DNA of 37,841 nucleotides from Candidatus Zixiibacteriota bacterium (GTDB lineage: Bacteria; Zixibacteria; MSB-5A5; GN15; FEB-12), in contig JAJRSF010000006.1 in the NCBI GenBank assembly GCA_024278935.1, positions 1-37,841 of the forward strand, in the 5' to 3' direction. The notes beneath the pieces were generated by a model. The model was not told where the DNA came from, searched no databases, and saw only the letters and a program-made list of their open reading frames with translations. The first letter of the stretch is position 1, and every line of letters starts with the position of its first letter. Made by a program: the position numbers and the translations under genes. This document shows, piece by piece, positions 1-37,841 of this stretch.

Positions 1-40
1 TACAAACCTGTTTTTATCAATTGAATTTATCTTGAAAAAA

Positions 41-1564
41 TTACAGCATGCCGGCGTATTTGATTCCTGTCAACTGAGACATCTCTTTTTTACAGGTCGT
101 AATATCTTTCTCATTAAACTGATCTAGTCGATTATGTCCACACGCCCGAGCCATGACAGACATCAGTTCAGTTGAAGCGTTGAAGCAATTTGCCAGTTGT
201 TTGGCACCTTTATCCACATCCAAACGAGCCCGTAAATCTTTCTTTTGAGTTGCAATCCCTGCCGGACAATTATTCGTATTACAAATACGTGCCGCCACAC
301 AACCACTCGACTGCATCGCAGAATTTGCAATTGCAACACCATCGGCACCAAGACACATCGCTTTTATAAAATCAGAAGGTACTCTTAAACCTCCGGTAAT
401 AATTAAACTGATTTCTCCTGACTTACCTTTTTTGTCCAAATGTTTTCGAGCTCTGGCTAATGCAGGGATTGTCGGAACAGAAATATTATTTCTAAAAATC
501 AGAGGTGCTGCTCCAGTCCCGCCGCCACGACCATCTAAAATGATATAGTCAACACCAGACTCAATCGCAAAATCAATATCATCCTCAATATGATTTGCGG
601 AAAGTTTCATTCCAATCGGTATACCGCCGGTGATTTCTCGAACGCGATCCGAAAACTTTTTAAAATCAGCAGGAGTGTGTAAATCGGCAAATGTCGAGGG
701 TGAAACCGCTGGGGTTCCTTCAGAAAGGTTTCGAACTTTTGCTATTTTACCAACAACTTTGTTTCCGGGAAGATGCCCACCTGTTCCGGTTTTTGCCCCC
801 TGTCCTCCTTTGAAATGAAACGCCTGTACATTTTTTAAGAGTTCTTCTTTAAACCCAAACTTCGCCGATGCTAACTCATAGAAATATTTTGAGTTTGCCT
901 GTTGTTCTTCAGGAAGCATACCACCTTCACCGGAACATATTCCGGTTCCGGCAAGTTCAGCTCCTTTTGCCATTGCTGTTTTTGCTTCTTCGGACAATGA
1001 ACCAAAACTCATATCAGATACAAAAAGTGGAATTTTTAATTTCAAAGGTTTTTTTGCCTTAGGACCTATAATTAATTCAGTTGATACTTCGACATCATCC
1101 ATTAATGGCTTGGTCGCAAACTGTGCCGCCAAAAGTTGGATATCATCCCATAATGGCAATGTAGGACGAGGGACACCCATCGCACCCATTTCACCATGAT
1201 GACCTGTTTTGCTCAGTCCATCACGAGCCAAATCATGAATATATTTTATCGTAGGTTCCTCGGGAGTCACCGATACGGTCGGCATTGCATCTGTCTCTGC
1301 TTTTTCAGCTACATCAGAAGCGTCTAAAATTGCGTGTGATCCATCGCAATAGGGAGGACTGTCAGTCTGCTTACACATACAGAGATACGCTTTTTCTGAT
1401 ACTTGCGGACTAAACTTGAGTGGCTCAAATTCTGTACCGCGATGCGCTCCGTCACAAAATGGTTGACCGCCAGATTTACCACAAGCACACCAAAAATAAT
1501 CTTTACCGCTCGTTATATCTACACCAATCGGTTCAATACCAGCAATATCAGGTTTACTCTTCAC
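41..1564 (-). CDS. Glutamate synthase-like FMN protein with two N-terminal CDGSH Fe-S motifs
   Basis: The 507-residue protein carries two CDGSH-type [2Fe-2S] motifs: C26/C28/C37/H41 (ending CDGAH) and C62/C64/C73/H77 (ending CDGSH). From about residue 100 it follows the FMN-binding and Fe-S regions of the glutamate synthase large subunit: SDMSFGSLS, GGQGAKTGTGGHLPG, the glycine-rich LDGRGGGTGAAP, and a cysteine cluster GCVAARICNTNNCPAG fitting the GltB Fe-S site. The N-terminal glutamine amidotransferase domain of true GltB is absent, so it probably acts as a flavin/Fe-S oxidoreductase using ammonia or another donor; the substrate is unknown. The start is GTG, placed 6 nt after a GGAG Shine-Dalgarno. 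It stands alone on the minus strand. Domain calls are firm; the reaction is inferred. Confidence 0.9.
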   Translation of the reverse strand: MKSKPDIAGIEPIGVDITSGKDYFWCACGKSGGQPFCDGAHRGTEFEPLKFSPQVSEKAYLCMCKQTDSPPYCDGSHAILDASDVAEKAETDAMPTVSVTPEEPTIKYIHDLARDGLSKTGHHGEMGAMGVPRPTLPLWDDIQLLAAQFATKPLMDDVEVSTELIIGPKAKKPLKLKIPLFVSDMSFGSLSEEAKTAMAKGAELAGTGICSGEGGMLPEEQQANSKYFYELASAKFGFKEELLKNVQAFHFKGGQGAKTGTGGHLPGNKVVGKIAKVRNLSEGTPAVSPSTFADLHTPADFKKFSDRVREITGGIPIGMKLSANHIEDDIDFAIESGVDYIILDGRGGGTGAAPLIFRNNISVPTIPALARARKHLDKKGKSGEISLIITGGLRVPSDFIKAMCLGADGVAIANSAMQSSGCVAARICNTNNCPAGIATQKKDLRARLDVDKGAKQLANCFNASTELMSVMARACGHNRLDQFNEKDITTCKKEMSQLTGIKYAGML

Positions 1565-1654
1565 ATCGTTCTCCTCTAAATTTTTTTGCTTATATTCTAT
1601 ACGTAAAGTAACAATAGAATTATTATATTGTTCACGTAATTACATCAATAAGTT

Positions 1655-2164
1655 TTAAGTAATAGAATTCTTATTGGATTCTTTTAAGTTGAATAATTCT
1701 TTTAGTGTTTTTTTATGAGTTTTTATATCCATTAAATAAAGCCAATATAAAACAATTAATAACCCTAAAGCATAAATATCTATTTCTTGAAAATCTACAA
1801 ATGTGCCATATCCAAAAATTATATATAATAAAAATATTGAAACAGCAATAATAAATAAATTTGGTCTAATCCATATTGAAATGATTGATCTTGAATTTTT
1901 TGTCTTAATTTTTCCATGTAAAATAGTAGCATATCTACTGTCAGTGTTTAAATTATAAAGAAAGAGCTCATCTTTTTTTACATGTCCACTATATAAATAT
2001 TTATCTGGATTGTCATATACCTCTTGTTTTCTAACGGTAATTAATGAAGTCTTGTGTGATGTAACTTCAGAAAACCTAGTGTTGACTTCATCTACCTTTA
2101 GATTTGTATCTAATGTTAAGAGTCCAATAAAAAACTTAGATGTAAGTCTGTTTTCTTCAACCAT
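1655..2164 (-). CDS. Hypothetical protein with two C-terminal membrane helices
   Basis: I do not recognise a family in this 169-residue protein. The first 95 residues are soluble and polar (many K, D, N and T). Two hydrophobic segments follow, at about 101-118 and 129-147, then a lysine-rich tail. This suggests a small inner-membrane protein with both ends in the cytoplasm. The ATG has no Shine-Dalgarno; a -35/-10 pair ends 7 nt before it, so the mRNA may be leaderless. Base composition is low in G+C like other hypothetical genes here. The gap to the upstream repeat-rich region argues for a single-gene transcript. Confidence 0.65.
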   Translation of the reverse strand: MVEENRLTSKFFIGLLTLDTNLKVDEVNTRFSEVTSHKTSLITVRKQEVYDNPDKYLYSGHVKKDELFLYNLNTDSRYATILHGKIKTKNSRSIISIWIRPNLFIIAVSIFLLYIIFGYGTFVDFQEIDIYALGLLIVLYWLYLMDIKTHKKTLKELFNLKESNKNSIT

Positions 2165-2171
2165 AATTTAA

Positions 2172-2199
2172 ATTATGGAATAAAGCTGACACAAGTCAA
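2172..2199 (-). promoter_or_regulatory. Sigma70-like promoter abutting the start of the 1655-2164 gene
   Basis: On the minus strand, TTGACT (2194-2199) and CATAAT (2172-2177) are separated by 16 nt. The -10 box ends 7 nt before the ATG, so transcription would begin at the start codon. No Shine-Dalgarno is present in the gap. Confidence 0.45.
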
Positions 2200-2220
2200 T
2201 CTTAAATTTTCTAATTGTTT

Positions 2221-2425
2221 CCCCTCTTTTAAGAGGGGATAAAGGGGTGTGTTATCTTTTGTAGGGAAGAACCCTTTAGCGGTTCTGCCTTTGTTAATAG
2301 TAGGAAGCCGACAGACCTCTTCCTATTCGTAGGTCAGGTCTTTCCGAGACCTGACAAAGAATCTCTGCGATAGACCGAAGAATACCCCCACTCCTTTCCG
2401 GGCTTGACCCGGAATCCAGAATAGA
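2221..2425. repeat. Cluster of hairpins and repeat fragments in an intergenic gap
   Basis: This stretch has no gene but dense inverted repeats: a perfect 18-bp palindrome CCCCTCTTTTAAGAGGGG (2221-2238); GAACC/GGTTC near 2270; TAGGAAG (2301-2307) with CTTCCTA (2319-2325); a 9-bp stem GTCAGGTCT (2333-2341) with AGACCTGAC (2347-2355) and loop TTCCG; and CCGGG/CCCGG (2398-2412). The text resembles the miniature dispersed repeats common between genes of many bacteria. It probably represents stacked fragments of repeat elements rather than a single functional site. Confidence 0.6.
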
Positions 2426-2434
2426 AAAGAAGAG

Positions 2435-3463
2435 TTACTTTTTTACAATTCGAAAACAATATATTGTTCCACTACATTCAGATGTTGTAACAAGACATTT
2501 TTCATCAGTTGTTATAATAAGAGGACTAAAAGTTTTTCTTTGATTCCAATCTTCACCTCTCAAATACAATCCTTGATCATTAAATTCGATAGCAACAGAA
2601 TCTTCAGAATAAATTTGTATTACTTTAAAGGGAGTTTTCTTTAATTCATAGGCAACCGTACTATCTATAACAGAATTCTCATATACTGATAATTGTGTTT
2701 TTCTTTTTCTACCATAATCCAAACCACCATCAGATATTCTATATTCAATTTTAACTATCTTTACTTCACTACTTTTATCAATCAATTTTTTGTTCAATTG
2801 AATATTTATATTTTCAACTCTCTTTAAACTTCCTTCTCTTTGAAAATAATATGTCTCATAATCATCATGCGTTATTGTCAATTCAAAAGCGTTATCGAGT
2901 ATAAAAGTTTTTACCAAAAACTCACCATCTATATTTGATGATTTTTTTTGTATATACCCGTAATTTGAAATTTCTGCTTTTGGTATAACTTTCTTTGTAT
3001 CTCTGTCAATAATCGTTCCTTTGATAATTCTTCTTGGACTTTCTATATATTTAATTTCATAACTTAAATTCCCGTCAATTAACATACTTTCAAATGAAAG
3101 AACCTTTACAAGTATCTCTACAAGAGTGTCTATTGGTATTATGATAGAGTCAATATATGCAGTTTCATTATAAGTTAATTGTAAATTATACATCCCGGGT
3201 TCTATAATCTGCAAGCCTACACCATTCGCTATAACTTGATTATCTTGCCTTAATTTTATCTTTATGTTACGACCGCTCTCAATATGATATTCCACACCTT
3301 CTTGATTTATAGATTTAACTTCCAAATAACCGATATTTGGTTCAAACGGCTTTGTTGAATTTACATTAGCAAATTTATTAGATTCTGCAAACAAGGATTG
3401 TCGAACTACAACAAAGGTCATTATAAACATGAAAAGCAACAATAGCTTATAGTTTTTATACAT
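2435..3463 (-). CDS. Secreted protein with carboxypeptidase-regulatory-like domain
   Basis: The start is the ATG at 3463, preceded by a GAGGGA Shine-Dalgarno; an upstream in-frame ATG at 3499 lacks one and would bury the signal peptide. A lysine-containing N-terminus followed by a long hydrophobic stretch and a small-residue site near SLFAES fits a Sec signal peptide. The middle (IKGTIIDRDTKKVIPKAEIS ... DGEFLV) matches the beta-sandwich CarboxypepD_reg-like pattern of a re-modelled 'G.V.D..T..PI..A.V' repeat. The N-terminal third also looks like a beta-sandwich (PEGA-like). The ending EKCLVTTSECSGTIYC has three cysteines. It is probably periplasmic or surface located; no enzymatic motif is visible. 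Confidence 0.7.
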   Translation of the reverse strand: MYKNYKLLLLFMFIMTFVVVRQSLFAESNKFANVNSTKPFEPNIGYLEVKSINQEGVEYHIESGRNIKIKLRQDNQVIANGVGLQIIEPGMYNLQLTYNETAYIDSIIIPIDTLVEILVKVLSFESMLIDGNLSYEIKYIESPRRIIKGTIIDRDTKKVIPKAEISNYGYIQKKSSNIDGEFLVKTFILDNAFELTITHDDYETYYFQREGSLKRVENINIQLNKKLIDKSSEVKIVKIEYRISDGGLDYGRKRKTQLSVYENSVIDSTVAYELKKTPFKVIQIYSEDSVAIEFNDQGLYLRGEDWNQRKTFSPLIITTDEKCLVTTSECSGTIYCFRIVKK

Positions 3464-3898
3464 ACAATCCCTCGTATTTAAGATTCGTTGTAACAACATA
3501 CAATATTAACTTTTATAAGAGAATAAATATCTATTAAATTAACAACTTAAAAGTAGTTATGTTTAACCTCCTCTCCCACAAAACCCCTACACCATCACTA
3601 CAAATCCAAACTTCGCCCCATACAATATAGAGAACCTAAAGTTATGAGAAAAAATATGTCTTACAAAAACGCTACAATAAATATTAACATAAATGGCTTA
3701 AGCCATTTTTTCAGACAAAGCCATTTCCCCCTAAGAGCCATAGGCTCATTTAGTTATGTCGAAAATTAGCAGGAAAAACGTACATAGTAGATTCCCTTTA
3801 TATGCGAAACGAACCCATTTTAGAAAACAAAAAGACTGGATCCCTAATCAAGTTGGGGATGACATTATATAATGAGTATGATAATTAAAAGAGACAGA
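3464..3898. repeat. Gene-free gap with palindromes and dispersed-repeat fragments
   Basis: No credible gene is seen. The gap holds an 18-bp perfect palindrome AAATGGCTTAAGCCATTT (3691-3708), a GAGCC-ATA-GGCTC hairpin (3735-3747), the 15-mer AAACGAACCCATTTT (3807-3821) that recurs at 7720-7734, and an ACTGGATCCC...GGGGATGACATT element (3835-3866) that resembles the one at 25411-25440. These are intergenic repeat remnants. Confidence 0.55.
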
Positions 3899-5110
3899 CT
3901 ATTTCTTACTAATAAGTTTTTCAGCAATTAGATGTAGAAACATACCGACATCGGTGACAAGTCCGATAGTTTGCATCGAACCTCTATCTTTGAGTTTCGT
4001 CACAACAGCAGGATTGATATCTATGCAAACTGTCATCACCTTAGCAGGGATCATATTACCGACTGCGATAGAGTGCAGCATCGACGACAACATAAGTACG
4101 ATGCCAGTATCTTTTAAAATTTCAAAATGATCGTTTTGGGCTTCGTTCATATCGGTAATTGTATCGGGAATAGGTCCGTCATCACGAAGCGACCCGGCAA
4201 GCGAAAACGGAATCTTCGCTTTGATAGTTTCATACATCGTCCCCGCTGTCAAAGTTCCTTCGTTTACAAGGTTCTCCACCGACCCTGCCCGACGAACTTC
4301 GTTGATTGCCCGAAGATGATTGCGATGACCCATCTCGACCGGTTTACCTGTAGTAAGATTTATCCCAAGCGATGTGTCATACAAATTCGATTCTATATCA
4401 TGCACCGCCAAAGCGTTGCCCGAAAGGAGTCCATTGATGTACCCATGTTTGATAAGCCGACCTAAATCTTCACCACCACCGGTATGCACACAGACAGGTC
4501 CGGCAACAGCGATAACTTTTTTATTTTTCGCCGCAAGCAAATCGGCAACTTTGTCAACAAACAACCGCACCTTGCGTTCGGTGGAAACATCGCCTGACAT
4601 AAACGAAAAGTCAGAGCGATCCCGCTCGACAAACTCCGGCGTAATTTTGACACCGCTTAAACCTGTAACAACTTTATCACCTTTTATAATATCACGGAAT
4701 TTTTTCACAAACGCTTTGTTATCATCAACGACAATGACACCATCCATCCGAAGTTTTCCAACCGTCAACAATTTCCCACCATACCGAATTTCGGTGAAGT
4801 GGTTTGTCGAGCTGTAAAAATCAGATGGCACCACACCATCGGACGGTACATCTTTGAGAACGACTTCATCGAGCTCATCAACCTGACAACCAAGCGATGA
4901 AAGCTTGAGAATAATTATATTCATATCGGTCAGATTGTCAGCAATGATTTTCAGTTTTGCCTGCGAAACTTCATTATTATTTTTACCGATATTAAATTCT
5001 AAAATTTCGTAGCTACCGCCATCGGCGATTATCGTATCGAAAATCTGACGCATCAGGTTTGAATCTATCAGATGTCCTTCGGATTTTATAATTTTTTCAA
5101 TTTGTGCCAT
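3899..5110 (-). CDS. TIGR00300/LOR-SDH-domain protein, possible ornithine cyclodeaminase
   Basis: The sequence follows the TIGR00300 (LOR/SDH conserved region) family. An N-terminal alpha/beta domain (SEGHLIDSNLMRQIFDTI ... SYEILEFNIG) is followed by an NAD-binding-like C-terminal part with AVAGPVCVHTGGGEDLGRLI, GNALAVHDIESNLYDTSLGI and a conserved ending VCIDINPAVVTKLKDRGS. Relatives in methanogens and in the C-terminal half of cyanobacterial ArgZ/AgrE are reported to convert ornithine to proline, so that is the best guess. I place the start at the ATG at 5110 (MAQIEKI); an in-frame ATG at 5200 would add a low-complexity Asn/Lys-rich stretch running into the hflX start region. It is transcribed divergently from hflX. 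Confidence 0.8.
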   Translation of the reverse strand: MAQIEKIIKSEGHLIDSNLMRQIFDTIIADGGSYEILEFNIGKNNNEVSQAKLKIIADNLTDMNIIILKLSSLGCQVDELDEVVLKDVPSDGVVPSDFYSSTNHFTEIRYGGKLLTVGKLRMDGVIVVDDNKAFVKKFRDIIKGDKVVTGLSGVKITPEFVERDRSDFSFMSGDVSTERKVRLFVDKVADLLAAKNKKVIAVAGPVCVHTGGGEDLGRLIKHGYINGLLSGNALAVHDIESNLYDTSLGINLTTGKPVEMGHRNHLRAINEVRRAGSVENLVNEGTLTAGTMYETIKAKIPFSLAGSLRDDGPIPDTITDMNEAQNDHFEILKDTGIVLMLSSMLHSIAVGNMIPAKVMTVCIDINPAVVTKLKDRGSMQTIGLVTDVGMFLHLIAEKLISKK

Positions 5111-5163
5111 ACATCTTCTATCGGAAAGAATTCGGATATTTTGATTTAAATTGAGAGACAACT

Positions 5164-5191
5164 TTGAATTTCGTTTGTTTTTTTCTATATT
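5164..5191 (+). promoter_or_regulatory. Putative leaderless promoter of hflX
   Basis: TTGAAT (5164-5169) and TATATT (5186-5191) are 16 nt apart, and the -10 ends 7 nt before the hflX ATG at 5199. No Shine-Dalgarno lies before that ATG. Confidence 0.45.
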
Positions 5192-5198
5192 CATTTTC

Positions 5199-6302
5199 AT
5201 GTTACATGATACACAGAAAAAAAATAATGAAAAAGCAGTTCTAATAGGTGTTGCGAGATCATCACAAGATAGGCTCGATGTTGAAGAATCACTCGACGAA
5301 TTAGCCGAACTTGCATTTTCAGCTAACGCAAAGGTTGTCGGTCAAATGATTCAAACCCGACAACGCCCAAACCCAGCCTTGTACGTTGGAACTGGTTTTG
5401 TCGAAATGATCAAAGAAATGCTCACTGAAAATGATGGAAATACGATTATTTTTGATGATGCCCTTTCGCCTGCACAACAGCGAAATTTGGAAAAAGCATT
5501 AGAATGCAAAGTTATCGACCGTCCGATTTTGATTTTAGATATTTTTGCCACTCGGGCAAGAACCGCAGGCTCACGTTTGCAGGTCGAACTGGCTCAGCTA
5601 GAATATACCCTTCCGAGATTAACCGGAGCCTGGACTCATTTTTCCAAGCAATATGGTGGTATTGGAGCCAAAGGACCGGGTGAAACCCAGCTTGAGATTG
5701 ACAGACGGCAGGTTCGGACAAAAATTACTCAACTGAAAAACAGGTTGAAAAAACTGGATGTCCAACGAGCTACTCAACGGAAACGTCGCCAAAACCTCTA
5801 TAAAGTTGCTTTGGTCGGCTATACCAATGCCGGCAAATCGACTCTTTTTAATGTCCTGACCAAAGCCGATGTCAGAGTCAAAAACATGCTTTTCACAACT
5901 TTGGACTCGACCACCAGAGTTATGTCGACCGGTTATCCGTCGGTAACTGTTTTCTCAGACACGGTTGGGTTTATCAAAAAACTGCCACATCAGTTGGTAG
6001 AATCTTTCAAATCGACTCTTGAAGAAGTCGCCCTTGCCGATTTATTGATTCATGTTTTGGATTGCTCAGAAGAATCTTACGCCGAACGGTTTCAGCATAC
6101 GAGAGAAATCTTGCGAGAAATCGGAGCTGATAAAGTGCCTTACTTGCTGGTATATAACAAGATTGATAAGTTTTCCGAGTTTATCCCGGAAAGAAAATTA
6201 GCCGATAAATCATTTAACCTCTCTGCTACAAAAAAAACTGGTATAAAACAGCTTCAGGCTGAAATAATTATACAGTCTGACACATTTTCTCAAAAAAGAT
6301 AA
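5199..6302 (+). CDS. hflX: GTPase HflX
   Basis: This 367-residue ribosome-associated GTPase splits stalled or stress-damaged 70S ribosomes in other bacteria. The N-terminal HflX domain contains NPALYVGTGF and the signature FDDALSPAQQRNLE; the glycine-rich linker reads GGIGAKGPGETQLEIDRR. The G domain shows the P-loop GYTNAGKST (about 207-215), DTVGF (about 254-258) and NKID (about 320-323). The C-terminus is short, as in many bacterial HflX proteins. The chosen ATG at 5199 begins LHDTQKK before the conserved AVLIGVA strand; an earlier in-frame ATG at 5151 would add a hydrophobic, unlikely extension overlapping the divergent gene. There is no Shine-Dalgarno at 5199, see the promoter entry. Confidence 0.95.
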   Translation: MLHDTQKKNNEKAVLIGVARSSQDRLDVEESLDELAELAFSANAKVVGQMIQTRQRPNPALYVGTGFVEMIKEMLTENDGNTIIFDDALSPAQQRNLEKALECKVIDRPILILDIFATRARTAGSRLQVELAQLEYTLPRLTGAWTHFSKQYGGIGAKGPGETQLEIDRRQVRTKITQLKNRLKKLDVQRATQRKRRQNLYKVALVGYTNAGKSTLFNVLTKADVRVKNMLFTTLDSTTRVMSTGYPSVTVFSDTVGFIKKLPHQLVESFKSTLEEVALADLLIHVLDCSEESYAERFQHTREILREIGADKVPYLLVYNKIDKFSEFIPERKLADKSFNLSATKKTGIKQLQAEIIIQSDTFSQKR

Positions 6303-6345
6303 TTCAAAAAGTTAACTCATTGTCATATTTGTCGATAGAAAAACT

Positions 6346-6702
6346 ATGGCAAAATCTATTTTAATAGTTGACGATAATCCAAATATGGCAACCCTCCTTT
6401 CTGAGATGCTTGAGATATTTGACTACGAGTCTGAGATGGCTGAGGATGGTCTTGTCGCATTGGAAATACTTGAACAGAGAAAATTCTCGCTCATAATCAC
6501 TGATATGAAAATGCCAAATATGACCGGCTTGGAACTTCTCTCAGAAGTAAAACAGAAGTATCCCAAAATGCCTGTCGTTCTCATTTCGGGTTACTCAGTT
6601 GATAGTATGAATCAGGAAAATGCTGACAATAAACCGGATGGTTTTTTGTCAAAACCGTTTATGATGACCGATGTTGAGAAACTTTTAGAATCCCTGATAT
6701 AA
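6346..6702 (+). CDS. Single-domain response regulator (CheY-like receiver)
   Basis: A complete 118-residue receiver domain with no output domain. The acidic pair D9/D10, phosphoacceptor D53 (ITDMKMPNMTG), S81 and K103 (LSKPF) are all present, so phosphorylation should be possible. It would act through protein contacts, for example as a phosphorelay intermediate or a CheY-like effector. No histidine kinase is in the window. It lies between hflX and a Crp/Fnr regulator and is followed by its own terminator. Confidence 0.93.
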   Translation: MAKSILIVDDNPNMATLLSEMLEIFDYESEMAEDGLVALEILEQRKFSLIITDMKMPNMTGLELLSEVKQKYPKMPVVLISGYSVDSMNQENADNKPDGFLSKPFMMTDVEKLLESLI

Positions 6703-6718
6703 CAATTTAAAAAAAGAT

Positions 6719-6748
6719 ATAAAGAGTCGAATATGGCTCTTTTTTTTT
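6719..6748 (+). terminator. Rho-independent terminator after the response regulator
   Basis: AAAGAGTC, loop GAATAT, GGCTCTTT (one G-U pair), running into a continuous T tract. Confidence 0.75.
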
Positions 6749-6800
6749 GCCTCATATTGTACTATACTTTCACAAAGCAATCTGAAAGAAAAGTATACAT

Positions 6801-7478
6801 ATGATAAAATATTTAAAAAAGTCTAAACTGTTTTCCGGGTTCGACGATGCTTCGCTTGAAAAAATGCTCACTGCTGTTTCTCTAAAAACAATTTCAAAAG
6901 GTGAGATAATTTTTTATGAAAAAGATCAAGCACCGGCATTTTTTATTGTCTGTGTTGGTCGGGTGAAGATTTTAAAAATATCTCCAGAGGGGAAAGAACA
7001 GATTCTGATGATTGCTACCGAGGGCGCATCTTTTGCCGAGGCAGCTTTGTTTGGCGGAGGAAGATACCCTGCTACTGCCCAAGCAATGACCGATGGAAAA
7101 CTTTTGGTCATCCATCGTGATCGGTTTATCTCAATCATCGAACGGAACCCATCGATTGCTCTAAACCTTATCGCACGTCTTTCGGAACTTTTACACAAAC
7201 TAAATAAACTGGTCGAAGAACTTTCGCTGACAGATATCAATACCCGCCTTGCTCATTATTTTATAAATATCATTGAAGAAAATAAGTTAGCAGAACAAGA
7301 CAACATAGTCATAACTTTGTCTGAGAAAAAAACTGTGCTGGCGTCGCTTCTTGGAACTATCCCTGAAACTCTTTCACGCTCATTTAAGAAATTATCAAAA
7401 GAGAAAGTTATCTCTGTCAATGGTGCCGAAGTAACGATTGTAGATTTGGAAAAGCTCTACAAATTCGCTGATGAGTAG
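6801..7478 (+). CDS. Crp/Fnr family transcriptional regulator
   Basis: A 225-residue protein with an N-terminal cyclic-nucleotide-binding-type beta roll (about 10-120), including the core GASFAEAALFGGGRYPATAQA, which retains the E and R positions of the CRP nucleotide pocket. A dimerisation helix follows at 120-160 and a Crp-type winged helix-turn-helix at about 171-218 (TVLASLLGTIPETLSRSFKKL). It lacks the N-terminal cysteine cluster of FNR, with only C51 present, so it is not an obvious oxygen-sensing Fe-S regulator. Targets are unknown. It ends in a strong terminator, making it monocistronic. Confidence 0.93.
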   Translation: MIKYLKKSKLFSGFDDASLEKMLTAVSLKTISKGEIIFYEKDQAPAFFIVCVGRVKILKISPEGKEQILMIATEGASFAEAALFGGGRYPATAQAMTDGKLLVIHRDRFISIIERNPSIALNLIARLSELLHKLNKLVEELSLTDINTRLAHYFINIIEENKLAEQDNIVITLSEKKTVLASLLGTIPETLSRSFKKLSKEKVISVNGAEVTIVDLEKLYKFADE

Positions 7479-7504
7479 CAGCCTGATGGCTGTTTTATTT
7501 TTAT
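7479..7504 (+). terminator. Rho-independent terminator after the Crp/Fnr gene
   Basis: CAGCC-TGAT-GGCTG perfect stem with a 4-nt loop starts right after the stop codon and is followed by TTTTATTTTTATT. Nearly the same sequence terminates the purine nucleoside phosphorylase gene on the other strand at 25462-25484. Confidence 0.8.
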
Positions 7505-7941
7505 TATAAAATTCTTATGTCAAAACAAACAAATATTTTAAAGATGAAAAACATTTTATAGTAGGTTTCTATTCTCTTTGAATATTCCCACACCCCAAGG
7601 GGTCTACCACCCGTCAATTTTACTACATAATCAAAGTAGTTTCGATATGCACCTTGTTTTATATGACCCTGATTATTTATTATAAAAAAGTAAAAACTCG
7701 TAAAAAACCGTATTTCGAAAAACGAACCCATTTTGCTGTAAGCCGAACAGATTGATAAGCTTACAACGAAAAAGTTCTCAGGCGATGTGGATAACTATTT
7801 GAACATACTACGACTACGCTCAGTATGACACATTTACAATAAAATAAAACTGTCTGCAGACAGTTGACTTAAGTCATACCAATATACTCCATGATTACCG
7901 ATTATAAATTAAAATGAAGTGAAAACAAAAAGGATTACAAA
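7505..7941. repeat. Gene-free gap made of dispersed-repeat fragments and palindromes
   Basis: No credible gene. Contents: a 40-bp element (7564-7603) that recurs inverted at 14194-14233; the 15-mer AAACGAACCCATTTT (7720-7734) shared with 3807-3821; a CGACTACGCTCAGTATGACA fragment near 7810; an 18-bp perfect palindrome AACTGTCTGCAGACAGTT (7848-7865) abutting the 12-bp palindrome TGACTTAAGTCA (7865-7876). A single perfect DnaA-box-like TGTGGATAA occurs at 7786-7794 but has no companions. The last 40 nt hold the Shine-Dalgarno of the next gene. Confidence 0.6.
7564..7603 (+). repeat. Dispersed 40-bp repeat, copy 1
   Basis: Matches the reverse complement of 14194-14233 at 37 of 40 positions. The ending CACACCCCAAGGGGT is a near-perfect hairpin. 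Both copies lie between genes. Confidence 0.75.
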
Positions 7942-8439
7942 ATGGATGATTTGACTAGAAAACCGGAATCAGGCGGATGCCCAGGCTCTGCCATGCGTCA
8001 GTTTAAATCGCCGGCATCAGAACAAGCCGGTAATGAAAACACCGAAACAAAATCACAACCATCTCAACTTGCCCAATGGCCGGTTCAGCTTACTCTGATT
8101 CCACCGCATGCTCCGTATTTGAAAGATGCTGAACTTGTATTGACTGCCGACTGTGTGCCGTTTGCCTACGCCGATTACCACAAAGATTATCTCAAAGGTC
8201 GACCTATTGCAATCGCTTGTCCAAAACTTGATAATTTACAATCGTATGTTGAAAAATTGACAGAGATGATTAAGCTCAATAATTTTAAAGCTATCGAAGT
8301 GTTGGTTATGGAAGTGCCTTGTTGTAACGGGCTTTTTCAGGCTGCCGTGATGGCTCGTCAGAATTCAGGAATTAATGTACCGATAAAAGTTACCACAATT
8401 GGTGTACGTGGTGAAAATTTTGGAACAAAAGAGATGTAA
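7942..8439 (+). CDS. Cysteine-rich ferredoxin-associated protein lacking the ferredoxin domain
   Basis: The 165 residues match the C-terminal part of a family of larger 4Fe-4S proteins: GGCPGSAMRQF, then SQLAQWPVQL, ADCVPFAYADYHKDYLKGR, IACPKLD and MEVPCCNG, ending in a VTTIGVRGE strand. Cysteines C13, C71, C93, C127 and C128 are conserved-looking and suggest metal or cluster binding. In the relatives I recall, a 2x[4Fe-4S] ferredoxin domain precedes this region; here the ATG (with AAGGA 8 nt upstream) starts directly before GGCPGS and no ferredoxin sequence lies upstream. It could be a natural short form or the result of a truncation at the repeat-rich gap. The function is unknown; cytoplasmic. 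Confidence 0.8.
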   Translation: MDDLTRKPESGGCPGSAMRQFKSPASEQAGNENTETKSQPSQLAQWPVQLTLIPPHAPYLKDAELVLTADCVPFAYADYHKDYLKGRPIAIACPKLDNLQSYVEKLTEMIKLNNFKAIEVLVMEVPCCNGLFQAAVMARQNSGINVPIKVTTIGVRGENFGTKEM

Positions 8440-8497
8440 ATTCGTTATAAACAGTAAATAAGAATTCAATAACTTTACTTATAGCAATCGGTAAAGA

Positions 8498-8531
8498 AAA
8501 AGCAGGTGTTTAACAGTCACTTGCTTTTTTA
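8498..8531 (+). terminator. Rho-independent terminator
   Basis: AAGCAGGTG and CACTTGCTT form a 9-bp stem with one G-U pair and a 9-nt loop, followed by TTTTTT. It terminates the cysteine-rich protein gene. Confidence 0.8.
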
Positions 8532-8641
8532 TTGCAGTATTGTTTTTGAATCATTCAAATTTTGTAAAAATAGATTATCAGGAAAGGGTTCCTGACAACG
8601 CATAGAAATTCATTATCAATTTGAACATAAAGGAAATAGAA

Positions 8642-9124
8642 ATGGAAAAAGAATTTCTGCTCACACAAATTCTTGAGTCATGGCAGACAAACAATCGTAT
8701 AAATCTATTTCTTATAGATAAGATTTCAGATGAGGGAATGAGATGTTCTCTTTCAAAAAGGGGCGGTCGCAATGTTGTCCGTCAATTTGCTCATCTGCAT
8801 AATAATCGTGTCTGGCAACTACAAAAAAGAGCAAAAGAATTATCTGAAGGGTTATCTGTTTTTGAATCAAAGGAAGAGCCAAGTAAGAAGGTGTTAATCA
8901 AAAACCTAAATCAGTCGGCTAAGCAATTTGAAATCTATTTTTCTGATATTTTAGACAACAAATCGAAAAGAAAAACATTTAACAAAGGGATAATATCTTA
9001 CCTTAGTTATTTTGTTGCCCACGAAAGTCATCATCGAGGTTCTATTCTTCTGACTTTAAAAGAGTGTGGTCACAAACTTGATAGTGATACAAGTATGGCA
9101 ATCTGGAACTGGGACAAGATTTAG
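8642..9124 (+). CDS. DinB/YfiT-like metal-binding four-helix protein
   Basis: A 160-residue all-helical protein with the DinB superfamily pattern: a first metal histidine in VVRQFAHLHNNRVW and the closing HESHHRGSI motif, giving the three-histidine metal site. Many family members are thiol (bacillithiol/mycothiol-like) transferases or of unknown activity; which applies here cannot be told. The ATG at 8642 is preferred because AAAGGA lies about 8 nt upstream; a TTG at 8621 in the same frame would place that site inside the gene. Its stop codon overlaps that of the convergent NUDIX gene by 4 bp. Confidence 0.85.
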   Translation: MEKEFLLTQILESWQTNNRINLFLIDKISDEGMRCSLSKRGGRNVVRQFAHLHNNRVWQLQKRAKELSEGLSVFESKEEPSKKVLIKNLNQSAKQFEIYFSDILDNKSKRKTFNKGIISYLSYFVAHESHHRGSILLTLKECGHKLDSDTSMAIWNWDKI

Positions 9125-9684
9125 AAGCTTAGAAGTTTTTGGACTTCATCATGCAACGCCGCTCGGTAGTGTAGACCTGCAACAGTCGAGGCTCGCATAG
9201 TTTTTGAAAAGGTTTCAAATTGTTCAAGCTCTACTAGGGCAACTTCGCGAATTTCTTTTTTGTCGGTAAACTGAAAATCACCGCTCAAATATTTTGCCTG
9301 AAAAACATAGGAATACCAGTTTAGAATTTTATTAGAATTTATCTGTTTAAACTGCACATGCGTTTTGAGCAGAAACTTTTCAAATGCAATTTCGCATCCT
9401 GTTTCTTCTAGTGCCTCACGCTTGGCACCTGTCTCGAAATCTTCGCCCGGGTTTATCCCACCCGATGGCGCTCGATAAAGCCCTTTAGGATAAAAATGTT
9501 TTGCGACGACAATAATTTTTTTATCTTTGATGATATACAAAGTGACATCATGCTCCCGACCCTTCTTTTGGGTAGACTTGATAAAATCGAACTCATCTTT
9601 TGAAGTCTCAATCTCAAAAGTAACTTCTTTGGGTTGTCCGAATTTTTCAGATAGATTTTCAATTGTCTTTTGCGGTATAAACAT
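9121..9684 (-). CDS. NUDIX hydrolase
   Basis: A 187-residue protein with a complete Nudix box at residues 75-97 (G75, E81, REALEETG), which binds Mg2+ and catalyses hydrolysis of a nucleoside diphosphate linked to another group. The upstream strand APSGGINPGEDFETGAK is typical. The ATG at 9684 overlaps the stop codon of the M24 peptidase gene (TGATG), so translation is probably coupled. The substrate cannot be told from sequence. Confidence 0.92.
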   Translation of the reverse strand: MFIPQKTIENLSEKFGQPKEVTFEIETSKDEFDFIKSTQKKGREHDVTLYIIKDKKIIVVAKHFYPKGLYRAPSGGINPGEDFETGAKREALEETGCEIAFEKFLLKTHVQFKQINSNKILNWYSYVFQAKYLSGDFQFTDKKEIREVALVELEQFETFSKTMRASTVAGLHYRAALHDEVQKLLSF

Positions 9685-10859
9685 CAATCAAGCAGAGCAA
9701 GAAGTTCGGTTTGATACGGCAGAGTATAGACCTCGGCACCGTTGTCACCTATCAGCACATCGATTTCGGTTCTAAACCCGCAATCATCCATATAGATTCC
9801 CGGTTCGATAGAAAAGAGATGCCCTTGTTGTAACTCCCGAGTATCTGCAGTTTCCAAATTATCAATCATCGGACCCGAGCCATGCACATGGTCGGTAATA
9901 GAATGCCCGGTGCGATGAGTAAAGTATTTTCCATAGCCTGCTTTTTCGACAACTTCGCGAGCGGCGTCATCGACTTCCGAACCATAGACCGAACGAGTGC
10001 CGATATGTTCATTTATATAATCAACGGCGGCGTTGCGAGCTTCGATAAGCACCGAAAATATTTTGACATACTTTTTAGGGATTTCATCACGAGTTCCTGC
10101 GTATGCTACCCAAGCAATGTCGGCATAGATACCGTTTGGATCTTTGAGTTTGCCCCAGAGGTCTATGAGAACCAGTTGACCTTTTTTGATAACTTCTGAT
10201 TTTTCAGCAGATGGTTCGTAGTGTGGATTGCCGGCGTTGCCATCAACAGAACAGTTGGGGTCATCGGCTGTTTCCATATTGCGTTCATCAAATTTGGCTA
10301 AGATTAATTTGACAACATCGTATTCGGTAATAGTCTTATCGTTCTTTAAAGAATCGGCAATATAAGCAAAGGCTTGTTCTTTGATTTCGATAACATTTTT
10401 AGCGGCGATGCGATGAGTCTCTATCTGTTCTGGTGAAAGTCGTGCCTGAAAGTTTGCGACAAGATTTGCCGAGGTGACAACCTCTTTACCAAACGAACGA
10501 ATCATCTCGATTGTCCCCGCATCGACAAGCCCGATATACGGAAGCCTTCCCATCGGTGCGTATTCCATTGCAATTTTTTTGCTTCCCTCTAAAACTTTTT
10601 CAAGTTCTGCTTCAAACAGTTTATATGATGAAAAGAGAATATGATTACCGGGAAGATGTTTATATTTATCTTTTTCAATCGCATGAATAAGTGCTGTCGG
10701 TTCACCTTGAGCAGGGATAAAATAAAATGTTTTTCGGGTGACCATGCCAGATGGTTTCAGCATAGCTGCGGCGATTAAATTGTAGCCATGAAAGTCAGCC
10801 ATCAGCCAACCGTCGATTTTGTTTTCTAGCATGTATGCCTGAATTACTTGTATATTCAT
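9684..10859 (-). CDS. M24 family metallopeptidase (Xaa-Pro aminopeptidase-like)
   Basis: A 391-residue protein with an N-terminal creatinase-like domain (about 1-140) and a C-terminal pita-bread fold. All five metal ligands are visible: D233 (LIDLWG), D247 (YADIAW), H319 (HRTGHSI), E352 (SIEPGIY) and E365 (FRTEIDV). It should be an active dinuclear metal peptidase, most likely an Xaa-Pro dipeptidase or aminopeptidase in the cytoplasm. An AGGAAA Shine-Dalgarno lies upstream of the ATG. It is the first gene of a two-gene operon with the NUDIX hydrolase, overlapping it at TGATG. Confidence 0.93.
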   Translation of the reverse strand: MNIQVIQAYMLENKIDGWLMADFHGYNLIAAAMLKPSGMVTRKTFYFIPAQGEPTALIHAIEKDKYKHLPGNHILFSSYKLFEAELEKVLEGSKKIAMEYAPMGRLPYIGLVDAGTIEMIRSFGKEVVTSANLVANFQARLSPEQIETHRIAAKNVIEIKEQAFAYIADSLKNDKTITEYDVVKLILAKFDERNMETADDPNCSVDGNAGNPHYEPSAEKSEVIKKGQLVLIDLWGKLKDPNGIYADIAWVAYAGTRDEIPKKYVKIFSVLIEARNAAVDYINEHIGTRSVYGSEVDDAAREVVEKAGYGKYFTHRTGHSITDHVHGSGPMIDNLETADTRELQQGHLFSIEPGIYMDDCGFRTEIDVLIGDNGAEVYTLPYQTELLALLD

Positions 10860-10883
10860 TTCAGTATTTCCTATACGATCAGA

Positions 10884-11870
10884 TTATAATTTTTTAAATT
10901 CAAATTTCTGTTCATAGTTCTCATACAGCTTACCATCAATGAAGACTTGTGGATAGATAAAAAAGTTGAATGATTTTTCACCTGTGGCTGTTTCTACTTT
11001 AATGTCACGTCCGACAGAAAGCATAAGACGGTCGTAGTCTAAGTTGCCAAAGAGAAATTCTTTTTTAGAGTTATCTTTGACCGCTTCGGAAATATCACCC
11101 GGGATCCATCCGTGACCTTCTAAATAAAATTCTGCCCAGCAATGATAGCCGTTGATGACAGCTTCGTTTGTATCGGTTGGAAGAGGGAAGCCAATAAGGA
11201 ACCGTGCCGGGATACCCGCCGAGCGTGCCATGCCGATAAAGAGCGAATGAAAATCGGTACAGTTTCCTTTGCGAATATCACAAGCGTAGAGCGCATCACC
11301 ACGTCCCCAACCTTCGCCGCTTTTGTCATACTGCATCGTGCTGTATATGTTGTCATACATCGCTTGTGCTTTTACAACAGTTGTCATTGAGTCGGTAATT
11401 AGTGCGGCAGCTTCGGTAGCAACAACACCGTCGATAGGCACCAATGAATCTGCTTGGAGAAACCGATTTAAAACTAAAGGCTGTTCGATAGTTACCATCT
11501 TCTTCGTTTTATAGTTATCATGCTTTTCTCTGGTAATATCTATGGTAACTCTGAGATTGATATTAAACTGCAGACTATCAGTGAACAAGATTTTGGCGTA
11601 TTTGTTATTATATTCCGGTTCTCGCAAAATTTCGTACGAGCCGTTGGTCTCAACTGTGACATTATGTACAACCTGACAATCATTTGTTTGCGGTATCGGC
11701 ACAAAAATTTCACCGGTTTTAAAATCATTGGTTATCTGTGGAACTGTGACAGAGTATATAAATTGAAAATGGTTCTCTGTTTTTTCAACTTGTACTTGGT
11801 CGGCTTGTTTAGCACAACCTAAAATTGCTACTGTGATTAGTAAAGTAAAAAATAATCTTGTAAATTTCAT
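10884..11870 (-). CDS. Transglutaminase-like lipoprotein
   Basis: Begins with a lipoprotein signal: MKFTRLFF, a hydrophobic core and lipobox AILGC with C19 as the lipidated residue. After a beta-rich N-terminal region comes a transglutaminase-like cysteine-protease core: C204 in KGNCTDFHSLF, H243 in GYHCWAEFYL and D259 in WIPGDISEA, the complete catalytic triad. Bacterial members mostly act as peptidases or amidases in the envelope. It sits 24 bp upstream of the M24 gene start on the same strand, so the three minus-strand genes may be one transcript. GGAG precedes the ATG. Confidence 0.9.
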   Translation of the reverse strand: MKFTRLFFTLLITVAILGCAKQADQVQVEKTENHFQFIYSVTVPQITNDFKTGEIFVPIPQTNDCQVVHNVTVETNGSYEILREPEYNNKYAKILFTDSLQFNINLRVTIDITREKHDNYKTKKMVTIEQPLVLNRFLQADSLVPIDGVVATEAAALITDSMTTVVKAQAMYDNIYSTMQYDKSGEGWGRGDALYACDIRKGNCTDFHSLFIGMARSAGIPARFLIGFPLPTDTNEAVINGYHCWAEFYLEGHGWIPGDISEAVKDNSKKEFLFGNLDYDRLMLSVGRDIKVETATGEKSFNFFIYPQVFIDGKLYENYEQKFEFKKL

Positions 11871-12027
11871 CGTTGCTCCAAAAATGTCGTTATCGTTACT
11901 CTATGTTAACCATTTAACAGGCAAAAAGTTCATTGCATCGTCGCTGAATTTTTGTTACTCTTTAATACTCACAAAGATTTAACAACCCACGTATCATATT
12001 GAAATTATAATAAGAAAGAAAGATAAA

Positions 12028-14175
12028 GTGAAATTAAATATACTAAAACAATGTTTTGTCATTCCTCTGATGCTTATATTTTTCGTCAGTTGTACTTCAG
12101 AATCAGGAGCTGAAATGTCTCAAACCAAACATACCCATACCAATAAACTTATAAATGAAAACTCGCCCTATCTTCTTTCCCACGCTCATAACCCGGTCGA
12201 CTGGTATCCGTGGGGTGCAGAGGCTTTAGCAAAAGCGAAAAAAGAGGGCAAACCGATATTTCTTTCAATCGGCTATGCTGCCTGTCATTGGTGCCATGTC
12301 ATGGAGCGTGAGTCTTTTGAAAATGAAGAGATCGCTGCTTTGATGAACAAATATTTTATCTGTATCAAAGTTGACCGTGAACAACGCCCTGATTTGGATC
12401 AGATTTATATGACTTTTGTTACAGCCATGACCGGTCGAGGCGGATGGCCTATGTCGGTCTTTTTGACTTCCGATTTAAAGCCATTTTTTGGCGGGACATA
12501 TTTTCCACCTGATGATAACTACGGTCGTCCCGGTTTTCGGAAAATTCTGACCGAACTTGGCGAGGCGTATATCAACAATAAAGAAGAGATCATAAATTCA
12601 TCGGAAGATATTTTTACTCAGCTGACCAGTCGCATGAATCAAAATAGCGGGCTCTCGATAAGACTACACGATGGTATGATTGCCAATGGTGTTTCAGGTT
12701 TGTATCAAAATTTTGACCATCAGAATGGCGGGTTTGGGTCGGCTCCGAAATTTCCACATGCTATGGAACTCTCGCTTTTTTTACGTCAGTTTCACAAAAC
12801 AGGTAACACCGACTATTTACATGCTTCGGAAAAAGCTCTTCAGAAAATGGCAAACGGCGGAATCTATGATCACCTTGGTGGCGGATTTGCCCGCTACGCA
12901 ACCGATGCCAAATGGCTGGTGCCTCATTTTGAAAAAATGTTATACGATAACGCTATGCTTGTCACGACCTATACCGACGCTTATCAAATTACAAAAAATG
13001 AGTCGTACAAACAGACAGTTATCGAAACGCTTGATTTTGTTCTTCGTGAAATGACCGACGCTAAAACGGGTGGGTTCTACTCTGCACTCGACGCTGATAG
13101 CGAGGGTGAAGAAGGGAAGTTTTATGTCTGGAGTAAATCAGAGATCGACAGTCTGCTTGGTGCTGAAAGTTCTGACATTTTCTGTAAGTATTATGATGTA
13201 ACTGCAAGAGGAAATTTTGAGGGGCATAATATTTTAAATATTAACGACGCATCGATTACTTTCAAAAGTTCACAAGAAGCGGCAAGTTTTAATAAATCAA
13301 TTTCGAAATCTGAAAAAATATTGTTTGATGAACGAGCAAAACGAATCCGTCCGCTGACCGATGATAAAATTCTGACCTCATGGAATGGTCTGGCACTCTC
13401 TGCTTTTGCTAAAGGGTACCAGATCACAAAAGAGAAAAAATATTTGGATGCTGCAGTCCGCAACGCGACTTTTGTCAAAGAAAAATTATTCAGAGGCAAC
13501 CAACTTACCCATGCCTACCGTGAGGAGATTCATTCCGATGGGCAGTTTTTGGAAGACTACGCATTTTATATCCGTGGACTTTTGGACCTCTATGAAACCG
13601 ACAACTCCGAGAACCATGGACAATGGCTTACTTTTGCGACAGAGCTTGCTGAACAAACGGTCGAGCTTTTCATTGATGTTGATGGTAAGTTTTATCTTCG
13701 TCCTGATAACCAGAGCGATTTGATAATCCGACCATCCGATGAAACCGATGGGGCGATTCCTGCTCCGGGTTCAATTATGATTTCAAACCTTATCAAACTT
13801 GCTCGTATGAATGAAAATAAAGAGTTTGATTCGGCGGTTAAAAAATCACTCAACGCACTCTCGCCATTATTTTCAAATTCACCTGGCGGAATGACAACGG
13901 GACTGCAAGCTCTTGATTATTTTTTGAATGACAAGATTGAAATCGTTATTGTAGGTAATTCAGGCAAACGAGAAGAGATGCTTGAAATGCTATACAATCG
14001 GTTTATCCCAAACAAAGTTATCGCATTCGACGATGACGGCAAAAACGACCTACCGCTGTTTGAGGGGCGGAGCATAAGCGATGGTAAACTTCGTGCTTAT
14101 CTTTGTGTCAACTCAGTTTGTAACTTACCTGTTGAAACAGTCGCCGAACTTAAAACCCAGTTGGATAAATTGTAA
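12028..14175 (+). CDS. YyaL/SSP411 (DUF255) thioredoxin-domain protein
   Basis: A 715-residue protein with an N-terminal thioredoxin-like DUF255 domain ([17 protein letters not shown] at 86-89, [14 protein letters not shown]) followed by an (alpha/alpha)6 barrel like N-acylglucosamine 2-epimerase (about 200-600: [49 protein letters not shown]). This arrangement is the whole-length YyaL/spermatogenesis-associated 20 family; the biochemical role is not established. Unusually it has a lipoprotein-type N-terminus (LIFFVSC, C22), which suggests export and outer-membrane or inner-membrane anchoring. The start is GTG; starting at the ATG at 12070 would remove the charged N-region of the signal. Confidence 0.93.
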
Positions 14176-14193
14176 AAATTATGTTAGGGGCAC

Positions 14194-14233
14194 ACCCCTT
14201 GGGGTGTGGAAATATTCAAAAGGAATAGAAACC
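14194..14233 (-). repeat. Dispersed 40-bp repeat, copy 2 (inverted)
   Basis: The reverse complement matches 7564-7603 at 37 of 40 positions. It begins with the CACACCCC-TT-GGGGTGTG hairpin (14191-14208). The rest of the gap to 14422 holds more repeat-like text (CTCCGGCT...AGTCGGAG at about 14312-14331) and no gene. Confidence 0.75.
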
Positions 14234-14422
14234 CACCCCTGAGGAGTGGGCTACCCGATAGGAACAGGCAGGCCAGTTCCCTACAAATTTTGCTGTACAT
14301 TCCCATTTTGGCCTCCGGCTAAAGTCGGAGAGGAGTTGGTGGTAACCCAAAAAATAATTCAGAATTTTAGAGACAGGGGCGGTCTCTTTTCATATATTCC
14401 TTAAAACATAAAAGGAGTTTGT

Positions 14423-14839
14423 ATGAAAATAGAAATGAACTGGGTCGGCGGAATGAGGTTTGACTCGGTCTCTGCCTTTGGACACAATATATCTACCGAC
14501 ACCGCCGAAGCACATGGTGGCACATCGGCAGGCTACAAACCGACCGAGCTGATTCTGTACGGAATAGCAGGATGCGCGGGTGTTGATGTTGTCAGGTTGA
14601 TGAACAAACAACGTCAGGAAATGTCCTCACTAAAGATAGAAGTCATTGCTCACCAACAAGATGACTATCCAAAACCGTTCCATACATTTGTAATTAAATT
14701 CACTGCCACAGGTAAAAATATCGAAGAAAAACGGTTGAAAAAAGCTATTGAAATGTCTGAAGAAAAATACTGTGTCGTCAGCCAAACGATGAAAGAAGTC
14801 GCGAAAGTAACATCGAGTTATGAAATCATTAACGAATAA
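14423..14839 (+). CDS. OsmC/Ohr family protein
   Basis: A 138-residue protein with the OsmC fold pattern: N-terminal beta strands, YGIAGCAGVDVVRLM with C51, and EKYCVVSQTMKEVAKV with C117. These two cysteines are the peroxidatic/resolving pair in OsmC and Ohr proteins, which reduce organic or fatty-acid hydroperoxides in the cytoplasm. AAGGAG stands 6 nt before the ATG. It is the first gene of a plus-strand cluster with DUF302, a candidate selenoprotein and FmdB that ends at the 15761-15790 terminator. Confidence 0.92.
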   Translation: MKIEMNWVGGMRFDSVSAFGHNISTDTAEAHGGTSAGYKPTELILYGIAGCAGVDVVRLMNKQRQEMSSLKIEVIAHQQDDYPKPFHTFVIKFTATGKNIEEKRLKKAIEMSEEKYCVVSQTMKEVAKVTSSYEIINE

Positions 14840-14914
14840 AAAAATCTCTGTTTATTCTGCATCATTTTGAATAGATTTGAGTCTGATAAGAAAATAACAA
14901 AAAGGATTTATGAT

Positions 14915-15304
14915 ATGCAAAAAGAAATCACATACGTAAAAAATTCATCAAAATCATTTGATGATACAATTGCTACTCTTGAAAAAAATGTCGCCGATAA
15001 TATGTTTCGAGTGCTGCACACCCACGATGTTACCGCTACACTAGCTGAAAAAGAATTCACAATCAATCCACTAAAAATCATGGAGGTCTGCAACGCCGGT
15101 TTTGCCTACAAAGCATTAGGGTTAGACCAATCTGTCGCATTATTTATGCCTTGTAAATATGTCGTTGCTGAAAATGATGGAACTGTTTCGGTCACACTCT
15201 TTTTACCATCGGTTATTGCTGATTTTATTCAAAACGATGAGTTGAAAACTATGGCTGATGAAGTTGAAGTGAAACTGAAACATATTTTGGATATTTCTAT
15301 ATAA
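14915..15304 (+). CDS. DUF302 domain protein
   Basis: A 129-residue protein covering a DUF302 domain: FRVLHTHDVTATLAEK and PLKIMEVCNAGFAYKAL, then VALFMPCKYVV. Cysteines C59 and C80 sit at the positions usual for the family. The family binds or handles small thiols/metals in some proposals but has no established activity. The ATG at 14915 has an AAGGA Shine-Dalgarno about 8 nt upstream; the longer TTG frame from 14867 does not. It is followed after 4 nt by the UGA-containing small ORF. Confidence 0.88.
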   Translation: MQKEITYVKNSSKSFDDTIATLEKNVADNMFRVLHTHDVTATLAEKEFTINPLKIMEVCNAGFAYKALGLDQSVALFMPCKYVVAENDGTVSVTLFLPSVIADFIQNDELKTMADEVEVKLKHILDISI

Positions 15305-15308
15305 ATAA

Positions 15309-15494
15309 ATGAATCAGATAACTCGTACATTAATTTTTGTTGCTATCGGTATGGCACTCGGATTTGGATATTATTCTATTGTCTGTGCCATGGGTTCGAC
15401 CTGACAACTTACATCGAATCCGTACCCGATGCTTGGGTTTGGAGCTGTTGCCGGTCTGGTAATGTCGTTTGATAAAAAAGAAAAGAAGAAATAA
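15309..15494 (+). CDS. Candidate selenoprotein: two-helix membrane protein (DUF6132-like) with in-frame UGA
   Basis: The frame reads MNQITRTLIFVAIGMALGFG..., a first membrane helix (about 7-26), then VCAMGST-UGA-QLTSNPYPM, a second helix (LGFGAVAGLVMSF, about 41-54) and KKEKKK with a TAA at 15492-15494. UGA is codon 32 (15402-15404). In the small DUF6132-type proteins I recall, this loop carries a cysteine pair followed by TSNPY, so UGA stands where cysteine is expected, six residues after C26. The frame stays open and motif-bearing past UGA and ends 3 nt before the fmdB ATG. A SECIS-like hairpin follows the UGA. No clear Shine-Dalgarno is seen; the gene starts 4 nt after the DUF302 stop. A nonsense mutation or read error remains possible. 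Confidence 0.6.
15420..15442 (+). promoter_or_regulatory. SECIS-like hairpin downstream of the in-frame UGA
   Basis: CCGTACCC (15420-15427) pairs with GGGTTTGG (15435-15442): seven pairs (one G-U) and one U-U mismatch, closing a 7-nt loop GATGCTT. The loop begins 23 nt after the UGA and its first base is G. This fits the published bacterial SECIS pattern of a short apical loop with G at position 1 or 2, lying about 16-37 nt from the UGA. A competing small stem CATCG/CGATG (15412-15431) also exists. Confidence 0.45.
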
Positions 15495-15497
15495 GCG

Positions 15498-15704
15498 ATG
15501 CCAATATTTGAATACAAATGCACCGAGTGTGATAAAAAATTTGAGGAACTTGTTTTTGGTTCCGACACTATTGTCACTTGCCCTGATTGTAAATCTGAAA
15601 AGATAGAAAAATTGTTATCATCTTTTGCAGCATCGGTAAAAAGTTCCGGCTCGGCACCATGTGGTGCGTCGCCAAAGAGTTGTGGCTCTGCAGGTTTTGG
15701 TTGA
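15498..15704 (+). CDS. FmdB family zinc ribbon protein
   Basis: A 68-residue protein with the standard FmdB/CxxC_CxxC_SSSS start MPIFEYKC. Four zinc ligands C8, C11, C28 and C31 are followed by a flexible Ser/Gly/Cys-rich tail ending CGSAGFG. Such proteins are putative regulators or metal-binding adaptors. It begins 3 nt after the stop of the UGA-containing ORF, so the two are almost certainly cotranscribed. A terminator follows at 15761-15790. Confidence 0.92.
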   Translation: MPIFEYKCTECDKKFEELVFGSDTIVTCPDCKSEKIEKLLSSFAASVKSSGSAPCGASPKSCGSAGFG

Positions 15705-15760
15705 GCGTAGACTTATATTCGTCGTGTACGAAAAAATTATAGTCAGATGACTACTCAATG

Positions 15761-15790
15761 AAGCGTTCAGAATTATGAACGCTTTTTTTA
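15761..15790 (+). terminator. Rho-independent terminator of the OsmC-FmdB cluster
   Basis: AAGCGTTC, loop AGAATTAT, GAACGCTT, then a T7 tract. The T tract merges with copy 1 of the 27-bp direct repeat. Confidence 0.85.
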
Positions 15791-15811
15791 TTGGCAAGGG
15801 GATGGGGCTTG
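15785..15811 (+). repeat. 27-bp perfect direct repeat, left copy
   Basis: Identical to 17315-17341: five T, then ATTGGCAAGGGGATGGGGCT, then TG. Together the two copies bracket the 15865-17313 gene. The neighbouring bases differ on both sides, so the identity is exactly 27 bp. Confidence 0.9.
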
Positions 15812-15837
15812 ACAGAAGGTAGAAATTAAAATATCCT
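15809..15837 (+). promoter_or_regulatory. Sigma70-like promoter of the beta-propeller gene
   Basis: TTGACA (15809-15814), 17-nt spacer, TATCCT (15832-15837). Transcription would start near 15844, giving a leader of about 20 nt with a GGAGG Shine-Dalgarno. The -35 box straddles the end of the 27-bp repeat. Confidence 0.6.
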
Positions 15838-15864
15838 TAAAAGAACATGTTTACGGAGGAAACA

Positions 15865-17313
15865 ATGTTAAAATGTCTTATAATTCTTATATTGCTGTCT
15901 TTGTCATTTACTGTTAACGCTCAAGAAGTAGATACACTCTGGACTAGATCGTATAATGGTCCAGCTTGTGATGAAGATTATGCTATTGATTTAGAAATTG
16001 ATTCTCATGATAACATTTATGTTCTTGGCTACCAATATCCCGCATCAATACATTTAATTAAATATGCACCAAATGCAGATATAGTTTGGATTAAATATTA
16101 TTTTGGAGCAGCTACTGCGTCAACTTTAGATAATGACTATATTTATATTACTGGTCATTCTGGAGGTTGGTCTGGTAGTCCTCCATTTAATATGGTCACT
16201 CATAAAATAGATTTAGTTACAGGTGATACTATATGGACGAGAACTTATGCTGGTAATCTAGACAATGCTCAAGCCTCGGATTTATGTGTAGACAATCTTG
16301 GTAATGTATATATTACAGGCTTCAGTGAATTTACAGATTCTGGTCAAGATATTTTTACTATTAAATATGCACCCGACGGTGATACTGTTTGGACAAGAAG
16401 ATACAACTCTAGTGGTCAACTTGATGATGCTGTAAAAATAATGGTCGATAAGCTTGGAAATGTCATAATCGCTGGAAATATTGGACATCTTACTACTAAT
16501 TATTGTATTATAAAGTATGATAACAATGGTACTTTATTGTGGGACAATATTTATAATCCAGGTACTGCTTCTAATTCATTAAGAAGTCTTACAATAGATA
16601 ATGATAACAATATATTAGCATCAGGTACAATTGATGATGGTTTAAATTTTGATTTTTTAACAATAAAATATTACCCGAATGGTGACACCGCGTGGGTACG
16701 AACCTATGATTCAATGAGGAGGATAGATATCGCATTTTCTGTACAAACTGATATACAAAACAATGTATATGTTACTGGTAGCACTGGTACGATTAAATAT
16801 GATTCTTTAGGAACAGAATTGTGGCAAAACTTAATTAGTGGGAACACATTATGTTTAGAAGACAGTTCTTATATATATGTATCAGCATCTACAACAGCAA
16901 AACTAACTACAGATGGCAATACTGTTTGGACAATGCCTTACACCGACAAATATCATGATACTGGCGGTGCTGTAAAAATTAAGTTAGATTCTGAAAAAAA
17001 CCTGATAAAAATCGGAAATTCTTTTTTTACGACGTGTGCTTCGACTACTGATTATATGACCGTAAAATATCACCAAGATTTATGCTGTATCAATATACGT
17101 GGTAATGTTGATGGTGATACTCAAGACGAAGTAGACATCTCTGATCTTGTGTTCATTGTAGACTTTATATTTACTGGCGGTTTAGCTCCTACTTGCAGAG
17201 AAGAAGCCAACGTAGATGGAGATTCAGACGAACAGATTGATATCTCTGATCTCGTAGCCTTAGTTGATTTTATATTCACAAACGGACAATCACCAACTGT
17301 TTGCCCTTATTAG
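15865..17313 (+). CDS. Secreted SBBP-type beta-propeller protein with C-terminal dockerin-like doublet
   Basis: A 482-residue exported protein. The ATG at 15865 follows a strong GGAGG Shine-Dalgarno; the in-frame ATG at 15847 lies upstream of it. A signal peptide ends near VNAQE. The body has about seven repeats of the form D..NIYV.G.......IKY...G...W...Y (GDTIWTRTYAG, GDTVWTRRYNS, GDTAWVRTYDS), the SBBP/delta-60 beta-propeller pattern. The C-terminal 75 residues are a dockerin-like pair of Ca-binding loops: CCINIRGNVDGDTQDEVDIS and a second NVDGD...IDISDLV. Function is unknown, probably a surface or matrix protein. The gene seems more AT-rich than its neighbours and is bracketed by 27-bp direct repeats. 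It converges with the next gene, 4 nt apart. Confidence 0.85.
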   Translation: MLKCLIILILLSLSFTVNAQEVDTLWTRSYNGPACDEDYAIDLEIDSHDNIYVLGYQYPASIHLIKYAPNADIVWIKYYFGAATASTLDNDYIYITGHSGGWSGSPPFNMVTHKIDLVTGDTIWTRTYAGNLDNAQASDLCVDNLGNVYITGFSEFTDSGQDIFTIKYAPDGDTVWTRRYNSSGQLDDAVKIMVDKLGNVIIAGNIGHLTTNYCIIKYDNNGTLLWDNIYNPGTASNSLRSLTIDNDNNILASGTIDDGLNFDFLTIKYYPNGDTAWVRTYDSMRRIDIAFSVQTDIQNNVYVTGSTGTIKYDSLGTELWQNLISGNTLCLEDSSYIYVSASTTAKLTTDGNTVWTMPYTDKYHDTGGAVKIKLDSEKNLIKIGNSFFTTCASTTDYMTVKYHQDLCCINIRGNVDGDTQDEVDISDLVFIVDFIFTGGLAPTCREEANVDGDSDEQIDISDLVALVDFIFTNGQSPTVCPY

Positions 17314-17314
17314 A

Positions 17315-17341
17315 TTTTTATTGGCAAGGGGATGGGGCTTG
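17315..17341 (+). repeat. 27-bp perfect direct repeat, right copy
   Basis: Identical to 15785-15811. Here the repeat is also coding: it contains the stop and last codons (PSPCQ) of the minus-strand HYR protein, which suggests this copy is the ancestral one. Confidence 0.9.
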
Positions 17342-19732
17342 GTTCGGGCTTTCAAATATAAATGAGACCATCAGAACCAAATCGGAAATATCTGTGCCAC
17401 CGCTGGCATCAAAATCTCCCTCGTCAGGACACCACAACACTAAATCGGCACCTGTATCAAAAATAAATGTCACAAGCATTACTAAATCTGAAATATCAAC
17501 ACCGATATTATCAGGAGGGTTCTCCGGGCTACCATCGATATTTCCCCGTAGCCCAAGACAACAACACGCATCACCAACAGAATCGTTATTTGAATCTTCT
17601 TGTAATGGGTTGTAAATTAATCGGCAGTTATCTTCATAGTCGGCAATTAAATCATTGTCGAAATCTTTTAGAATAACAGTTACCATAAATGTTGTTGAAT
17701 CAAAGTTACCGTATATATCAGTAGCAGAGACAGAAATCTGATGAACGCCTACATCAAAGTATGAACCTGATGGTGGGTCAATCGTCACCGTTTCTAATTG
17801 ACAGTTATCAGAAACTTGGGGATCGTACGAAACAAAAGCACCATAGTATCCTGAATCACTCAAGACCATAAAGTCTGAAACATTTTCAATAAGCGGTGGT
17901 TCATTGTCTTCAATAATAACTGTAAACGAATCGGTAGCTGAATACCCGGCAATATCTGTTATAGATACTGTCACTAAAGTTGAACCGATTTCAAAAAATG
18001 ACCCCGATTCTGCTGACTTAGTCACTACAGCCCCTCCACAATTTTCAGATATATAAGTAGTATAATCTACAATAGCTCCACATTGGTTTTGGTCTGCTTG
18101 CAGGTTGAAATCTCCGCTCACAGCAATACCGGGACCTTGCCAATCTTCTACTATAACTATGAACTGGCAACTATCAACATTAAGAGACTCATCGGTTGCT
18201 GTAACAAAAACCATAGTAGACCCAACCGGGAAATAAGAAGAAGACGAAATAGAGTAATTCAGTTCCACATTTCCGCAATTATCGGTTACGGTAAGATCAT
18301 AGTCGACGAAAGCACTGCATTGATCAATAGCATTAGGAACTGTCATATCAGCAATGCACTCAATCTGTGGCGGTTCGTTATCTTCAATGACAACTACAAA
18401 AGAACAACTGTCGATATTACCAAAAGGATCCTCGGCGATAGCCCAGACAGTTGTTTCTCCAACATCAAAAAATGCACCAGACTCTACCGAAGTAAGTAGC
18501 GTAAATTGATTCGAGTTATCGGTGACATCAATAGAGAACTCAACAGAGGCACCACAATTTCCTACATCGGTCGCTTGGATAATTGTATCAGGACATTGTA
18601 AAACCGGCGGTTCATTATCGACCACTGTCACGACAAATATTGTTGTGTCGGCATTGCCCGACATATCGGTTGCAACACAATAAATATTTGTAACGCCGAT
18701 TGAAAAATAAGAACCTGAAGGATGAGAACTTGAAAGTGTTACATCTGAACATAAATCATCCGCAGAAAATTCATAAAAAAGCTGTGTCCACCATTCGCCA
18801 GGAGTTGTGTACAAAGTTGTATCTGTCGGACAAATCATTTGCGGTGCTTCATTATCTTCAACGGTAATATAGAAATTACAAAAATCTGAATGCCCTAAAT
18901 CATCATAGGCAACCGTTGAAACAAGTGTTGTACCGAGTGGGAAAAAAGAACCGGATGCAGGCGAACTGGATGTCATCATACCACTACAGCTCGAATTTAT
19001 TGGAATGGTAAAATTGACAACTGCACCACACATGCCGCTGTCATTTGGAACTATGATATTTGATGGACAATCTACCTGAAAGCCAGAAGTAGTGATATGA
19101 AAGCCACCTGAATAAAAGTCGATAGCACGATTCGGAATCGGTGCATCTCCGATAACACAAGTATCAGGCAGACCATTTTGAGTCGGGAATAATGATTCGG
19201 TTGTAATATTGTATTCACTGATGCCATTATAAAAGTATACCGAGTCAGAGACATACATTTCGCTCCCATCTTGTGATGCGAGTGCATTATCGCCACAATC
19301 CATCCATCGCCACCAGACCGGAACAAATTCATTTGTAAAAGTAAAGGTCGAACCTAATTGGAAACGAAGCAGTGCCAAGGTTCCCGATGAGTCAGCATAG
19401 CAGGAGGGGTGGATCGGTCCGTTATTAATTTCTGCCAAAGCTACAATGCGAATTGTGTTTGTCGATGGGGTGCTGTATGTGAAATATTCCCATCCGCATT
19501 CGGTGAGCAGATCCCCTTCGGTGACCTGTATAAATGTTATACTGCTATCATACTCAATTAAAAAATCATATCCGCCCAAAGTATAACCGAGAGATTCGTT
19601 TTCAAGCAGAATCGGCAGGTCGATCGTTTCACCTGATTTGACACAAGAAAGCCTGTCAAGTCGGACAGTCATATTTGCCGAGAGAGATGATGTTAGGAAT
19701 ATAACAAAGATGAGAGTTAGCAGTTTTTTCAA
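17318..19732 (-). CDS. Secreted protein: cohesin-like domain, six HYR repeats, TSP3-like and dockerin-like ends
   Basis: An 804-residue exported protein. The start is TTG with AAGGA 7 nt upstream; KKLLTLIFVIFLTSSLSA is a signal peptide. Residues about 20-170 resemble a cohesin-type beta-sandwich (GETIDLPILLEN, GGYDFLIEYD). From about 213 to 690 there are six hyalin-type HYR repeats, recognisable by DNEPP...CP, CGA.V....V.DN and GSFFPVG.T.V...A.D..GN...C.F.V.V.D. Then comes a DNDLIADYEDNC...DSNNDSVGDAC calcium-binding TSP3-like segment and the dockerin-like doublet with two DISDLV loops. HYR domains are taken to mediate adhesion. The protein is probably a large surface or secreted adhesin; no catalytic motif. 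Confidence 0.9.
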   Translation of the reverse strand: MKKLLTLIFVIFLTSSLSANMTVRLDRLSCVKSGETIDLPILLENESLGYTLGGYDFLIEYDSSITFIQVTEGDLLTECGWEYFTYSTPSTNTIRIVALAEINNGPIHPSCYADSSGTLALLRFQLGSTFTFTNEFVPVWWRWMDCGDNALASQDGSEMYVSDSVYFYNGISEYNITTESLFPTQNGLPDTCVIGDAPIPNRAIDFYSGGFHITTSGFQVDCPSNIIVPNDSGMCGAVVNFTIPINSSCSGMMTSSSPASGSFFPLGTTLVSTVAYDDLGHSDFCNFYITVEDNEAPQMICPTDTTLYTTPGEWWTQLFYEFSADDLCSDVTLSSSHPSGSYFSIGVTNIYCVATDMSGNADTTIFVVTVVDNEPPVLQCPDTIIQATDVGNCGASVEFSIDVTDNSNQFTLLTSVESGAFFDVGETTVWAIAEDPFGNIDSCSFVVVIEDNEPPQIECIADMTVPNAIDQCSAFVDYDLTVTDNCGNVELNYSISSSSYFPVGSTMVFVTATDESLNVDSCQFIVIVEDWQGPGIAVSGDFNLQADQNQCGAIVDYTTYISENCGGAVVTKSAESGSFFEIGSTLVTVSITDIAGYSATDSFTVIIEDNEPPLIENVSDFMVLSDSGYYGAFVSYDPQVSDNCQLETVTIDPPSGSYFDVGVHQISVSATDIYGNFDSTTFMVTVILKDFDNDLIADYEDNCRLIYNPLQEDSNNDSVGDACCCLGLRGNIDGSPENPPDNIGVDISDLVMLVTFIFDTGADLVLWCPDEGDFDASGGTDISDLVLMVSFIFESPNQAPSPCQ

Positions 19733-19906
19733 GTATATCCTTTGAAGGCAGACGGTTGTTATTGCTATATATAGTATCGTAAGAATTGAAAATTTCTATA
19801 ATTGTCTGTTGTCCGATATAGTCTCGGATGGACTGTGGATTAGGTAAGTACTTTTATAGGTATATAATACTATATTAGGTTCTTTCGTCAAGAAAAACTT
19901 ACGCAT

Positions 19907-19940
19907 AAAAAAAAGGGAACCGTATCTACGGTTCCTTTTA
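19907..19940 (-). terminator. Terminator of the kinase gene (works in both directions by sequence)
   Basis: GGAACCGT-ATCT-ACGGTTCC stem extended by A/T pairs, with a poly-A run on the plus strand that is the T tract for the minus-strand kinase gene. Confidence 0.8.
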
Positions 19941-19968
19941 CATATAAAAGCTAATCCCCGAGGAGAGA

Positions 19969-22647
19969 TTATTTCTTTATAAATTCTTGTTTATAGTTTT
20001 GCACGAAGATGATTTTATTTTCTTCTGTCTCTCTAAACAATTCGCATGTTACAAACCTTTGACCATCACGAAATGGTGTATATACCAAACCGGGATTTAG
20101 CGGAGTAAAACTAAATAAGGTTTTTACTTTACCTAGTTTTATAAACTCACCTGCGCTATTTACTTCAGTAACACGTAGCTCGTCACTATCGGTAAAATAA
20201 AATATCTCCGAGCCATCTTCATTCCAATGAGGAAGATTCCCTTCACCTTTTGAGACTTGCCATTTTCCTGAAGGATTAGGGAATGTAGTCACGTAGACTT
20301 CTGAACTATTATCATTATTCTTCTGGTATGCGAGCCATCGTCCATCTGGTGATAGTTCTCCCCATGCTACATTTTCAGTTGTATCAAAGACAGAATTTCT
20401 TTCACCTGTTGACATATCAAGTGCCCAAATAGAAGACACATTATTTGCAAATCTTTGATATAAAAGTGTTTTGCTGTTTGAAGTGAACTCAAGAGGAAAC
20501 AACATAACTGCTTTTTCAGATACTAACAAAGATTCAGGTTTAACACCGCTTGAATGCTTCATATAAATATCATAATCCCCATTAGTTGAATCAATTTGGT
20601 CCGAGCCATAAACGATATATGACCCATCTGGACTCCATATTGGTATCAATTCGTCTGAGCCATCAAAAGTAAATCTAGTTTTTACTGTTCTATTTAAATC
20701 ATACAGCCAAATATCTGATTCGTCTGCCGATGTAGCTCTTACTGTTATCGCAACAGTTTGCTGGTCGGGTGATATTGATGATGTATAATACATTTCTCCA
20801 CTTAACAAAGTATCTACTTCAATTGAATTTCTGTTACGAATCGCCAGATAAGAACCATCGGTTGAAATCCCCTTTTCATAAATCAATTGAGAGTTCTGTG
20901 AAACAGTAAAAGAACCTTTGTTAAACCGTTGTACAAACAAAACTTCTTCAGCGATAGGAAATGGGTCGCCAGTTAATTCAAATGAAGAACCATCGAATGG
21001 TTGTACCATTAAAAAAGTTTCTCTTATATAATAAATATAACCGTCAACATAGATAGCATTTGACTTAGCTAAAAAGAGTCGTGTGACAGATGGGTCATTA
21101 AGCGAACTCATACAGACGGCATCTTTTTCACCACCATCACCACCCATAACTCTTGAAAAGAATATGAAATGATTTTGGTCTGGTAAAAATTGAGGGAACC
21201 GTTGTGAATTTTCTGACAATGATGTATCCATAACCGTAACTGGTTGAGGTTCACCTCCTGCTGCGGAAACTTTGTGAATTGGGTCTTGTATACTTGGGCT
21301 ATAAAGAATAACATTGTCAACATTCCAACTACCACCACGAGCATTGTTCTCAGTACTGCATAACGTAAGAACAGGTCCACCGATTGGGGGTACTTTTTTT
21401 AATTTACTCTCAGCAAAAAAACCAATCTGCTTGCCATCAGGCGACCAAAATGGGTACTCACCATTGTCGGTTCCTTGGAGTGGAACAGCTTCTAAAGAGT
21501 TCAAGGGACGAACCCAGAGAATATCTTTATTTGTAACGGTATCTTCTGCGAGAAAAACTATTTTTCTCCCATCAGGAGAGATTGCAATATGTCCGCCACC
21601 AAATGATTTCAGTACTGCGTTATCGGGAGGGTCGATGAAAGTGCGTACGGTCTGGGTTTGAAAGCTATCTGAACTGAAATTTAGATATGCTAAGGTAACG
21701 GTTGCTAAGAAAAAACAAATCATGCCGATCATAATAATCGTTTCACGAGTCGAACGGTTCTGCGGAATCAAACTATGCGTGCTTGAACCAACCTTACCAT
21801 CGGCTATCCATTGGAGAGACCGTTTTAGATCACCAACTGATTGCCATCGTTGCTCGGGGTCTTTGTCGAGACATTGCGAAATAGTTTGTTCAAGTATCGG
21901 TGGAAGCTGTGGAGCGATTTCAGAAACAGATTTTGGTTCATCTTTTATAATTGATGCAATAAGCGTCGCCTGCGAACCACCTCCAAATGCTTTTGTTCCT
22001 GTTAACATTTCATACATCAGGGCACCGAAAGAAAATATATCGGAACGGGTGTCTGCTTCTTTGCCTTCAAGTTGTTCGGGTGCCATGTATTGCATCGTGC
22101 CAACAAGAGTGCCTACTCCTGTGAGCGGAGTTGTCTGGGTTATGCTTTGAATACCGGGGGCTGAGTTTTCAAGTGAAATTTTTGCCAGACCAAAATCTAA
22201 AGGCTTGGCACCTGTTTTGGTCAGCATGATATTACCCGGTTTTAAATCACGATGGATAAGTCCCTGACGATGTGCTTTATCCAAAGCATCGGCAATCTGA
22301 ATTGAGATTTCCAAAAACTCTTTCATCGGAATCGGACCTTGTTTAATTTTGTTCGAGAGAGTTTCGCCTTCGATAAATTCCATGACGAGATAGTCTATAC
22401 CATCCTCTTTGCCAACATCGTAGAGGGTACAGATATTTGGATGGTTGAGCGATGAGATTGTTTTTGCTTCACGTTCAAAGCGTTGTTTGATATCATCGTT
22501 GAGTGCAAAAGTCGCCGGTAAAACTTTGACCGCTACAATGCGGTCAAGACGGGTATCTTTTGCTTTGTAGACTTCGCCCATGCCACCGGCGCCAGCTTGT
22601 TCTATAATTTCGTATGGACCGAGTTTTTTTCCTTGTTCGAGTGCCAC
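19969..22647 (-). CDS. PknB-type Ser/Thr protein kinase with extracytoplasmic TolB-like beta-propeller
   Basis: An 892-residue one-pass membrane kinase. The N-terminal kinase domain (about 12-275) has GAGGMGEVYKA, K41 (VAVKVL), catalytic HRDLKPGN with D134 and DFGLAK with D151, so it should be active. One hydrophobic segment at about 304-324 (IIMIGMICFFLATVTLAYL) leads to a C-terminal propeller of PD40/TolB-like repeats (ISPDGRKIVF, WSPDGKQIGFF, WSPDGSYIVYGSD, LSPDGRWLAYQ). The layout suggests sensing outside the membrane and phosphorylation inside, though ligand and targets are unknown. The start is GTG with AAGGAG upstream. Its own terminator follows; it appears monocistronic. Confidence 0.95.
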   Translation of the reverse strand: MALEQGKKLGPYEIIEQAGAGGMGEVYKAKDTRLDRIVAVKVLPATFALNDDIKQRFEREAKTISSLNHPNICTLYDVGKEDGIDYLVMEFIEGETLSNKIKQGPIPMKEFLEISIQIADALDKAHRQGLIHRDLKPGNIMLTKTGAKPLDFGLAKISLENSAPGIQSITQTTPLTGVGTLVGTMQYMAPEQLEGKEADTRSDIFSFGALMYEMLTGTKAFGGGSQATLIASIIKDEPKSVSEIAPQLPPILEQTISQCLDKDPEQRWQSVGDLKRSLQWIADGKVGSSTHSLIPQNRSTRETIIMIGMICFFLATVTLAYLNFSSDSFQTQTVRTFIDPPDNAVLKSFGGGHIAISPDGRKIVFLAEDTVTNKDILWVRPLNSLEAVPLQGTDNGEYPFWSPDGKQIGFFAESKLKKVPPIGGPVLTLCSTENNARGGSWNVDNVILYSPSIQDPIHKVSAAGGEPQPVTVMDTSLSENSQRFPQFLPDQNHFIFFSRVMGGDGGEKDAVCMSSLNDPSVTRLFLAKSNAIYVDGYIYYIRETFLMVQPFDGSSFELTGDPFPIAEEVLFVQRFNKGSFTVSQNSQLIYEKGISTDGSYLAIRNRNSIEVDTLLSGEMYYTSSISPDQQTVAITVRATSADESDIWLYDLNRTVKTRFTFDGSDELIPIWSPDGSYIVYGSDQIDSTNGDYDIYMKHSSGVKPESLLVSEKAVMLFPLEFTSNSKTLLYQRFANNVSSIWALDMSTGERNSVFDTTENVAWGELSPDGRWLAYQKNNDNSSEVYVTTFPNPSGKWQVSKGEGNLPHWNEDGSEIFYFTDSDELRVTEVNSAGEFIKLGKVKTLFSFTPLNPGLVYTPFRDGQRFVTCELFRETEENKIIFVQNYKQEFIKK

Positions 22648-22755
22648 CTAAACTCCTTGGTTCTTTAATTGCATTGGGTTTAAGTAAACAATATAGGTAT
22701 TAACGGTCTTCAATACAAGGTTTTTATTGATAAACAGAGGTGTGGTGGGATGGTA

Positions 22756-23610
22756 TTAGATTGGGTCGTGAGTGACTGTAAATGGTGGCTTTTGTTTTAT
22801 ATCTTTCAGTTTTAGATAGAAACGAACAAAAACAAGTGAAATATAACCACTAAAGATATATGACGTTGATATATAAATTATTGACAAAAACATGGACGGA
22901 ATAGAATTGAAAGTTTCCGGTAATCCTGTAATTATCGTTACAAAATTTAAAGGAATAATTTCAAAGATTAAACTTTTTAAGACCAGTACTGAAAAAGAAA
23001 TGGAAAACAATTTTATTAGAGTTAAAGTATAACCGACAGAAAGGAATTTACTTTCTTTGAATAGTTCACCAAGCTTTCTTTTAGGTTCATCAATTAATAT
23101 ATAAATACTTAGATAATATTTTGCAAATAAGAAAAATATAACAAGAAATCCTCCTATAAAAATTAAATTGTTCTTATCAGATAAGATAGAGATTATCGAG
23201 AAATGATTTGGATCTATCGGCTGTATTGTTGTTATATCCATAAAAATGCCAATTGGTATCATACAAATTACTAATACTAACCCAATTGTCCAAAAATATG
23301 CTAACGACAGACCAAACCTATCAAAACCTTCTAATATATTTTTCATGGATGGATTAGAATCTTTACCTGCATTTAACTCTAGTAATGTGTATCCAGCAGT
23401 TAATGGTGAGATCAAAAACATTGAAATTAAAATTCCGATATAAGGAATTTTATCTAATAAAGAATAAAGAAGTACTAATAAAAACGAGCCTCCAATTATA
23501 ACCATCCAATGCTTTTTGAACATATCCCATCCCTCAAGTAGACATTCTTTGATGCTTATTTCGGGATATACTTCTTCGCTGTTGATTTCTGTTTGTTGAA
23601 GCTCTGGCAT
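22756..23610 (-). CDS. Polytopic membrane protein (DUF975-like)
   Basis: A 284-residue protein: about 30 charged N-terminal residues, then six or so hydrophobic segments (WMVIIGGSFLLVLLYSLL, IGILISMFLISPLTAGYTLLEL, FWTIGLVLVICMIPIGIF, LIFIGGFLVIFFLFAKYYLSIYIL, LTLIKLFSISFSVLVLKSL, SIIYISTSYIFSGYISLVFV). The start ECLLEGWDMFKKHW and ISPLTAGYTLLEL resemble DUF975-type membrane proteins, whose role is unknown. GGGAG precedes the ATG. It begins 39 nt after the MutS-like gene on the same strand with no terminator between, so the two may be cotranscribed. Confidence 0.7.
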   Translation of the reverse strand: MPELQQTEINSEEVYPEISIKECLLEGWDMFKKHWMVIIGGSFLLVLLYSLLDKIPYIGILISMFLISPLTAGYTLLELNAGKDSNPSMKNILEGFDRFGLSLAYFWTIGLVLVICMIPIGIFMDITTIQPIDPNHFSIISILSDKNNLIFIGGFLVIFFLFAKYYLSIYILIDEPKRKLGELFKESKFLSVGYTLTLIKLFSISFSVLVLKSLIFEIIPLNFVTIITGLPETFNSIPSMFLSIIYISTSYIFSGYISLVFVRFYLKLKDIKQKPPFTVTHDPI

Positions 23611-23649
23611 AATACACTCCCATTGAAAATTTAAGTTCTGTTAAAATTA

Positions 23650-25326
23650 TTATATTTCTTTTTGGCTAACTCGATTTTTTGCATTACATATAATTTTATC
23701 AGGATAACCGACCTGGCTTAATAAATCAATAGCATTACGACTGGTAGAAATTCCTTCATGAATTTTATAATCAAAAACAAGATTGCCATCTACTATCTGT
23801 TCTCTGAAATGAACATTATTATAAATATCTTCTAAATTATTACAAATCTGTAAATCATGGGTTGCGGCAAGTACGATATCTTTATTATTTGCAAGGTACT
23901 TGTATACTTCAATCGATATTGCGTGCCTTTCGGTAGAGTTTGTTCCTCTAAAAATTTCATCTAACAAAAACAAATGTATATCTTCGGATTCTGATTTTTT
24001 TATAATTCTTAAGATTGATTCTACTTCGGATAAATAATAACTTTTACCTTCCATAATATTATCAACAATATTTAATGAAGAAATAGTTTTTATAAATGGC
24101 ATCTGATATTTGTCAGCCAAACATGTGTGTATAGTTTGTGCCAGTATAGAATTAACGCCGATTGTTTTTAAAAATGTTGTTTTCCCCGACATGTTGGAAC
24201 CAGTCACAATTGTATCTTTTTCATCAAAGAAAAAAGAATTTGGTATAGGGTTTTTTATCAAAGGATTATAAATATTTTCTATAATTTTCTTATTTGTATT
24301 GAAGATTGGTTGACAATATTTATTATTTTCAGTTCTAAACGATGCGATAGAAAGCATAGAATCTATAAATCCAACCAATTCATAAATTTCTCTGAGATGA
24401 TGTTTCTTCTTTTCAATTTTCCCTACGACTGTGTAATAACTTTTCAGATCGAATAAGAAATAACTATTGATATAATCTATTAATGCTAATGGGTCTTTAT
24501 ATTGAAAGATAAATATTTTCTTTAGAATACTTTTTGTTTCTTTAAGGTTTTCTTTTAGTTTTGCCCGTAGAATTTTTAGTTCAGGAAAAGTAAGCTTTGA
24601 AATTTTTTTTGAAGCATAGAGAATTTTTACTAAATCTTTAAAAGAATAAATGTACACATCAATTTTTCTTTTAAGATAATAGCGTACTAAAACATTAACC
24701 GAAAACAAAATAAGTATAGCACTAAAATGCAGAGATTGAAAAACTGTCAGCAATATAACAATTATTGACAGATAATGTAAAACAGGAACTATAAATCTAA
24801 ATATAGATTTTTCGATCAGAGTACCCCAGAGCAAATGGGGCATATAAGCACCATCGGTTGCTGAAAGAGAAGTCAAACAAAGCTGCACATGCTCACGCAA
24901 ACTTTGATTTTCACAAAAACTACTTATCAGTTTTTCTCTTTTTTGTAGCTCCTCACGATTCATAATCGGATTGCGAATTAAATTATACAAATACTGTGAA
25001 CCAACTTCAGTATACGTTCTATTTAAAATCGAATATATATCATCGAGGTTTAAATCCTCCCAAGTTGCATCATCTACATAATAAGACTTATTATTTTTTG
25101 GTTTTTCTTTTAACGAATAATAAAGTTGTGACAATTCAGAAACTTTTCTGTCGGAAAAAGGTTTTCCCCAATTTTTATTAATTTCAAGAAGTTTTTTTTG
25201 CCTTCTATACTTGATAATAATCCTCATCACAAAAAATATTATCAGTATAAAGAGTGCTAATAAACCAAGATGAATAAATTCTAATTTTTCAAATTGTATC
25301 AAAAATTCTCCCATTAAAAACGACAA
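23650..25326 (-). CDS. Membrane-anchored MutS-family ATPase
   Basis: A 558-residue protein with the MutS core ATPase in its last 190 residues: Walker A GSNMSGKTTFLK (about 374), the signature LSEVESILRI, Walker B LFLLDEIFRGTN (about 454) and ATHDLQI. It lacks the mismatch-binding N-terminal domains. Instead there is one hydrophobic segment at the N-terminus (HLGLLALFILIIFFVMRIII) and a pair near 175-215, so it is probably bound to the membrane. Such MutS-like proteins are widespread in Bacteroidota-like genomes and have no proven mismatch-repair role. The TTG at 25326 is the longest start; ATG at 25314, or TTG at 25302 which has GGGAG 5 nt before it, are equally plausible. Confidence 0.85.
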   Translation of the reverse strand: MSFLMGEFLIQFEKLEFIHLGLLALFILIIFFVMRIIIKYRRQKKLLEINKNWGKPFSDRKVSELSQLYYSLKEKPKNNKSYYVDDATWEDLNLDDIYSILNRTYTEVGSQYLYNLIRNPIMNREELQKREKLISSFCENQSLREHVQLCLTSLSATDGAYMPHLLWGTLIEKSIFRFIVPVLHYLSIIVILLTVFQSLHFSAILILFSVNVLVRYYLKRKIDVYIYSFKDLVKILYASKKISKLTFPELKILRAKLKENLKETKSILKKIFIFQYKDPLALIDYINSYFLFDLKSYYTVVGKIEKKKHHLREIYELVGFIDSMLSIASFRTENNKYCQPIFNTNKKIIENIYNPLIKNPIPNSFFFDEKDTIVTGSNMSGKTTFLKTIGVNSILAQTIHTCLADKYQMPFIKTISSLNIVDNIMEGKSYYLSEVESILRIIKKSESEDIHLFLLDEIFRGTNSTERHAISIEVYKYLANNKDIVLAATHDLQICNNLEDIYNNVHFREQIVDGNLVFDYKIHEGISTSRNAIDLLSQVGYPDKIICNAKNRVSQKEI

Positions 25327-25410
25327 TCTTGTTTACTAGAACATACTAATAATGATGCGGGTTGTCCAATATAATATTGTAAATGCTGACAGTACATTTA
25401 AATATACAAT

Positions 25411-25440
25411 ACTGGATTCCCGATTTCTCGGGAATGACAT
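25411..25440. repeat. Dispersed repeat fragment (TGGATTCCCG...CGGGAATGACA)
   Basis: An inverted-repeat element of a kind scattered in many bacterial genomes. A diverged partner lies at 3835-3866. The 25327-25484 gap holds this, a terminator and no gene. Confidence 0.55.
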
Positions 25441-25461
25441 TGTGTGAGATTCAGTATTAAA

Positions 25462-25484
25462 TAAATAAAACAGCCATCAGGTTG
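25462..25484 (-). terminator. Terminator of the purine nucleoside phosphorylase gene
   Basis: On the minus strand CAACC-TGAT-GGCTG followed by TTTTATTTATTT, starting right after the stop codon. It shares the loop and right arm with the terminator at 7479-7504. Confidence 0.7.
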
Positions 25485-26315
25485 TTACATCTGTTCGACA
25501 CATCCGGCGATAAGGTCACGCAGTTTTGGTTCGGCTTCGCCGGCGATACGGATAACATCTTCGATTGTACATGGATGCATATTATCTGGCAGTCTCATAT
25601 CTGTAATTATTGAGAATGCGAGGACTCGGTTGCCTTGATGATGAGCCGCGATAACCTCGGGGATTGTCGACATGCCGACCGCATCTCCACCCATCCGACG
25701 GAACATCCGATACTCCGCCGCAGTCTCCAGACATGGACCTGTCACGGCAAGGTAGACGCCTTCTTGAAGACGTAAGTTTTGTGCGAGTGCGACATCTTTG
25801 GCAAGTTGTATAAACTTTTTGTTATAGACTTCATACATATCAGGGAAACGAGGTCCCCATTTGTTATCGTTGGCTCCGATAAGCGGATTGCCCGGGAAGA
25901 AATTTATATGGTCATTGATAAGCATAATATCTCCCGATACAAAATTCGGGTTCATACCGCCCGCCGCATTGGACACAATAATCGTTTCCATACCGAGGGC
26001 TTTCATAACTCGTACCGGGAAAACTATCTGCTGAAAACTGTAGCCTTCATAAAAATGAAAGCGTCCCTGCATGCAGACAACTTTTTTACCGTTCAGATTT
26101 CCAAACAGTAACCGCCCATGGTGCGACTCGACTGTTGAGATCGGAAAGTTCGGAATATCATCGTAGTCGACCGAACCAATCATCTCGATACCATCGACAA
26201 GCGAACCAAGCCCGGTACCTAAGATAATTCCGATTGAGGGAGTGAAATCAATTTTTGATTTTATATAATCGACTGCTTCGTTTAGCTCTTTATGAAATTG
26301 CTCTATTTCAGACAT
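25485..26315 (-). CDS. Purine nucleoside phosphorylase (trimeric, NP-I family)
   Basis: A 276-residue enzyme that splits inosine/guanosine or their deoxy forms with phosphate to give the free base and (deoxy)ribose-1-phosphate, for purine salvage in the cytoplasm. Motifs seen: IGIILGTGLGSLVDGI (phosphate-site loop), ESHHGRLLFG, VVSNAAGGMNPNFVSGDIMLI and the base-site MSTIPEVIAAHHQGNRVLAFSIITDM. The length matches the homotrimeric class. The ATG at 26315 has GGAGA upstream; the in-frame ATG at 26381 would add 22 residues with no family match. Confidence 0.93.
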   Translation of the reverse strand: MSEIEQFHKELNEAVDYIKSKIDFTPSIGIILGTGLGSLVDGIEMIGSVDYDDIPNFPISTVESHHGRLLFGNLNGKKVVCMQGRFHFYEGYSFQQIVFPVRVMKALGMETIIVSNAAGGMNPNFVSGDIMLINDHINFFPGNPLIGANDNKWGPRFPDMYEVYNKKFIQLAKDVALAQNLRLQEGVYLAVTGPCLETAAEYRMFRRMGGDAVGMSTIPEVIAAHHQGNRVLAFSIITDMRLPDNMHPCTIEDVIRIAGEAEPKLRDLIAGCVEQM

Positions 26316-26374
26316 TGTAATCTCCGTTTTGAATTCAAAATTTTTATACGTTGAATATACGGATTTTATAATAG

Positions 26375-26401
26375 TTGTCATCTGAATATTTTTTATATAA
26401 A
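26375..26401 (+). promoter_or_regulatory. Putative near-leaderless promoter of the HAD gene
   Basis: TTGTCA (26375-26380) and TATAAA (26396-26401), spaced 15 nt; the -10 ends 9 nt before the ATG. No Shine-Dalgarno is present. Confidence 0.35.
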
Positions 26402-26410
26402 TTATAAATT

Positions 26411-27055
26411 ATGATTCAAACGATAATTTGTGATATGGATGGACTCCTTTCAGATAGCGAAACTTTGCATCTGAAAGCGTACCAGCAGACATTGGCTCAC
26501 TTTGGTCACACTCTTTCTGACCGAGGCTATATTGATTTATGGATTCGCGATGGACAGGGTATTGCCGAATATGCTGCCAAAGAGAATCTCGATTTAGACC
26601 CTGATGAAGTTCGCAATCACAAGCTGAAAATCTTTTGGGATATGCTTCAGACAGATTTGCAAGAGATGCCCTTTGCGACGGATTTTTTAGAGCGGATGGA
26701 TGGTTCATATCGGTTATTGCTGGCATCGAGTTCGTATAATAAAAACGTACATTTTATTATAAAAAAATTAGGTATGGCACATTTTTTCGAGATGGTAGCC
26801 CATAAAGAATCTGTAGCTATACCAAAACCATCGCCCGATATATTTTTATACCTCGCATCTCAGCTTTCGCTTGACCCAAGTGAGTGTGTAGTTATTGAAG
26901 ATGCCCAAAAAGGAATAATCGCTGCCCACGCCGCCGGAATGAAATCAATCGCAGTGCCGAACTGTTACACTGCTGACAATGATTTTTCGCATGCCGATAA
27001 GATTGTAAATAGTTTACAAGAGATAGATATGAAATTATTAAAAAGTTTCTGTTAA
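26411..27055 (+). CDS. HAD-superfamily phosphatase/phosphoglucomutase-like
   Basis: A 214-residue protein of the HAD subfamily IA type: motif I DMDGLLSDSE with nucleophile D8 and acid D10, a helical cap, motif II LLASSSYN, motif III lysine in IPKPSPDIFL and motif IV VIEDAQKGIIAAHAAG. It should dephosphorylate or isomerise small phosphosugars; relatives include beta-phosphoglucomutase and YcjU-like phosphatases. The substrate is unknown. It is divergent from the purine nucleoside phosphorylase gene. The stop codon overlaps the stop of the convergent gene at 27052-27055. Confidence 0.93.
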   Translation: MIQTIICDMDGLLSDSETLHLKAYQQTLAHFGHTLSDRGYIDLWIRDGQGIAEYAAKENLDLDPDEVRNHKLKIFWDMLQTDLQEMPFATDFLERMDGSYRLLLASSSYNKNVHFIIKKLGMAHFFEMVAHKESVAIPKPSPDIFLYLASQLSLDPSECVVIEDAQKGIIAAHAAGMKSIAVPNCYTADNDFSHADKIVNSLQEIDMKLLKSFC

Positions 27056-27615
27056 AAGGCTATTACTGTAAAAGTAATTCCAAGATGTTTTACCTCTATT
27101 TCATTCTGAATAGAAGAAGTTTTTCCAGAACAATATCTAATCGCTACTTGATAATGAGCCGCAAATTCATATCCTCCACCAAACAAGAAACCAGCTTTCG
27201 AATCAGTAGTCCCTTTACTATTTATTTCAAAACTATAGAATCCAACTCCAATAGCCGTATAAAATGACCTTCGTTTGTTAGAAAAATAATGATGCCATGA
27301 TATTCCATCAAATGAATGTATGGCTGTTTTATTATCAAATATTGAAGAATTATATGCGTTAGAAGAATTTTCGTAGGTAATTAAATTTTTATTATTAAAT
27401 GCATAGCCAATAATAAGATGAGCAGAAAAACCCATTTTTTTTTCTTCGAATAAATATGTATTATTAAATTGATATGAGTATGAAGATTCCCATTTGTTTA
27501 ATAAACCAACTCCCAAACCACCTCCTATAACTATCCCTTCTCGCTTACCATCAAAGGCATGTGTAGGTGAAGTAAATAATAATGATATTACAATAAAAAA
27601 CAATATTATTCGCAT
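27052..27615 (-). CDS. Predicted outer-membrane beta-barrel protein
   Basis: A 187-residue protein with a signal peptide (MRIILFFIVISLLFTSPTHAF) and alternating hydrophobic/polar strands rich in G, Y and F: GGGLGVGLLNKW, FSAHLIIGYAF, FYTAIGVGFYSF, AGFLFGGGYEF, AAHYQVAIRYCSG, ending in LGITFTVIAF. An aromatic last residue after a beta strand is the usual outer-membrane insertion signal. It would make a small 8-strand barrel. It starts 1 nt after the stop of the lipoprotein gene upstream (TAG-T-ATG), so the two form an operon. No specific function visible. Confidence 0.75.
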   Translation of the reverse strand: MRIILFFIVISLLFTSPTHAFDGKREGIVIGGGLGVGLLNKWESSYSYQFNNTYLFEEKKMGFSAHLIIGYAFNNKNLITYENSSNAYNSSIFDNKTAIHSFDGISWHHYFSNKRRSFYTAIGVGFYSFEINSKGTTDSKAGFLFGGGYEFAAHYQVAIRYCSGKTSSIQNEIEVKHLGITFTVIAF

Positions 27616-27616
27616 A

Positions 27617-28018
27617 CTATAATCCTGTTGTAAAAGAAAAAATTAAATCGTTCTCAAGACATTTACCAAGTTCACTTTTTATCTCTTTCTTCAGAATCAC
27701 AGTGTATTTCGTATTTTGGAGAAGAAGAGAATCTGGTCTAAAAATAATCATATCTGAAGAGGAACCTTCAATATTAACTGTTCCTGGTGTATGTGGATCA
27801 ATCGAAAAATAATCAGATACTGGTTGTCCTAACAATAGATGTTGTTCAAAAGCTATATTTATCCAAAGAGATGTAGGCATTCTATCAGCCCCATCTGTAG
27901 GTCCTGTAAATTGAACTAACAATGGTGCATATTCAAGTAATACAAAATCATTATCATTTCGCTCACAGCTACATATAAATAACAAGCCAATAATGAACAA
28001 TATTTTAATATATCTCAT
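27617..28018 (-). CDS. Ig-like (Big_5) lipoprotein
   Basis: A 133-residue protein with a lipoprotein signal (LLFICSC; lipid on the second cysteine) and one Big_5/SbsA Ig-like domain: VQFTGPTDGADRMP, WINIAFEQHLL, MIIFRPDSLLLQNTKYTVILK and DLIFSFTTGL at the extreme C-terminus. It is probably anchored in the outer or inner membrane, working with the barrel protein encoded directly downstream. GAGGAAG precedes the ATG. Confidence 0.85.
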   Translation of the reverse strand: MRYIKILFIIGLLFICSCERNDNDFVLLEYAPLLVQFTGPTDGADRMPTSLWINIAFEQHLLLGQPVSDYFSIDPHTPGTVNIEGSSSDMIIFRPDSLLLQNTKYTVILKKEIKSELGKCLENDLIFSFTTGL

Positions 28019-28106
28019 TAATATTTATCTTCCTCAAATTTTTATAATAGATTAAATAATACTTGAATCATGTCTAATTGTCAAGATAACTAAAATTCAG
28101 ATAGTA

Positions 28107-28135
28107 TTGACATTAGTATATAAATTTTATTTACT
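28107..28135 (+). promoter_or_regulatory. Putative leaderless promoter of the AAA ATPase gene
   Basis: A perfect -35 TTGACA (28107-28112), 17-nt spacer and TTTACT (28130-28135), 6 nt before the ATG at 28142. No Shine-Dalgarno. Confidence 0.5.
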
Positions 28136-28141
28136 GTATGT

Positions 28142-28678
28142 ATGCTAAATCGAATTGTCATAACAGGTGCTCCGGCATCGGGGAAAACTCTTTTTTTTGA
28201 ACGACTAAAAAATAGTCGTCTGTGTGACGGTTTTATTTTCTTTGACGAACTTGCCCGAAAACTACTTCTGGAAAATCAGGACTATCGAAACAATTGGGAT
28301 AAATTTCATATTGATATTTATAACCGCCAAGTCGAACGCGAAAACAGGCACAGCACAAACTCTTTTATCACCGACCGTGGCACAGTCGACACATTTGCTT
28401 TTCATCCGCAAACTGCACAAAATGTTGATTCAACTATTGATAAAGAATATGCCCGCTATACTGCCGTTATTCTGCTTGAAAGTTCTGCCAACTTGGGCGA
28501 TCGGTATTATAAAACCGACAAGATCAGAAATGAATCTATCAAAGAAGCATTAGAAATTGAGAATAATTTACATAAGGCATGGTCGTCGCATCCAAATTTT
28601 CACCGTTTGACTGCTGAAAACTCAATTGAAAACAAATTTGCTTCTTTTTATCAGCTATTTGAGGGTATAATAGGATAG
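28142..28678 (+). CDS. AAA-family ATPase (AAA_28/NadR-like kinase fold)
   Basis: A 178-residue P-loop protein: Walker A GAPASGKT at 9-16, FFDELARKLL, a Walker-B-like FITDRGTVDTFAF and VILLESSANL, with a lid-like YYKTDKIRNESIKEALEIENNL. The order matches the AAA_28 family (NadR-kinase-like NTPases), which bind or phosphorylate nucleotides. The target is unknown. It covers the whole family domain without extra parts. Confidence 0.88.
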   Translation: MLNRIVITGAPASGKTLFFERLKNSRLCDGFIFFDELARKLLLENQDYRNNWDKFHIDIYNRQVERENRHSTNSFITDRGTVDTFAFHPQTAQNVDSTIDKEYARYTAVILLESSANLGDRYYKTDKIRNESIKEALEIENNLHKAWSSHPNFHRLTAENSIENKFASFYQLFEGIIG

Positions 28679-28750
28679 AAAATATAATTAACAAAACTAA
28701 GTTTTTTACGTCAGTATATATAGACAAAAGATAAAAAAACGCAGGAAGGT

Positions 28751-30994
28751 ATGTATATGTATTTGCCAAAGAGGATAAGCTTCACCAAAATTTTGTTCTC
28801 AGCTCTCGCACTTCTCATTTTTAGCTCGACAACAATTTCAGCTAAATCTGAAATAATGAAAAAATTTGATAAGATTTATAAAGATATCGATGTTGACCTG
28901 CTTCGAGGTCCGATTGAAGAATTCACTGTCAAAGACTTCACTTATAAAAAAGATCTTGCCACATTTCATTTTGCTGAAGGTAAGATATATTTGGTGAGGT
29001 ATGTAGATGAACGCCCGACAACAGCTATTTTTGTCGGTACCGGAAATGTATCTATAGAAGTTCCATCGCATGCCGAACGGATGACCTTGCAAAGTGTTAC
29101 AAAAGATTCTGTCGTGAATGAACCGTTCGAATATTGTTTTATCCGCATGGCTGATGATTTTGATTTGGCACTCAAAGAAAAATTCACACCTGAAATAAAA
29201 GATTTGAAATGGAGAGTTTATCAACAAACTAAAGAAGAGATGGGTGAGTTCTTTTTCAAACCTACTATTTTTGAGAGAGTTGATAATTATTATCAAATCA
29301 CAAAATGTTTGTTTGAACGAAACGCCAATGGATATTTCTGGATAGATTTTAATCGATACACCTACGCCTATGACCCTACCTGTCCACAACAAGTAGTAAT
29401 TGGCTATGAATTTGAACCGGGTGAGTTGGAAATTACAGAAGCTGTCTTTTTAAATGCCGGACTCACTGATGAAATCAGTAGCTCTGAATTGTCAAATATC
29501 ACATATCCTACAACGCCGGTGAGTCACAAAATTGAACTTGAGATGGGTGGCGCTAGCGGTGATAAATTGGAATGGGCTCAAACAGACTTCAGAATTGCAA
29601 TCGATGCTGACAGTCTCAGATTTGTAAGCACGTTTTTACATTTTAACTTAAAACTTGATTCGATTTATTTTGATGGTAAGCCTGTCGACTATCACCGTCG
29701 CAAAGATTTTAAATTTATCGGTATTATTTTACCGAAGTATTATTATAAAAATGATACGCTGACTTTTACCTATTGGTATCATGGAACAAAATTTGATTAT
29801 ATCATGCCGTATGTAGAAAACAGACTCGCAACCGAACATACTCTTAAATTCAATGTTCCGAAAGGGTATAATTATCTTATGCCGGACATGGGCGATGTAG
29901 GGTACGCAGGTAAAGGGCTAGATACATTTTCGGTAGCACCTCAACTAAAATATTCTGAATTTTATTATCAGGGCTATGCGACCAACTTTGATACTCTTTC
30001 GAAGGTTTCTAAGATGGGAATACCAATAGATTTTCTCAAAACAAGTTCAATTAATAAAAATACAAATTGTTTTGTTCCCGATGAGCTATATGAAAGCTCG
30101 ATGATAAATGCTTTTGACTTTATGTCATCATCAGTTGGTGCACCTATTGGAACTTTTAAAATCAATGTTTTCCCGGAAGGTTTTACCAGTATGCCGGGGC
30201 TAGTTGAGATGCCACAAATTATTTGTTATAACCCGGGCTATTCAGAACCTATGGGTGGATTTAATATTTTATCCGGTCATGCAATGGCAAGACAATGGTT
30301 TGGACATCAGTTAAAACCATATTCAGATAAAGAAGAATGGTTTGAAAAAGCTGCCGCAGAATTTTTATCGTTGCTGTTTATCGAAAGCGAAAGCTCAACG
30401 GCTTATTACAACAACCTTATGCTTCATAAAGATTCTCTCTATAAGATCGATCAGTTAAACCGCATCAGACCTCTCTACGCCGGTGACCGTGCCGGGAAAA
30501 AAATCAACACCAATAAAGGTGTCTGGTTTTTCCATATGTTACGTATGCTTATGTTTGATAAAGAAACATTTTCCGACCAGACTTTCAGCAAGTTTTTCCA
30601 CAGACTCTGCTTACGGACAAATGGAAAGATTTATACCAATAAAGATATAATTGAACTTGCAGAAAAACAGTATGGGGCTGACTTGAGTTGGTTTTTTGAC
30701 CAATGGCTTTTTAACTATACCGTTCCAAAATTTGAGGTTGTCTATGATATTTATAAAGAAGGCGATAAGTATTTTGTAAATGCTGAAATTGAAACAAGTA
30801 AAGTTGCCAAAAGTTTTTCCATGCCTATGCTATTTAATATTGCAAAAGCAGACGGTACTCCAGGACTATTTAGAGAAACAGTAAATGGTTCGCATACATC
30901 ACTTAAATTCGGACCATTTGATTCGGAACCATCAAGTTTTACCTTTAATGAATTCTATTCTGTTCTGTGTGATAGCAATGTAAAAAAGAAATAA
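28751..30994 (+). CDS. Secreted M1-type peptidase homologue lacking the zinc site
   Basis: A 747-residue exported protein with an N-terminal signal (ILFSALALLIFSSTTISA), beta-rich N-domains and a C-terminal gluzincin-like domain. The M1 features GLVEMP (GAMEN-like), GHAMARQWFG and a W-F-E-K segment keep the layout of M1 peptidases, but the zinc site is gone. At H510-A511-M512-A513-R514 the HExxH catalytic Glu and second His are replaced, and the third ligand position is K533. It is therefore probably not a peptidase but a binding or scaffold protein in the periplasm or outside. The ATG at 28757 fits the AGGAAGG Shine-Dalgarno better than the ATG at 28751. It is terminated at 31013-31043. Confidence 0.85.
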   Translation: MYMYLPKRISFTKILFSALALLIFSSTTISAKSEIMKKFDKIYKDIDVDLLRGPIEEFTVKDFTYKKDLATFHFAEGKIYLVRYVDERPTTAIFVGTGNVSIEVPSHAERMTLQSVTKDSVVNEPFEYCFIRMADDFDLALKEKFTPEIKDLKWRVYQQTKEEMGEFFFKPTIFERVDNYYQITKCLFERNANGYFWIDFNRYTYAYDPTCPQQVVIGYEFEPGELEITEAVFLNAGLTDEISSSELSNITYPTTPVSHKIELEMGGASGDKLEWAQTDFRIAIDADSLRFVSTFLHFNLKLDSIYFDGKPVDYHRRKDFKFIGIILPKYYYKNDTLTFTYWYHGTKFDYIMPYVENRLATEHTLKFNVPKGYNYLMPDMGDVGYAGKGLDTFSVAPQLKYSEFYYQGYATNFDTLSKVSKMGIPIDFLKTSSINKNTNCFVPDELYESSMINAFDFMSSSVGAPIGTFKINVFPEGFTSMPGLVEMPQIICYNPGYSEPMGGFNILSGHAMARQWFGHQLKPYSDKEEWFEKAAAEFLSLLFIESESSTAYYNNLMLHKDSLYKIDQLNRIRPLYAGDRAGKKINTNKGVWFFHMLRMLMFDKETFSDQTFSKFFHRLCLRTNGKIYTNKDIIELAEKQYGADLSWFFDQWLFNYTVPKFEVVYDIYKEGDKYFVNAEIETSKVAKSFSMPMLFNIAKADGTPGLFRETVNGSHTSLKFGPFDSEPSSFTFNEFYSVLCDSNVKKK

Positions 30995-31012
30995 ATTTAT
31001 CATGATAAAATT

Positions 31013-31043
31013 AAACCGATAGCTTATGCTGTCGGTTTTTTTT
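31013..31043 (+). terminator. Bidirectional terminator between the M1-like and EamA genes
   Basis: AAACCGATAGC-TTAT-GCTGTCGGTTT (one G-U pair) with a T8 tract on the plus strand; the minus-strand side has AAA only. Confidence 0.85.
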
Positions 31044-31878
31044 ATGCGGTTTTAGTTCTGAAACGAGAGGACAAAAGCACCCCGACAAATATTACTGCTA
31101 TTCCGCCCAAACCGAGCAAACCGATAACTTCCCCGAATAAAAAATATCCAACAAGCAAAGCATAGACCGATCCGAGGTAATTAAAATTACTTACATTGGC
31201 TGCTTTTTCAAGTTGATAAGCTTTGGTCATAAAAATTTGTGCGACTGTTGTTGCGAGACCAATTAAAATAAGAATCAACCATTCAAATGGTTCAGGTGTT
31301 ACCCAATGAAATAATGTATAGCTACCCACTATCGGAACTGTGACAAGTGGAAAGTAAAGTACAACAACCAAAGGATGGTCGCTGTCCTTGAGTTTGCGAA
31401 TAAAATTATAGGCAAAGCCCGAACAGATCGCAGCCGCAACACCGATGACAACATCGAGCGGTAAGATTCGCGGGTCAAACCCTTTTATCATAAGCACTCC
31501 CGAAAACGAAAGCAGAAAAAATAACCATTGTATCGGTCGAGGATATTCCTTGAGCATAAAGCCTGCAATAATAATTGTAAAAATTGGCGAAAGATATTGT
31601 ATTGTCACCGCCGAGGCTAACGGCATTTGCTGAATCGTGTAAAAATACATAAGCAGACCGGATGTACCAAAAATCCCGCGGAGCAGGAGATTTTTTTTAT
31701 CGTTGCCCCATGGATAAATTTTTTGCCTTGTCACCATAGCATAGCACACAACAAGCGAGACTAAAGCTCTAAAAAAAACAATCTCGTACGCCGGAATATT
31801 TTGCAGGTACTTTACCCCAATATTCATCAATGTGAAAAACAATGTTGCTATAATTATATACTGTACACCTTTTGTCAT
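31042..31878 (-). CDS. EamA/DMT superfamily transporter
   Basis: A 278-residue protein with ten hydrophobic segments in two EamA halves (about 1-135 and 145-270). The typical features are FFRALVSLVVC, an ending LGSVYALLVGYFLFGEVIGLLGLGGIAVIFVGVLLSS and ALVSLV/QYLSPIFTIIIAGFMLKE pairs. It should export or import a small metabolite across the inner membrane; the substrate is unknown. It has no Shine-Dalgarno; a TTGACA lies 29 nt upstream of the ATG (see the promoter entry). Confidence 0.92.
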   Translation of the reverse strand: MTKGVQYIIIATLFFTLMNIGVKYLQNIPAYEIVFFRALVSLVVCYAMVTRQKIYPWGNDKKNLLLRGIFGTSGLLMYFYTIQQMPLASAVTIQYLSPIFTIIIAGFMLKEYPRPIQWLFFLLSFSGVLMIKGFDPRILPLDVVIGVAAAICSGFAYNFIRKLKDSDHPLVVVLYFPLVTVPIVGSYTLFHWVTPEPFEWLILILIGLATTVAQIFMTKAYQLEKAANVSNFNYLGSVYALLVGYFLFGEVIGLLGLGGIAVIFVGVLLSSRFRTKTA

Positions 31879-31884
31879 AATGCG

Positions 31885-31913
31885 AATGAGTAGAAAAACC
31901 GATAGATTGTCAA
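31885..31913 (-). promoter_or_regulatory. Putative leaderless promoter of the EamA gene
   Basis: On the minus strand a perfect -35 TTGACA (31908-31913), 17-nt spacer and a weak CTCATT -10 (31885-31890), 6 nt before the ATG. The -35 is strong and the -10 poor. Confidence 0.35.
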
Positions 31914-32003
31914 GGAGTTACCGAGAAAGTACACACGCTACGAAATCTTCCTAATTTCGTCAGATAAGCAAAAACATATATTCTGCGACACACGAAGCAT
32001 TTG

Positions 32004-32032
32004 TTGACGTATCATAGAATGATTGATATACT
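32004..32032 (+). promoter_or_regulatory. Sigma70 promoter of the papain-like protease gene
   Basis: TTGACG (32004-32009), 17-nt spacer, TATACT (32027-32032). Transcription would start near 32039, giving a leader of about 87 nt before the ATG at 32126. Confidence 0.65.
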
Positions 32033-32125
32033 ATTACATATACTGCTATTTAGCGTGGTTTTCATTGTTTGAGGGTGTCTAAAAAGAATAAATTGGAACA
32101 AAAATTATATTTGGAAGGTGATATT

Positions 32126-34345
32126 ATGATAACGAAATCTAATTCATACTTTTTTTCAACTATTGTTTTGTTAATTCTTCTTTTTCCAATTATCAGTAAT
32201 GCCCAGTATAAACCCACATATGATTTAAGGGATGTTAACATGGTATCGCCTGTAAAATATCAAATAGATGGTACCTGTTGGACATTCGGAACGATGTCAG
32301 CAATAGAGGGAAATCTTCTCATGACCGGACACTGGGCTGCCAATGGTGATACCGGTATGCCAAATCTGGCAGAATATCATCTTGATTGGTGGAATGGATT
32401 TAATGCTGAATTTAATGGTGACCTTGATCCTCCTACCGGAAATGGTTTGACAGTACATATGGGTGGCGATTACCGTGTTTCGGCAGCATATTTAGCACGT
32501 GGTGAGGGAGCAGTGCGAGATATTGATGGACAGTCACACACTCCGGCTCCACCAAGAAGCGGTTCGGAGTGGGGTTACTACTATGTCAGAGATATTGAAT
32601 GGTATACTGCCGGGGAAGACTTAAGCAGAATAAATTTACTTAAAGAAAAACTTATATACGAAGGTGTTCTCGGTACTTGTATGTGTTACTCTATTTTGTA
32701 TATAGATAATTCTACTTTCACTCATTATCAGCCAGATTCAACTACTGATGACCCTACCCATGCCATCTCAATTATCGGTTGGGATGACTTTAAAACAACT
32801 CAGGCACCTCTTCCCGGTGCCTGGCTATGTAAAAATAGTTGGGGAGACGGTTGGGGAGAGTCTGGATATTTTTGGATTTCCTATTACGACAAACATTGTG
32901 GTCAGCATGATGAAATGGGAGCAATTAGTTTTCAGGATGTTGTCCCGATGCCATACGATAATATTTATTACCATGACTACCACGGTTGGCGTGATACAAA
33001 AACTGATATTACCGAAGCTGTTAATGTCTTCACTGCTGACAATGGCGAACTCTTAGTCGGAGTCAGTTTCTTCACCGCCGTAGATTCTGTTGACTATACA
33101 ATTACTATCTATGATGATACCCTAAATAATGACTTTACAAATATCTTAACTACTCAATCGGGACATATTGCATATACCGGCTTTCATACAATTGATTTAA
33201 CTGAATCTATAACGTTGTCATTTGAAGATAATTTTTATGTCTATCTTTCTCTTTCAGATGGCGGTCAACCATTTGACCGAACATCGGAAGTGCCTGTTCT
33301 TTTAGGGAACAAAGCAATTACGATTGTCAATTCAACTGCAAGCCAAGGTGAAAGTTATTATCGTCAAGACGGACAATGGCATGATTTTATTGACATAGAA
33401 TCAAGCGGAAATTTCTGCATGAAAGCATTGACCGAACTAGGTATCTCATTTGAAGCAGATACCACTTACGGGCATGTTCCTTTTGATGTACAGTTTACAG
33501 GTTCATCTGAACATACCGTAGATACATGGTCATGGGACTTTGGTGATGAGAGTAGTTCATCAAGTCAAAACCCAATCCATACTTTCAATCAACGAGGTCT
33601 GCATACTGTCACCCTCGGAGCAGACATTGATGGAAACTTTAGATCAAACACCAAGAAACAATATATTTTAGCTATTGCTGATACGATCAAAGCTGACACC
33701 TCATTTGGTGAACCGGGTGAAAGTATATGTATAACAGTTCAAACAAATAATTCTGCACCTCTATCATATATGATGATTCCTTTTGAATATCCCGGCGATC
33801 TCCCACTCACTCTTGATTCATTTAATACCAACGGATGTCGAACCGACCAATTTGAGGTCTGCGAAATGATTCATATGGATCCTTTTAATAAGCGGTATTT
33901 CTTTTTAGTTAGAACTGATAATACCGGCGAGAACCCATCACTGCCACCAGGGGAAGGTGCTGTTTTAAAAATATATATGACTGTTTCAAACTCAGCCGTC
34001 GAGAGTCAAACAGCAGCTATTCATTTCGACGGGTATAACTCATACACTCCAATTTTATTCTCTGATGAAATAAGTTACACTTTGGCAACTGTTAGTTCCG
34101 CAGTTGTTTTAAAAGGATGTTGCCGAGGAATCCGAGGAAATGTAAATGCTGATCTTAATGACGAAGTAGATATTTCAGATTTAGTCGCTTTAGTAGAACT
34201 CCTCTTCCAAGGAGGATCAATGCCAATCTGTCCTGAAGAAGCAGATCTGAATGCATCGGGATATCTTGATATTGATATTTCTGATTTAGTCTATATGATT
34301 GATTTCATCTTTACAAACGGAGCCGATCCGGCAGATTGTTATTAA
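32126..34345 (+). CDS. Secreted papain-family (C1) cysteine protease with PKD, cohesin-like and dockerin-like domains
   Basis: A 739-residue exported protease. The ATG at 32126 has AAGGTG 5 nt upstream; the longer GTG frame from 32069 has no match. A signal peptide ends near SNAQY. The C1 peptidase core has Q46, C51 (IDGTCWTF), H212 (THAISIIGW) and N237 (CKNSWGDGWGESGYFWISY), so it should be active. The Q-to-C distance is one residue shorter than in papain, and there is no propeptide-like region before it. A PKD domain (VPFDVQFTGSS..WDFGDESSSSSQNPIHTF) lies at about 440-520, a cohesin-like sandwich at about 530-650, and the dockerin-like doublet (CCRGIRGNVNADLNDEVDIS ... DIDISDLVYMIDF) at the C-terminus. 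Confidence 0.92.
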   Translation: MITKSNSYFFSTIVLLILLFPIISNAQYKPTYDLRDVNMVSPVKYQIDGTCWTFGTMSAIEGNLLMTGHWAANGDTGMPNLAEYHLDWWNGFNAEFNGDLDPPTGNGLTVHMGGDYRVSAAYLARGEGAVRDIDGQSHTPAPPRSGSEWGYYYVRDIEWYTAGEDLSRINLLKEKLIYEGVLGTCMCYSILYIDNSTFTHYQPDSTTDDPTHAISIIGWDDFKTTQAPLPGAWLCKNSWGDGWGESGYFWISYYDKHCGQHDEMGAISFQDVVPMPYDNIYYHDYHGWRDTKTDITEAVNVFTADNGELLVGVSFFTAVDSVDYTITIYDDTLNNDFTNILTTQSGHIAYTGFHTIDLTESITLSFEDNFYVYLSLSDGGQPFDRTSEVPVLLGNKAITIVNSTASQGESYYRQDGQWHDFIDIESSGNFCMKALTELGISFEADTTYGHVPFDVQFTGSSEHTVDTWSWDFGDESSSSSQNPIHTFNQRGLHTVTLGADIDGNFRSNTKKQYILAIADTIKADTSFGEPGESICITVQTNNSAPLSYMMIPFEYPGDLPLTLDSFNTNGCRTDQFEVCEMIHMDPFNKRYFFLVRTDNTGENPSLPPGEGAVLKIYMTVSNSAVESQTAAIHFDGYNSYTPILFSDEISYTLATVSSAVVLKGCCRGIRGNVNADLNDEVDISDLVALVELLFQGGSMPICPEEADLNASGYLDIDISDLVYMIDFIFTNGADPADCY

Positions 34346-34361
34346 CAAATCTTCTTAAATT

Positions 34362-34393
34362 AAAAAGCAGGAACATTACGTTCCTGCTTTTTT
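34362..34393 (+). terminator. Rho-independent terminator after the protease gene
   Basis: AAAAGCAGGAAC-ATTAC-GTTCCTGCTTTT perfect 12-bp stem followed by T's. Same AGCAGGAA core as the terminator at 35127-35158. Confidence 0.9.
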
Positions 34394-34596
34394 GCTTAAA
34401 ACATCACATCTTAATTTTTCAATAAAATAAAATCGCCCGCTTAAACCAGTTATCTTTTGTGTTTATAACAGCTTACATGCTAGATAATGGCTTAGCAGGT
34501 CTAATTTGTCCAATTTATGATTGCTTTTTTGATAAATCATGTCGTATTTTATTACAGATTATATAACAAACCTATTATACATGGAGTATTAAAAAA

Positions 34597-35102
34597 ATGA
34601 AAAAATTACTAATGCTAACTCTCGCTATTACCTTGTGCATCGGGCTAGGTATCAGTATGACTCAGGCAGGTGATGCCGCTGAAGCCAAATGGTTTGACTT
34701 GGAAAACTGTGCAATGTGTACCGGGATGATGGCTGAAAAAGGCTTGATGGAAAACATGACATGGGAGCAACATAATATTTCAAACGGTATTCTTTCTGTT
34801 GCAACTGTGACTCCCGAATACAAGGAAGCCTTCGGTCGTTCTTGTGCCGCAAGAGATGCCCAAGGTCAAAACTTATGGCCGGTGAAAAAATGGAATTATG
34901 CGGAAGCTGTGCATCGCTCGCATCTTTATTTCCAAAAGGTCTGCAACATGAAAAAGTTGCCACCACAAACGGAAACATCGTTATCTTTACATCGGATAAA
35001 GCTGAAATTGTAACAGAGCTGCATGCCTGGGCTGATAAAAATGCCGAAGAGATGAAAAAGATGATGGCTTCTATGGGCGAACATGAAAGTAAGAAGTATT
35101 AG
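34597..35102 (+). pseudogene. Frameshifted gene for a small secreted CxxC-type protein
   Basis: Two ORFs in different frames form one protein: MKKLLMLTLA.. (signal peptide) ENCAMCTGMM..TWEQHNI..EYKEAFGRSCAARDAQGQ from 34597, then KLMAGEKMELCGSCASL..HAWADKNAEEMKKMM up to 35102. The switch lies at the A4 run in CAAAAC (34867-34872); one missing A would restore a 168-residue frame. Without it the first frame runs 138 residues into an unrelated tail. The pair CAMC and CGSC hints at a metal- or redox-active exported protein; I do not recognise the family. A -1 slippage site is unlikely because the P-site codon CAA would re-pair poorly. It is either a real deletion or a sequencing error. Confidence 0.75.
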
Positions 35103-35126
35103 AAATTATTATAATAATTAATAAGA

Positions 35127-35158
35127 GAAAGCAGGAATTTTTATTCCTGCTTTTTTTA
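35127..35158 (+). terminator. Rho-independent terminator after the frameshifted gene
   Basis: AAAGCAGGAAT-TTTT-ATTCCTGCTTT perfect 11-bp stem followed by a T tract. Confidence 0.9.
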
Positions 35159-35162
35159 TACT

Positions 35163-35789
35163 CTAAATTAAATCAATTAGATACTCTATATCTTCATCGC
35201 TAAGTGGTTCTTTCCAAAGTCCATTTACTAACCATAGCCCACTTTTACGAATTTTTTCTTTGGGAGAATATTGACCAAACCATTTCTCTGAAGGGCTACA
35301 TTCTGTACATAGAGATACTGTAGAAATAATTTTAGATTCAATTTATAAACGTTTTTCTTTTTCATCAATAGGAACAACTACAAATAAAAATTTCTCTTGT
35401 ATATAGGTTGTTATTCTTCTTTCAAGTAATAAAGTTTCTTCTTTAAATCTTTCACTATAATTAGTTTTATTAATTTTTGACGTCAAATCAATTTCCCAAT
35501 TTTTTAGAAATGAATCATTTTCCCGATTAAGAAATGCTCTGCCAATATTCTTACGAAAAATACTTCTATCTTTATTCTCTTTTAAAAAATGTTGTTTAAG
35601 TCTTGAAAACAATTGATTAAGCCCTGTGTGTGTACCAACCCTTACAATGCGGTTTAAATCATGTCCAATTTCACCTTTTTCAAATAGAACATATATCCCA
35701 TTTTCTGGAATATCAATTTTTTTGAAATCAAAGGTATGGGTAGGTAGGCTATTAAATAAGATATGAACTTTATGGCAATTATCTTTCAT
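35163..35789 (-). pseudogene. GIY-YIG-nuclease-like protein gene interrupted by an in-frame UAA
   Basis: The first 148 codons (35789-35346) encode a GIY-YIG-type core (N-G31-I-Y-V, R-V-G-T-H-T-G, FSRLKQHF, RSIFRKNIGRAF). A TAA at 35343-35345 interrupts it directly after DEKEKRL. The same frame then continues without another stop for 59 codons: IESKIISTVSLCTECSPSEKWFG, SPKEKIRKSGLWLVNGLW and EPLSDEDIEYLIDLI before TAG. The second part has the same style as full-length relatives, so the UAA is most simply a recent nonsense change (GAA or AAA to TAA) or an error. The ATG overlaps the end of the DUF6884 gene by 11 bp, a coupled pair. Confidence 0.75.
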
Positions 35790-36198
35790 TGAGATAATTT
35801 TTCAAAAACTGTAGTTGTTTTCCAATTGGTAATCCCTCTAAAGGAATTTGATAGTTCTTTATATGTGGCAAGAGGAATTTCCTATACTTTAATCCTGCTA
35901 AAAAAGTAAACTCATCTTTTTCTAAGTCAGTAACTTCACTTAATTGTCTTAGAACTATTTCACTCCACGCTTTAATTTCGAGAGTTTTCATATTGTTTAA
36001 TGTGACTTCATAAGGTTCTATTTCTCTCTCAGTATCTAAAAGTCCATATTTAGCAGAGAGGATAAATATCAAATCAGCATTAAAAGTTTGTACATATTTT
36101 ATGTTATATTTAAACAACGGGCTTATATACAAATTTTTTGCCTTTGCTTTTGTAGCCAACTTTTTACTTACACATGAAATTAAGATTATTTTTTTCAT
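35779..36198 (-). CDS. DUF6884 domain protein
   Basis: A 139-residue protein with the DUF6884 pattern: ILISCVSKKLATKAKAKNLY at the start (the C..KK motif), SPLFKYNIKYVQ, FILSAKYGLLDTEREIEPYE and a final PLEGLPIGKQLQFL. The family has no proven activity. Its combination with a GIY-YIG-type gene, overlapping by 11 bp, suggests a two-gene cassette that acts on nucleic acid or a nucleotide. AGGTG precedes the ATG. Confidence 0.8.
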   Translation of the reverse strand: MKKIILISCVSKKLATKAKAKNLYISPLFKYNIKYVQTFNADLIFILSAKYGLLDTEREIEPYEVTLNNMKTLEIKAWSEIVLRQLSEVTDLEKDEFTFLAGLKYRKFLLPHIKNYQIPLEGLPIGKQLQFLKNYLNER

Positions 36199-36250
36199 AT
36201 TAAAACACCTTTGTCGGAACCACAGGGGTTACGACCTACAATTAATTTTC

Positions 36251-36895
36251 CTACACCCGAAGCACCGCTTCGATCATAGCGTGTTGATGTTCTTTGCCAT
36301 CGCCATGATGATGCATATCTGTTAAGAACTCCTTATGATGTAAAACTGTATAGTCTGGGAACAGTTTTAAAATTTCGTTCGGTTCCAAGTATGTCCGCAC
36401 CATCCCCGATGCATCTTGAAACGAATTCTTGCCGACTTCTTTATCGCTTTCTTTACGAGTCGCAAACGATAGTTCTTCTGTTGAGAAGGCAGTGATAAAA
36501 ACAAGCGAATCTTCGGCGACCCAATCATACATAGATTTTATCAGCATGTCTATTTCATCACGTGTTAATATTTGCAGAAGTCCAAAAATGAGAACAGCAG
36601 AATAATAATCAACCCTCGGTTCAAATTCCGACAAATCGCATTGTGAGTAAAAAATTGGGAGCGAGTTTTTTTCTGCCAGTTTCTGAATCTGTTTGATACC
36701 AACTTCCGAGGGTTCTAGTGCCTCGACACCAAATCCATTTTCTGCCAAGAAAAGAGAATGCCTGCCTTGCCCGGCACCGATATCTAGCACAGGCGATGAG
36801 TTGTCTATCTGTTTGTATAAATCTACGAGAATCTTTTCTGGCTTGTCTCCGAATACTGCCTTATGCGAACCGTATGTTTTATTGTAGTCTGACAT
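36251..36895 (-). CDS. Class I SAM-dependent methyltransferase (TehB-like)
   Basis: A 214-residue cytoplasmic protein with the Rossmann SAM site VLDIGAGQGRHSLFLAENG (motif I), an acidic residue in VEALEPSEVGI and the post-I motif FEPRVDYYSAVLIFG. The sequence layout and length resemble TehB-like methyltransferases of tellurite/thiol substrates, but the substrate cannot be told. A short His-rich tract (DMHHHGDGKEHQH) near the C-terminus could bind metal. Confidence 0.88.
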   Translation of the reverse strand: MSDYNKTYGSHKAVFGDKPEKILVDLYKQIDNSSPVLDIGAGQGRHSLFLAENGFGVEALEPSEVGIKQIQKLAEKNSLPIFYSQCDLSEFEPRVDYYSAVLIFGLLQILTRDEIDMLIKSMYDWVAEDSLVFITAFSTEELSFATRKESDKEVGKNSFQDASGMVRTYLEPNEILKLFPDYTVLHHKEFLTDMHHHGDGKEHQHAMIEAVLRV

Positions 36896-36969
36896 GAGTC
36901 TTTCTCAATTGCATTGTATAGTTATGTTCAATCGAATTTTTTTTATCGTAAGCATATTCACAATTTCAC

Positions 36970-37440
36970 CTAATAATATCGCTCCACCAATTCCAAGCAA
37001 AGTCGATTTACTGTCAAGCGATCCATCTCCCTGTGCCGATTTATCTCGATTGGCATAGCTATAATAAACGCCTGCCGAGAAAAAAAGAATTCGGGTATAC
37101 CTTTTGGGAGAAATTTATATTCCTCTCGAACCCCGCTGTATTTAATTTTTGAAATTTGCTCCGTCATTATTGTATGGATTACCGGAGATTGATAATTTAG
37201 GACAGAATTATACCGAATAACCAGACTATCATTTGAAATCTTCCGAATTTTTCCGGAATATTCAATCCCATCATCGAGGGTAACATCGATATAATCATCA
37301 TACGATAAAAGCGAGTCAATCTGCTGAAAACAGGTAGAATCACTTTCTTTGTCAGCAGCAAATACTGATTGAGATAAAATTACCATCAAAATCAACGAAA
37401 TTAAGCATATTTTACTAAATTTGACAATAATTGTATTCAT
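36970..37440 (-). CDS. Secreted hypothetical protein with a small beta-barrel (Sm-like) region
   Basis: A 156-residue protein from the ATG at 37440, which follows GAGAGGGA (the in-frame ATG at 37461 lies before it). A signal peptide precedes AADKESDS. Residues about 45-85 (YDDYIDVTLDDGIEYSGKIRKISNDSLVI) have the strand-turn-strand pattern of an SH3/Sm-like barrel, a fold found in many envelope proteins. No catalytic motif is seen and the family is not recognised. It is transcribed divergently from rpmH. Confidence 0.65.
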   Translation of the reverse strand: MNTIIVKFSKICLISLILMVILSQSVFAADKESDSTCFQQIDSLLSYDDYIDVTLDDGIEYSGKIRKISNDSLVIRYNSVLNYQSPVIHTIMTEQISKIKYSGVREEYKFLPKGIPEFFFSRQAFIIAMPIEINRHREMDRLTVNRLCLELVERYY

Positions 37441-37562
37441 ATTTATCCCTCTCAGAACCATTTAAATTTTCCAATAATCCGTTAATAATGTCATAGAGTT
37501 AATATATATATTCGTGAAGCTAAAACATATAAGAAATATCGACTTATAAGCGTATTAATATC

Positions 37563-37590
37563 TTGCCTATTAATATAATTTGTGTATATT
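37563..37590 (+). promoter_or_regulatory. Putative promoter of rpmH
   Basis: TTGCCT (37563-37568), 16-nt spacer, TATATT (37585-37590). The leader is short and carries AAGGA 9 nt before the ATG. Region 37441-37618 otherwise holds AT-rich sequence with no DnaA-box cluster. Confidence 0.5.
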
Positions 37591-37618
37591 ATCGAGCTAA
37601 TTTAAAGGAAGTAATGAT

Positions 37619-37771
37619 ATGAAAAGAACGTTTCAACCATCAAACCGTAAGAAGTTAAATGATCACGGTTTTCGCGCACGGATGTCTACCAAAGGCGGTC
37701 GAAGAGTATTAGCTCGTCGTCGTGCTAAAGGTAGAAAAATGTTAACTGTTAAAGTTGCTCGTAAGAAATAA
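37619..37771 (+). CDS. rpmH: Ribosomal protein L34
   Basis: A 50-residue basic protein, too short for many ORF callers but unmistakable: [20 protein letters not shown], then [20 protein letters not shown] and a C-terminus [10 protein letters not shown]. It is the large-subunit protein L34. It is followed by rnpA, whose start overlaps its last codons in a different frame. Confidence 0.97.
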
Positions 37772-37841
37772 ACTCCCCCGGAAGAAAAGTCTCAAAAGCA
37801 AAGTTGCTATTGACAATCTGCTGAAAGTTGGGCAGAAATTA
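37755..37841 (+). CDS. rnpA: Ribonuclease P protein component, 5' end only
   Basis: The frame after rpmH reads [15 protein letters not shown] then [13 protein letters not shown] up to the window edge, matching the conserved N-terminus of RnpA (LPR...L......V...G). The protein assists the RNase P RNA in trimming tRNA 5' ends. No ATG is available: this frame has TAA at 37743-37745, so the TTG at 37755 is the likely start, which overlaps rpmH by 17 bp. Its location just behind rpmH supports the call. The gene is cut by the window end. Confidence 0.8.

Follow-up and report, generated by a model that had tools for sequence, protein, structure and literature searches.

A conserved in-frame UGA points to a DUF6132-related family of small membrane selenoproteins in Candidatus Zixiibacteriota

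Comparative analysis of a contig from a Candidatus Zixiibacteriota bacterium (assembly GCA_024278935.1, contig JAJRSF010000006.1) indicates that it very probably encodes a 61-residue membrane selenoprotein, in which the UGA at codon 32 is decoded as selenocysteine (Sec). The gene lies at 15309-15494 on the forward strand of the 37,841-nucleotide stretch that was analyzed (hereafter referred to as the window, with all positions given relative to its first letter). It consists of a 62-codon frame that opens with an ATG at 15309, closes with a TAA at 15492-15494 and contains a single in-frame TGA, codon 32 (15402-15404, forward strand); its translation is MNQITRTLIFVAIGMALGFGYYSIVCAMGST-U-QLTSNPYPMLGFGAVAGLVMSFDKKEKKK. 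The frame is tightly packed between its neighbors, as it is separated by 4 nt from a DUF302 gene upstream (PF03625; 14915-15304, forward strand, in an ORF that is open from 14867 and whose stop ends at 15304) and by 3 nt from an fmdB-type zinc-ribbon gene downstream (PF09723; 15498-15704, forward strand, with its ATG at 15498). An OsmC-like gene (PF02566; 14423-14839, forward strand) marks the start of the cluster. An earlier, sequence-only reading of the window had proposed these frame coordinates, the placement of the UGA between two hydrophobic helices, and OsmC, DUF302 and FmdB as the neighboring genes; the first two were confirmed from the sequence and the last by the Pfam matches. Its central proposal, a small membrane selenoprotein, is supported by the sel genes of the genome, by conservation of the UGA and by the existence of homologues with Cys. 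In the mechanism that we favor, SelB and tRNA-Sec would decode the codon-32 UGA as Sec, guided by RNA hairpins located downstream.

Comparison of homologous genes shows the UGA to be a translated codon, positioned at a Cys/Sec site within a conserved gene cluster. When the window protein was used as a query against 79 genomes of the order, with stops read through, matches were obtained in 38 genomes, and 37 of these 38 contained exactly one in-frame TGA within the gene (a few matches show a second stop, TAA or TAG, at the natural gene end). The position of the TGA codon is constant in the extracted genes, typically within the sequence GST-TGA-x-[LIVM]-x-[CSAV]-[NS]-P. A search of the order with the PF19628 (DUF6132) profile (0/80) found none of the Sec genes, because this profile misses them, and the window protein, followed by a family profile (A1), was needed to recover the family. 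At the level of the phylum, which defines the scope of the survey, A1 was searched against 132 genomes and matched in 69, of which 56 have the TGA and 13 are stop-free, a count that sets aside one short, weak second match (G048). In 56 of the 132 genomes, the gene thus contains a single TGA, without exception at the aligned codon; these genomes are distributed over four taxonomic families (f1, 42 genomes; f4, 11; f5, 2; f15, 1), and the TGA is present in 42/42 of the f1 genes. The stop-free forms occur in families f5, f6, f9, f10, f15 and f16, and those that were read have Cys at the TGA codon, as the sequence-only reading had anticipated in suggesting that homologues should hold Cys or Sec at this site. 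Overall, the recurrence of TGA at the aligned codon is beyond chance, and in these alignments the distribution of Cys and Sec is the classic pattern of a selenoprotein family.

Two taxonomic families hold Sec and Cys forms side by side with similar flanking residues. In f15, GSQ-U-MLMCQP (G111) contrasts with GSQ-C-MIICQT (G112), and the corresponding sequence in f16 is GSQ-C-MILCNQ; in f5, GCRTGGT-U-MLTSSP (G083) and GCHST-U-GITSSP (G082) contrast with GCNNGA-C-AIASSP (G080). These pairs indicate that the residue has been switched more than once, and the Sec forms outside f1 and f4 (loci L128 and L129, from G083 and G082 respectively, and L120, from G111) look to be of separate origin, with the qualification that the G111 assembly has 9% contamination, such that its gene could be foreign. 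A contig search returned one record, Candidatus Zixiibacteriota JAJRQO010000023.1, which has the 75% match of G049 and probably represents that genome, and scans of IMG/VR found no viral relatives.

The genome that carries the window has the machinery to insert Sec, with the caveat that its selA contains an in-frame TGA (described below). Its assembly (3.4 Mb, 95% complete) contains all four of the genes, selA, selB, selC and selD, that the earlier reading had named as the ones to look for: the tRNA-Sec scores 64.5 bits against a gathering score of 47 and is called SeC with anticodon tca by ARAGORN, while selB, selA and selD score 314, 505 and 372 bits, respectively. SelD in this genome has a TGA of its own at the canonical Sec site (SCAG-U-ASKL). 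Because selA was found in nearly all of the genomes searched, including those that carry the Cys form, co-occurrence of the Sec form with selA is uninformative. As a side observation, several genomes contain two selD genes (loci L143-L152 compared with L153-L172); the first, whose Sec site is a TGA, occupies a frame of ~350-410 aa, and the second, which is stop-free and resembles a fusion protein, occupies a frame of ~740 aa.

Two hairpins are located downstream of the UGA in the window. The proximal hairpin, H1 (15419-15443, forward strand), is the SECIS-like element that was named in the earlier reading, and is formed by CCGTACCC and GGGTTTGG, which pair around GATGCTT. It is present in the minimum-energy fold of the UGA and the following 51 nt (-14.2 kcal/mol). 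The published model of the bacterial SECIS (bSECISearch) describes a stem-loop whose apical loop is located 16-37 nt after the UGA and has a G in its first two positions, and H1 in the window has a spacing within this range and, with the 7-nt loop given in the earlier reading, obeys the G rule. The hairpin described there does exist. As an identification of the signal it holds less well, as the hairpin taken alone is at chance level (z -0.65, with 56 of 200 shuffles equal or better) and the hairpin is weak in the nearest relatives, where three members of the same genus have fold energies of -4.7 to -7.8 kcal/mol compared to -11.4 kcal/mol in the window. Among the homologues more widely, the register and loop of H1 vary and its column covariation is weak. 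RNA structure downstream of the UGA is stronger in the Sec forms than in synonymous-codon nulls, and the Cys forms show no consistent signal of this kind, which favors decoding as Sec.

Covariation is concentrated in the distal hairpin, H2 (15447-15463, forward strand, +45 to +61 relative to the UGA), which in the window reads GTTGCC-GGTCT-GGTAAT (GUUGCC-GGUCU-GGUAAU as RNA) with its loop at 15453-15457. In the alignment, 86% of H2 cells are paired as compared to 80% after shuffling, 29 cells are changed on both sides as compared to 7.6 in the shuffles (5 of the 7 pairs are affected), and the covariation is 0.374 as compared to 0.260, a score that was reached by 0/500 shuffles. Sliding the alignment by 1-3 columns destroys the signal. 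The commonest form of the hairpin is GUGACC-GGUGC-GGUCAU, the f4 genes often have AUAGCC-GGUGC-GGCUAU, and the hairpin is intact in 4/4 members of the window's genus. Cys-form homologues show no excess structure at the H2 stretch. About one in four f1 genes has a weak H2, and in some f1 genera the hairpin is weak or lost while the TGA is kept (L034, L038, L040, L044, L052, L053, L055, L056 and L101). A proximal hairpin with a GG/GU loop was considered as a replacement where H2 is weak, and was rejected as the two show no association (Fisher p 0.71). On the basis of covariation, H2 is the best-supported conserved RNA element of the family and a candidate for the SelB-binding part of the SECIS.

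Since H1 is poorly kept in the nearest relatives and H2 covaries, H1 probably does not constitute the SECIS, or at least not all of it. The architecture resembles a standard SECIS, as defined by bSECISearch, in having a stem-loop after the UGA with a G-rich start of the apical loop, and H2 obeys the rule for G in the first two loop positions. It differs in that 48 nt separate the UGA from the loop of the covarying hairpin in f1 and f4, a distance outside the 16-37 nt range, with another structured stretch in between. The consensus hairpin found in SelD of this group places its GUU loop 20 nt from the UGA, and the f5 Sec forms have GGU and GUG loops 17 nt after theirs, at standard spacing. We tentatively suggest, with somewhat less than even confidence, that the f1 and f4 genes use a composite SECIS, in which a SelB-type hairpin with a GGU or GGG loop is positioned ~48 nt after the UGA and the intervening hairpin, H1, folds out the spacer; this would leave H2 at a near-canonical distance of roughly 14 plus 3 unpaired nt. 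A signal that departs from the published spacing rule in this way may explain why genes of this kind have been missed by SECIS-based searches.

A selenoprotein whose SECIS is the single proximal hairpin, with H2 an unrelated conserved RNA element that serves, for example, translation of fmdB, has a chance that we place a little short of even. The H1 spacing within the published range agrees with this arrangement, as does the strength of the proximal region when it is compared to GC-matched synonymous recodings: the stretch from +15 to +45 has a mean z of -2.0 in the 42 f1 genes and -1.7 in the 11 f4 genes (means over related sequences, which are not independent samples). However, the proximal fold weakens in the window's own genus where H2 stays intact, no constant GG/GU motif was found in the proximal loops of the homologues, and column covariation is weak for H1 and strong for H2.

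It is far less probable that the UGA is a true stop, such that the gene encodes a 31-residue protein and the codons that follow belong to a separate or relic frame, or are reached by occasional read-through. In 6 of 37 family genes TGA is the terminal stop, so UGA also serves as a normal stop in these genomes, which lends this explanation some credit. In contrast, Cys homologues continue through the site as one protein, the TGA forms, and not the Cys forms, show the RNA structure, and these organisms have a full Sec system. The codons themselves also argue for continued translation. In pairwise comparisons, dN/dS is low for the codons that precede the UGA as well as for those that follow it, where it is well below 1 (for the window and its nearest relative, G049, dN is 0.09 and dS is 0.79 over the codons after the UGA), and, as judged by these rates, purifying selection acts on the codons after the TGA in a manner that resembles its action on those before.

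Two further explanations for decoding as Sec being only apparent are very improbable. The first is that the TGA arose by nonsense mutation, or by an error of sequencing, in one genome's copy of a Cys-containing DUF6132-like gene. There is a precedent in the same assembly, as its selA gene (C64:9741-11075) contains an in-frame TGA, in the sequence VFAI-TGA-EKLL, at a codon that specifies Leu in the three relatives compared; no internal stop was seen in the other selA genes listed in the order, and the selA TGA looks like a base error in the assembly or a genuine recent lesion of the Sec pathway. Unlike that codon, the TGA of the membrane protein is conserved across genera, which refutes the explanation: 56 genomes share it at one codon position, it is lacking from 0/42 of the f1 genes, and its presence in 55 other genomes makes a base error at 15402-15404 irrelevant. 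The second is that a suppressor tRNA or an altered code assigns UGA to some amino acid besides Sec. No evidence in its favor was seen, and it conflicts with the termination of some of these genes by UGA, with Cys as the homologous residue and with the presence of tRNA-Sec and selB.

The gene has a stable genomic setting. The fmdB gene is located just downstream in all of the Sec and Cys loci that were tested, nearly all Sec forms of f1 and f4 have OsmC at a distance of ~0.6-1.4 kb on the upstream side, and DUF302 is directly upstream in 45 Sec-form loci (most of them), as well as in 4/4 f16 Cys loci. As judged by gene order, OsmC - DUF302 - Sec protein - FmdB is a conserved cluster.

The sequence-only reading had likened the protein to the DUF6132 type, whose members were said to have a cysteine pair followed by TSNPY. 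The motif is correct, as Cys homologues that score above the PF19628 cut-off (GCRSGYC-PITSNPY and similar; GCRSGYCPITSNPY) have C at the TGA column. The likeness itself holds in its general features, two helices and a Cys (Sec) loop followed by [TS]NP, but not by score: with Cys substituted for the UGA, the window protein reaches 15.8 bits (E 0.011) against PF19628 and a protein from the same genus reaches 20.6 bits, both below the cut-off of 23.2. The resemblance to DUF6132 includes the two helices, a loop Cys at the Sec column and the ensuing [IL][TSM][SC]NP, and Cys homologues that exceed the cut-off are found within the same class, where they too are encoded just before fmdB. The two differ in that Sec takes the place of the second Cys in the window family, and the first Cys is usually missing from Sec forms. 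On these scores the protein is better described as a relative of DUF6132 that contains Sec than as a member.

Like known prokaryotic selenoproteins, the window protein has Sec where homologues have Cys, is small and of redox type, and is encoded in a genome with Sec machinery. A 2026 table of prokaryotic selenoproteins comprises 119 families and subfamilies, and neither DUF6132/PF19628 nor a membrane protein with the GST-U-xxx[CS]NP motif is among them (PMC13188914). No NCBIfam model matched above its cut-off, a search of open literature found no relevant paper naming DUF6132 (its sole text hit looks like an unrelated plant paper), and the one paper found to mention Zixibacteria together with selenocysteine does not appear to describe the window protein. 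Going by the 119-family table and NCBIfam, it would represent a new selenoprotein family, although a prior mention is possible, and the layout of its SECIS is possibly new as well. The family is widespread in genomes of the Candidatus Zixiibacteriota type, and ordinary annotation would truncate such genes or drop them. Among known selenoproteins, Sec forms of the OsmC-like and FmdB families exist elsewhere, and the YeeE/YedE thiosulfate transporters (PF04143) have a GUxSG motif (PMC13188914). YeeE/YedE resembles the window protein in being a membrane protein with Sec adjacent to Gly, and differs in belonging to another Pfam family, to which the window protein has no sequence match. YeeE/YedE is also a far larger transporter.

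To consider what the protein may do, we modeled it with AlphaFold. The model contains helices at residues 3-27 and 39-57 (mean pLDDT 70, pTM 0.36), and a fold search of the PDB with it returned no meaningful match (best E 6). The C-terminal tail contains five lysines and the Sec loop has none; this lysine-rich C-terminus and the uncharged loop suggest a topology in which the two helices cross the membrane, the termini both lie in the cytoplasm and the Sec loop faces outward. The selenol could act as a thiol-redox or persulfide-reactive center at the membrane surface, working with the thiol proteins encoded in the cluster, and we give roughly one chance in three to any specific chemistry of this kind. 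OsmC belongs to a thiol peroxidase-type family, and its constant company leads us to guess that the chemistry at the membrane involves peroxides, thiols or persulfides. The presence of Sec in a small membrane protein encoded beside OsmC, DUF302 and FmdB offers a clue to what DUF6132-like proteins do.

The consensus of the Sec loop is [C]xxGST-U-x-L-[TM]-[SC]-N-P-Y, and no reactive residue other than Sec is conserved in the family alignment. A second Cys is not constant, as the sequence is CAMGSTU within the genus of the window, STUQIMC in the majority of the others and GGTUPVMVN in some, and a mixed selenosulfide would therefore probably be formed with a partner protein or a small thiol. A possible resolving Cys precedes Sec by 6 residues in the window's genus, follows it by 4 residues in most other genera, and is absent from genus g11.
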